Assembly: GCA_013140575.1 (NCBI GenBank)
Contig: JABFSN010000042.1
Location: forward strand, 1-43,135
Reading direction: 5' to 3'
Origin: Phycisphaerales bacterium
Lineage (GTDB): Bacteria; Planctomycetota; Phycisphaerae; UBA1845
Length of the DNA: 43,135 nt
This document shows, in pieces, positions 1-43,135 of this stretch. Below the pieces are notes generated by a model. That model was not told where the DNA came from, searched no databases, and saw only the letters and a list, made by a program, of their open reading frames with translations. The position numbers were made by a program, and so were the translations under genes. Numbering within the stretch: the first letter of the stretch is position 1; each line of letters starts with the position of its first letter.

Positions 1-54
1 TGAGAGAACTCGGACTGCCTTCGCTATCCGTTCGTTGACCGCTCAACCCCATCG

Positions 55-126
55 AACCGCCGTGTACGGACCCGTACGCACGGTGGTGTGACAGGGACAG
101 CCCGCGAGGGCTTACCTATGTCGATT
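55..126 (+). mobile_element. 3' end of a group II intron (domains V and VI)
   Basis: Positions 56-87 fold as a group II domain V. A 9-bp lower stem (56-64 with 79-87) contains a CGC triad at 58-60 with a G-U wobble opposite its central G. A two-base CG bulge (77-78) follows on the 3' side, then a short upper stem (65-68 with 73-76) closed by a tetraloop. Positions 91-122 fold as a domain VI hairpin: AGCCC/GGGCT around a GCGA loop, an internal loop holding a candidate branch A, then AGG/CCT and ACA/TGT. The intron should end near 119-126. Its reverse transcriptase gene would lie left of the window. A CGC triad is typical of bacterial class C introns. Confidence 0.72.
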
Positions 127-127
127 G

Positions 128-160
128 GGCGATTCATTGAACGCGCCGCGGTGAATCGCC
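128..160. terminator. Hairpin between the intron end and the kinase gene; possible terminator
   Basis: Nine-base perfect inverted repeat, GGCGATTCA (128-136) against TGAATCGCC (152-160), with a 15-base GC-rich loop. It lies 14 bases beyond the stop of the minus-strand kinase gene and directly against the intron end. No T-run follows on either strand, so termination is only inferred from position. Class C introns favour sites next to terminator stems, which fits. Confidence 0.35.
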
Positions 161-173
161 TGGGCGCGGAGCC

Positions 174-1769
174 CTACGCCGACGTCAAAACGTGCGCGGA
201 CAATTCCGCCCGCCGGCCGATCCACCGCCGCAACGAGGCCGCATCAATGGGGACGTTGCCGAGACGGGCGATTTCGAGAGCGGCGGCGCCGTTGCCGAGG
301 TACGCGGCGAGATTGAGGTCGCCGCCGGCGGCCAGAGCCAGCGAGGCGGCGGCGAGCAACGCATCGCCCGCGCCCAAGCGGTCAATGACGCGGTCGGCGA
401 ACGTGGGCAGATGCTCGCTGAGCAGGCGGGCGTTCCATTGCGGGTCGGTGGGATCCTGGGTTGGCCGATCGAATGCGACCAGTCCTTTTTTTTCCAAAGT
501 GACAAACAAATGCCGGGCATGGGTGCGCCGCAACAGGTGGTGGGCGGCCGCGGACAGGCCGCTTTCGTAATCGTTGAGATTTGTGCGCAACTCGCGTTCA
601 GTGGGACTTAACAAGTCGGCCTCTTGGAATTCCAGAAGGTTGGCCCGCGGACCGCTGACGTCGGCGGTGATGACCGGCACGGTCCTGCGGAGCGCCGGCA
701 GGACGCGCTGCAGGAATCCGCCGGTGATCACGCCGTAGCCGAAATCGCAGAAGATGATCAGGTCGGTGGCGGGCGCGTTCTCGCGGAGCACGTCGACGGC
801 CTTGCGCTCGGCGACGGAATCGAGCGGAATGTGTTCGGCCGACTCGACCTTCAGGAGCTTGGTGTCGTCGACCAGGAATCGGGTTTTTTCGATCAACTGG
901 GGACGGCAGCGGATCAGGTGCGATCGAACTCCTTCGCGGTCAAGCGTTTCAGTGACGCGCTCAGAAGGCTCGTCGCCGGCGACGGCGCTCAGCAGGAAGG
1001 CATCGGCGCCGAGGGCGGCGACGTGTCGGGCGACGATGGCCGCCCCGCCGACGTAGACCTGCTCGTCGAGTCGCTTGAGGGCCATCATGGGCGCTTCGCT
1101 GGCCACGCTGAGCGCGTCGCAGAACACGTAGCGATCCATGACGATGTCGCCGACGACAATGACGCGCAGGCCTGCGAACCGGTCCATGACCGCGCCCAGC
1201 GTTTCACGGTTGATCCCGTGACGCTCGCATACCACGCACAAGCGGTGGTGCTCGATTGCGGGGTCCTGCGGAATGGCGTCGATCAGGCGGGTGGACGAAA
1301 ACACGATCTCGCCGCTGGAGAAGAGGACGCGGCCGCCGTGTTTTTCGACAATGGTCTTTTCGCGGAGGAAGCCGGGATCGTGCGACTGGTCGTATTCGCG
1401 GCCCTTGACGTAGATGGTCGGCTTCACGGCGTCGAGGATGCGTTCGGCGGTGGGGTGGGGATCGATGCAGACCAGATCGACGCATTCGAGGGCGGCGAGG
1501 CTTTCGGCGCGCAGTTCCTGGGGAATGTAGGGTCGCTGGGTTCCCTTGCCGATGTCGGCGTCGCCGGTGAGGGTCACGATCAACAGGTCGCCCTGGCGGC
1601 GGGCGAATTCGAGGTAGCGGATGTGCCCCGGATGAACGATGTCGAAGCAGCCGTGGCACTGGACGATGGTCCGGCCGTTGCGGCGGGCGCTGTCGGCCAG
1701 CTCGACCAGCGCGTCGGGGTCGACGATCTTGTGCTGAAAGCTCAAATGGGCGGCGGCGGGTCGGGTCAT
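174..1769 (-). CDS. Bifunctional heptose-phosphate nucleotidyltransferase / PfkB-type kinase, domain order reversed (HldE-like)
   Basis: A 531-residue protein predicted to make the activated heptose (ADP- or related NDP-heptose) for LPS core. Residues about 30-165 are a cytidylyltransferase-fold domain with GCFD (40-43) and HPGH (46-49), the nucleotide-binding signature. Residues about 200-520 are a PfkB/ribokinase-type kinase opening with VVGDIVMDRYVF and ending with the GAGD anion-hole motif (466-469), whose Asp is the catalytic base. In E. coli HldE the kinase comes first and the transferase last; here the order is inverted. Both active sites look intact. The ATG at 1769 is the only convincing start. 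The neighbouring lptF/lptG pair and the heptosyltransferase at 33419-34645 support an LPS role. The exact sugar is not readable from sequence. Confidence 0.85.
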   Translation of the reverse strand: MTRPAAAHLSFQHKIVDPDALVELADSARRNGRTIVQCHGCFDIVHPGHIRYLEFARRQGDLLIVTLTGDADIGKGTQRPYIPQELRAESLAALECVDLVCIDPHPTAERILDAVKPTIYVKGREYDQSHDPGFLREKTIVEKHGGRVLFSSGEIVFSSTRLIDAIPQDPAIEHHRLCVVCERHGINRETLGAVMDRFAGLRVIVVGDIVMDRYVFCDALSVASEAPMMALKRLDEQVYVGGAAIVARHVAALGADAFLLSAVAGDEPSERVTETLDREGVRSHLIRCRPQLIEKTRFLVDDTKLLKVESAEHIPLDSVAERKAVDVLRENAPATDLIIFCDFGYGVITGGFLQRVLPALRRTVPVITADVSGPRANLLEFQEADLLSPTERELRTNLNDYESGLSAAAHHLLRRTHARHLFVTLEKKGLVAFDRPTQDPTDPQWNARLLSEHLPTFADRVIDRLGAGDALLAAASLALAAGGDLNLAAYLGNGAAALEIARLGNVPIDAASLRRWIGRRAELSAHVLTSA

Positions 1770-1973
1770 GGGAATCTCATTCGGGGGCCGCGCATGGAAT
1801 CACCCGCATATCGGCATTACGAAATGGGCGGCTGGACGGAAACCGGGTAACCCGTTCACGTTTGCAATTCCGCGACCCGTACCTATCATGGCCGGGAGCG
1901 GCGCGGGCATGTGTTTGGCGTTGGGAATTCAGCATTAGAGCCTCGGGCGCAGGGTGCCGTCGAATCCACAATT

Positions 1974-1991
1974 ACCGGGCTTGCGCCCGGT
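1974..1991. repeat. Hairpin in the hldE-lptF intergenic region
   Basis: The 337-base divergent gap 1770-2106 has no gene. It holds a 7-bp perfect hairpin, ACCGGGC (1974-1980) with GCCCGGT (1985-1991), preceded by ATT and followed by GCTCTGAATT. An inverted relative of that tail (AATTCAG, then GAGC) stands near 1926-1941. A related stem, again starting ATTACCGGGC, occurs near 4869, so this is probably a dispersed repeat. Promoters for both flanking genes must lie here, but no convincing -35/-10 pair is visible. Confidence 0.4.
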
Positions 1992-2106
1992 GCTCTGAAT
2001 TGGGCGGTAGCCGTGAAACGCCGACCGGCGCGGCCGGATCGGCCCGGTCGTCCGGGGGTCGTCTCGTCGTGCCGTCGGACCCGGCTTGATCCCATCGGAT
2101 GATTCC

Positions 2107-3717
2107 ATGCTTTCGACGTTGCAGTGGTACATTTTCCGGGAGATGGGCAAGACATTTCTGTTGACGTCGATCGCGTTGACGACCGTGCTGGGATTCGGCG
2201 GAGGGGTGATGAACCTGGTCGAGGTGGACCGGGTGTCGCCGGGGCAATTGCTGGGGCTGGCGCTGATCGTGCTGCCGGTCGCGGGCACGCTGACGCTGCC
2301 GGTGGCGGCGTTGTACAGCGCGACGGTGACCTACGGGCGGATGAGCGCGGACAACGAGTTTCTGGCGTGCCGGGCGAGCGGAATCAACCTGGGACGATTG
2401 TTCGCGGCGCCGATGGTGATCAGCGTCTTATCCGGGGCGGGCACGTTCTATTTCGTCAATTACATGATCCCCGGATTGATCCACGACTTGAACACGTTCG
2501 CGCGCGCGGGGGTTCAGCAATACGTCGAGCAGCAGATCCGCTCGCCGGAGCGATTGACGATGCCCGGCGGACGATTCCGGCTGTACGCGGATGCGCCGTC
2601 GCACCTGGCCGACGACCGTCAAACGCTGGTGTTGGGCGGTGTGGCCGTTCTGGAAGTGGGGGAGCGTGAATGGCGTTCGGTGGGGGCGGCGGAACGGATT
2701 GAACTGCGGTTTGAGGATGCGAACACGGAACGACCGGTTTTGGCCGGCGAGGTGTTCGGGCTGACCTATTTCAACCGCGAAAAGGGCCAGTGGATCCGGG
2801 AGGTCGGGCGGCAGAGCATCGGTCGAAACGAAATTCCGCTGACCATCCGGCCCCGGGTCAAGTGGCTGACGTTGACGAAATTAATGGAATACGGGGCGAA
2901 TCCGGCGGAATGGCCGCGGGTACGGGAGATCATCGACAACGGACGGACGGAATGGGCGTGCCAGCGGTTTCACGAGGCGGTGTACGACGAGTTCGTCGGG
3001 AATCACAGCGTGGTGCTGCCGGCGGCGGACGCGGTGGTGACGATTCAGGCGGCCGAGGTCCGGCGGGACATGGAACGCGACGGACGGGTTTTGTTTTTTG
3101 ATGTCACCGCGACGGAAGCGCGGGGCGGGGCGTCGCGGCGCATTCATGGGCGCGAGGCCCAATTCCATGCCGCCCGGCGGGACGACGGCGCGATCGTGCA
3201 AGGCGAGCTGGTGATCACCGGCGATGTGGAAGTCACGTATCCGGATTCGTCGATTCAGCCGGCGCGGGGAGGCCGGGAACGGCTGTCCGGGTTTGCGCTC
3301 CCGGTGTCGATCCCGGCGGCGGACGGGTCCACGGATTCCGGGTTTCTGGAGGAGGAAGTGCCGGCGGAGAAGTTGCCGACGGTCGCGGCCATCCAACACA
3401 AAGCGCGACAGGAACGGGACCTGTTCGTTCGGCAGGTGACCGCGGAGTTCCATTCCCGTCTGGCGTTCAGCGCCAGCGCGCTGGCGTTGGTGCTGCTGGG
3501 AGCGGCGTTGGGCGTTCTGTTGCGCGGAGCCAACGTGCTGGTCGCGTTCGGGATCAGTTTCGTGCCGGCGATGATGGTGACGGTGATGAACATCATGGGT
3601 CGGCAATTAGCCGAGAAGGCCGACACCGGCACGGTCGGTTTGTTGGTGTTGTGGGGCGCCATCGGCGCCGTCGTAGTCGCGGACGGGTGGCTGATCGCGC
3701 GGGTGATTCGACGATGA
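2107..3717 (+). CDS. LptF/LptG-family (YjgP/YjgQ) permease, first of pair
   Basis: Inner-membrane permease half of the LPS export ABC transporter (LptB2FG), which extracts LPS from the membrane and feeds the periplasmic bridge. The 536-residue protein has three N-terminal membrane segments (about residues 12-120), a large periplasmic region, and three C-terminal segments (about 450-535), the family topology. It is clearly longer than usual LptF (about 365 residues); the extra length is in the periplasmic beta-jellyroll region. The ATG at 2107 begins MLSTLQWYIFREMGKTFLL, a typical family N-terminus; an upstream in-frame TTG at 2086 is less likely. It overlaps the next gene by ATGA (3714-3717). 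Which of the pair is F and which is G cannot be settled here. Confidence 0.85.
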   Translation: MLSTLQWYIFREMGKTFLLTSIALTTVLGFGGGVMNLVEVDRVSPGQLLGLALIVLPVAGTLTLPVAALYSATVTYGRMSADNEFLACRASGINLGRLFAAPMVISVLSGAGTFYFVNYMIPGLIHDLNTFARAGVQQYVEQQIRSPERLTMPGGRFRLYADAPSHLADDRQTLVLGGVAVLEVGEREWRSVGAAERIELRFEDANTERPVLAGEVFGLTYFNREKGQWIREVGRQSIGRNEIPLTIRPRVKWLTLTKLMEYGANPAEWPRVREIIDNGRTEWACQRFHEAVYDEFVGNHSVVLPAADAVVTIQAAEVRRDMERDGRVLFFDVTATEARGGASRRIHGREAQFHAARRDDGAIVQGELVITGDVEVTYPDSSIQPARGGRERLSGFALPVSIPAADGSTDSGFLEEEVPAEKLPTVAAIQHKARQERDLFVRQVTAEFHSRLAFSASALALVLLGAALGVLLRGANVLVAFGISFVPAMMVTVMNIMGRQLAEKADTGTVGLLVLWGAIGAVVVADGWLIARVIRR

Positions 3718-4820
3718 CGACGCTGGATCGTTACATCGTGCGGCAGTTGGGCGTCGATTATGCGATCGCGCTGACGGTGATGATGAGCCTGTACGTGGTG
3801 CTGGACCTGTTTTTCAACATCGACGAGTTCACGGAGGTTTCGAGTTCGTGGACGGCGGTGCTCGGTGATATAGCCAGCTATTACGGAAGCCATGCGTTTC
3901 TTTATTTTTCGCAGCTATCCGGCGTCATTACGCTGTTCGCGTGTCTGACCACGCTGGCCCGCATGCGGCGGGGCAACGAGTTGACGGCGGTGCTGTCGTC
4001 CGGCGTCAGTCTGTATCGGGTGGCCGTTCCGATCGTGGTGTTCGGTCTGGGGACGTCGCTGTTGTGGTACGTCGACACGGAGACGATTTTGCCGCGGCTG
4101 GCCCACCACCTGGCGCGCTCGCACGAGGACGCACGGGGCCGGGCGGCGCGGGGCATCTGGTTCGTGCGCGACGGGGAAACGGCGCTGTTGTCGGCGATGG
4201 AATTCGTGCCGGCGCGCGGGTGGATGCGGCAGCCGCTGGTGTTGTTTCGCGACGAGAATGGACGGGCGACGAGACTGCTGGAGGCGCAGGAGGCGTCGTG
4301 GAAGGCGGTGGAAGGTCACCCGGCCGGCGGCGTCTGGCGATTGGAACAGGGGCTGGAACGGCGGCTGGACGCGGTATCGGGCGACAGCATCCGACCGTCG
4401 GACGTGCCCGACACTTCGGCGGTCGAGTATTACGAAAGTCGACTGGGGCCGCGGTCGATTGAAGCCCGACAGGCGCAACAATGGCTCAAGTTTTCATCGA
4501 CGCGGGAACTGTCGCGCTTGGCGGACGAGGATCCGACGCTGGTGGGGCGCGTGCGGCAGGTCCGGCATTCACGATTCGCGACGCCGCTGGTGCACATGTT
4601 GATGCTGTTGCTGGGCGTTCCGTTTTTTCTGAGCCGGGAACCTGCCAACGTGCTGGCCGACGCCGGGAAGTGCGTCGCGACCTGCGGGTTGTGTTTTCTG
4701 TTGTCGTTTTCGTCGGAACATTTCGTCGTGGGCACGACGCTGTCGGCGCTGCCGGCGTGGTTGCCGTTGATCGCCTTCTCGCCGGTGGCGGTGGTTTTGA
4801 TCGATCGGATACGAACGTGA
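3714..4820 (+). CDS. LptF/LptG-family permease, second of pair
   Basis: Partner subunit of the LPS export permease. The 368-residue protein starts MTTLDRYIVRQLGVDYAIAL, typical of the family, with N-terminal membrane helices (about 15-120), a periplasmic domain, and three C-terminal helices beginning near residue 285. The ATG lies inside the stop of the preceding gene (ATGA), so the two are translationally coupled, as expected for subunits made in equal amounts. Length is normal for the family. No lptB ATPase gene is in the window, so the ATPase must be encoded elsewhere. Confidence 0.85.
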   Translation: MTTLDRYIVRQLGVDYAIALTVMMSLYVVLDLFFNIDEFTEVSSSWTAVLGDIASYYGSHAFLYFSQLSGVITLFACLTTLARMRRGNELTAVLSSGVSLYRVAVPIVVFGLGTSLLWYVDTETILPRLAHHLARSHEDARGRAARGIWFVRDGETALLSAMEFVPARGWMRQPLVLFRDENGRATRLLEAQEASWKAVEGHPAGGVWRLEQGLERRLDAVSGDSIRPSDVPDTSAVEYYESRLGPRSIEARQAQQWLKFSSTRELSRLADEDPTLVGRVRQVRHSRFATPLVHMLMLLLGVPFFLSREPANVLADAGKCVATCGLCFLLSFSSEHFVVGTTLSALPAWLPLIAFSPVAVVLIDRIRT

Positions 4821-5021
4821 CACGGCCGCGGAGGACGAACGTCCGGTGGACGACGTGCGTGGGTGCATTACCGGGCCGGGATTGAGCCCGAGGTCGGTTC
4901 GGACGGACTGCCGTGGAATCGAAATCGGACCAAGCGTTTGGACCACGGGCCGTGGACTGTTTGGTTTCGCCGTTGCGGCAAGCCCGGCTAAATAAGAACA
5001 CACAAAAGGGAAACCGGGTTT

Positions 5022-5106
5022 CGTCCGCCCTCCGGGCGGGAGTTGGACAGGGGCTGTCGTCCAGGGACTGAAGTCCCTGGCTAAGATCGTGCGCCCTGCG
5101 GGCGAA
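5022..5106 (+). repeat. Dispersed palindromic repeat, family 1 (copy in intergenic DNA)
   Basis: The 428-base gap 4821-5248 has no gene. Its core is an 85-base element with GC-rich palindromic ends (GTCCGCCCTCCGGGCGG and GCGCCCTGCGGGCG) and a central hairpin, AGGGACTGAAGTCCCTGG, followed by CTAAG. A second copy, with the same order of parts, lies on the minus strand at 33880-33961 inside the heptosyltransferase gene. Two independent copies with matching architecture make it a genuine repeat family. Confidence 0.75.
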
Positions 5107-5134
5107 GAAAAACGCGCCAGGATGGAATCGGTTT

Positions 5135-5164
5135 CCCTATTCTGTGGTTCTATTTAGAATAGGG
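5135..5164. repeat. 9-bp AT-rich hairpin between lptG-like gene and 5249-6010
   Basis: CCCTATTCT (5135-5143) pairs perfectly with AGAATAGGG (5156-5164) across a 12-base loop. It is AT-richer than its surroundings and lies 84 bases before the next start. It could terminate the lpt operon or be regulatory; nothing in the sequence decides. Confidence 0.35.
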
Positions 5165-5248
5165 GTCGGAACTCGCGAAGACGACCGGGGCGTCGCGATT
5201 CCATTCGGTTCCGAGGGGGGGCTTCATTTCCACGAACGGCACGGGTCA

Positions 5249-6010
5249 ATGGGGCGTCGAGACAGACATGTTCTGATCGCGTCGGCGATCGTGCCGGTCG
5301 TTTCGTTTTACACGGCGGTGCAGGCCGACCCGTTGTTGTACGTCCCCATCGCGGCGATCGAGGCCGCGAGCCTCGACGCGGCGATCCGCGCGACGGCGGC
5401 CGCGGCGGAACTGGAATGGCGGATGTCGGAAGCGGCGTGGGGGTTGCGCCTGGACGACGTCGGGTTGGCATCATTGTTTCCGGGCAAGTCTGATGATGCC
5501 CCATTCCCGTGGATGCGCGACCTCGACGATACCGGAGCCGCGATGGTTCGCGAAGCCGGCGGATCACGCAGGCCCGACCGCGACATGAATGTTCTGCCGT
5601 CGGATCTGTTCAACCCACCGGGCGATTCGATCCGATCGGCGGACGGGATGGTCACCATCGACGTTTATTTCCTGAACAAATCGATCGACGACGGGGAGCG
5701 GCTGAAACGCGACGTGCCCACGGGAGACGATGCCGCGCTGGCATCGGTTCTGCAGCGGCGCTCCGGGCAATGGGAGCTGGGCGGCGGAGATTCCGACAGC
5801 CTGGGGGGCTTGTTGGCGATGCGCGGCGCCCCGTCCGACGCGCGCGTTCGAGCCTATCGACCGTTGGAAAACACGTACTACCTCGACTGGCCATGGGTGC
5901 AGCGCGAAGGGCGCAACGTGTTTTTTCTGTTGTTCGGACCGCCGTCGTTCGTGCTGGGCATCGTGATGACGATCTACATCATCACACGGGCGACGCGCCG
6001 AGTGCGATAG
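5249..6010 (+). CDS. Hypothetical membrane-anchored protein
   Basis: I do not recognise a family. The 253-residue protein has an N-terminal hydrophobic segment, VLIASAIVPVVSFYTAVQA (about residues 7-25), that may be a signal or anchor, a soluble middle rich in Asp and Arg, and a C-terminal membrane helix (VFFLLFGPPSFVLGIVMTIYII, about 224-245) followed by a basic tail RATRRVR. This suggests a periplasmic domain held by one or two membrane helices. The ATG at 5249 was chosen because it places the hydrophobic segment right after a short basic start; an in-frame start at 5144 would add 35 unlikely residues. It follows the lpt pair on the same strand but is separated by repeats, so cotranscription is uncertain. 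Confidence 0.55.
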   Translation: MGRRDRHVLIASAIVPVVSFYTAVQADPLLYVPIAAIEAASLDAAIRATAAAAELEWRMSEAAWGLRLDDVGLASLFPGKSDDAPFPWMRDLDDTGAAMVREAGGSRRPDRDMNVLPSDLFNPPGDSIRSADGMVTIDVYFLNKSIDDGERLKRDVPTGDDAALASVLQRRSGQWELGGGDSDSLGGLLAMRGAPSDARVRAYRPLENTYYLDWPWVQREGRNVFFLLFGPPSFVLGIVMTIYIITRATRRVR

Positions 6011-6175
6011 GATGCGCGACGGCTGGGGCGACAGAATTGCCGGCGCGAGTCGGGGGACGAATCCGAACGGGTTCGCAACGATTCCATGTGCGGGGGCCGA
6101 TTACGTGCGGCCCGCGACTTGCCGGGCGAGTTTTGAACGCGGCCCCACACGAAGACATCGGACCCCGTCGTCGGA

Positions 6176-7348
6176 TCACGCCGTGGATGTTCGCGAGGCG
6201 TAGCGAACGGCGCGGCGTGCGGCGACCGTTGCGTGCGCATCGAAAACCCCGAAATGATTCAGGGTGGCGGCGTTTACCCCGACGTCGGCCAAATATTTCA
6301 TGGTTCGGACCAGATAGGCGGGATCGCGATCCGGCGACCCGGATGAGGAAATCATTGCCTCGCAGCCGCAAACCCCGCGGCAACGATGAATCAAGTCCGA
6401 CCAATCGGGCGCACCGCCGTCGGACCGCGGCGAACGGGCGATGACGTTGAAGGTCGACAGCGGCCTTGTATCCGCGCGCGTCCACGCGGCCGGATCGAAC
6501 GAGTCGTCGACGGTGACCGCCATGTCGCATTCCGCGCCGGTCAACAACGATCGGATAAAATCAACGTGCGCGGACCGTTGATTCTGCAGGTATTGCAGCA
6601 GGTCGGCGTTCCCGCCCAACCAGTCATCCAACGTGACCCCGGCGGTCGGGCCGGCGTCGATGGCCGATGCCAGCCGGGATTGCGCGACGCGACGGGCGGC
6701 GTCCACGTCCACGCCGCCGGCCGCAGCCGATTGAGCGCACGATGGGCAAAAGCAAACGCCGAACAATTCACGGGCCGCCGTGCCCAGCCCGTCGACGTCG
6801 CGGAGGTTGTCGAGGAGGTCGGTGTCGAAGGGACGTTCCAAGCCCCGCAACACGATCCCCCGGACCCCGTCGCGATCCGCCAGGTCCGCGATCAGCGCAC
6901 GGAGCAGCGCGGCCACGTCCGGGTGATTCACGCACGCACTACGCGGCGACACATCACCGCAGGCCGATTGCGTGGCAATCGACGGATCGCGCGCCGCCAG
7001 GCGACCGATCCATCGGGTATCGATCAGGGCGCGGACGGAAAGTTCACGACGTCCGGCCGCCATCAGGATACGCGTGAAGGCGTCGCGCGAACCGCTCCCG
7101 TGGGCCGGCCGAGGCTTGCATCGCGTGCGGGCGTAACGATCGGCATTGGGTTTGAAATACAGACCGCCGCCGGACCGAACGATGCGCTGGCCGGTTCCAT
7201 CGCCCCGGCGCAGCGCCGCCGTGGGCCGGCCGGCCGCGACCACGGTAACCCCGTCCGCGCCGATTCGTCCGGCGATGCGATCGAGCGACTCGTCGATTCC
7301 GCCGAATTCCATCTCGCCCGGATCGCACAGTACATGAACGGAGAACAT
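6176..7348 (-). CDS. Uncharacterised protein, probably TIM-barrel glycoside-hydrolase-like
   Basis: A 390-residue protein without a signal peptide. The segments VNHPDVAALLRALIADLADR, GVRGIVLRGLERP and a CFCPSC motif (FGVCFCPSC, about residues 198-206) are like those in uncharacterised TIM-barrel proteins related to family-10-like glycosyl hydrolases, in which a long barrel is interrupted by a short cysteine motif. No catalytic residue can be named with confidence. It is the last gene of the polysaccharide cluster, 28 bases downstream of the HAD gene, so a role in handling a surface glycan is plausible but inferred. No truncation is visible. Confidence 0.5.
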   Translation of the reverse strand: MFSVHVLCDPGEMEFGGIDESLDRIAGRIGADGVTVVAAGRPTAALRRGDGTGQRIVRSGGGLYFKPNADRYARTRCKPRPAHGSGSRDAFTRILMAAGRRELSVRALIDTRWIGRLAARDPSIATQSACGDVSPRSACVNHPDVAALLRALIADLADRDGVRGIVLRGLERPFDTDLLDNLRDVDGLGTAARELFGVCFCPSCAQSAAAGGVDVDAARRVAQSRLASAIDAGPTAGVTLDDWLGGNADLLQYLQNQRSAHVDFIRSLLTGAECDMAVTVDDSFDPAAWTRADTRPLSTFNVIARSPRSDGGAPDWSDLIHRCRGVCGCEAMISSSGSPDRDPAYLVRTMKYLADVGVNAATLNHFGVFDAHATVAARRAVRYASRTSTA

Positions 7349-7376
7349 GGGCGTCGATGGTAATGCCGGCGTGGAA

Positions 7377-8051
7377 TCAGGACCAGCGTTGTTGTGCAGC
7401 TCCGCCGATGCGTGCCGGAGTCAAATCGGATAGTCGATCGACGATTAAATGGGCACGATTCAGGTGCTCGCGAGGATGTTCGCTGGCGACGGCGATGGCG
7501 GTCATGCCCGCGTTCAGGGCGGCCGCGATGCCCGCCGGAGCGTCCTCGATGACGGCGCAACGTGCGGCGCTGACGCCCAATCGTTCGGCGCCGAGGAGAA
7601 ACACCTGCGGATCGGGCTTCCCTGCGGAAACGTCCTGACCGGAGACCACCACGCTTATTTCGGTTTCGATCCGCAAAGCGGCGACGGCCAATGCGATGTT
7701 TTTCGGATGGCCCGACGAGCCGATGGCGCATTTCATTCCGGCGCGGTGGCAGGCGCGAACCAGCCCGGTCGCCCCCACGAAAATCGGGACGCGGTCGGCG
7801 ATCAGTTCACGGTAATAGGCTTCCTTGCGTTCGCTCCATTCATGCATGCGTTCAGGATCGTTCCCGGGGCCGAACAACATGGGGATGACATCACGGTTTT
7901 GCCGACCGAATGTGGACTTGAACTGGTCGTCGGTAATGGCGATGCCAAGTTCCATCGCCAGCCGTCGCCAGCTTTCAAGATGGGCCGGTCCCGAGTCAAT
8001 CAGAACGCCGTCGAGGTCGAACAGCACTGCGTCGATCGCGGATTTGTTCAT
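7377..8051 (-). CDS. HAD-superfamily hydrolase, beta-phosphoglucomutase-like
   Basis: A 224-residue haloacid-dehalogenase-fold enzyme acting on a phosphorylated sugar or similar small molecule in the cytoplasm. Motif I is DLDGVLIDS (Asp12 nucleophile, Asp14 acid/base), motif II is GSSG, motif III lysine lies in AGKPDP, and motif IV is VIEDAPAGI. The helical cap between motifs I and II has the size seen in beta-phosphoglucomutase and sugar phosphatases. The ATG at 8051 starts MNKSAIDAVLFDLDGV directly before motif I; an upstream in-frame start would overlap the neighbouring membrane-protein gene. Mutase or phosphatase activity cannot be told apart here. Confidence 0.8.
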   Translation of the reverse strand: MNKSAIDAVLFDLDGVLIDSGPAHLESWRRLAMELGIAITDDQFKSTFGRQNRDVIPMLFGPGNDPERMHEWSERKEAYYRELIADRVPIFVGATGLVRACHRAGMKCAIGSSGHPKNIALAVAALRIETEISVVVSGQDVSAGKPDPQVFLLGAERLGVSAARCAVIEDAPAGIAAALNAGMTAIAVASEHPREHLNRAHLIVDRLSDLTPARIGGAAQQRWS

Positions 8052-8118
8052 CGTGCTGCACTGCTCGATTCGACAAGTGCATCCAGACAACGCCGTTCGT
8101 AAAATGGTATAGAGTCGT

Positions 8119-9750
8119 TCAACGCGGCGCTCCGCTGGAGCCGTCGGGCGTCGAATCGAAGACCAGGAAAACCACGCCGCTGGGACGAAATGAATAACGC
8201 GGGTCGCGAAGATGGGGGTTGAGCGCAGAAGAATCGTCGGTTCCGGAATACAGGCGGCCGGCGGCGATGGCTTCGTTGCGCGCGGCGGGCTCATCGAGGC
8301 GGAATTCATCGGGCAACCAGGTTTGATAGGTGTGCGCGGAGACGATCTGCACGTCGCGCCGCAATTCCTCGTCGATCTGAAGATACAGTATGGGCGGCAT
8401 CAACGTCGAGTCGACGGCCAGGACGACGTTGGACGGAATATCGCGCAAGACATCGCGGGCAAACCGTTGGGCGCCGTCGTCGCCGTTACGCCAGGGTTTC
8501 AGGAACCAGTCGAGCGAGTCACGGTGCGGAATAAAGCGGGTCGGCACAACAGTCGATTCGGGCCAATAGCGCCGCAAGAAGTGGGGCGTGGCGGAATAAA
8601 CGAGTATTGCCGGACAGGCCAGGGCGATGAGCGCGGCCGTGGGCACGATTCCCGCCGGGCGCGCCTCACAGAACTCGTCCAGACCGACGGCTGCAAAAAG
8701 AAGCAGCAGAATCAACATCTGCGCCATAAATGTGTGCTGATCCGGCACATTGTAGCGCGCGACGAACAATCCCTGAAATAGCAGAGCCATAGAGACAAAT
8801 AACATCATGCGGCGATCCGCGCGACGCCACAGGTGCGCGCATCCCGTAACGGCGCAGAAAATCAGGGGCGTCGGAAAGCTATAAACCGTATACGCGACCG
8901 TCCGCAGAAACAGGCGCGGCAATGACCCGGTGTTGAAAACGGCAAATGCGAATCGCCCGGCGAGCATGTCGCTTAACGCCGCGGTCGCGGAACCTGTGGC
9001 GGTCGAGGTCTTGATGAATAACCAGACCAACGGTGCGGCGCCGACGACCCACGCGGCGATCCCCATCGCGATGTCGCGTCCGCCGACGGGCGTCTCCCGC
9101 CGGTTATGGGCGAATAGCATAACGACGTACGCCGGGCAGGTCAGCACAGCCATGTTGTGAGTGGCGGCGCCAAGGCCATTCAAGAAAAACGCGAGGCATA
9201 AAAGTGCCCGTTCCCCACGTTTCAGAAACAGAATGATAACAATTAGTTCGAAAGTAAACAATGCGGATGAAAGGGTCATGACTTCAGGAACAGCGGCCAG
9301 ACTCCAGATGGAGTGCGAGAACATCGACAGTATCGTCGCCGCGACGACGGCCCGTCGAGTTCGGCATAGAAGCGTTAGAATACAAGCCACGTTGCCGATC
9401 GTCACGGCGCCGGCGAAAGCCGACAGCAGTGTGGCCGCACGGTGCGGTTCCACGCCCAGTCGGGTCAATGCCGACGCCATTACGTAAAACGGTATATGGG
9501 AACGTGACGGATCATCCGGGTCATGAATTATTCCGGACAGCACGCGGACTTGCACGTTCCCCGAATCGCCCCACGCGAGACCGGGAATGGCCGTTGCGTA
9601 ATACAGAACGCCGGCGACAACCGTGGTGACCAGATGAATCAACACCGGGTGAAACGGGCGGCGCGGGAATGCCCTGCCACGGTCCACTGCTGCACGGATG
9701 TCGGAGCGTTTAACGGGTGCAGTCAAACCACGAATCCAGAGTGCGACCAA
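8119..9750 (-). CDS. Polytopic membrane protein, DUF2723 (TMEM260-like) family
   Basis: A 543-residue protein with about ten hydrophobic segments in the first 370 residues and a soluble C-terminal domain. The N-terminal loop after helix 1 carries AIPGLAWGDSGNVQVRVLSG; an acidic residue in this GDSG loop is the hallmark of the DUF2723 family, which has a GT-C fold like lipid-linked-sugar glycosyltransferases. A role in adding sugars from a lipid carrier at the periplasmic face is inferred from fold and neighbours. The frame begins with TTG at 9750; internal GTG codons before the first helix could also be the start. It sits between a GT4 gene and the HAD gene on the same strand. Confidence 0.7.
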   Translation of the reverse strand: MVALWIRGLTAPVKRSDIRAAVDRGRAFPRRPFHPVLIHLVTTVVAGVLYYATAIPGLAWGDSGNVQVRVLSGIIHDPDDPSRSHIPFYVMASALTRLGVEPHRAATLLSAFAGAVTIGNVACILTLLCRTRRAVVAATILSMFSHSIWSLAAVPEVMTLSSALFTFELIVIILFLKRGERALLCLAFFLNGLGAATHNMAVLTCPAYVVMLFAHNRRETPVGGRDIAMGIAAWVVGAAPLVWLFIKTSTATGSATAALSDMLAGRFAFAVFNTGSLPRLFLRTVAYTVYSFPTPLIFCAVTGCAHLWRRADRRMMLFVSMALLFQGLFVARYNVPDQHTFMAQMLILLLLFAAVGLDEFCEARPAGIVPTAALIALACPAILVYSATPHFLRRYWPESTVVPTRFIPHRDSLDWFLKPWRNGDDGAQRFARDVLRDIPSNVVLAVDSTLMPPILYLQIDEELRRDVQIVSAHTYQTWLPDEFRLDEPAARNEAIAAGRLYSGTDDSSALNPHLRDPRYSFRPSGVVFLVFDSTPDGSSGAPR

Positions 9751-9863
9751 ACGGCACGGCTGTTGCGAAACCGCGGCGTCCCTGAAATATCAGCAAACGA
9801 ACCGCAACGGGATTGGCAAATCGTACGGCCACAATTATGCGACGCCAATGTTTTCATTTCGAA

Positions 9864-10976
9864 TCATTCGTCGGAACAGGATTGCAAAACGCCTTCGTAC
9901 ACGCGAATGTGCTGTTCGAACATCGCGGTGTGCGAAAAATGGTCGCGAATGCGCCTGACCGCCGCGCTCGACAACCGCGCGCGCAGCGCGGCGTCGCGGC
10001 GAATCCGAATCATTGCTTCGGCGAGGGCGCGGGGGTCGCGCGCCGGCGCCAGGATCGCCTCATGATCGTCTCGGGCAACCTCGGGAATGCCGCCTGCGTC
10101 GGTCGCGATGACCGGTTTGCCGAGGGCCATGGCCTCCATCAGCGCCCGGGGCATGCCCTCACTAGACGACGGCAGAACAAATGCGTCGCACGAGCGCACG
10201 TGGTCGCGGACGTCCTGGAGCGGAGCGATGAAGCGGACACGACCGATCAAGTTCTTTTCGCGGACGCGGTCCCATACGTCGGCCTGCAATCGCCCGGCGC
10301 CGATGAAAACAAATCCGACGTCGGCGAGTTCGTCACCGGCCAGCACAATGGCGTCGAGAAGGTTGGCGTGATCCTTTTCGGCGCGGAAGCTGGCCACGGT
10401 CGCGAACAGAAAACCCCCGGGCAGACCGAGCGCGTCCCGCGGCGGGGGTGCGACACCGGTCTGAAAATAGGACACGTCAATGCCGTTGGGAATCACCCGA
10501 ATCCGATGCGCGGGGGTGCCGACCAGTGCCATGCGCCGCGCCGCGACGGCCTGCGCGTTGCAGATGATCATGTCGAGCCGATGTTCCGTTCGACGATCAA
10601 GAAAGGCCTGCACGCCCGTGCGCTGTTGGTCCAGTCCGCGAACGCCGGTCACATGGTGCACAATTCCGACTCGCCGCTGCATCAGCCGGACCGCCAGACT
10701 GGCGCGCAAACCGTAGGTCTGCACAATGTCGAATCGATTCGACCGCAAATAGTGACCGACGACGCCCATCCATTTCCATCCGATTCGATACGTGCCGGCT
10801 CGTAGCGGCGCAAACGGAATACCGGCTGCACGCGCCGGCGCGTCGGCGGTACTGTCGGTCCACGCATTGGCGAGTACGGCATGGTGCCCGCGTTCGTTCA
10901 ATCCCTTGACCAGCGAAATAGCGAAGGTCTCCGTGCCGCCGACGTGTCCGTGTGCCAATAACTGGAGGATCCTCAT
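9864..10976 (-). CDS. GT4-family glycosyltransferase
   Basis: A 370-residue GT-B fold enzyme transferring a sugar from an NDP-sugar with retention, at the cytoplasmic membrane. The N-terminal domain opens MRILQLLAHGHVGGTETFAI with the glycine loop of the family; the C-terminal domain carries the EX7E motif in SSSEGMPRALMEA (Glu273 and Glu281) followed by GKPVIATDAGGIPEV, the donor-binding region. The ATG at 10976 fits the family N-terminus; an in-frame ATG at 11033 would add 19 residues. It is the third of three consecutive GT4 genes, consistent with stepwise assembly of an oligosaccharide unit. Donor and acceptor are unknown. Confidence 0.85.
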   Translation of the reverse strand: MRILQLLAHGHVGGTETFAISLVKGLNERGHHAVLANAWTDSTADAPARAAGIPFAPLRAGTYRIGWKWMGVVGHYLRSNRFDIVQTYGLRASLAVRLMQRRVGIVHHVTGVRGLDQQRTGVQAFLDRRTEHRLDMIICNAQAVAARRMALVGTPAHRIRVIPNGIDVSYFQTGVAPPPRDALGLPGGFLFATVASFRAEKDHANLLDAIVLAGDELADVGFVFIGAGRLQADVWDRVREKNLIGRVRFIAPLQDVRDHVRSCDAFVLPSSSEGMPRALMEAMALGKPVIATDAGGIPEVARDDHEAILAPARDPRALAEAMIRIRRDAALRARLSSAAVRRIRDHFSHTAMFEQHIRVYEGVLQSCSDE

Positions 10977-11042
10977 TCGATTAACGTGGTCGCAGGCATA
11001 ACCACTTCCAGCGGCTCGAACGGCACGGTGCATGGCGAATCA

Positions 11043-12356
11043 TCACCATGCAAAGGATCCGCGCAGGGGCAGCGTCTGTTCCAGTTCCGCCTGTGGCGAC
11101 GGCATCGGCAGTCGGCAGCGACTCAATTGTTCGCCGTAGAGGTCCAGTATGCGTCGGCAGACCACGCGTTCATCGAATTCGCGTCGCGCCCGCTCCCGCC
11201 CGGCATTGCCCATTCGCCGTCGCAAATCGCCGTCGTCCAGAAGCAGACCAATGGCGCCCGCCAATGCGGCCGGATCGCGAGTCGGAACCAGCAGTCCGTT
11301 TTCGCCATGCGCCACGACTTCGCGGCACCCGCGAATGTCCGTGGCCACAATCGGCAGCCCCATGGCCGCGGCTTCGATGACGGAACGCGGAACGCCCTCC
11401 CGCCAACTGGGCAGGACGAAAACGTCCATACAAGCCAGCAACTCGTCCACGTCATCGCGCGGTCCCAGCCAGGTGACACAGTCGGTCAGTCCGAATTCGC
11501 GATGGGCGTCCGCGGCCAAATGACCGGCGCGGCGCACGTCGAGCGGTCCAATCGCGACCAGATGAAAATCAGCTCGCTCGGCGCGTAATCGGCGAAGTGC
11601 CTCGTAGAGATCCCGAAACCCCTTGTCGATTACCAGCCGCGCGGTGATTCCAAGCACCACGGTCCTGGCGGGTATTCCGATTTCCGCCCGCTTCCTCGTG
11701 CGAAACGACTCGTCGAAGCGGCCACCGTCAAATCGCTCCAGGTCGATGCCGTTGCCCAACAGTTGAATGGCATCGGGTCGACAGATGCCCAAGCGAACGG
11801 CCGTGTGGATATCCTCCGCGCTCTGGCTGAGTGTCAGATGCGCGCATCGCCCGCCGATCCAGGCCAGGGCCATGTAAAACCGACGGGTCCACCGGGGCAT
11901 TTCGTCGTGAAAATAAAAGCCGTGCAGCGTGTTCACGATGACCGGAACGCGGGCCAGACGGGCGGCGAGCACGCCCAGCAAAGCGGCCTTTGGCGTGTGC
12001 GTGTGAACGATGGTGATTGTCTCGCGGCGCATGCTCTGAACCAGCCGCCACAACGCACCGACGTCGGCGATGGGCGTGATGGCCCGCCGCAGATCCACGG
12101 CAAAGTGGCGCACGCCCTGTTGTTCCAGCCATGCGGCGTTTGAACCGGCGGTCGACGCACACCGCACGTCGTATCCGGCGCAGCGCAGTGCGCGCAACTG
12201 CGGCCACAGCAACGCCACGATCGTCAAGTCGACCGCGGTAATGTGCAGAACCCGCGGCCGCGGGGCGTCGTGCGATGTTCCGGCGGGGCGCGCCGGCGAA
12301 TGCGCACTCGCTTCTTCCGCCGGCGTCTCCGCAATCGTCAATCGGTCGTTCTGCAT
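11043..12356 (-). CDS. GT4-family glycosyltransferase
   Basis: A 437-residue GT-B glycosyltransferase. After a 33-residue low-complexity N-terminal tail the core begins RPRVLHITAVDLTI; THTPKAALLGVLAARLARVP and NTLHGFYF mark the acceptor domain, close to bacterial enzymes that add the second sugar to undecaprenyl-linked glycans. The donor domain has GNGIDLERF and the EX7E motif in SWREGVPRSVIEA (Glu320, Glu328) followed by GLPIVATDIRGCREVV. It starts three bases after the stop of the preceding GT4 gene (12360), so the two are in one operon. Specificity is not readable. Confidence 0.85.
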   Translation of the reverse strand: MQNDRLTIAETPAEEASAHSPARPAGTSHDAPRPRVLHITAVDLTIVALLWPQLRALRCAGYDVRCASTAGSNAAWLEQQGVRHFAVDLRRAITPIADVGALWRLVQSMRRETITIVHTHTPKAALLGVLAARLARVPVIVNTLHGFYFHDEMPRWTRRFYMALAWIGGRCAHLTLSQSAEDIHTAVRLGICRPDAIQLLGNGIDLERFDGGRFDESFRTRKRAEIGIPARTVVLGITARLVIDKGFRDLYEALRRLRAERADFHLVAIGPLDVRRAGHLAADAHREFGLTDCVTWLGPRDDVDELLACMDVFVLPSWREGVPRSVIEAAAMGLPIVATDIRGCREVVAHGENGLLVPTRDPAALAGAIGLLLDDGDLRRRMGNAGRERARREFDERVVCRRILDLYGEQLSRCRLPMPSPQAELEQTLPLRGSFAW

Positions 12357-12359
12357 TCT

Positions 12360-13556
12360 TCAGTCAATCAAATCGCCATACAATTCGTCAAGTGACTCGA
12401 CATTGCGTTCCATGCTGAAATGATTGAGTATCCGCGATCGCGCCGCGGCGCGCACCGAAACCAGCGTCTCAAATCGCGCTCGCACATCCTGAATCCTGTC
12501 GGCCAGTGCCGTTACGTCAATCCCCGCCGGAGGTCGAATCGCTCCCGTCGTGTGATCGTAAACGCGCCCGGGCAGCGTCTGCCCCGCGGGAAGGGTTCCG
12601 CGCAATTCCCTCGGAACGGGCTCCGTGCAGGGCACGAGAAACCCGTCCACGCCGTCGGTAATCAGTTCCGAGTTGCCGCCGACGCGCGACGCGATACAGA
12701 CCATTCCATCCAGCATAGCCTCGTTCAGCGATATGCTCAATCCCTCGCTATACGATGTACACAAGTACGCGTGGGCCCTGCCGTGGTAGTCACGGGGCCG
12801 CGATTGAAAGCCCTCCATGTCCACCGCGTCTGCCAGGCCCCGCAGTCGAATGTGCGATTCGCAGGCCGCCCGCGCCGGTCCGTCGCCCACGACGATCAGC
12901 CGCGTGTCGCGCAATCCGCGATCGTGCAACAACCGCAAAGCCTGCACCTGTGCGCCCAAATTCTTGATCGCGACCAGCCGGCAGACGGTCAGGAGCGTAA
13001 ACGGCGACAGCGACGGCGTCTGCATCGCGGCCTCGCGCCCGACGAGGTCGAGTCCGTGGTAGATCACTTTTCGCATCTGATAAATCGGTAACGCGTGTTC
13101 CCATACTGCGCGAATGGACTGGGAACTGAAGACAAATGCATCCGTCCGCGACAGCAAGGCACGTTCAATGAATCGCCATCGCGGGCCGAGACCGCCCATG
13201 CTGCCGCAATGAACAACGATTCTCGGCCGGGCCGTGCGCCCCAGCGCGACCCGCGTCCACAGGGCGGCAGTTGGATTATAGGCGTGAATGATGTGGGGTT
13301 GCAATTCGGCGACGGTGCGTCGCAGTGACCGCCAAAACGACCAACTAAACCGGGACGGTCGATCCAGCACGCGAACGGGAATGCACGCGTCGTGAAGGGG
13401 CTGCAATCCCGTGTCAGCGAGTCGACCACCGCGAAAGGCGCACAAGAAGTGCTCGTGCCGGCTGCCGTGTTGGGCAAGATGATGAAACAGGCCCAGGACG
13501 CTCGATTCCACCCCGCCGATTTCAAGGGAAGCCAGACAATGAAGAACTCGGCTCAA
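12360..13556 (-). CDS. GT4-family glycosyltransferase
   Basis: A 398-residue GT-B enzyme. It opens MSRVLHCLASLEIGGVESSV, the classic GT4 N-terminal strand and glycine loop, and has the donor site EX7E in CTSYSEGLSISLNEAM (Glu271, Glu279). Between the donor motif and the C-terminus there is an extra segment (about 307-345) rich in Pro and Thr that I cannot assign. The start is TTG at 13556; its codon overlaps the TGA stop of the flippase gene (TTGA, 13553-13556), so translation is probably coupled. It belongs with the flippase and other GT4 genes in the surface-polysaccharide operon. Confidence 0.83.
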   Translation of the reverse strand: MSRVLHCLASLEIGGVESSVLGLFHHLAQHGSRHEHFLCAFRGGRLADTGLQPLHDACIPVRVLDRPSRFSWSFWRSLRRTVAELQPHIIHAYNPTAALWTRVALGRTARPRIVVHCGSMGGLGPRWRFIERALLSRTDAFVFSSQSIRAVWEHALPIYQMRKVIYHGLDLVGREAAMQTPSLSPFTLLTVCRLVAIKNLGAQVQALRLLHDRGLRDTRLIVVGDGPARAACESHIRLRGLADAVDMEGFQSRPRDYHGRAHAYLCTSYSEGLSISLNEAMLDGMVCIASRVGGNSELITDGVDGFLVPCTEPVPRELRGTLPAGQTLPGRVYDHTTGAIRPPAGIDVTALADRIQDVRARFETLVSVRAAARSRILNHFSMERNVESLDELYGDLID

Positions 13557-15079
13557 CCGGTGTCCCTTTCATGCCGCGGTCGCGGTATTAGCCCGCGGAT
13601 CTCGCCCAACGTGAATCGCCCGCCCAGCCACAGTGCGCCGCCCGCCACCATCGCGCCCGTCAGCCCTCTTGTCCAGTCGCCCTCGACCAGCAAGTGCGCC
13701 GCAATCCCGGAGACCAGGACGATGGCCTGGCATACCAGATAGATGGTCGGCAATGTCAGTCGTTCCGTGGTCGGCAGACGGGCGACGGCCATTGCCTGGA
13801 CAACCGAACTGGCCCCGTGACCGGCGGCCTTGGCGAAGATGATCCCGGAAATGCCCCAGCGCTCGACAAAAATCAAAGTGAGCACTAATTGCACGATGGT
13901 CTGAAAGAGTTTGCTCAAGACCACGTGCCCCATTCGTTCGTACGCCATCAACGCCCGATTATTGACCGTGGTCAGGGAGTCGATGTTCATCGCGACGGCC
14001 AGCCACAAGAGGTACTGATGCGACGCAGCGCAGTTGTCGCCGAAAAGAGCGGCAAGTGGTTTGGAAAAAAACAGAATCACGATGGACAGGACGGCGAAGA
14101 CGGAGGCGGAGTAACGGGCGACGCTTCGGTAACCGCGCGTGACGGCGGTTCCTGCGTCCTGCCCGATAAGCGCCGCCAGCGTTGCAAGCAGATAGTGGCC
14201 GAATTGCTGCATGGTTAATGGAATGATGCGTGCTATGTCATAGAGCGCCGCATAGACACCGAGCTGCGCCGTGCCAAAAAGGTGATTGATGATGTACTGG
14301 TCAATGGCCACGTAGGCAAAGGTGAATACCGTGTCCAGCCATGTCAGCACGCTGAACCGGGCGCACCCCGCGGGAATCGCCGGGCGGGCCTTCGGATTGA
14401 AGGTTTTGACCAGAACGGCCGCCGAGACCGCCGTGGTGATGATTGCGGCCACGGTGGCGATGACGCCAAACCACAGGAGCGGGTGGTCACGCATCCATCC
14501 CGACGCGGCCCACCACGTGAACGCGGCGCTGAGGGTGATGAGAATCAACTGGGTGCGCTGGACGATCGATGCCCACACGAACGACATATGTCCAATGACC
14601 GCGGAGGTCGCTAACGCCGAAAGCAGTGCGAACGGTATTAGTAGCAGGTAGACGATCCGCAGACCGGAATCAGTTGTTGCGTCAAGCGCCGTTTCGAGCA
14701 AACCGGGGAACAGCAGGAGCACCAGCACGGCCAGTGCCGCCCCCGACAGGACGTAGCGTAGGAATGCGCGAATCAAGCCGGAACGTTCCTCCGAAGTCTT
14801 CAGTTTCGGGTAGAACGTGGGGAAAATGTTGCTGCCGCCTGGATAGAAGAATGTCTGCACGGCCTGTTGGAATCGCAGGACCAGATTGTATTGTCCCAGA
14901 AGATGGGAGCTTGAGTCAATTCGCGTCAACAGGTAATTGCGAAGGAACGGCAACGGAAAGGCGAGTCCGGTGATAACCACCGCCCAGGCGACGCCGCGAT
15001 GAGCACGCGCCGAAACCGAACGCCCGTCGTCCGCGGGCGTTGCGGCGCCGGCCGGTTCGAGGTCATGATTGGGATTCAT
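13553..15079 (-). CDS. Polysaccharide flippase-like membrane protein (Wzx/MATE-like)
   Basis: A 508-residue polytopic protein with about 12-14 hydrophobic segments, the topology of the multidrug/oligosaccharidyl-lipid/polysaccharide exporter superfamily. Such proteins flip undecaprenyl-linked oligosaccharides to the periplasm. Features include GVAWAVVITGLAFPLPFLRNYLLTRI near the N-terminus, YVAIDQYIINHLFGTAQLGVYA (a membrane helix with a conserved Asp followed by LGVYA, typical of Wzx-like proteins) and paired helices at the C-terminus. The ATG at 15079 (MNPNHDLEPAG) was preferred to a GTG at 15118. It is followed at once by three GT4 genes, which supports a role in exopolysaccharide or O-antigen export. 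Confidence 0.75.
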   Translation of the reverse strand: MNPNHDLEPAGAATPADDGRSVSARAHRGVAWAVVITGLAFPLPFLRNYLLTRIDSSSHLLGQYNLVLRFQQAVQTFFYPGGSNIFPTFYPKLKTSEERSGLIRAFLRYVLSGAALAVLVLLLFPGLLETALDATTDSGLRIVYLLLIPFALLSALATSAVIGHMSFVWASIVQRTQLILITLSAAFTWWAASGWMRDHPLLWFGVIATVAAIITTAVSAAVLVKTFNPKARPAIPAGCARFSVLTWLDTVFTFAYVAIDQYIINHLFGTAQLGVYAALYDIARIIPLTMQQFGHYLLATLAALIGQDAGTAVTRGYRSVARYSASVFAVLSIVILFFSKPLAALFGDNCAASHQYLLWLAVAMNIDSLTTVNNRALMAYERMGHVVLSKLFQTIVQLVLTLIFVERWGISGIIFAKAAGHGASSVVQAMAVARLPTTERLTLPTIYLVCQAIVLVSGIAAHLLVEGDWTRGLTGAMVAGGALWLGGRFTLGEIRGLIPRPRHERDTG

Positions 15080-15249
15080 GTGCAGACATCTTTCATGACC
15101 CGACGACGCAGGCCGCACCGCTACCGAATCCCGCCGTGACCGCGCAAACTCGAACGCGGCCGGACATCATAACGGACCATCGGCGAGTTCCCAGCGGCTG
15201 CCGGGCGCGCAACGCGGATGCACGGATGCACGAATAGAACGGTGCGGGG

Positions 15250-15427
15250 CTCGTGTTCCGTCACACCTAATTTTTCGGGGTGGCACGGGCAAGCGTACTC
15301 GCTTGCCCGCGATCTCCGACTTTCGGCCTCGACTGCGATTTCAACGCGCTGGCGGGTTTCACACGGACAACGGAGTACCGTTGTCCGTGCCACCCGACCC
15401 GAAACTTAATCTGCGTCACAACACTAG
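15250..15427. mobile_element. 178-bp MITE-like inverted-repeat element, copy 1
   Basis: Non-coding element with terminal inverted repeats of about 40 bases. The outer ends read CTCGTGTTCCGTC on the left and GTCACAACACTAG on the right. Inside are two perfect hairpins: a 9-bp stem (15287-15295 with 15300-15308, loop TACT) and a 12-bp stem (15362-15373 with 15378-15389, loop AGTA). A second copy of exactly the same length lies at 20088-20265. The right-hand CTAG (15424-15427) includes the TAG stop codon of the minus-strand methyltransferase gene. The left CTAG has changed to CTCG. No transposase is present, so mobilisation would have to be in trans. Confidence 0.8.
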
Positions 15428-16251
15428 CGTTTTTCAACCGTCACCAGGCAGCGGAACGCGAGCCACCGGCCGAAAGGCGCCAGCCAGGATTCCACTCGCT
15501 CGACCGCGGCGACGGCCCACGACGGGATCAGGCTCGGGAATCCGAAACCGCCGCTCAACGGGTACAGCAGGAAGGACATGCGCCGTCGCTCGACGATCCG
15601 CAGGTCGGGGAATCGCGCTTCGAACCGCCACTTGTCCCGCCAGAAGAGAACGGTGGGAATGGCCGAATTGCTGTCCCACGCCCGGGCCGGGTCGTTGACC
15701 GGTTGATCCGCGGGCATTTCCAACGGCCGAACGCGGCCGTCCACCGGTTCAGGATGGATGAACTTGTATACCGGCCAACTCGCGGGGGACACGTAGGGTT
15801 CAATCATCACCATTCGCCCGCCCGGTTTCAGGACCCGCACCGCCGATTCGAAAAACCGTTGGGGGTAGGCCAGATGGTGCAGCACGTCGATCATGACCAG
15901 ACTGCCCACCGACGCGCGTTTCAGGGGCAGGTCGCATGCGTCGGCCGCGAAATCGAGCCACGGACATGGCGTTACGTCAAACGACAAGATTGGGCGGGTG
16001 CGATCGAGCCCCTGTTGATACTCCTTGAAACAACCCGGTCCGCCGCCGATTTCGACGATGGGCCCGTCGAGTTCGGCCAGCCGGGCGCGGACGGCCGCGA
16101 AAAACTCGCGGTAAATGTCACGCAACAGCGGCTTCCGCCGCCAGACGTGGCGATGATCCGCCAACCTGGCGTCCACGCCGGCGGAGACAGCGTTCGCCGT
16201 GGGGCGCTCAGCGACGATTGACGTTGGCGAAACGGCGGCCGCAACCGTCAT
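15424..16251 (-). CDS. SAM-dependent class I methyltransferase
   Basis: A 275-residue methyltransferase of the Methyltransf_11 type. IVEIGGGPGCFKEY is motif I (SAM-binding glycine loop), followed by SFDVTPCPWLDFAADACDLPL (acidic loop) and SLVMIDVLHHLAYPQRFFESAVRVLKPGGRMVMIEP (motifs III-IV with the LKPGG turn). The C-terminal part, with SFLLYPLSGGFG, is the variable acceptor-binding region. The ATG at 16251 leaves a 26-base gap to the upstream gene; an in-frame GTG at 16323 would overlap it by 46 bases. The stop TAG is formed by the CTAG end of the MITE-like element. A role in modifying a surface glycan or lipid is inferred from the operon. Confidence 0.8.
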   Translation of the reverse strand: MTVAAAVSPTSIVAERPTANAVSAGVDARLADHRHVWRRKPLLRDIYREFFAAVRARLAELDGPIVEIGGGPGCFKEYQQGLDRTRPILSFDVTPCPWLDFAADACDLPLKRASVGSLVMIDVLHHLAYPQRFFESAVRVLKPGGRMVMIEPYVSPASWPVYKFIHPEPVDGRVRPLEMPADQPVNDPARAWDSNSAIPTVLFWRDKWRFEARFPDLRIVERRRMSFLLYPLSGGFGFPSLIPSWAVAAVERVESWLAPFGRWLAFRCLVTVEKR

Positions 16252-16277
16252 GTGCGTGGTTCCATCGGTTTGATCAA

Positions 16278-17750
16278 CTAACGCATTTTCAGTTTGCGAA
16301 ACGCGACCCAGCTCATTCGCCACAATCGCCAGCCGTCGCGAAACCGATGAATGCTGGTGTTGCCGTAGCGGCGCGGACCATAACGCACCGGAATCTCCAG
16401 GATTTTCTGGTCGGCGCGGGCGGCGCCAAAAATAAGGTCAAAATCCCCGAACGGGTCCATTTCTCCGAAATAGCGGCGGTTTGCGGCGATCACTTCGTAC
16501 TGGCATCGCCACAGTGCCTTTGTACCACATAAAGTGTCACGGAAGCGTTGATTGAGCAACCAACTAAACAGCAGACTGAACATTTTGTTGGCCAGTTTGT
16601 TCAGCGGACGCATGGCCTGATCCTCGAGCGGGTAGACCAGGCGCGTGCCGTTGATGAGTTCGCCGCGGCCGGTGACGAGGGCGTCGTAGAATTTGTGCAA
16701 TTCGTCGGGGACGACGGTCAGGTCGGCGTCGAGGATCATCAGGATGTCGCCGGTGGCGGCGGCGAAGCCGCGGCGGACGGCGTCGCCTTTTCCGCCGCGG
16801 CGGCCTTGGTGGACGAGGCGAATGTCGCGGTTTGGGTTGGTGTGGATCTGGTTTTCGATTTCCTGCACGGTGCCGTCGGTGCTGGCGCCGTCGACGAATA
16901 TGATTTCGGTGTGCGACCCCAGTTCGGGCGTGTGACGCACGACGTCGGCGATGTTGCCGCGCTCGTCGTGGGTGGGCACGATGACGCTGCATTTGGGACG
17001 CATGGAACGATCGTGCAGACCCATCGGGCGGGCGACGAAAAACGTCACCAGCGCCAGCTTGTTGAACGGCCAGAATTTGGCGACGACGCGGTTCAGCGCG
17101 GCGGACAGCAGCGGTACGTTTTTGGGCAGCAACAGCTCGGCCGATTTGCGGACGACCTGGAAATCGGTCAACGACAGCAGGTTGACGATGTCGTCGGTCG
17201 ACAGCCAGTTTCCCGACGAGGTTTTCCGGCGCTGTCCGATGCAGGAGGCGGCGGCCAACGCGGGTTCCCACAGGGCGTTGAAATAGGCGACCACCAGCCG
17301 CGTGCGTGAATGGCAGCAGCCGCGGAGGCGCTCGAACACGCGCTGCACGTCACGCATGTGGCCGACGGCGTTGCTGATGACCACGTAATCAAACGACTCG
17401 CCGGTGGCGAAGCGATCGTAGCGGTCGTTGATGATGTTCAGGCGCGGATGCCGGCGTTGGGCGTCGTGCGACAAGGCGCGACTGGGTTCGATGCCGACGC
17501 CGTACGATGGTTGCAGGTCGGCCAACAGATCGCCGGCGCCGCAGCCGATTTCCAGGACGCGGGCGCCCGCGGGGACGTGCAGTTTGAACAGACGGTGCAA
17601 CTGTGCGTAGTAGTAGGCATTCCGGCGGCGCCATTTGCGTTCGGCGGCGAGCTCGGCGCATGGCGCGGGCGCATCCACGGTTGAGGTGAACACGGGGACG
17701 ATCGGTCCCGCAAATGCAGGCGTCATCGTTGGTTCGGCGGCTGCGGACAC
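16278..17750 (-). CDS. Fusion: class I methyltransferase + GT2 (DPM1-like) glycosyltransferase
   Basis: A 490-residue two-domain protein. Residues about 35-245 form a SAM methyltransferase with VLEIGCGAG (65-73) as motif I. Residues about 250-485 form a GT2 domain: MRPKCSVIVPTHDERGNI (250-267), IIFVDGASTDGT, and DAD (341-343, metal and nucleotide-sugar binding) in MILDADLTVVPDE, then FRDTLCGTKALWR. That domain is like dolichyl/undecaprenyl-phosphate mannose-type synthases that load a sugar on a lipid phosphate. There is no membrane anchor downstream. The frame starts with GTG at 17750; an ATG at 17726 is possible. It is the first gene of the cluster and may supply the lipid-linked sugar or the first modified residue. 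Confidence 0.82.
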   Translation of the reverse strand: MSAAAEPTMTPAFAGPIVPVFTSTVDAPAPCAELAAERKWRRRNAYYYAQLHRLFKLHVPAGARVLEIGCGAGDLLADLQPSYGVGIEPSRALSHDAQRRHPRLNIINDRYDRFATGESFDYVVISNAVGHMRDVQRVFERLRGCCHSRTRLVVAYFNALWEPALAAASCIGQRRKTSSGNWLSTDDIVNLLSLTDFQVVRKSAELLLPKNVPLLSAALNRVVAKFWPFNKLALVTFFVARPMGLHDRSMRPKCSVIVPTHDERGNIADVVRHTPELGSHTEIIFVDGASTDGTVQEIENQIHTNPNRDIRLVHQGRRGGKGDAVRRGFAAATGDILMILDADLTVVPDELHKFYDALVTGRGELINGTRLVYPLEDQAMRPLNKLANKMFSLLFSWLLNQRFRDTLCGTKALWRCQYEVIAANRRYFGEMDPFGDFDLIFGAARADQKILEIPVRYGPRRYGNTSIHRFRDGWRLWRMSWVAFRKLKMR

Positions 17751-18249
17751 GAACGGCGTCTCCGAATCCCGAGCGCGGGCGCTTTCCGGGGCCGACGCAA
17801 GGCGGTATGGGTTTATCGGTCATTGGACGGTTGAACTGATTCCGACGCGGCCGGCGTGTGCCGGGACAAGTAGGAGGAGATGGACAGGATTTACAAGATT
17901 AACAGGATTTTGGGGACATCGTGATGACATCGGCGTGCCCGGGATTCTGTTCGGTCGGCAGCCGATTACTTTCTTGATTTGTTCCGGTGATTTCGGGGCG
18001 GCGTTCGGTGGTTTGGGACGGGCGATTTTTCAGGAGGTCCGCCGGCGTCAGAACGCCCGATCCCCGTGTTGAGCCGGAAAGACACGCGTGGAACAAAGCC
18101 TTGCCAATCTGGTACACGGCGACGCCGGAATCTTGTCGGATCGGAGTGCCTGGCTTCGCGAGATCCTTCGCTGCGCTCAGGATGACACGGTCACGGCGAT
18201 CAGGATGATACGGTCACCGTTGCAAGCGGTCCCCAGTTTGGGGATCCAT
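17751..18249. other. Gene-free stretch with two dispersed-repeat-like segments; promoter region of the polysaccharide operon
   Basis: No coding frame with plausible protein content is seen in these 499 bases. Two segments look like dispersed repeats: 17879-17911 (GGACAGGATTTACAAGATT followed by AACAGGATTTT) and 18158-18187 (GATCCTTCGCTGCGCTCAGG followed by ATGACA). Both resemble short sequences I know as widespread intergenic repeats in environmental bacteria, but no second copy is visible in this window. The promoter of the minus-strand polysaccharide cluster should be here; I cannot place it. Confidence 0.4.
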
Positions 18250-19863
18250 TCAGCGAACGTCCGGGGCGTAGCGAGAAATCAAGGCGTCGGCGGAGCGGAT
18301 GCCGTCGATGGCGGCGCTGATGATGCCTCCGGCGTAACCCGCGCCCTCGCCGATGGGGTAGACGTTGTCGAGGCCGATGGCGGTGCGGCGTTCCGGGTCG
18401 CGCACGATCCGTATCGGGGAACTGACCCGACTTTCCGGCGCGGTCACGATGGCATCGTCGCCCGCGAACCCCGGCATTTTTTCATTCAACACGGTCAGTG
18501 CATTCTGAACGGCCAACGCGACGTGCGGGGGCAGGATGGTACGAATGTCGCTCCATTGCCCGCCGAGCGGATAGCTGGTCGCCAGCATCCCGTCTGATGA
18601 TTGCCCGGTCAGATAGTCCGACGCCCGCTGACAGGGGACACGGTAACTGCCGCGTGTCGCGTCGTAGGCGGCGCGCTCCCACATGGCCTGATACGATAGC
18701 CCGGCCAGCGGATCGCGATCGGCTCCGTCCGGTTGAACCGTAACAACCAGTCCGCTGTTGGCGAACGGTCCGTGGCGGCCGGCGCGGCTGGCGCCGTTGG
18801 TGGCGATCAGACCGGGTTGTTCCATGGTGGGCAGGATTTCGCCGCCGGGGCACATGCAGAAACTGTAGCAATCGCGTTCGCCGAGGGCGTGACGAGCGAC
18901 GACGTGATATTCGGCCGACGGCAGGCGCCGGTCGGCCGCACAAGCGCCGTATTGCCAGCCGTCGACGACGGTCTGCGGGTGCTCGACACGCACGCCGAGT
19001 TGGAACGGCCGCGGTTCGATGCGGAATCCGCGATCGTGCAACAGCCGGATGGTGTCGCGGGCGGAATGTCCGATGGCGAGCATTAACGGGCCGACGGTCA
19101 TGGGTTGACCGTTCACGGTGATGGATTGGACGCGGTCGTCCACGCGGAGCACGTCGTCGACGCAGGCGGCGAACCGGATGGCGCCGCCGTGGCGTTCGAT
19201 GAATTCGCGAATTCGCCAGCAGATGGTGGGCAGGCGATCGCTGCCGATGTGCGGGCGGGCATCGATCATGACGTCGGGGTGGGCTCCGTGGCGATATAAC
19301 CAGGCGCGGACGGTCTCGACCAGCGGGTCGTTCAGGCGCGTGTACAGTTTGCCGTCGCTGTAGGTGCCGGCGCCGCCCTCGCCGTACAGCAGGTTGGATT
19401 CCGGGTTGAATTCGCGATGGCGGTAGAACGTGTGCAGGACGTCGCGGTGACGGGTTCGCACCGGCTGACCGCGTTCCAGCACGATCGGCCGGTAGCCGAA
19501 ATCAATCAACCGCAACGCGGCGAACATGCCCGCGGGTCCGAACCCGACGATGACCGGCTCGCGGCCGGCGGGTTCGCGGCCGGGAATGGGGTCGTGATCG
19601 TCGCGCGGGCGAATCACGGCAACGCGTCGGCCGTTCAGCCGTTTCACGACCGCATGTTCCTGCCGCGAACCGTCGCGAAGAGCCAATTCGACGTGGTAGA
19701 CGAAATGCAGATCGTCGTGACGGCGGGCGTCAAGCGAACGGCGGACGGGGGCGTACGTGCCGATGGCCGACGCGGGCAGTTTCAGCCGTTTGGCCGCGAC
19801 GTCGATCAGCCGTTCGGGCGGGTCATCCAGTTCCAGGCGCAGGTCGCGGATCAGCAAGGGCAT
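18250..19863 (-). CDS. FAD-dependent oxidoreductase, COG2509 (NAD(FAD)-utilising dehydrogenase)
   Basis: A 537-residue flavoprotein of the COG2509 family, of unproven reaction. The first about 95 residues form the small N-terminal domain of this family (RLKLPASAIGTYAPVRRSLD). The FAD-binding site follows: GFGPAGMFAALRL (107-119) and the adjoining LERG. LLYGEGGAGTYSDGKLYTRL, then AIGHSARDTIRLL, CMCPGGEILPT and, near the C-terminus, YPIGEGAGYAGGIISAAIDGI are family signatures. The cysteines in FCMCPGGE are a conserved feature. The ATG at 19863 gives the normal full length. It stands alone between non-coding stretches, so its pathway is not indicated by context. Confidence 0.88.
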   Translation of the reverse strand: MPLLIRDLRLELDDPPERLIDVAAKRLKLPASAIGTYAPVRRSLDARRHDDLHFVYHVELALRDGSRQEHAVVKRLNGRRVAVIRPRDDHDPIPGREPAGREPVIVGFGPAGMFAALRLIDFGYRPIVLERGQPVRTRHRDVLHTFYRHREFNPESNLLYGEGGAGTYSDGKLYTRLNDPLVETVRAWLYRHGAHPDVMIDARPHIGSDRLPTICWRIREFIERHGGAIRFAACVDDVLRVDDRVQSITVNGQPMTVGPLMLAIGHSARDTIRLLHDRGFRIEPRPFQLGVRVEHPQTVVDGWQYGACAADRRLPSAEYHVVARHALGERDCYSFCMCPGGEILPTMEQPGLIATNGASRAGRHGPFANSGLVVTVQPDGADRDPLAGLSYQAMWERAAYDATRGSYRVPCQRASDYLTGQSSDGMLATSYPLGGQWSDIRTILPPHVALAVQNALTVLNEKMPGFAGDDAIVTAPESRVSSPIRIVRDPERRTAIGLDNVYPIGEGAGYAGGIISAAIDGIRSADALISRYAPDVR

Positions 19864-20024
19864 GGGGCTGGCCTCGGCGGAAGCGATTCAAGGTTTTACG
19901 TCCCGCCGTCAGTTTAGGCGACTTGACGCTGATTGACCAACGGGATCGCGCGCCTCGCTCCCACGCACTCCGCCGCGCATTCGAAGCTGACCGGACGGGT
20001 GTCGATCACACGCCACGCATCGAC

Positions 20025-20050
20025 CGCGAATCGACTCCCCCACCGCTGAA
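20025..20050 (+). repeat. 26-bp exact dispersed repeat (copy 1)
   Basis: Positions 20025-20050 match the reverse complement of 32763-32788 base for base over 26 bases, beginning CGCGAATCGACTCCCCCACC. The copy here is intergenic and extends into a hairpin (CCACCGCTGAAGCGGTGG); the other copy is inside the coding sequence of a glycosyltransferase. Confidence 0.8.
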
Positions 20051-20087
20051 GCGGTGGGCCACCCGAGGAGACGAGCGGCGCGGGCCA

Positions 20088-20265
20088 CTAGTGCTCCGTC
20101 GCACCTAATTCTTCGGGGTGGCACGGGCAAGCGTACTCGCTTGCCCGTGGTCTCCGACATTCGGCGTGGCCTGCGATTTCGACGTCCCGACCGATCGCAC
20201 ACGGACAACGGAGTACCGTTGTCCGTGCCACCCGACCCGAATCATTAGCTGCGACGGAACACTAG
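20088..20265. mobile_element. 178-bp MITE-like inverted-repeat element, copy 2
   Basis: Same length and architecture as the element at 15250-15427. It begins CTAGTGCTCCGTCGCA and ends TGCGACGGAACACTAG, so its outer arms are nearly perfect inverted repeats with CTAG on both ends. The inner 9-bp (GGGCAAGCG) and 12-bp (CACGGACAACGG) hairpins are conserved exactly, while the spacer between them has diverged. The right CTAG (20262-20265) supplies the TAG stop of the minus-strand sugar dehydrogenase gene, the same relation as in copy 1. CTAG on both sides fits a four-base target duplication. Confidence 0.83.
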
Positions 20266-21818
20266 CCGTCGTTCACGGCGTCGATGAATGTGTTGAAATC
20301 GAACACGTCGACGTCGTTGTCGGCGTTGGCGTCGAACGGTCGGCAGTCGGGGCGGGCGGTGATGTCCGCCGCGGCGCATGATTGGAATGCCCGGAAATCG
20401 ATCAGATCGACGTCGGCGTCGAAATCGACGTCCTGCGGCGGCGAAACCCACACGATGCGGTTCACCTTGTTCTGTTGCAACGAGGTGTAGTAGACGTCGC
20501 CGGTTTGCGGGTGGGTGGTGAACGCGGTCGGTCGGCCGGCGCCGGTCACAAACACCTCGATGGGCGGACCGGCGGCGACCGGGGCGGGAGCCTCGCCGAT
20601 GTCGGCGGGATCGAGAACCCCGATCCAACTGGTGACGTAATCGGCGAACAGAAATCGCCCGCGGTATCGCGGCGGATAGCGTTCGCCGGTGTAAAAGACG
20701 CCCGCGATCGCGGCCCGGGCGAGGTGTCCGACGGGGGACGACTGGTGCGACTGGGTGTGATGAAACGACATGATCGGCGGCGTCACGGGACCGGGGTTGT
20801 CCGGCGTCTGGAGGGTGTCGCATCCGCTATGGGCCGGCGTCGCGTTGAGGTAATTGTCAAACGCGACCGGTCCCTCGTAACAAGGCCAGCCGAAATTCTC
20901 GCCGCCGTGGGCGACGTCGAATTCCTCCCATTTGGACTGCCCGACGTCGCCGGTCCAGATGGTCTCCGGCGTTTGCGACCCCGGCTGCAGGGTAAACCGA
21001 AATGGATTTCGCAGCCCCGACGCCCACACTTTCGAACGGTGGTCATCGGCGTTTCCGGTCCAATAGGGGTTGTCGGGCAGACCGCCCGCGGTTTCGGGAT
21101 CGATGCGCCAGATTTTGCCGGCGGGGGCGTCGAGGTCCTGCGATCGGAATGCCCCGATGTCGTATTCCGGATCGAACAGCGGCGGCGAGAAGCAGATGGG
21201 GTCCATACCGCCGGGATCGGTTTCTTCCCAATGCGCGCCCTCGCCCATGCCCACGAACAGCGATCCATCGTTGGCGAACGCGATGGTGCCGACGGTGTGC
21301 GTGGTGTAGCAGTGAATGAACCCCTGCGATGGGACTTCACCGATCAGGATTTCGAGCGTGGTCAGGTCGGCCACGTTTCCGGTCACGTCGGGCTGCACGC
21401 GCAACAGCCGGCCGTAGGTCGGCGGAATCCCGGAGGGCGGGATGGGTGAGCCCGGGGGCGGCGCGGCCACGTGCACGAAGTAAATCCAGGGCGTGTCCGG
21501 GAAATCAGGATGAAAGGCGATGCCGACCAGGCCGCGGTCGATTAGGAAGTTGACCTCCGCGGAGATGTCGAGGAACGGGGTTGGAAGTAGTACCCTGTTC
21601 GCGGTGACGACGCGGACGCGGCCGGCTTTTTCGAGGATAAACAGGCGCCCGTCGGGCGCGAAGGCCATTCCCACCGGTTCGTCAAAACCGGAGACGTAGG
21701 ATTGCAATTCAAAACCGGGGGGAAGTACGGCGGCGTGCACGCGCAGGGCGCCCGAAATGGAGGTAACGAGCGTCAGCAGCGCAATCGCCAAGCGGCAACG
21801 ATTCGTTCCGTCGCACAT
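20262..21818 (-). CDS. Secreted PQQ-type sugar dehydrogenase with C-terminal dockerin-like domain
   Basis: A 518-residue exported protein. Residues 1-29 are a signal peptide (hydrophobic LAIALLTLVTSISGAL, cleavage near VHA). Residues about 30-440 are a six-bladed propeller of the glucose/sorbosone dehydrogenase family: DEPVGMAFAPDGRLFILEKAGRVRVV, GLVGIAFHPDF, GNADDHRSKVWASGLRNPFRF, WTGDVGQSKWEE and GRFLFADYVTSWIG. Such enzymes oxidise aldose sugars in the periplasm with PQQ. Residues about 457-518 hold two calcium-binding loops (DVDFDADVDLIDF and DANADNDVDVFDF) of the dockerin type I pattern, common on planctomycete surface proteins. The stop TAG lies in the CTAG end of the MITE-like element. 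The substrate is unknown. Confidence 0.83.
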   Translation of the reverse strand: MCDGTNRCRLAIALLTLVTSISGALRVHAAVLPPGFELQSYVSGFDEPVGMAFAPDGRLFILEKAGRVRVVTANRVLLPTPFLDISAEVNFLIDRGLVGIAFHPDFPDTPWIYFVHVAAPPPGSPIPPSGIPPTYGRLLRVQPDVTGNVADLTTLEILIGEVPSQGFIHCYTTHTVGTIAFANDGSLFVGMGEGAHWEETDPGGMDPICFSPPLFDPEYDIGAFRSQDLDAPAGKIWRIDPETAGGLPDNPYWTGNADDHRSKVWASGLRNPFRFTLQPGSQTPETIWTGDVGQSKWEEFDVAHGGENFGWPCYEGPVAFDNYLNATPAHSGCDTLQTPDNPGPVTPPIMSFHHTQSHQSSPVGHLARAAIAGVFYTGERYPPRYRGRFLFADYVTSWIGVLDPADIGEAPAPVAAGPPIEVFVTGAGRPTAFTTHPQTGDVYYTSLQQNKVNRIVWVSPPQDVDFDADVDLIDFRAFQSCAAADITARPDCRPFDANADNDVDVFDFNTFIDAVNDG

Positions 21819-22064
21819 GCTTCAATTCCCCGATGGATCGTAGAACCGGCTGTTGTTCCGTTTTCCCGGCCGGTCCCTATTGGTCGCCCCCGTCGTCCGG
21901 ACAGGTCGGATTTGACGATTATAGCCGTCGATTCGGCCGACGACGAGGGTGCGACGGACGTTCGACAACGCCAAAACGGCGGACTACGCTACGGGCGGCA
22001 TTCCGATAAGGCCCGGTCGGGCGGGTGATCGGGAGCATCCAACCACGACATCAGGAGGGCGTTG
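21819..22064. promoter_or_regulatory. Divergent promoter region
   Basis: This 246-base gap separates two divergent starts, so it must hold both promoters. No coding frame is credible and no clear -10/-35 pair is visible. Its one firm signal is an AGGAGGG Shine-Dalgarno sequence (22053-22059), five bases before the ATG at 22065, which sets the start of the amidohydrolase gene. Confidence 0.5.
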
Positions 22065-25000
22065 ATGACCCCGCGACGACGGCGTCGGTTTTTGGGAATC
22101 ACACGGATCACGGGCGTGATTGGTCTGTTGGCGGTCACGTCCGTTTCGGTGCGCGCGGAATTTCGCAACCCGGTGGCGATCAAGGGGGCGACGATCGTTT
22201 CGGCCGACGCTCCGCGGATCGAAAACGGGATCGTGCTGATCGTCGACGGCCGGATCGTGGAGGTCGGTCCGGATGTGGTCATTCCGCCGCACGCGGAGGT
22301 GATCGACGCGTCGGGGATGTTTGCCTATCCGGGTTTCATTTCGGCGCATGACCATCTCGGGATCACGGAAACGCCGCGCAGCGAGGAGGAGCGGCGGCGG
22401 CTGGAAGATGAAAACCCCGATCCGAAACAACGCGCGTTTTCGCGGACGCATTGGGCGCATCGCCGCGGCGTGCATTCGCAGTGGCGGGCCGAGGACGCAT
22501 ACACGGCAACGGAAGAACTGATCGACAAGTACCGCAAGATCGGGTTTACCACGATGTTGGTGGCGCCGCGGGGGGGCATTTTCGGCGGGACGAGCGCCGT
22601 GGTCAGCCTGATGGACGCGCCGTTGCGGCGTGTGATCAACGCGGTCAACGTTGCGCAACATGCCGGATTCAACACCGACGAGCCGGGCGAGTATCCGGAA
22701 TCGTTGTTGGGCGTGTTCGCACTGTTTCGGCAGGTCTTGCTGGATACGGCGTGGTCGGTCGAGCAGGAGCGGTATTTCGAGCGGCATCCGCGGAAGGCGG
22801 ATCGGCCGCCGGTTGATGCGGCGCTGCAAGCGCTGCGACCGGTGTTGAGCGGCGCGACGCGGGTGGTGTTCGCGGCCGACACGGAGCACGGCATTAACCG
22901 GGCGCTCAATCTGGCGAAGGAGTTCAATCTCCGCGCGGTAATCAGCGGGGCGAAGGAGGCGTACAAGGTGATCGACCGGCTGAAATCGACGCGCGTGCCG
23001 GTGATCGTCAGTCTGAAGTTCGAGGAGGAGCCGGAATACGGGAAAAAGAAGAAGGCGGATCGCGGCGGCAGAGCGCGGCGGGATCGGGGGGGCGAACCGT
23101 CGGACGTAAACCCGGACGATGATGCGGAAGGGAAGGAGCCGGGCGCGGCCGAATCGGCCGACGAAGATGAGGACAAACCGGATGACGATGAAAAGAAGGA
23201 CAAGAAGAAACGCATTTACGAGCCGTTGAGGGTTCGGGAGGAACGGCGTCGGTTGTGGGAGGAGCACGCGACCAACGTGATCCGGCTGCACGAGGCCGGT
23301 GTGGCGTTTTCGTTCAGCACGCGGGATTTCGAGAAGCCGTCGGAATTTTTGGACAACCTGCGTCTGGTGATCGAACGGGGACTGCCGGCGGAGGCGGCGT
23401 TGCGGGCGTTGACGACGACGCCGGCCGATGTGCTGGGGCTGTCGGATCAGATCGGGCGGATTGAGGCGGGGGCGCTGGGCAATGTGGTGGTCATGTCCGG
23501 ACCGTTCGAGAAGGAGAGCGCCAAGGTGAGGTTCGTGATCGTGGAAGGGCGCAAGACCGATTTCGACCGCGACCAAGACGACGAGAAGAAGGACGGCGGC
23601 GAAAAGAAGGGCGACAAGCCGGACGATGCGAAATCGGCGGAGGCATCGGTGAGCGAAACGCCCGACGATGACAAACCGGCGGAGAAGGACGAAAGCCCGG
23701 TGTTCGCGAGCGAGATCGAGGCCGATCGCGAACCGAAGACGAAAGCCGGCGGGAACGTGTTCATTCAGAACGCGACGCTCCTGCCCGTGTCGTCGGCGTC
23801 GCAAGCCAATACGTCGATCCTGATCGAGAACGGCAAGATCACGGCCATCGGATCGACGCTGACGGCGCCGGCGGGCACGACGGTGATCGACGCGACGGGC
23901 CTGTACGTCCTGCCGGGGATGATCGACGCGCATTCGCACATGGGCATTTCGGCGGTGAACGACGGACCGCACGCCATCAGCGCGGAGGTGCGGATCGGCG
24001 ACCTGGTGTACAACGACACGCCGGCGATCTACCGGGCGCTGGCGGGCGGGGTGACGACGACGCACGCGATGCACGGGTCGGCGAATCCCATCGGCGGGCA
24101 AAACGTGATCTTCAAATTGAAATACCGCCGACCGGTCGAGGAGATGATCCTGCACGATGCGCCGCGGACGATCAAATTCGCGCTGGGCGAAAACGTCAAG
24201 CAGTCGAATGCGATGCGCATTCTTGGCAATCGGTTTCCGGCGGGGCGGATGGGGGTCGAGGCGGTGATCCGCGACGCGTTCACGGCCGGGCGGGGGTATC
24301 AGCGGGAATGGGATGAATACCGGGCGGCGTCGAACGCCGGACGCGACGTGTTGGCGCCGCGACGGGATCTGCGACTGGAGGCGATGGCCGACATTCTGCG
24401 CGGCGACCTGTGGATTCACTCGCATTGTTATCGAAGCGACGAGATTCTGCGGCTGATGCATGCGGCCGAGGATTTCGGCATTCGCATTGCGTGTTTGCAG
24501 CACGTTTTGGAGGGGTATCGCATTGCCCCGGAAATCGCGCGGCACGGGGCGAGCGCGTCGACGTTCGCGAACATGTGGGCGTACAAGGTGGAGGCGTACG
24601 GGGCGCTTCCGCATAACGCGGCGTTGATGACGGAGCATGGCATCGTGTCGTCGGTCAATTCCGATTCGGCGAATACGATCCGCTATCTGAATGTCGAGGC
24701 GGCCAAGTGCATCAAGTGGGGCGACCTCGACGAGGCGCAGGCGTTGCGGCTGGTGACGTTGAACCCGGCCATTCAATTGGGCATCGACAATCGTGTCGGC
24801 AGTCTGGAGGTCGGGAAAGACGGGGACGTGGCGATATTCAACGGTCATCCGTTGAATTCGTACGCGCGGAACGTGATGGCGCTGATCGAGGGGGAGGTGT
24901 TTTTCGAGTCGGAACCGGCGCCGCCGGCGACCGAGGCGGGGGCGCTGGAATGGAACCCGACGTTTGACGCGGCGCTGCCGGAATCGCCGCACCGGTTGTT

Positions 25001-26288
25001 CGCCATCGTCGGCGGCACGGTGCATCCGGTCAGCGGGGCGGCGATCGAGAACGGCGTGGTCGTGATCCGTAACGACCGGATCGACGCGGTCGGTCCGGCG
25101 GGCGACGTCGCGGTTCCGCCGGGGGCGGGAATCGTCGATGCGAAGGGTCGGCACGTTTATCCGGGATTGATCGACGCCGGTGGCGATCTGGGATTGGCCG
25201 AGATCGGCAGCGTGCGGGCTACGCGGGACAGTTTCGACATCGCGACGTTTGCGCCGGAGCTGCGGGCGTTTTCGGCGGTTCATTCGCATAGCGAGCACAT
25301 TCGCATCGCGCACAGCGGGGGGTTGACCACGCAGTTGGCCGTTCCGGGTGGGGCGACGATTTCCGGGCAGTCGGCGTTGATTCATCTGGACGGATGGACG
25401 GCGGACGAGATGGTGTTGGTGGACGGTGTGGGGCTGCATGTGTCGGTGCCGAGCTTGCCGCCCGTCCTGACCGGCGAAGAAAAGGACAAGGAGAAACGCA
25501 AGAAGGATCACAAGAAGGAATTGCAGGCGTTGGAGGATTTCGTCGAGCAGGCCCAACGCTACGCGGCGGCGGTCGCGAACCAGGACGGCGCCGCCGGGGC
25601 CGCGGGTACGGCTGACGGGGAAACGCAAGTCGACGCCGACCTGCGGCTGGAAGCGATGATTCCCTATGTGCGTGGCGAAAAATCCGTCCTGTTTTCGGCG
25701 TCGAGTTACAAGCAGATCCTGGACACCATCGAATTCGCGGAGAAGTACAAGCTGAAGCCGATCGTGTACGGCGGCGACGAGGCGTGGAAGCTGGCCGACG
25801 TGCTGGCCGAGAAGAACATCGCCGTGATTCTGGGCACGGTGTTGAGTTATCCGCGAGACGACTTCGAGCCGTGGAATTCGATTTACGCCTGCGCCGCGGT
25901 GCTGGACAAGGCCGGTGTACGGTGGTGTTTCGCGACGCAGGACGCGTCGGGGGCGTACGACTTGGGGATTCACGCGGGAATGGCCGTGGCGCACGGGCTG
26001 CCGCCGGATCGGGCGATTCGAGCGTTGACGCTGGGGGCGGCCGAGGTGCTGGGCGTGGGCGACCGGTTGGGGACGTTGGAACCGGGCAAGATGGCCGACG
26101 TCATCGTCACGACGCATGAACCGACGCAGACCGTGTCGCGAGTGACGCACATGTTCATCAACGGCCGGCCGATCGATTTGGGCAGCATGCACACGGAAAG
26201 CTATCGCAAGTTCAAGAACCGGCCGGCGCCGGCGCTGCCACCGGCGGCGGTGAATTTGGTGGGGCCGCCGTCGATGACCGGGCGGTGA
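22065..26288 (+). CDS. Secreted three-module amidohydrolase, one module with intact metal site
   Basis: A 1407-residue exported protein built from three imidazolonepropionase-like amidohydrolase modules. A basic, hydrophobic signal peptide (RRRRFLGITRITGVIGLLAVTSVSVRA) is followed by module 1 (about 33-505), module 2 (about 565-960) and module 3 (about 980-1380). Only module 2 has the full metal set: HSH (623, 625), His785 and 787 in WIHSHCY, His813 and Asp867 in SVNSDS. Module 1 keeps HDH (95, 97) but lacks the later ligands. In module 3 the HxH is replaced by GGD (1039-1041). Lys/Asp/Glu-rich linkers lie near 325-382, 505-560 and 1140-1160. The AGGAGGG site fixes the ATG at 22065. The likely activity is hydrolysis of a cyclic amide or peptide bond; the substrate is unknown. 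Confidence 0.82.
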   Translation: MTPRRRRRFLGITRITGVIGLLAVTSVSVRAEFRNPVAIKGATIVSADAPRIENGIVLIVDGRIVEVGPDVVIPPHAEVIDASGMFAYPGFISAHDHLGITETPRSEEERRRLEDENPDPKQRAFSRTHWAHRRGVHSQWRAEDAYTATEELIDKYRKIGFTTMLVAPRGGIFGGTSAVVSLMDAPLRRVINAVNVAQHAGFNTDEPGEYPESLLGVFALFRQVLLDTAWSVEQERYFERHPRKADRPPVDAALQALRPVLSGATRVVFAADTEHGINRALNLAKEFNLRAVISGAKEAYKVIDRLKSTRVPVIVSLKFEEEPEYGKKKKADRGGRARRDRGGEPSDVNPDDDAEGKEPGAAESADEDEDKPDDDEKKDKKKRIYEPLRVREERRRLWEEHATNVIRLHEAGVAFSFSTRDFEKPSEFLDNLRLVIERGLPAEAALRALTTTPADVLGLSDQIGRIEAGALGNVVVMSGPFEKESAKVRFVIVEGRKTDFDRDQDDEKKDGGEKKGDKPDDAKSAEASVSETPDDDKPAEKDESPVFASEIEADREPKTKAGGNVFIQNATLLPVSSASQANTSILIENGKITAIGSTLTAPAGTTVIDATGLYVLPGMIDAHSHMGISAVNDGPHAISAEVRIGDLVYNDTPAIYRALAGGVTTTHAMHGSANPIGGQNVIFKLKYRRPVEEMILHDAPRTIKFALGENVKQSNAMRILGNRFPAGRMGVEAVIRDAFTAGRGYQREWDEYRAASNAGRDVLAPRRDLRLEAMADILRGDLWIHSHCYRSDEILRLMHAAEDFGIRIACLQHVLEGYRIAPEIARHGASASTFANMWAYKVEAYGALPHNAALMTEHGIVSSVNSDSANTIRYLNVEAAKCIKWGDLDEAQALRLVTLNPAIQLGIDNRVGSLEVGKDGDVAIFNGHPLNSYARNVMALIEGEVFFESEPAPPATEAGALEWNPTFDAALPESPHRLFAIVGGTVHPVSGAAIENGVVVIRNDRIDAVGPAGDVAVPPGAGIVDAKGRHVYPGLIDAGGDLGLAEIGSVRATRDSFDIATFAPELRAFSAVHSHSEHIRIAHSGGLTTQLAVPGGATISGQSALIHLDGWTADEMVLVDGVGLHVSVPSLPPVLTGEEKDKEKRKKDHKKELQALEDFVEQAQRYAAAVANQDGAAGAAGTADGETQVDADLRLEAMIPYVRGEKSVLFSASSYKQILDTIEFAEKYKLKPIVYGGDEAWKLADVLAEKNIAVILGTVLSYPRDDFEPWNSIYACAAVLDKAGVRWCFATQDASGAYDLGIHAGMAVAHGLPPDRAIRALTLGAAEVLGVGDRLGTLEPGKMADVIVTTHEPTQTVSRVTHMFINGRPIDLGSMHTESYRKFKNRPAPALPPAAVNLVGPPSMTGR

Positions 26289-26324
26289 CGTGCGCTCCAG
26301 CAGTGCCGTTCGATGGCACCTCGA

Positions 26325-27410
26325 TCAATAGCGGCTGAGGTGGCAGGGGTAGCGGCGGCCGAAGCGCTCGACGTTGGCGGCGTAGCGGCGGACGGTGTCG
26401 GCGAGCAGGTCGGACGAAGCGGGGCGATCGTCTGACGAAGCGGCGCGATCGTCTGACGAAGGGGTGCGCGCGGTCGGTGAATCGGCGCGCGGCGGCTGGT
26501 CGGCGGCGACGGCGACCGTTGAATCGTGGGCGCGAACGGCGGACGGGTCGGGGAGCAGGGGCATCAATTCGATTTCGTAGCGGAAGTTGGGCAACGCACG
26601 CACCATGGCCTGCACGATCGGCGAGCCGCAGCGCATGGCGATTTGAAACGGACCGGCCAGGATGGACCGGCGTTCGTCGAACAGGTCAACCTCGACGGTT
26701 CGTTGGCGACCGTCCTTGACCACGTGCACGTCGGCCAGGCTGGCGACGATGTAGTTGTCATTCAACCGGCGGTAGATGGGACGCGGGAAGGTGTTGGAAT
26801 AAAAGTACTCGATGCGCGGCCGATCCTTCTGATCGAGCTTGGTCTGGACGAACCGCCAGACGGCGCCGAATTTCGTGGCGCGAATCCCGGCGACGCGATA
26901 ACCGAATTCCACCAAGATACCGATGGTCACGTACAGCGAGCCGAGGTGGGACAAGGCCAAATAGACGCCGTGTCCGCGGGCGAGCGCCGAATCGAGCACG
27001 GCGCGGTTGGCGATGGTCAGGCGGCGCATCAATCGTTTGCGAGGCAGGCGATCCATGATCAGATAGAACATCTTGTCGCAACGCAGGCGGATGAAATGGC
27101 GGCGGACGGCCTGGCGTACGGCGGCGGGCGAGGCGCTCGTGCCGATGAGTCGCACGACCTGCCGGGTCACGCGCCGGCGGCGGTGGTAGTCGACCAACCA
27201 CTCGGCGATGCCGAACATTCGGCCGACCTGATACAGCCCGGTCAGCGAAATCACCCGGGCGATCAGGTAAAGAAATCCCCGCGTGATTTCGAAGGAATAC
27301 GATTCCCACCGGGACAGCCCGGCCGATGGGGCGTCGTTATCGGATTCCGCGGGTGCGATTTCGGTTTCCGACGGATCGACAACGGGGGCCGGTTGGGCGA
27401 TCGAGGTCAT
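26325..27410 (-). CDS. Lipid A acyltransferase family protein (LpxL/HtrB-like), altered HX4E motif
   Basis: A 361-residue membrane-associated protein of the LpxL/LpxM family, which adds secondary acyl chains to lipid A. Family features are RVISLTGLYQVGRMFG near the N-terminus, ANRAVLDSALARGHGVYLALSHLGSLYVTIGILVEFGYRV around the active site, and FDERRSILAGPFQIAMRCGSPIVQAM. The catalytic HX4E/D dyad reads His155-LGSL-Tyr160, so the acidic partner is missing. Near residues 308-345 there is a low-complexity insert with repeated SSDDR. The ATG at 27410 was chosen; an upstream in-frame start would add 18 residues. It converges with the amidohydrolase gene across 36 bases. A changed mechanism or loss of activity is possible. 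Confidence 0.7.
   Translation of the reverse strand: MTSIAQPAPVVDPSETEIAPAESDNDAPSAGLSRWESYSFEITRGFLYLIARVISLTGLYQVGRMFGIAEWLVDYHRRRRVTRQVVRLIGTSASPAAVRQAVRRHFIRLRCDKMFYLIMDRLPRKRLMRRLTIANRAVLDSALARGHGVYLALSHLGSLYVTIGILVEFGYRVAGIRATKFGAVWRFVQTKLDQKDRPRIEYFYSNTFPRPIYRRLNDNYIVASLADVHVVKDGRQRTVEVDLFDERRSILAGPFQIAMRCGSPIVQAMVRALPNFRYEIELMPLLPDPSAVRAHDSTVAVAADQPPRADSPTARTPSSDDRAASSDDRPASSDLLADTVRRYAANVERFGRRYPCHLSRY
26410..26472. repeat. Three-copy 21-bp in-frame tandem repeat
   Basis: Three consecutive 21-base units beginning TCGGACGAAGC, TCTGACGAAGC and TCTGACGAAGG encode repeated SSDDR-type peptides near the C-terminus of the acyltransferase-like protein. Unit length is a multiple of three, so copy-number change would keep the frame. 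Confidence 0.7.
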
Positions 27411-27534
27411 AATCAGGGAGCGTAATGGACGATCCGGCCATTTGCCACGCGGGTGGAACAGCAATTGCAGGGGTACATCCGGGTTCGGCTAATGGACCCG
27501 GGTTGCCGTGGACGGGTCGATAACCAGGAAGTTG

Positions 27535-27551
27535 TTGCGACTGAGTCGCAA
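27535..27551. promoter_or_regulatory. Fur-box-like palindrome upstream of feoA
   Basis: TTGCGACTGAGTCGCAA is a perfect palindrome of two 8-base arms around a central G, extending with little mismatch to TTGTTGCGACT...AGTCGCAATAA. It lies 109 bases before the first feoA start in the divergent gap 27411-27660, followed by AT-rich ATAATATTTG that could be a -10 region. Palindromes of this size and pattern are bound by Fur-family repressors in many bacteria. Iron repression of feo is the expected meaning but is an inference. Confidence 0.5.
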
Positions 27552-27660
27552 TAATATTTGACCAGGTGAAACCGCGCCGTTAGAGTGCGGTAGACGCGTA
27601 TGACCGCCGCCAGCGCGGGATCGTTGTACGGTAATGGCCGGATCATGCAGTGTAACAGCA

Positions 27661-28017
27661 ATGATTAAATCGTATATCTGTATTTCGCCGATTTGCGAGT
27701 CCGCGGAGCCCACCGATAATTGCGCCGACGGCGACAAGCGCGAGTTCGTTGGATTGTCGCACAGTGGGCACGTCGGGCTGGACGAAGTTCGCGGAGGGGC
27801 GACGGTCGCGGTTCGACGGATTGAAGACCATCCGGAGGCCGGGCGGCTGGCGGAGCTGGGGTTCGAGGTCGGCCGGCGGGTGCGCGTGGCCCGCGGCGGC
27901 GATCCGCTGATTTGTCACGTCGATGGGGCGCGGATCGGGCTCGGGCGCGGTTTGGCCCGGTGTATCCGCGTCGAGATCATTTCCGGAACCGATCGGTGGA
28001 CCCGCGCGGTCGGATGA
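27661..28017 (+). CDS. feoA: FeoA-domain protein, first copy
   Basis: A 118-residue protein with a C-terminal SH3-like FeoA domain: GATVAVRRIEDHPEAGRLAELGFEVGRRVRVARGG and GARIGLGRGLARCIRVE. FeoA is a small cytoplasmic partner of the FeoB ferrous iron transporter. The first about 45 residues are an extension with several Cys (ICISPICES and NCADG) not usual in FeoA. The ATG at 27661 follows the Fur-like palindrome. The stop overlaps the next feoA start by ATGA (28014-28017). Confidence 0.82.
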   Translation: MIKSYICISPICESAEPTDNCADGDKREFVGLSHSGHVGLDEVRGGATVAVRRIEDHPEAGRLAELGFEVGRRVRVARGGDPLICHVDGARIGLGRGLARCIRVEIISGTDRWTRAVG

Positions 28018-28259
28018 CGCTGGATCAACTGACCATAGGCCAGGAGGGTCGCGTCGAGCAACTGGATGCGTCGTGTGGATCGGCCGCCCGCCTGATGGAG
28101 ATGGGACTGGTGCCAGGGACGGCGGTTCGTGTGGTTCGGGTGGCGCCGCTGGGTGATCCCATCGATATTCTGGTGCGTGGATACCATTTGAGTTTGCGGC
28201 GGTCCGAAGCGCGCGGCGTCACGGTCGGGCGCGTGGATACTGCGGGGGCCGCGACGTGA
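28014..28259 (+). CDS. feoA: FeoA-domain protein, second copy
   Basis: An 81-residue FeoA protein of normal size: MTLDQLTIGQEGRVEQLDAS, AARLMEMGLVPGTAVRVVRVAPLGDPIDI and VRGYHLSLRRSEA are the three conserved strands of the domain. Its ATG overlaps the stop of the first feoA gene, so the two are translationally coupled. Two FeoA proteins of different length ahead of one FeoB are known in several phyla, where the larger often has a divergent N-terminus. Confidence 0.85.
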   Translation: MTLDQLTIGQEGRVEQLDASCGSAARLMEMGLVPGTAVRVVRVAPLGDPIDILVRGYHLSLRRSEARGVTVGRVDTAGAAT

Positions 28260-28328
28260 GCGAGTATTCCAGAATTCACGACGCAGCCGGGCGCAACGGC
28301 GGACGGTCTGTGCCTGCCGCACGAAGAC

Positions 28329-28350
28329 CACTCCCTTACGGTCGCGGCTC
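28329..28350 (-). repeat. Dispersed repeat between feoA and feoB (copy 1)
   Basis: CACTCCCTTACGGTCGCGGCTC on the plus strand (first 20 bases CACTCCCTTACGGTCGCGGC) is the reverse complement of a close relative, GAGCCGCGACCGTAAAGGAG, at 32717-32736. The present copy is intergenic; the other is inside a glycosyltransferase gene. It fills much of the 109-base gap 28260-28368. Confidence 0.65.
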
Positions 28351-28368
28351 GGAAAGGGTCGCGGCACC

Positions 28369-30783
28369 ATGACGCACCATGCGAGCGCGTCGACCGCATC
28401 GGCCGGCAAATCGCATACGAAACGAACCCGCCTGATCGGACTGGTGGGCAATCCCAATTCCGGCAAGACGACGCTGTTCAACCGATTGACCGGTCTGCGG
28501 CACAAGGTGGCCAACTATCCGGGGGTCACTGTCGAGCGCCGCGAGGGGCGCATGCAGGGGCACGACGCGATTCGCATCGTCGATCTACCCGGGTGCTATA
28601 GTCTGACACCGCGCAGCCCGGATGAATTGATCGCCCGCGACGTGTTGATGGGCTGGGTGGACGGGGCCGAACCGCTCGACGGCGTGGTGGTGGTCGTCGA
28701 CGCGTCCAATCTGGAACGCAACCTGTTCCTGGCCAGCCAGGTGGCCGAGTTGAACCTGCCGACGCTGATCGTCTGCAACATGATGGACGTCGTGTCGGGC
28801 CGGGGCGACGCGATTGATTTGGAATTGCTGTCCGAGCGCCTGGGCGCGCCCGTTGTAGGGACGGTGGGATCGACGGGCGTCGGCGTGGACGCATTGCGAT
28901 CGGCCATTGATCGGATGGTTGATTCGACGGATCGGTCGGGCGATGAAGCAGATTGGCAACCGTCAGAATCAAAGGGAATCGGGAGTCTTTCTTGGCAACC
29001 CCCTCACCCTACCCTCTCCCCCAAAAAGGGAGCGGGGAAAGCGAAGGCCGACGGGGGAGAGGGGAAAGAGGCCGCCGGCGGAGGCGCGGAAAATCGCGAC
29101 AAGGCGTCGAAAGGCGCCAGGCCGGCGGCGTGGCACCAGGACGAACGGCTGCGGCGGACGACCAGCGAAGTGGCGCAGCTTGTCCGCGATCACCGGTTGA
29201 TCGGACCGGCGGCGACCGATGCGTTGTCGCTGCTGCTGCTGTCACCGGGGGCGCTGAATCGCGAAGACGTCGCCCACATTCATCTGCCGGAGGCGTGCCG
29301 CAAGACGTTGGCGGCCATTCACGAGCGCGTCCACGCCGAGACCGATGGAAGGGCGTCCGCGTTCATGCACGCCATACAGGCCCGTTACGCGTGGTTGAGC
29401 CGCGTGGTCGACGAGGTGCAGACGCGGGCGCCGGAAAAAGTGACGATCAGCGACAAGATCGACCGGGTGGCCACGCACAAGGTATGGGGGATGGCGGTTT
29501 TCGCGGCGATGATGGGGTTGATTTTCCTGTCCATATTCAGTTGGGCCGAGCCGCTGATGGACGGCATCGAAACGGTGATGGGGCTGATGGCCGACGGCGT
29601 GTACGCGCTGCTGGGCGCGGGGATGCTCCGCGACCTGCTGATCGACGGGGTCATCGCGGGTATGGGCAACGTGGTCGTCTTTTTTCCGCAGATCTGCATT
29701 CTGTTCCTGTTCCTCGCATTGCTGGAAGACAGCGGCTACATGGCCCGGGCGGCGTTCGTGATGGACCGGGTGATGGCCGGCGCGGGTCTTCACGGGCGAA
29801 GTTTCATTCCGCTGTTGTCGAGCTACGCGTGCGCCGTGCCCGCGATCATGGCCACGCGGACCATCGAGAACCGCCGCGACCGGTTGACCACCATTCTGGT
29901 GGCCCCGTTGATGAGCTGTTCGGCGCGGCTGCCCATCTACATTTTGATGATCAGCGCGTTGTTCCCCGGCAACCCGTGGCTGCGGGCGGGGATCATGTTC
30001 GCCATGTACGCGCTGGGGACGGTCACGGCGTTGCTGATGGCCAGGCTGTTCAAGCGGACCATTCTGAAAGGCCCGGCGCCCTCGTTCATCATGGAACTGC
30101 CGCCCTATCGGATGCCGCAGATCGGCACCGCGTTGCGGCACATGTGGGACCGCAGCAAGCTGTTTTTAACCGAGGCCGGCACCATCATCGTGGCCATCAG
30201 CGTGGTGCTGTGGGCGCTGGCGTATTTTCCGAGGATGGAGACGAACGGTGTCGCGAACGGTGCGGGTAGCCCGGTAGGGCGGGTTTCACCCGCCGCGGAC
30301 GAAGAGGACGCGGCAGGCGTTGCGGCCATTCCGTCGCCGGTGACTGCCCCGGGCGAGCAATTGCGACAGAGCTACATGGGCCGGTTCGGGCGGTTCATCG
30401 AGCCGCTGATCGAGCCGCTGGGGTTCGACTGGAAGATCGGCATCGGCCTGACGGCCAGCTTCGCCGCCCGCGAGGTGTTCGTCGCGACCATGGCCGTGGT
30501 CTACGGCGTGGAGGACGACGCCGACGTGGAATCGTCCCCGCTCCGCGAGCAGATCCGCAACGCCGCGTGGCCCGACGGCCGCAAGGTCTACACCCCGCTG
30601 GTGGGCATATCGTTAATGGTGTTCTATGTGCTCGCGTGCCAGTGCATGTCCACGCTCGCGATCGTCCGCCGCGAGACGGCAAGCTGGCGCTGGCCCATCT
30701 TTATGTTCGCGTATATGACGGCGCTGGCGTATGCGGGGTCGTTCGTCGTCTACCAGGGTGGGCGATTATTCGGGTGGGGGTAG
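28369..30783 (+). CDS. feoB: Ferrous iron transport protein B
   Basis: An 804-residue inner-membrane GTPase that imports Fe(II). The N-terminal G domain has GNPNSGKT (27-34, G1), DLPG (72-75, G3) and NMMD (137-140, G4). The membrane part begins near residue 370 and includes LLSSYACAVPAIMATRTIENRRDRLTTILVAPLMSCSARLP, the gate signature with its conserved Cys residues. Two in-frame inserts look foreign: residues about 203-250 (DNA repeat at 29000-29065) between the G domain and the first helix, and about 625-655 (repeat at 30273-30294) in a loop between helices. The stop TAG at 30781 lies in a sequence, GTAGGGCGGGTTTAG, like that second repeat. No feoC is visible downstream. Confidence 0.92.
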   Translation: MTHHASASTASAGKSHTKRTRLIGLVGNPNSGKTTLFNRLTGLRHKVANYPGVTVERREGRMQGHDAIRIVDLPGCYSLTPRSPDELIARDVLMGWVDGAEPLDGVVVVVDASNLERNLFLASQVAELNLPTLIVCNMMDVVSGRGDAIDLELLSERLGAPVVGTVGSTGVGVDALRSAIDRMVDSTDRSGDEADWQPSESKGIGSLSWQPPHPTLSPKKGAGKAKADGGEGKEAAGGGAENRDKASKGARPAAWHQDERLRRTTSEVAQLVRDHRLIGPAATDALSLLLLSPGALNREDVAHIHLPEACRKTLAAIHERVHAETDGRASAFMHAIQARYAWLSRVVDEVQTRAPEKVTISDKIDRVATHKVWGMAVFAAMMGLIFLSIFSWAEPLMDGIETVMGLMADGVYALLGAGMLRDLLIDGVIAGMGNVVVFFPQICILFLFLALLEDSGYMARAAFVMDRVMAGAGLHGRSFIPLLSSYACAVPAIMATRTIENRRDRLTTILVAPLMSCSARLPIYILMISALFPGNPWLRAGIMFAMYALGTVTALLMARLFKRTILKGPAPSFIMELPPYRMPQIGTALRHMWDRSKLFLTEAGTIIVAISVVLWALAYFPRMETNGVANGAGSPVGRVSPAADEEDAAGVAAIPSPVTAPGEQLRQSYMGRFGRFIEPLIEPLGFDWKIGIGLTASFAAREVFVATMAVVYGVEDDADVESSPLREQIRNAAWPDGRKVYTPLVGISLMVFYVLACQCMSTLAIVRRETASWRWPIFMFAYMTALAYAGSFVVYQGGRLFGWG
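29000..29065 (+). repeat. In-frame palindromic repeat inside feoB (first insert)
   Basis: CCCTCACCCTACCCTCTCCC (from 29000) at one end and GGGGGAGAGGGG (29053-29064) at the other form an inverted repeat around an A- and G-rich centre. It is translated in frame as part of a low-complexity stretch (HPTLSPKKGAGKAKADGGEG). I know this CCCTCACCC/GAGAGGG pattern as a common intergenic repeat in environmental bacteria; seeing it inside an intact coding frame is unusual. Confidence 0.65.
30273..30294 (+). repeat. In-frame hairpin repeat inside feoB (second insert)
   Basis: GGTAGGGCGGGTTTCACCCG (30273-30292) contains a perfect 7-bp hairpin, GGCGGGT with ACCCGCC around TTC. It is translated as SPVGRVSPAADEE in a loop between membrane helices. 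A partial copy, GTAGGGCGGGTTTAG, begins at 30780 and carries the feoB stop codon. Confidence 0.6.
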
Positions 30784-30814
30784 GGCGGGTTTAGTTCGCC
30801 GTGACTAGGGCGCA

Positions 30815-30850
30815 CGGGTGCCCCACCCCATTCCTGGGGTGGGGGACTGA
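30815..30850 (-). repeat. REP-like hairpin A (inverted orientation)
   Basis: CGGGTGCCCCACCCC, six-base loop, then GGGGTGGGGGAC. It is the reverse complement of the hairpins at 30982, 31627 and 31678, and lies 31 bases past the feoB stop. No other feature is seen between it and hairpin B (30851-30981). Confidence 0.8.
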
Positions 30851-30981
30851 TGTGACGGGGTGGACGTCGTAATGCGGTTCACATGTTCGCGCCGCCGGGG
30901 ATTCTCATCGTCCGCGGTATGGCGATTCGATTGCCGGGTTCGAAGGACTCCAAACGAGACTGCCTCGTCTCGCCAAGTTCG

Positions 30982-31014
30982 GTCCCCCACCCCCAGGACG
31001 GGGTGGGGCACCCG
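30982..31014 (+). repeat. REP-like hairpin B
   Basis: GTCCCCCACCCC, short loop, then GGGGTGGGGCACCCG. It ends six bases before the stop codon of the RAYT gene and has the same 33-base length as copies C and D. Confidence 0.85.
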
Positions 31015-31020
31015 CGCTCG

Positions 31021-31599
31021 TCAAGTCAGGACCGGCAGGCCGCCGTCCCAGTCCATGGCAATCGGAAGATCATCGCCGGAATCGTAGAATCGAAAGCTAC
31101 TGAATTGCCAGGCTTCGGGTTGTTGAACCAAACCCCGTCGCACCGGGTTGGCGTGAATGTAATCGAGTTTCTCGCGCAGCTTCTCGTCGTGAAACAGGTT
31201 GAAGTCGTACCCGCGCGGTTTCCAGAACGGCCTCTCCCCGGCACCGGTCGCCCATTCGTTGAGCGGCCGCGTACCCAGCGACGCTTGCCTCCGCCAGACG
31301 TCGCGCAGGGCCTCCTTGGCCAGTCGCCCGGAAGCTCCTTTCAGGTATCGAAGCACGACCGAAATCGGCACCGGATCGTCGACGGCCGACAACTGCGGCA
31401 GCACAACAAGGTGGACGTGTTCGGGCATGACGACGTAACCGAGCCAGCGGATCGGACATGATTCACGTGTCCGCGTCATCGCGGTGATGAATGCGTCGCA
31501 CACCGACTCGTGACGGAAGAATTGGAGTCGGCGGTAGGTCGAGACAGTCAGGAAATGAATGTGACCGGGTTCGTCGTGCCGGCGAAGGCGGCTGGGCAT
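31021..31599 (-). CDS. REP-associated tyrosine transposase (RAYT, Y1_Tnp family)
   Basis: A 192-residue single-strand transposase related to IS200/IS605 TnpA. HIHFLTVSTYRRLQFF (13-28) is the family N-terminus. The HUH metal site is MPEHVHLVV (His61 and His63). LREKLDYIHANPVRRGLV (141-158) holds the likely catalytic Tyr147 and the RAYT signature NPVRRGLV. These proteins process REP hairpins, and four hairpins of one kind surround this gene. An exact 11-bp direct repeat, CGTCAAGTCAG, stands at both ends (31019-31029, overlapping the stop, and 31617-31627, 18 bases before the start). The frame looks intact and active. Confidence 0.9.
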   Translation of the reverse strand: MPSRLRRHDEPGHIHFLTVSTYRRLQFFRHESVCDAFITAMTRTRESCPIRWLGYVVMPEHVHLVVLPQLSAVDDPVPISVVLRYLKGASGRLAKEALRDVWRRQASLGTRPLNEWATGAGERPFWKPRGYDFNLFHDEKLREKLDYIHANPVRRGLVQQPEAWQFSSFRFYDSGDDLPIAMDWDGGLPVLT

Positions 31600-31626
31600 T
31601 CGATGATTGTATCGTCCGTCAAGTCA

Positions 31627-31659
31627 GTCCCCCACCCCTAGGACGGCGTGGGGCACCCG
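31627..31659 (+). repeat. REP-like hairpin C
   Basis: GTCCCCCACCCC, loop TAGGACG, then GCGTGGGGCACCCG. It lies 28 bases upstream of the RAYT start and directly overlaps the last base of the CGTCAAGTCAG direct repeat. Confidence 0.85.
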
Positions 31660-31677
31660 CGCGTCCTGCCAGATTCC

Positions 31678-31710
31678 GTCCCCCACCCCAGCAATGGGGT
31701 GGGGCACCCG
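31678..31710 (+). repeat. REP-like hairpin D
   Basis: GTCCCCCACCCC, loop AGCAAT, then GGGGTGGGGCACCCG. It follows copy C after an 18-base spacer in the same orientation, giving a tandem pair at the 5' side of the RAYT gene. The rest of 31711-31824 shows no gene. Confidence 0.85.
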
Positions 31711-31824
31711 CCGACGCGTATTCAGGCAGGGACGATCAAGCCCTCGACGCGCGATTCCGATAACCCGATGGGGTTCGATTCACCACCGTCGGCTTCCTGA
31801 CCTTCGAACCCCGTTGGAGCAAAC

Positions 31825-33630
31825 GTGTCGGACGTGATGAAACCGCGGCCGTCATCCGAGCCGCCGCCAGCGTGCCGCACCGCGTCATCGTGCGTCCGGC
31901 CATCATCAGACAACGATCCGCGTCGCCCGCGACGCGTCTTGATGATTACCAGCGCGTTTCCCCCCTGCGGCGGGACGGCCGTGCAGCGGAGTGCGAAATT
32001 CGCCAAATACCTCGGCGGATTCGGATGGACGCCGGTGGTGTGGTCCTCCGGGCCGCGGGGGGACATGCCCGTCGACCACGACATGTGGGCCGACATGCCG
32101 GCGAACCTCGACCACCGCCCGCTTCCGGCCGGTGACACCACCCATTGGCCTCGGATCCTCGCCGCGTTCGCCGGCCGATGCGCCGAGATTCTCGCGATGC
32201 CAAAACCGTTGTCTGATCGCGTCCGACTCCGCGTCGATTCGCTGGTTCGCGCCGCCATCGGCCTGCTTCCGCCCGACGGGCAGGTTTTGTGGGCGTGGCG
32301 CAGCGCGGCCGCCCTCCGCCGCGTGGTTCAACGGGAACGGATCGACGCGATCTACTCGACGTACAGCCCGGCCTCCAATCATCTGCTGGCGTGGCGGTTG
32401 AAACGGGCGACGGGCATTCCCTGGGTGGCCGACTTCCGCGACCTGTGGACGCAGGACTGTTGGTATCCGTTCGCAGGCGGTCCCCGGTGGCGCGTCGCGA
32501 TCGACCGATACCTCGAACGCCGCTTTCTCGAAGACGCCGACGCCCTGGTCTGCACCACGCCCGACCAGACCCGCATCCTGGCCGAACGCGTGCCCCATCT
32601 GCATCGCAAATTCACCACCATCCCCAACGGCGTAGACTTCGCCGATTTCCCCGGTGGGCGTGACCCATGGACGTCATCCGCCGGATCCGCCGCTTTCGAC
32701 GCTGCGACTTCTTTCAGAGCCGCGACCGTAAAGGAGCGGACCTCCGCCGGAAGCCCCGCCGGTTCAGCGGTGGGGGAGTCGATTCGCGGGCGCGAGAATC
32801 TCCCTACGTTCCTTGGTCCCTCCGTCCCATCGTCCCTTCCGCGTAGCGACCGCTTCATCCTCGCCCACGTCGGACGATTCACCCGCGAACGCGTCACCGA
32901 CGAAATGATCGACGGACTGTCCGCCTTCACCGCCGCCCTCAGCGACGACGCCCGCCGGTTCGAACTGCGCATCGTCGGGTGGATGCCCGACGCCCTGCAC
33001 CGGCTTCTGACCGCCGCCGGAATCCCGTTCACCGCCTGTGGCCACGTGCCCCACCGGACGGCTATCCGCGAGATGCTCGACGCCGACGCGCTGCTGTTGC
33101 AATACCCCGATCGCCCCAATGCCGACACGGCCATCTCCGGGAAACTGTTCGAGTACTTCGCGGCCGGGCGACCGGTGGTGATGATCGGACCGCGGACGTC
33201 GATCACCCGGCGGCTGGTCGAAGCGTTGGCGGCCGGCATCGGCATCGACCCGCAACCCGACGCCATCGAACAATCGTTGATGGAAATGTGGCGGCAATGG
33301 CGCGACGGACGAATGCCGACGCACTGTCAGCCGGACAGGTTGACGCCGTTTACCCGCCGGAATCTCACCGGCGAGTTGGCCGATGTGCTCGACGTCGCGT
33401 GCCGCGGTTCGTGTGATTTCACGGACCGGATGATTCCGCTGGAATGCGTTCTGAACGGCGACGCGTCCGTTCCAGCCAGTCCGCCAGTGCGCCGTCCAGT
33501 TGATCGATCGGCCCCGATGGATCGTACCGGACCGTCGCGACCCGCGAACCCAGTGGACGCCACACGGCCTCGTCCGTCGATACGAAAACGGCCAGCGTCG
33601 GCAGTCCCAGCCCTGCCGCCAGGTGCGTGA
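31825..33630 (+). CDS. GT4-like glycosyltransferase with repeat-derived internal insert
   Basis: A 601-residue GT-B type glycosyltransferase. The N-terminal domain opens VLMITSAFPPCGGTAVQRSAKFAKYLGGFGW (38-68), followed by ADFRDLWTQDCWYPF and TTIPNGVDFADFPGG. The C-terminal domain resumes with RFILAHVGRFTRERVTDEM (about 342-360) and ends its core with SGKLFEYFAAGRPVVMIG. Residues about 277-342 between the domains are a low-complexity insert made of several dispersed repeats (32655-32850). The last about 70 residues overlap the convergent heptosyltransferase gene by 212 bases and look unstructured. GTG at 31825 has GGAG five bases upstream; the ATG at 31837 is an alternative. Donor and acceptor are unknown. 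Confidence 0.75.
   Translation: MSDVMKPRPSSEPPPACRTASSCVRPSSDNDPRRPRRVLMITSAFPPCGGTAVQRSAKFAKYLGGFGWTPVVWSSGPRGDMPVDHDMWADMPANLDHRPLPAGDTTHWPRILAAFAGRCAEILAMPKPLSDRVRLRVDSLVRAAIGLLPPDGQVLWAWRSAAALRRVVQRERIDAIYSTYSPASNHLLAWRLKRATGIPWVADFRDLWTQDCWYPFAGGPRWRVAIDRYLERRFLEDADALVCTTPDQTRILAERVPHLHRKFTTIPNGVDFADFPGGRDPWTSSAGSAAFDAATSFRAATVKERTSAGSPAGSAVGESIRGRENLPTFLGPSVPSSLPRSDRFILAHVGRFTRERVTDEMIDGLSAFTAALSDDARRFELRIVGWMPDALHRLLTAAGIPFTACGHVPHRTAIREMLDADALLLQYPDRPNADTAISGKLFEYFAAGRPVVMIGPRTSITRRLVEALAAGIGIDPQPDAIEQSLMEMWRQWRDGRMPTHCQPDRLTPFTRRNLTGELADVLDVACRGSCDFTDRMIPLECVLNGDASVPASPPVRRPVDRSAPMDRTGPSRPANPVDATRPRPSIRKRPASAVPALPPGA
32655..32850 (+). repeat. Block of dispersed repeats inside a glycosyltransferase gene
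   Basis: Within the coding frame, 32717-32739 resembles the intergenic repeat at 28329-28350 in reverse, and 32763-32788 is an exact 26-base match to the reverse complement of 20025-20050. A pyrimidine-rich tail (32811-32840, ACGTTCCTTGGTCCCTCCGT and on) resembles another common intergenic repeat. Together they form a chain of different repeat families inserted without breaking the frame. Confidence 0.75.
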
Positions 33631-34645
33631 TCCCCGCGTCGTGCCCGATGAACGCGGCCGCCGACCGCGCCAACCGATCGGCCGCTTCGGAAATGTCCTG
33701 CTCCTCAATCACCGGCGCGATTGCCGCCAATCGGTCCACGTATGCCTGCCCGAACCAATCCCGCTCCGTCGGCCCGATCATCCAACGGGCGCTTCCCAGT
33801 GCATCCCCGCACCGATTTCCGCTTCGCAGCGTATCGCCCGGCCGACCTGCGCTTCCCACCGCATCGCCCTGCCGATTTCCGCCCGGAGGGCGCGCGAACT
33901 TAGCCAGGGACTTCAGTCCTTGGTTGTCGCCCCGCCACATTTCTTCCGCCCGGAGGGCGGACGCACCGTTCGCACACCACGAATCTTTCCGGCTGGTGCG
34001 AGAATCCCTTCTCGCACCCACCGTCGCGGGAATCCCTTCCCGCGAAGCTCCCCATCGTCGAACGATCCGCTCCCACCATTCCACCGGCGCGCATTTCCCG
34101 CGCCCGCCGCTCCCGGGATGACACACAATGACACCGCAATTTGCACCCGGCGGTGAATTCGATTCCGCGACCAACGACCGACGATGATCGACAACCGGCA
34201 ACTTCAATCCCCCGCGCCGCATGTCGTCCAACCATTGATCCGTGATATGCCGCCGCGACAGCACCGTCTCCGGCCGAACGCGCGGATCGACGGCCACCAC
34301 CCACGAACCGGTCTCGCGCGCCAACACCGCCGCCTGCGGCGTCTCCGGTCCAAACAGAAAACAGATAATCAACTCGAATTCGCGAAGTGTGCCGCCGACC
34401 GGCGACAGCGCGCCATCGCCTTCGGATGCGGCGAAGAGCCGGTGCAGCCCCAACGCATCAAGGTCGAACGATCGATCAAAAACTCCGGTGCGGCGCAACC
34501 AGTGGACCAGGCCGCTCCGCGCCGCACAAGACACTTCCGCCCCCGGAAACGCCGCCCGCAGCGGCACCGCCAGCTGACTCGTCAGCACCAGATCCCCCAG
34601 CGCCCCGGCATGGAGTATCAGAAGTCGGTATGGCCTCGCCGTCAT
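33419..34645 (-). CDS. GT9-family heptosyltransferase with a 95-residue repeat-built insert
   Basis: A 408-residue GT-B enzyme of the ADP-heptose:LPS heptosyltransferase family. MTARPYRLLILHAGALGDLVLTSQ is the family N-terminus; GVIVCHPGSGGRGK starts the donor domain; AAAFIGHDAGITHLAAGLGLPTLAVF is the donor-site signature with D-GITHLAAG. Residues about 196-291, between the first helix of the donor domain and strand RWMIGPTE, are an insert of repeats: two hairpin repeats (33995-34044), the family 1 element (33880-33961), and imperfect tandem peptides GNRQGDAVGSA / GNRCGDALGSA. Without the insert the length is normal. It pairs logically with the heptose kinase at the left of the window. Whether the insert is translated or harms activity is unknown. 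Confidence 0.8.
   Translation of the reverse strand: MTARPYRLLILHAGALGDLVLTSQLAVPLRAAFPGAEVSCAARSGLVHWLRRTGVFDRSFDLDALGLHRLFAASEGDGALSPVGGTLREFELIICFLFGPETPQAAVLARETGSWVVAVDPRVRPETVLSRRHITDQWLDDMRRGGLKLPVVDHRRSLVAESNSPPGANCGVIVCHPGSGGRGKCAPVEWWERIVRRWGASREGIPATVGARRDSRTSRKDSWCANGASALRAEEMWRGDNQGLKSLAKFARPPGGNRQGDAVGSAGRPGDTLRSGNRCGDALGSARWMIGPTERDWFGQAYVDRLAAIAPVIEEQDISEAADRLARSAAAFIGHDAGITHLAAGLGLPTLAVFVSTDEAVWRPLGSRVATVRYDPSGPIDQLDGALADWLERTRRRSERIPAESSGP
33880..33961 (-). repeat. Dispersed palindromic repeat, family 1 (copy inside heptosyltransferase)
   Basis: Read on the minus strand it has the same parts as 5022-5106: GTCCGCCCTCCGGGCGG, a spacer, AGGACTGAAGTCCCTGGCTA, then GCGCGCCCTCCGGGC. 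In frame it encodes NQGLKSLAKFARPPGG. It is 82 bases long against 85 for the other copy. Confidence 0.8.
33995..34044. repeat. Two covarying hairpins with a common core
   Basis: Two adjacent perfect hairpins share the loop and neck AATCCCTT: GGTGCGAGAA/TTCTCGCACC (10 bp, 33995-34018) and CGCGGGAA/TTCCCGCG (8 bp, 34025-34044). The stems differ in sequence yet both pair perfectly, so pairing rather than sequence is conserved. Both lie in frame within the heptosyltransferase insert. Confidence 0.75.
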
Positions 34646-34696
34646 GGTGTGCTGCCAGGTGGCTGGACGTCGGTTCGCGAGGCCCGTGTCAGCCGT

Positions 34697-34966
34697 TCAT
34701 GTCTCGGCCGGGGGATCGCCGGAAGTGGACTTGCCGTCGATCCCGAGCGACTCTTCCAGGGTCTCGAAGTACCGGCTGTGCGTTCGACGGATCACAGCCT
34801 CGCTTTCGGCCTCGAGCAGGACCACCTCACAATTGCCGCCGTTGCCGGCGTGCCCCGATTCGATTTCACGGCGCTTGGCTTGGGCTGCGGAGCGATCCTC
34901 CTCCTTAAAGCACTGAAACGTCATTGTTCGCCCCTCTCGTCGGTCGTATTCGATCAGGAATATCAT
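34697..34966 (-). CDS. Small protein coupled to the RelA/SpoT-domain gene
   Basis: An 89-residue protein, MIFLIEYDRREGRTMTFQCF at the start, ending in SRYFETLEESLGID and a loose tail. The middle, NCEVVLLEAESEAVIRRTHSRYFETLEE, is like a small uncharacterised family seen in many bacteria (VVLLEA..E..RRTH.RYFE); its function is not known to me. Its ATG overlaps the stop of the RelA/SpoT-domain gene by ATGA (34963-34966), so the two are translated together. That linkage makes it a candidate antitoxin, regulator or partner. No DNA-binding motif or membrane segment is visible. Confidence 0.7.
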   Translation of the reverse strand: MIFLIEYDRREGRTMTFQCFKEEDRSAAQAKRREIESGHAGNGGNCEVVLLEAESEAVIRRTHSRYFETLEESLGIDGKSTSGDPPAET

Positions 34967-35691
34967 GACGCACCAGGCTTCATCGAGTCGAATCCCGAAA
35001 TCAACCGCCGGAGAAGATCGGCGATCCGCTGCTTCTCTTGCCCCCAGCGGGCCCAAGCGAGAATCTGCCGGGACTCTTCCATCATGCTTGGTGGCGGCAC
35101 TGCCTCCGCGTACGATTCCTCCACTTCGAGTTCGAATATGCGATAGGACGCCCCACGGAGAATGTTCCTGACCGCCGTCGGCCCTTCGCCATATTTTATC
35201 ATGGGATCGAACTTGTCGGCCGTGCGCTCCGAAAGTTCCGCCCACAAATGTTGCAACTCCGTCCGAATCTGTATTTCGACCGCTCTTCGTCCAACCTTTG
35301 GAATGATATGGACGGCTCGGTAACCGTGGCTCGGCCTGACGCGTCGATCGATGAATGCAGCATTGGGAAACGCATCCGTGATTGATTTCGCGCAACGGTC
35401 CTGCTCAAGCACATCGGTGACAACGAGCCGACACCCGGCAATGTCCTGCATCTGCCACAACCGGATGCTTGGTTCACGGCGAAGCTTGTCCTCAATCGAT
35501 CGCCTCGTCTTGCTCCGGCTGGTGACGTCTTCCCATTCGAACCGCTGAATCACTCCAATGACGTTTTGACACGCGGAATCGAACGACTGGCGGAAACCCT
35601 CGAGCAATCTCGAATCCTCTTCGGAAACCGTCCCGTCGCGCAGCCGTTTGCCCAATCCGTCGATCTGCGACTTGCTCAGTTCAGCCGACAA
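34963..35691 (-). CDS. RelA/SpoT-domain nucleotide pyrophosphotransferase (small alarmone synthetase-like, possible toxSAS)
   Basis: A 242-residue single-domain RelA/SpoT-like protein. Seen motifs are SRSKTRRSIEDKLRRE (58-73), MQDIAGCRLVV with Asp83 (81-91), RPSHGYRAVHII (119-130, the G-loop with the base-stacking Tyr124) and EIQIRTELQHLWAE (139-152). All catalytic positions of (p)ppGpp synthetases appear kept. There is no hydrolase, TGS or ACT domain. A helical tail of about 60 residues follows. Small synthetases of this kind either make alarmone or, as toxSAS toxins, modify tRNA or make ppApp, usually beside an antitoxin gene. The start is TTG at 35691; no earlier start exists in frame. The overlapping small gene suggests a two-gene module. 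Confidence 0.8.
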   Translation of the reverse strand: MSAELSKSQIDGLGKRLRDGTVSEEDSRLLEGFRQSFDSACQNVIGVIQRFEWEDVTSRSKTRRSIEDKLRREPSIRLWQMQDIAGCRLVVTDVLEQDRCAKSITDAFPNAAFIDRRVRPSHGYRAVHIIPKVGRRAVEIQIRTELQHLWAELSERTADKFDPMIKYGEGPTAVRNILRGASYRIFELEVEESYAEAVPPPSMMEESRQILAWARWGQEKQRIADLLRRLISGFDSMKPGAS

Positions 35692-35712
35692 CGCGTGGTT
35701 CCCTATCCCCGC

Positions 35713-36129
35713 CTACTCCTTCTTATACACGTCATGACACTGCTTGCACGCCGCGAACAGCTCCTTGTGGGCGTTCTTGGCCGCCTCCACGTCCTTGCCC
35801 TCAACGGCCTTCACCAGGTCGCGGGCCCGGTCGCGGAACGTCCCGCCGAACGTCCACCAGTCGTGGACGTCGGTCGGCTGATGGTAGCGGACGACGTTGG
35901 CGATCTCGGCCACGAGGCGGGCTTTGGTTTCGGCGGCCTCCCAGTCGGGCGTGCCCGCCCACGCCTTGCGCAGCTCGGTGTTCAGATCGTTGTTCAGGTG
36001 CATCAGATCGTCGACGTGTGCCTCGGGCTTGAACGGCGGCGGGGCTTTATCGGACTGCGCCACCGCATAGATCGACAACGCCCCACACGCACTCGCGACC
36101 GCCATACCCACTGCGTATCCCGTTTTCAT
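35713..36129 (-). CDS. Periplasmic class II-like cytochrome c with C-terminal heme motif
   Basis: A 138-residue exported protein. Residues 1-25 are a signal peptide (GYAVGMAVASACGALSIYAVA, cut near AVA-QS). The mature part is a helical bundle with one heme site, CKQCH (128-132), seven residues from the C-terminus, as in cytochromes c' and c556. Met43 in DDLMHLNND could be the distal ligand. Such proteins carry electrons or bind small gases in the periplasm. The ATG at 36129 has AAGGA upstream; an ATG at 36144 is equally possible. The gene lies 21 bases before the RelA-domain gene on the same strand, but no functional link is evident. Confidence 0.8.
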   Translation of the reverse strand: MKTGYAVGMAVASACGALSIYAVAQSDKAPPPFKPEAHVDDLMHLNNDLNTELRKAWAGTPDWEAAETKARLVAEIANVVRYHQPTDVHDWWTFGGTFRDRARDLVKAVEGKDVEAAKNAHKELFAACKQCHDVYKKE

Positions 36130-36335
36130 TTGCGAATCCTTCATTTCTTTCCACCAAAAATGCGACGCCTCTGTCGCATCCATTTCCATCATCATGTCCG
36201 GCGGCGGACGAACGATTGCCGCACGCGAGCACGCCGCGCGTCGGACGCCCGCCAATCATCTCAAGCCGCGTCCAACCGCGGACGATACCCCGGTGGGCTG
36301 TGGGTCTTCACTCGAAAGAGTGGGCAGCCCCACTT

Positions 36336-36367
36336 GAGGATTCGAGATACGGCGATCTCGAATCCTC
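36336..36367. terminator. 13-bp perfect inverted repeat; candidate terminator downstream of cysC
   Basis: GAGGATTCGAGAT (36336-36348) pairs perfectly with ATCTCGAATCCTC (36355-36367) over a six-base loop. The plus strand continues TTGCTTTTG, which resembles a weak U-tract. The gap 36130-36542 between the cytochrome start and the cysC stop contains this and the two hairpins at 36407 and 36497, but no gene. Confidence 0.5.
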
Positions 36368-36406
36368 TTGCTTTTGCGCACATCCCGGTCCGATTCGGAC
36401 GCCTGA

Positions 36407-36436
36407 TCAGAACCCGCCACGCCAGTGGCGGGCCGA
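36407..36436 (+). repeat. REP-like 30-bp hairpin, TCAGAA family, copy 1
   Basis: TCAGAA, stem CCCGCCAC, loop GCCA, stem GTGGCGGG, then CCGA. Perfect 8-bp pairing. The flanking TCAGAA and CCGA are shared with the copy at 36497-36526, which has a different stem. Confidence 0.8.
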
Positions 36437-36496
36437 TGCGAACTCAGACGCACGAACACCGATGACGTCCCGGGCGCGGGCCGACGATTGTCCTTT

Positions 36497-36526
36497 TCGG
36501 CCCCGGACTCGCGTCCGGGGTTCTGA
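36497..36526 (-). repeat. REP-like 30-bp hairpin, TCAGAA family, copy 2
   Basis: On the minus strand: TCAGAA, stem CCCCGGAC, loop GCGA, stem GTCCGGGG, then CCGA. Same length and flanks as copy 1 but in the opposite orientation and with a stem that differs on both sides in a compensatory way. Confidence 0.8.
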
Positions 36527-36542
36527 CGTCGGTCCGGTTGCT

Positions 36543-37157
36543 TCACAGTCCCGTCAGGAAGCCCCGCTTTTCCAACAGGCCGATGACCGTCAACGTGGCC
36601 TCCTGCGGCGAGATCGACGTTGCGTCGATGGTCAACTCCGGTTTCAGCGGCGCCTCGTAGGGATCGTCGACGCCGGTGAAGCCTTTAAGCTCTCCCGCGC
36701 GGGCCTTCTTGTACAGCCCCTTCGGATCGCGGGTCTCGCACACCTCGATCGGGGTGTTCATGTACACCTCGATGAAACAGTCGGGGCCGATGACCTGCCG
36801 GGCGTTGTCGCGATCGGCGCGGTAGGGGCTGATGAACGACGTACACGTGACGATGCCCGCGTCCACGAACAGCTTGCCCACCTCGGCGATGCGGCGGATG
36901 TTCTCGGTCCGGTCCGCGGCCGAAAAGCCCAGGTTCTTGTTCAACCCGAAACGGATGTTGTCGCCGTCCAGGCAATAGGACAGGTGCCCGCGCTCCACCA
37001 GCACGTGCTCCAGCGTGAACGCGATGGTGCTCTTGCCCGAGCCGCTCAGCCCGGTGAACCAGATGAGCGCCCCCTTCTGTTTCAACAACTTCTCGCGGGC
37101 CTCGCGCGTGACGTGCCCCTCGTGCCTGGTGATGTTGGTCGCCTTGATCTGTGTCAA
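36543..37157 (-). CDS. cysC: Adenylylsulfate kinase
   Basis: A 204-residue APS kinase that phosphorylates adenosine 5'-phosphosulfate to PAPS in the cytoplasm, for sulfate assimilation or sulfation. ALIWFTGLSGSGKSTIAFTLE contains the P-loop (36-43). LDGDNIRFGLNKNLGFSAADRTENIRRIAEV is the APS-binding signature, and FISPYRADRDNAR and YVNTP-like VYMNTPIEVCETRDPKGLYKKARAGELKGFTGVDDPYE complete the family. The start is TTG at 37157 with a strong GGGAGGAG site six bases upstream. No cysD, cysN or reductase gene is adjacent, so PAPS use is not shown by context; sulfated surface glycans are a possibility, as planctomycetes are rich in sulfatases. Confidence 0.93.
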   Translation of the reverse strand: MTQIKATNITRHEGHVTREAREKLLKQKGALIWFTGLSGSGKSTIAFTLEHVLVERGHLSYCLDGDNIRFGLNKNLGFSAADRTENIRRIAEVGKLFVDAGIVTCTSFISPYRADRDNARQVIGPDCFIEVYMNTPIEVCETRDPKGLYKKARAGELKGFTGVDDPYEAPLKPELTIDATSISPQEATLTVIGLLEKRGFLTGL

Positions 37158-37468
37158 TGCATCTCCTCCCGCTTGTCCGTTTCCCCCGGACCGCTCGAAA
37201 CGCCCCCTTCGCTTCCCGACGACGCCGAATCTACGAAGTCGAACAGTATAGGGATCCGGTTACGCCGTCACAACTGCCGGCCGACCGAAGCGTTACCCCT
37301 ACCCCCGGCAGGGCCACCGTGTTCTTACATGACGGAGGCGATCGGGATTGGGTGAATGGTCTCCGGGGTCTGCGGAGCGGGCCGATTGAAGTGCATGGCA
37401 GCGCCCGATAACATGTCCCATCGGTCCGCGGAGAGGCGGTCCGTGCTCTATTCTGGAAGGGATGGAAG
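37158..37468. promoter_or_regulatory. Divergent promoter region between cysC and the FG-GAP gene
   Basis: This 311-base stretch lies between two divergent starts. No coding frame is credible. The Shine-Dalgarno site of cysC lies at its left end, and AAGGGA about eight bases before the ATG at 37469 serves the other gene. No operator or promoter elements can be assigned with confidence. Confidence 0.4.
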
Positions 37469-39868
37469 ATGTTGAACGATCGACGTTGCGTTGCCGCATT
37501 GTTTGTGGCGTTGTGTGCCGTGGTGGAGTGTCAGGCGTTGGGGGGACCGACTCCGGGCGATCTCGATGGCGACGGCGACATCGACGCCTGCGACTTCGCC
37601 CGATTCGCCGACTGCACGACCGGTCCGGACGAAGGCCCGCTCGGTCCGGGTTGCGACCCGGCGGACGGGGACGGCGACGACGACGTTGACCTGCCTGATT
37701 GGGGTTCGTTTCAATCTCGATTCGGGACGGGCGTGTTTTCCGGGCCGCTCTTCCCCGGATTGTCGTTGCCCACCGGAATCAGCCCCTTTTCCGTTGTCTC
37801 GGCCGATCTGAACGGCGACGGAGTCCCCGACCTGGCCGCCGTGAATTTCACCTGCTTTGACTGCATCGGCACGGTCTCCGTGCTCATCAGCAACAATAAC
37901 GGCACCTTCGCGGAGCACGAAACCTACGGTGTGGGATTCACTCCGGGCGGGCTCGCGGCCGGCGATCTGGATAACGATGACGATGTCGATTTGGTGACCG
38001 CGAACATCACCGGCAACAATGTTTCGTTGTTGCGCAACAACGGCGACGGGACATTCGCCGCCGACGTGACCTTCGACGTGGATAACGTCCCATTTTACGT
38101 TACCATGTCCGACTTGGACGGCGACGACGACCTCGACCTGGCCACCGCCAATTTCGACTGCCCCACCTGCACCGGCAGCGTCTCCGTGCTGCGCAACAGC
38201 GGCGTCGGAACGTTCGCCCCGCACGTTGACTTTGTCGTGGGAAGCAGACCGGTGTTCGTGACAGCCGCCGATCTGGACGGCGACCAGGATATGGACCTGG
38301 CGACGGCCAACTCCGAGGGAAGCAACGTGACCATGCTGCGCAACAGCGGCAATGCCGCCTTCGCCCCCCAAGTGAACTTCGCGGTGGGCGCCACCCCCCG
38401 CTCGGTCGTCGCCGCCAAACTGGACGGCGACGACGACGTTGACCTGGTCGCCGTAAACGCCGCGGACGGCACGATTTCCGTCCTGTTGAACAACGGCAAT
38501 GCCGCGTTCGTCACCCAGGCGCCCCTCGACGTGGGGATGCTTCCGATCTCGGTGATCGCGGCCGACATGGACGACGACGGCGACTTCGATCTGGCGACGG
38601 CCAATTTGAATGATAATGCCGTGTCGGTGCTGCTCAACAATGGAAATGCAGCCTTCGCCGCGCCGGCGGACTACGCGGTGGGGCCCGCCCCGCGCTTCGT
38701 CACGACTGGCGACATGGACGACGACGGCGACCCCGACCTGGTGGTGGCCAATTGCCATTGCGCGACCGGCGACGATTTCGGGAGCGTGACCATTCTGCCC
38801 AACAACGGTGACGGGACCTTCGCAATGAACTACGCGACCGGGCCGGGACCGACCTCCGTCGCCGTCGCCGACCTGAACGGCGACGGTCACCCCGACCTGG
38901 CTACGGCCAACGTCGGCAGCGCCAATGTTTCCGTACTCCTGAATCTGGGCGACGGCACGTTCGGAGTTCACACGACGTTTGCCGTGGGGGCAGGACCGGT
39001 GTCCGTCGCGGCCGGCAACGTGGATGGAGATGCGGATGTTGATTTGGTGACCGCCAACGTCTCCAACGGCACCGTCTCCATGCTGCGCAACAACGGGAAC
39101 GGCACCTTCGCCACGCACGTCACCCATGGCGTGGGCTTCCTGGCCTTGCCGAACGCCGTCACCGTGGCCGACCTGGACGGCGACGACGACATCGATATTG
39201 CCAGCGCGAACAACAACGGCAAAGCCTCGGTGCTGCGCAACAACGGCGACGGCACCTTTGCGACGCAGGTGAGCCATTCGGTGGGGAGCGGTTCGTCCCA
39301 CATCACCGCGGCCAACCTGAACGGCGACGACTTCATCGACCTGGCCACGTCAAACTACATTAGCGACAACGTCACCGTCCTGCTGAACAATGGCATCGGA
39401 TCCTTCGCGTTCGGCGTAAACCAAGTGGTGGGAAGCAACCCGTTTTCCGTCACGGCCGCCGATGTGGACGGTGACGGAGACCTGGATCTGACCGCGACGA
39501 ACGACTTCGACGACACCGTCTCCCTGCTGCGCAACAACGGCAATGGGACGTTCATGGCGCAGGTGACCTTCGGGGTGGGGATGCGCCCGGCCTCCATCGC
39601 CGGCGCCGATCTGGACGGCGACGGAGACCTCGAGCTGGTCACCGCGAACATCGGCGAGAACAACGTCTCCGTATTGCTTAACAACGGCGGCGGCGCCTTC
39701 GCGACACACGTGACCTACGGGGCGGGATTGGGCCCGCGATCCGTCGCGGCCGCCGACCTGGACGGCGACGGGGACCTCGACCTGGTCACGGCGAACCCCG
39801 GCGGCAACAACGTCTCCGTGCTGCTCAACCGGCGGATTCGGCAGGATTGCGGTCCCGGGAGCTCATGA
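37469..39868 (+). CDS. Secreted FG-GAP/VCBS repeat protein with N-terminal dockerin-like region
   Basis: A 799-residue exported protein. Residues 1-24 are a signal peptide (VAALFVALCAVVECQALG). Next come two calcium loops of the dockerin pattern, DLDGDGDIDACDFARF and DGDGDDDVDLPDWGSF, before residue 90. Fourteen repeats of about 50 residues follow, each with a DLDGDGDLDLATAN-type calcium loop and a SVLLNNGNGTFA turn; together they should fold as beta-propeller blades of the FG-GAP type. Such proteins are adhesins or surface-attached binding proteins. There is no anchor, catalytic domain or C-terminal sorting signal. Dockerin at the N-terminus is the opposite of the sugar dehydrogenase in this window. 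The gene is divergent from cysC. Confidence 0.88.
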   Translation: MLNDRRCVAALFVALCAVVECQALGGPTPGDLDGDGDIDACDFARFADCTTGPDEGPLGPGCDPADGDGDDDVDLPDWGSFQSRFGTGVFSGPLFPGLSLPTGISPFSVVSADLNGDGVPDLAAVNFTCFDCIGTVSVLISNNNGTFAEHETYGVGFTPGGLAAGDLDNDDDVDLVTANITGNNVSLLRNNGDGTFAADVTFDVDNVPFYVTMSDLDGDDDLDLATANFDCPTCTGSVSVLRNSGVGTFAPHVDFVVGSRPVFVTAADLDGDQDMDLATANSEGSNVTMLRNSGNAAFAPQVNFAVGATPRSVVAAKLDGDDDVDLVAVNAADGTISVLLNNGNAAFVTQAPLDVGMLPISVIAADMDDDGDFDLATANLNDNAVSVLLNNGNAAFAAPADYAVGPAPRFVTTGDMDDDGDPDLVVANCHCATGDDFGSVTILPNNGDGTFAMNYATGPGPTSVAVADLNGDGHPDLATANVGSANVSVLLNLGDGTFGVHTTFAVGAGPVSVAAGNVDGDADVDLVTANVSNGTVSMLRNNGNGTFATHVTHGVGFLALPNAVTVADLDGDDDIDIASANNNGKASVLRNNGDGTFATQVSHSVGSGSSHITAANLNGDDFIDLATSNYISDNVTVLLNNGIGSFAFGVNQVVGSNPFSVTAADVDGDGDLDLTATNDFDDTVSLLRNNGNGTFMAQVTFGVGMRPASIAGADLDGDGDLELVTANIGENNVSVLLNNGGGAFATHVTYGAGLGPRSVAAADLDGDGDLDLVTANPGGNNVSVLLNRRIRQDCGPGSS

Positions 39869-39935
39869 CCAGCCACCCGTCCGTTCTCAGCAAATCGACT
39901 GCCCGCCGGAACGACCGGTTGCCATCGGCGCGCCG

Positions 39936-41972
39936 CTATGCGGTCGCCGCTTCCGGAATGGGCATCGTCTCCGGCGGCTGATAGGTCCACGCCTCCGCGA
40001 CCTCGTTGTGCGGCGCCAATTCCTCGCCGAAGCGCACCAGCCGGGCGCTGTTGAATATGACCACCGCGCTGGCGATGGTGTGCAGGAACGCCGCCGGCAC
40101 GGCCGTCAACGCTCCCGAAACGGCCAGCGGCATCACCACCAGAATGAACAACACGCCGAACACCAGGTTTTGCGAAATGACCCGCGTCGCGCCCCGCGAC
40201 AGCTTGATCAGAAACGGGATACGGCTCAAGTCGTTGTTCATCAGCGCGATGCTGGCCGAATTGATGGCCACGTCGCTGCCCGCCGCGCCCATGGCCACGC
40301 CCAAGTGACCGGCCGCCAGCGCCGGCGCGTCGTTCACCCCGTCGCCGATCACGCACACGCAATGCCCGCGTTTCTTCAACTCGTCGACCAGCCGCAGCTT
40401 GTCTTCCGGCAGCACTTCCGCGTGAACGTCAGTGCAGCCCATCTCCGCGGCCACGCGTTTGGCCACCGACCACTTGTCGCCGGTCACCATGGTCAACGTT
40501 TTGATGCCCAACTCGCGCAGGGCGTCGATTGCCGACCGCGCTTCGGGACGCGTCTTGTCCTCCAGCCCGATCCAACCGATGCACCGCCCACCCCGTGTGA
40601 CGTACAACATGCTCAGCCCCTCGGCGTCCTGATAATCGGGATCGGACAACAGCGACATGTCCGCGCCCTTTTCGGCCAGCCACGCGCTTCGCCCCACCAT
40701 CACCGATCCGCCCTCGACCGTCGCCCGCACGCCGCGTCCCATCGTCTCCTCGAAATCGGTGGGATCGGACAGTTCGATCTTCGCCTGCCGCGCGATCGAC
40801 ACCAGCGCCCGGGCGGCCGGGTGCTTGCTCAACTGCTCGGCCGACGCCGCCGCCCGCAGCAACTCCGCCCCGTCGACTCCCGGCGCCGGCCGCATCTGCG
40901 TCACCGACAGTTCCCCGGTGGTCAGCGTCCCCGTCTTGTCGAACACGATTGCGGTCAACGACCGCGCCGATTCCAGGTTGATCACGTTCTTAATCAGAAT
41001 GCCCAGCCGGGCGGCGCAACTCAACGCGGCCACGATTGCGGTCGGCGTGGCCAGCACCAAGGCGCACGGGCAACCCGCGACCAGCATGGCGATGGCCTTC
41101 TTCATCCCCTCGCTCTTGTCTTCCGCGAAGAACCACACCACGGCGGCCAGCATCACCACCGTCGGCGTGTACCACCCCGCGTAGCGGTCGATCAAACGCA
41201 TCAACGGAATTTTGGTGCGTTCGGCCTCCAGAATCAGCGACTGCACGCGGCCCAGCGCGGTCTCGGCGCCGACCTTGGTGACCCGGACGTCCAGCGCCCC
41301 GGTCAGGTTGTTCGTCCCGCCGTACACTTCCGCCCCGACGCCCTTGTCAACGGCCAGCGATTCGCCCGTCACATTGGCCTGGTTCACCGACGACTCGCCG
41401 CGGATCACCGCGCCGTCGGCCGCGATGTTGTCGCCCGGACGCACACGGATCACGTCGCCGGGACGCAGCGCCGACGCGGCCACTATTTCCTCGCCGCCGT
41501 CGGCCAGCACGCGATGGGCCTCCTGTGGCGTCAGGCGGATCAACTCCGCGATCGCCGCCCGCGCTCCCAGCGCCGTCCGCGTCTCCACCAGGTTGGCGAT
41601 GATCATGAAAAACGCCACGATGCCGGCCATCTGGTATTCTTCCAACGCGATGGCCGCGATCACCGCCAGCGCCACCAGTTCGTCCATGTGGCTTTCGCCG
41701 CGATACAAATGAACCAATGATTGCCAGACCAACGGCAGTCCCAGCAACACGGCCCCGATTAACGCGATAACGTCAGAATGTGGGTTTCGAAGTGTGCCTG
41801 TTGAATCACGCAACGATTCGTCGAAAAATATACCTGTCAGAAAAGAAGCCACGATGAACGTCCCACCAACCATGGTGGCGAGCATCATGACGCCCACGCG
41901 ACCCGTTTGGGCTTGAACCGATTGCACCGTTTCCCGCGACGGCATCGCCGCCGCCATACCCGCCGTGGTCAT
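39936..41972 (-). CDS. Heavy-metal-translocating P1B-type ATPase
   Basis: A 678-residue metal-exporting P-type ATPase of the inner membrane. Seen motifs are TGES (actuator domain), AGCPCALVLATPTA with CPC at 301-303 (metal path), DKTGTLT with the phosphorylated Asp345, SKHPAARAL (HP motif), MVTGD and GDGVNDAPAL. There is no N-terminal HMA or Cys-rich metal-binding domain. In the last helix the P1B-2 (Zn/Cd) acidic residue is absent and the sequence reads FLHTIASAVVIFNSARL, so the metal cannot be named; a CopA-like or atypical substrate is possible. The ATG at 41972 has GGAG six bases upstream and was preferred to 41984 and an earlier start at 42119. Confidence 0.88.
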   Translation of the reverse strand: MTTAGMAAAMPSRETVQSVQAQTGRVGVMMLATMVGGTFIVASFLTGIFFDESLRDSTGTLRNPHSDVIALIGAVLLGLPLVWQSLVHLYRGESHMDELVALAVIAAIALEEYQMAGIVAFFMIIANLVETRTALGARAAIAELIRLTPQEAHRVLADGGEEIVAASALRPGDVIRVRPGDNIAADGAVIRGESSVNQANVTGESLAVDKGVGAEVYGGTNNLTGALDVRVTKVGAETALGRVQSLILEAERTKIPLMRLIDRYAGWYTPTVVMLAAVVWFFAEDKSEGMKKAIAMLVAGCPCALVLATPTAIVAALSCAARLGILIKNVINLESARSLTAIVFDKTGTLTTGELSVTQMRPAPGVDGAELLRAAASAEQLSKHPAARALVSIARQAKIELSDPTDFEETMGRGVRATVEGGSVMVGRSAWLAEKGADMSLLSDPDYQDAEGLSMLYVTRGGRCIGWIGLEDKTRPEARSAIDALRELGIKTLTMVTGDKWSVAKRVAAEMGCTDVHAEVLPEDKLRLVDELKKRGHCVCVIGDGVNDAPALAAGHLGVAMGAAGSDVAINSASIALMNNDLSRIPFLIKLSRGATRVISQNLVFGVLFILVVMPLAVSGALTAVPAAFLHTIASAVVIFNSARLVRFGEELAPHNEVAEAWTYQPPETMPIPEAATA

Positions 41973-42294
41973 GTTCTTCTCCATGGGCCGCAATGGCCCG
42001 CAGGCAGACCGTTGGTGATCCGGTGGATACCGGCCCCATCCAGCACGGTCAAGCCAAACTCCGCCAACCGGCTTTGATTCAGAACCTACCGCCTCCCCGT
42101 TGACGCCGGGCGACCCCATTCATCCGTTTAGCGGCCACGAGCGCGTGATTCAGAATCGTCGCCGGACGACCGGGCGGGCCGGGCGCGTTGGGTGACGCCT
42201 TCCATGGGGTTGATACGGCTCGAATTCCCGGCGGGTTCGATCGTCCGGGGGCGAAATCGCTCCGCCTCCCGAATGTTCGAGGCCGACGGACGGA

Positions 42295-42324
42295 TCAGAA
42301 CCTGCCACGCACGTCGCGGGTTCA
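42295..42324 (+). repeat. REP-like 30-bp hairpin, TCAGAA family, copy 3 (decayed)
   Basis: TCAGAA, CCTGCCAC, GCAC, GTCGCGGG, then TTCA. It has the same length and start as copies at 36407 and 36497, but the stem has one mismatch and one wobble, and the CCGA tail is lost. The gap 42120-42353 has nothing else recognisable. Confidence 0.55.
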
Positions 42325-42353
42325 CCGCCCGAAAACGCATCCGGGCACGACCG

Positions 42354-42602
42354 CTAGGCGTGCCACGCGGGATCGTAGGGCCGGGAGAAGACCATCTGCA
42401 CGCGTTCGGCGCGATCGGGATTGTCGTCGGCCAGCACGGACAGTGCTTCGGCGATCTGTTGCATTCGGCGGTCGACGGCGGCAACGTCCGCGTCCGGCGC
42501 TCGGTCGATGCGATCGAGCGCGGCCGCGACATCGAGGATATGATGGCGGGTGGACAGGAAATCGGAATCCAGAACTTTTCGTGCATGGCGTGGTTCGGGC
42601 AT
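42354..42602 (-). CDS. Small hypothetical protein
   Basis: An 82-residue protein, MPEPRHARKVLDSDFLSTRH at the start, ending FSRPYDPAWHA. The middle is rich in Asp, Ala and Arg with heptad-like spacing (DVAAALDRIDRAPDADVAAVDRRMQQIAEALSVLADD), likely two alpha helices. No family is recognised. The start is supported by GGGAGGG eight bases upstream, one of the clearest ribosome sites in the window, and the frame ends in TAG. It lies between the P1B ATPase and the tRNA-like half at the right edge; a function cannot be inferred. Confidence 0.6.
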   Translation of the reverse strand: MPEPRHARKVLDSDFLSTRHHILDVAAALDRIDRAPDADVAAVDRRMQQIAEALSVLADDNPDRAERVQMVFSRPYDPAWHA

Positions 42603-42683
42603 TGCGATCCCTCCCGTTTGGCGCCGCGGCCGGTGGTCACGATGGGCGTCCCCGTGCAACTGGTGACAGCGATGGGCACTTAC

Positions 42684-42730
42684 TGCGCCGCCCGGGATTC
42701 GAACCTGGAACCTTCGGTTCCGTAGAGCGA
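42684..42730 (-). pseudogene. 3' half of a tRNA-Arg(ACG)-like gene; possible attachment site
   Basis: Read on the minus strand: anticodon stem TCGCT, loop CTACGGA (anticodon ACG), stem ACCGA, variable loop AGGTT, T-stem CCAGG, loop TTCGAAT, CCCGG, then a 7-base acceptor strand GCGGCGC and discriminator A. The T-stem and anticodon stem each have one mismatch. On the 5' side no D-arm or matching acceptor (GCGCCGC) is found, so only the 3' half is present. Such fragments are typical products of integration by tyrosine recombinases into tRNA genes. Confidence 0.5.
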
Positions 42731-42805
42731 TGCCCGGAATCCGTAACCGACGGTAATTGCGACACTTACGCACCATCGGACACCACACTTGGCGTTTCGC
42801 TTGGC

Positions 42806-42937
42806 ATTTTATCGCCAAAACGGCGGGAAGTCTACCCGGAACTGGCCGCGGTGGTGGATGCGTGGCCGACGCTGCCGGATGCGATCCGGGCGGGGATTGT
42901 GGCGATGGTCAAGGCGTCGGGCCGCACTGGTGAATAG
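42806..42937 (+). pseudogene. Possible C-terminal remnant of an integrase-type gene
   Basis: A 43-codon segment encodes ILSPKRREVYPELAAVVDAW followed by PTLPDAIRAGIVAMVKASGRTGE and a TAG stop. The AVVDAWPTLPDAIRAGIVAMV pattern resembles C-terminal tails I know from proteins encoded near integrases in planctomycetes. No start or catalytic part exists upstream. The remaining bases 42938-43135 show nothing recognisable. The link to the tRNA-like half is positional. Confidence 0.3.
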
Positions 42938-43135
42938 GGTCGGCCAAGGGGGTGCGAGTGGAACGTGATCCGCAATCGAAACTGGTCGCAATGCGGCGGT
43001 GGGGAATCGGAGCGAAGGGCCGGGCGGAATTCACAGGTGAGTTTGCGGCGGTGGAGCGGGGTGCGGGCGCGAACGTGCGCGGGGGTGCAGCGGGGCGCGT
43101 TAACATCCGTTTACATTTCGCGGCGGGTTGAATAA

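Follow-up and report, generated by a model that had tools for sequence, protein, structure and literature searches.

A putative 178-bp IS630-type MITE with a REPIN core in a Phycisphaerales genome

TA is the target of the Correia and RUP elements. IS630 is said to prefer the TA within 5'-CTAG-3', a preference attributed to Tenzen and Ohtsubo in 1991. Correia elements of Neisseria and RUP of Streptococcus pneumoniae are named as IS630-derived in passages of a published study (PMC2817692). A canonical REP is described, in the relevant part of another paper, as GTAG or GTGG lying 0–2 nt 5' of a 7–20-bp stem with a 2–5-nt loop (PMC6006769). Two inverted REPs constitute a REPIN (passages of PMC3116915), and the GTAG termini of REPs often supply the TAG stop of flanking ORFs (excerpts of PMC3733652). 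Here we describe a 178-bp element that is very probably a non-autonomous IS630-type MITE carrying a REPIN as internal cargo, a composite of two transposition systems.

The element and its copies in the genome

The window, that is the whole 43,135-bp stretch of DNA analysed, is contig C159 of a 5.05-Mb genome in 268 contigs. An initial annotation had placed a second 178-bp copy of a repeat at 20088–20265, and the element is present there (Table 1). It is an imperfect inverted repeat over its full length with CTAG at either end, and, as had been noted, the adjacent minus-strand gene takes its TAG stop from the right-hand CTAG. Aligned, the stretches 15250–15428 and 20088–20266 are 85% identical. 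The relation to a stop codon, described as common to the two copies, is shared by both right ends, while the left end of copy 1 departs from CTAG. That two of two copies lie at stops had been judged hard to explain by chance. Chance is indeed excluded, because CTAG is under-represented in the window (7 occurrences against a shuffle mean of 19.7) and many more copies with the same ends exist, but the position is not general: the stop of an adjoining gene lies inside an end at 19 of the 55 matched places found in the genome, counted before any were dropped.

Table 1 Features of the element at 20088–20265, of copy 1 and of the adjoining genes (window coordinates).
Feature	Position	Strand	Remarks
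178-bp IS630-type MITE with REPIN core (putative), copy 2	20088..20265	+	
Left terminal inverted repeat	20088..20117	+	Target TA (20089–20090) within first CTAG
REP hairpin 1	20118..20149	+	GTGG foot, then 12-bp perfect stem, TACT loop
Diverged spacer separating both REPs	20150..20199		Conservation 0.77
REP hairpin 2, inverted	20200..20231	-	12-bp stem, AGTA loop (TACT on other strand), GTGG foot
Right terminal inverted repeat	20236..20265	-	Duplicated TA (20263–20264) within last CTAG
Glucose/sorbosone dehydrogenase-like gene	20262..21818	-	TAG stop inside right-end CTAG of copy 2
Copy 1, same element, subfamily c1	15250..15427	+	Right end CTAG, left end CTCG
Methyltransferase-domain gene	15424..16323	-	TAG stop inside right CTAG of copy 1

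Two further features of the window were recorded. At 20021–20065, 22 bp before the left end of the element, there is another hairpin, this one with a GGGTGG foot; an inverted relative of it is found 12.7 kb away (32748–32792). On the plus strand at 37469–39868 there is a protein-coding array of repeats of about 147 bp with D-x-D-G-D-like motifs, which would appear to encode an FG-GAP/VCBS-type repeat protein.

The genome-wide census that the initial annotation had suggested was run. The search at DNA level, in which 40 of 162 first-look candidates were scored, returned 88 matches, with reverse-complement self matches making up many of these. Merging these, together with weaker places taken from the end pattern, left 55 non-overlapping matched places, 38 of them near full length. 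At up to three mismatches the end pattern occurred no more often in this genome than its control did (159 and 144 matches for the pattern, 182 and 186 for the control, among the matches listed), so end-pattern places were followed only if they had few mismatches or were paired at element spacing. Three of the 55 places match the core only, and our confidence in the composite reading was lowered very slightly on this account. Two of the 55, in contig C44, represent the halves of a single longer element. Averaged over columns of the 38 near-full copies, conservation is 0.98 in each hairpin region, 0.77 in the spacer and 0.89 and 0.85 in the ends, and thus the contrast of like stems and a diverged spacer, first seen in the two window copies, holds across the genome.

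The copies fall into two subfamilies, which correspond to the two copies in the window. In subfamily c1, 11 of 13 aligned copies (at least 92% identity) stand one or two changes from the consensus, which appears to be a sign of recent spread. Tandem copy pairs occur in contigs C134 and C253, each pair having one CTAG in common. At 178 bp the element is too short for a transposase, and its copies are many and dispersed. A hairpin pair of the same kind was also observed between more divergent ends (CTAGTGGACCGATCC / CTAGTGGGACGATCC) at C264:54712–54886 (L083), and pairs of this kind with a more divergent end design lie at C194:19631 and C194:25392 (L035); this perhaps amounts to another type of end around the same core.

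IS630-type ends, target sites and stop codons

A search for a transposase with matching terminal repeats had been proposed as a check, and one is found in the same genome, in contig C42. The C42 element is 1,267 bp long, and its ends are of the same design as the ~30-bp ends of the MITE. Its two overlapping frames encode an HTH_32 protein and a DDE_3 protein (Pfam); the second ORF, which matches DDE_3, scores 135.7 bits against the NCBIfam IS630 model, whose cut-off is 100. An A7 run where the two ORFs meet is kept in a relative from the genome G016 (71% identical) and suggests that the transposase may be expressed by slippage. This is the sole copy of the transposase found in the genome (E ≤ 1e-5). 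The ends of the C42 element differ from those of the MITE at several positions, and it may be a relative instead of the active source. It carries no such REP hairpin itself and does not sit at a stop codon, since the nearest called gene leftward, which is oriented away from the element, ends at a distance of 537 bp. Because the ends match those of this IS630-family IS, and because 21 of 26 target sites are TA in CTAG, we class the 178-bp element, by its sequence, as an IS630-type MITE.

The IS630-family relative in G016 has its left CTAG within the stop codon of the preceding gene (C28:123821–124384, L126), presumably ftsW-like as judged by eye. At a contig end of the same genome (C77:3–254, L127) the other IS630 end stands ahead of another gene, which by eye we take to be murG-like. 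L126 and L127 are possibly one IS630 element split by assembly.

Target preference and TA duplication were read from the insertions themselves, without an empty site; none was seen in 40 relatives searched, a set without a same-genus genome. From the 55 matched places, 4 cut by contig ends and 23 in which TA is not kept at each end (one of these 23 being window copy 1) were removed, and the 28 copies kept gave 26 target sites after the two tandem pairs were merged. CTAG is present at 21 of these 26, whereas in an 843-kb sample it surrounds 188 of 12,661 TA dinucleotides, the 188 including 26 that belong to copies. One outer base differs at the remaining five sites, which would fit duplication of TA only; later mutation could do likewise. 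Duplication of the 4-bp CTAG is disfavoured, as the two ends differ at these five sites.

Genes were called by a purpose-written gene finder trained on long ORFs. The 26 reconstructed sites comprise 10 stop codons, 16 intergenic positions and no gene interior, whereas the 162 other CTAG sites of the 843-kb sample comprise 22, 69 and 71, respectively; the insertions strongly avoid gene interiors (0/26 versus 71/162, p = 1.5e-6). The share of stops is enriched relative to all CTAG sites (p = 0.004), but no clear excess is seen over the other CTAG sites outside genes (10/26 versus 22/91, p = 0.21). Since insertions in genes are unseen and the latter comparison gives p = 0.21, special stop-codon targeting is not needed, although a mild preference, with an odds ratio of about 2, is possible. 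Stop-codon placement would come mainly from CTAG targeting and the loss of gene-breaking insertions. The first base of the element after the TA is G, such that a TAG or TAA stop survives insertion; at the copy in contig C178 the reconstructed stop is TAA and is now TAG. The CTAG ends, the mobile-element character and the recurrent stop position of the earlier reading thus stand, with no special targeting required. A preference for CTAG, which is rare and safe at TAG stops, can alone mimic adaptive placement at gene ends, a trap when intergenic hairpins are taken as regulatory.

The hairpin core and its RAYT genes

The core comprises two perfect 12-bp hairpins in facing orientation at a distance of 78 bp. 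Immediately 5' of the foot of each is GTGG, and from that foot either loop reads TACT. Because it agrees with the canonical REP description, as given in part of PMC6006769, the core alone is on sequence grounds a REPIN, with canonical REPs in doublet form (REPIN/BIME). These REPs are not the outer boundary of the mobile unit, since the 178-bp unit extends ~30 bp beyond each of them.

With at most one mismatch, the hairpin pattern occurs at 231 places in the genome compared with 8 for the reversed control. A hand count of the first 50 distinct places listed placed 20 within the element's copies, 2 within one decayed copy and 28 outside, and the 843-kb sample holds 36 hairpins in matched places and 13 outside. 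GTGG stands at the foot in 43 of these 49; the three outside hairpins that lack it are probably there by chance. Neighbouring hairpins are spaced by 78 bp in 16 of 18 pairs in the element and in three of four pairs outside. Ends of IS630 type at up to four mismatches were found at none of 22 testable flanks of outside REPs (18 loci, with five hairpins lacking GTGG omitted), while three flanks carry ends at 5–6 mismatches, which may be decayed ends.

The genome has eight Y1_Tnp matches. On either side of one of them, the RAYT gene at locus L124, are the same hairpin pairs (119 bp at 80%), and REP hairpin 1 of the element is the same hairpin as the one beside this gene. The L124 RAYT fragment reaches the Pfam Y1_Tnp cut-off; against the REP-associated tyrosine transposase model it gives E 2.7e-19 and 69.5 bits, below the cut-off of 80. 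RAYT genes of two other genomes, G019 and G026 (60% and 51% identical), stand between related hairpins. The initial annotation had read the hairpins as selected; their conservation is borne out, but the same REPs recur at many places in the genome, including the surroundings of a RAYT gene.

Other RAYT loci were observed. The window itself has a RAYT gene at 31021–31599 on the minus strand (NF047646, 105.8 bits, exceeding its cut-off of 80). The REP-like hairpins that flank this gene (GTGCCCCACCCC...GGGGTGGGG), at 30815–30850, 30979–31017 and 31675–31710, are of a different kind and its own. In G026, three equal-scoring RAYT matches follow in direct succession, 1,578 bp apart (C1:2614693–2618076, L151–L153), with the same short GTGTGCCACTGCTC hairpins near each, an arrangement that resembles an amplified RAYT-REP unit.

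We compared the element across the order. The end pattern (up to three mismatches) is found in 9 of 114 genomes, all of one family, with one control match in another genome. Between the ends, six of the nine have GTGG-type REP cores as judged by eye (this genome, G000, and G016, G012, G017, G084 and G091) and three have other cores (G090, G006 and G087). The REP doublets of G016 and G012 are of another sequence; by eye, doublets of GTGG type occur in G017 and G084 and a single REP of that type in G091. Both ends are within the threshold in G016, G012, G084, G087, G090 and G091, and one only in G017 and G006. A transposase match is present in 5 of the 9 genomes with ends and 10 of 42 without (p = 0.10), a co-occurrence that is suggestive only.

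The REP pattern of G016 occurs 96 times compared with 2 for its control, and REPs lie on either side of a RAYT gene at C28:81113. Twenty stretches of G016 were selected for apparent pairs or a RAYT, and 17 of them held 21 doublets. Ends at up to four mismatches are present on both sides of 10 of the 21 and on at least one side of 19; random stretches, taken from loci that include such elements, reach this criterion in 0.9% of cases. The G016 core matches its own RAYT loci at E 0.003 and 0.007, and matches better those of G006 (3.5e-10) and G017 (3.6e-7). For the G017 core there is one weak own match (E 0.022) and a better one to L124 of the present genome (5.8e-5). Cores of G084, G090, G006 and G087 gave no match to a RAYT locus of their own, and the single own match in G091 is the element itself within a RAYT locus. 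The proposition that the core consists of the REPs of the host's own RAYT thus failed for the nine genomes as a whole; it is clear in G000 and is supported in G016 by the REPs around the RAYT at C28:81113, with G012 outside the test.

Alternative readings, proposed origin and comparison with known systems

One account would have the element spread, or retained, for acting as a bidirectional transcription terminator at gene ends, with the stop position and conserved stems being adaptive. The hairpins are highly conserved, and the minus strand folds at −114.4 kcal/mol compared with a shuffle mean of −65.8 (z −11.9), but so strong a fold is as expected of a long inverted repeat. Four of the five copies in convergent gaps sit at a stop and, as described above, stops are enriched relative to all CTAG sites, but not clearly relative to non-genic ones. 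Convergent gaps hold 5 of 23 copies compared with 67 of 507 gaps (three of the 26 sites, at contig edges, left out), a rise that is not significant (p = 0.22), and 13 of the 23 copies are in codirectional and 5 in divergent gaps. No terminator-like site surrounds copy 2: we found no Rho-independent terminator, as a GC-rich stem followed by a T run, in 19700–20700, and no Rfam match above the gathering score in 15000–20700. The conservation does not point to termination, since the hairpins are REPs that also flank a RAYT gene and stand at numerous sites elsewhere. We therefore rejected the bidirectional terminator, for want of a terminator-like site and of a significant convergent excess, and regard this account as very improbable; an effect of the element on neighbouring mRNA is possible.

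Two other origins were considered. An ordinary IS630-derived MITE could own its core, the REPs elsewhere having been copied out of it, and the G016 doublets, nearly all with IS630-type ends on at least one side and about half on both, are what it would expect. Against it, the C42 element lacks the hairpin, the 22 flanks of outside REPs in this genome are without ends at up to four mismatches (three at 5–6), and the RAYT genes of G019 and G026 are flanked by related hairpins where neither transposase nor ends were found; we consider this improbable, if slightly less so than the terminator. That the unit is a REPIN mobilised by RAYT only, with its CTAG ends a fortuitous extension, is hardly credible: REPIN core and RAYT are both present in the genome, but the copies end at IS630-type ends, tandem pairs have one common CTAG, and the sequences flanking the copies beyond these ends differ.

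We propose instead, for the IS630-type MITE with REPIN cargo, that an IS630-family transposase acting in trans, from the C42 element or a relative, would recognise the ~30-bp ends and excise the element. Insertion would take place at TA, with CTAG strongly preferred, and the TA would be duplicated. The copies themselves show both the ends and the target preference, while the chemistry of excision and insertion is extrapolated from IS630 members that have been studied. CTAG is a rare sequence here. Any insertion within a gene would presumably be lost, the survivors being intergenic or exactly in stop codons, where an element that begins with G would rebuild TAG from TA and G and leave the protein unchanged. 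The REP core, of the kind that flanks the L124 RAYT, would travel with the IS630-type ends, and the likeness of its stems may be kept by RAYT recognition or by conversion with the many other copies.

It is conceivable, if unlikely, that the IS630 ends are a chassis reloaded repeatedly with host REP pairs, the IS630 transposase moving the element and RAYT keeping or replacing the core. We had rated this a somewhat better prospect, and lowered it because the core is not that of the own RAYT across the nine genomes. The motif CGGG, shared by the terminal repeat and the REP foot where they join, at the inner end of the former, is in line with such reloading, and so is the presence of the ends in nine genomes of one family with GTGG-type REP cores in six and other cores in three. 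Against it, the cores of G016 and G017 match RAYT loci of other genomes better than their own, and a single ancient composite from which all descend is thus an alternative. Were it true, DDE cut-and-paste and HUH-tyrosine single-strand chemistries would jointly shape one element. On the main reading already, a REP doublet that is moved by something other than its RAYT would make RAYT-dependent conservation separable from movement within one genome.

In the literature searched, in which subscription papers were mostly outside the search, we found no description of an IS630-type MITE with a REP core. The element is like the Correia and RUP MITEs in being short and protein-less with IS630-type ends, while its core, unlike anything stated for them in the passages of PMC2817692, is the REP doublet of a resident RAYT. 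It resembles REPIN/BIME sequences, in the terms of the relevant part of PMC6006769, in having GTGG directly 5' of a 12-bp stem, a 4-nt loop and inverted pairs that also flank a RAYT gene. The REPINs associated with RAYT (TnpA-REP) appear in passages of PMC3116915 as two inverted REPs; in the present element the REPs are enclosed by DDE-transposon ends. The preference for CTAG is that of IS630, whereas the element differs from IS630 in being non-autonomous and in its REPIN core. Unlike the GTAG-type REPs of the excerpts of PMC3733652, the TAG here is formed by the IS630-type target and end and not by the REP foot. The unexpected part is thus the combination of two unrelated transposition systems in one unit, an IS630-type MITE with a REPIN.
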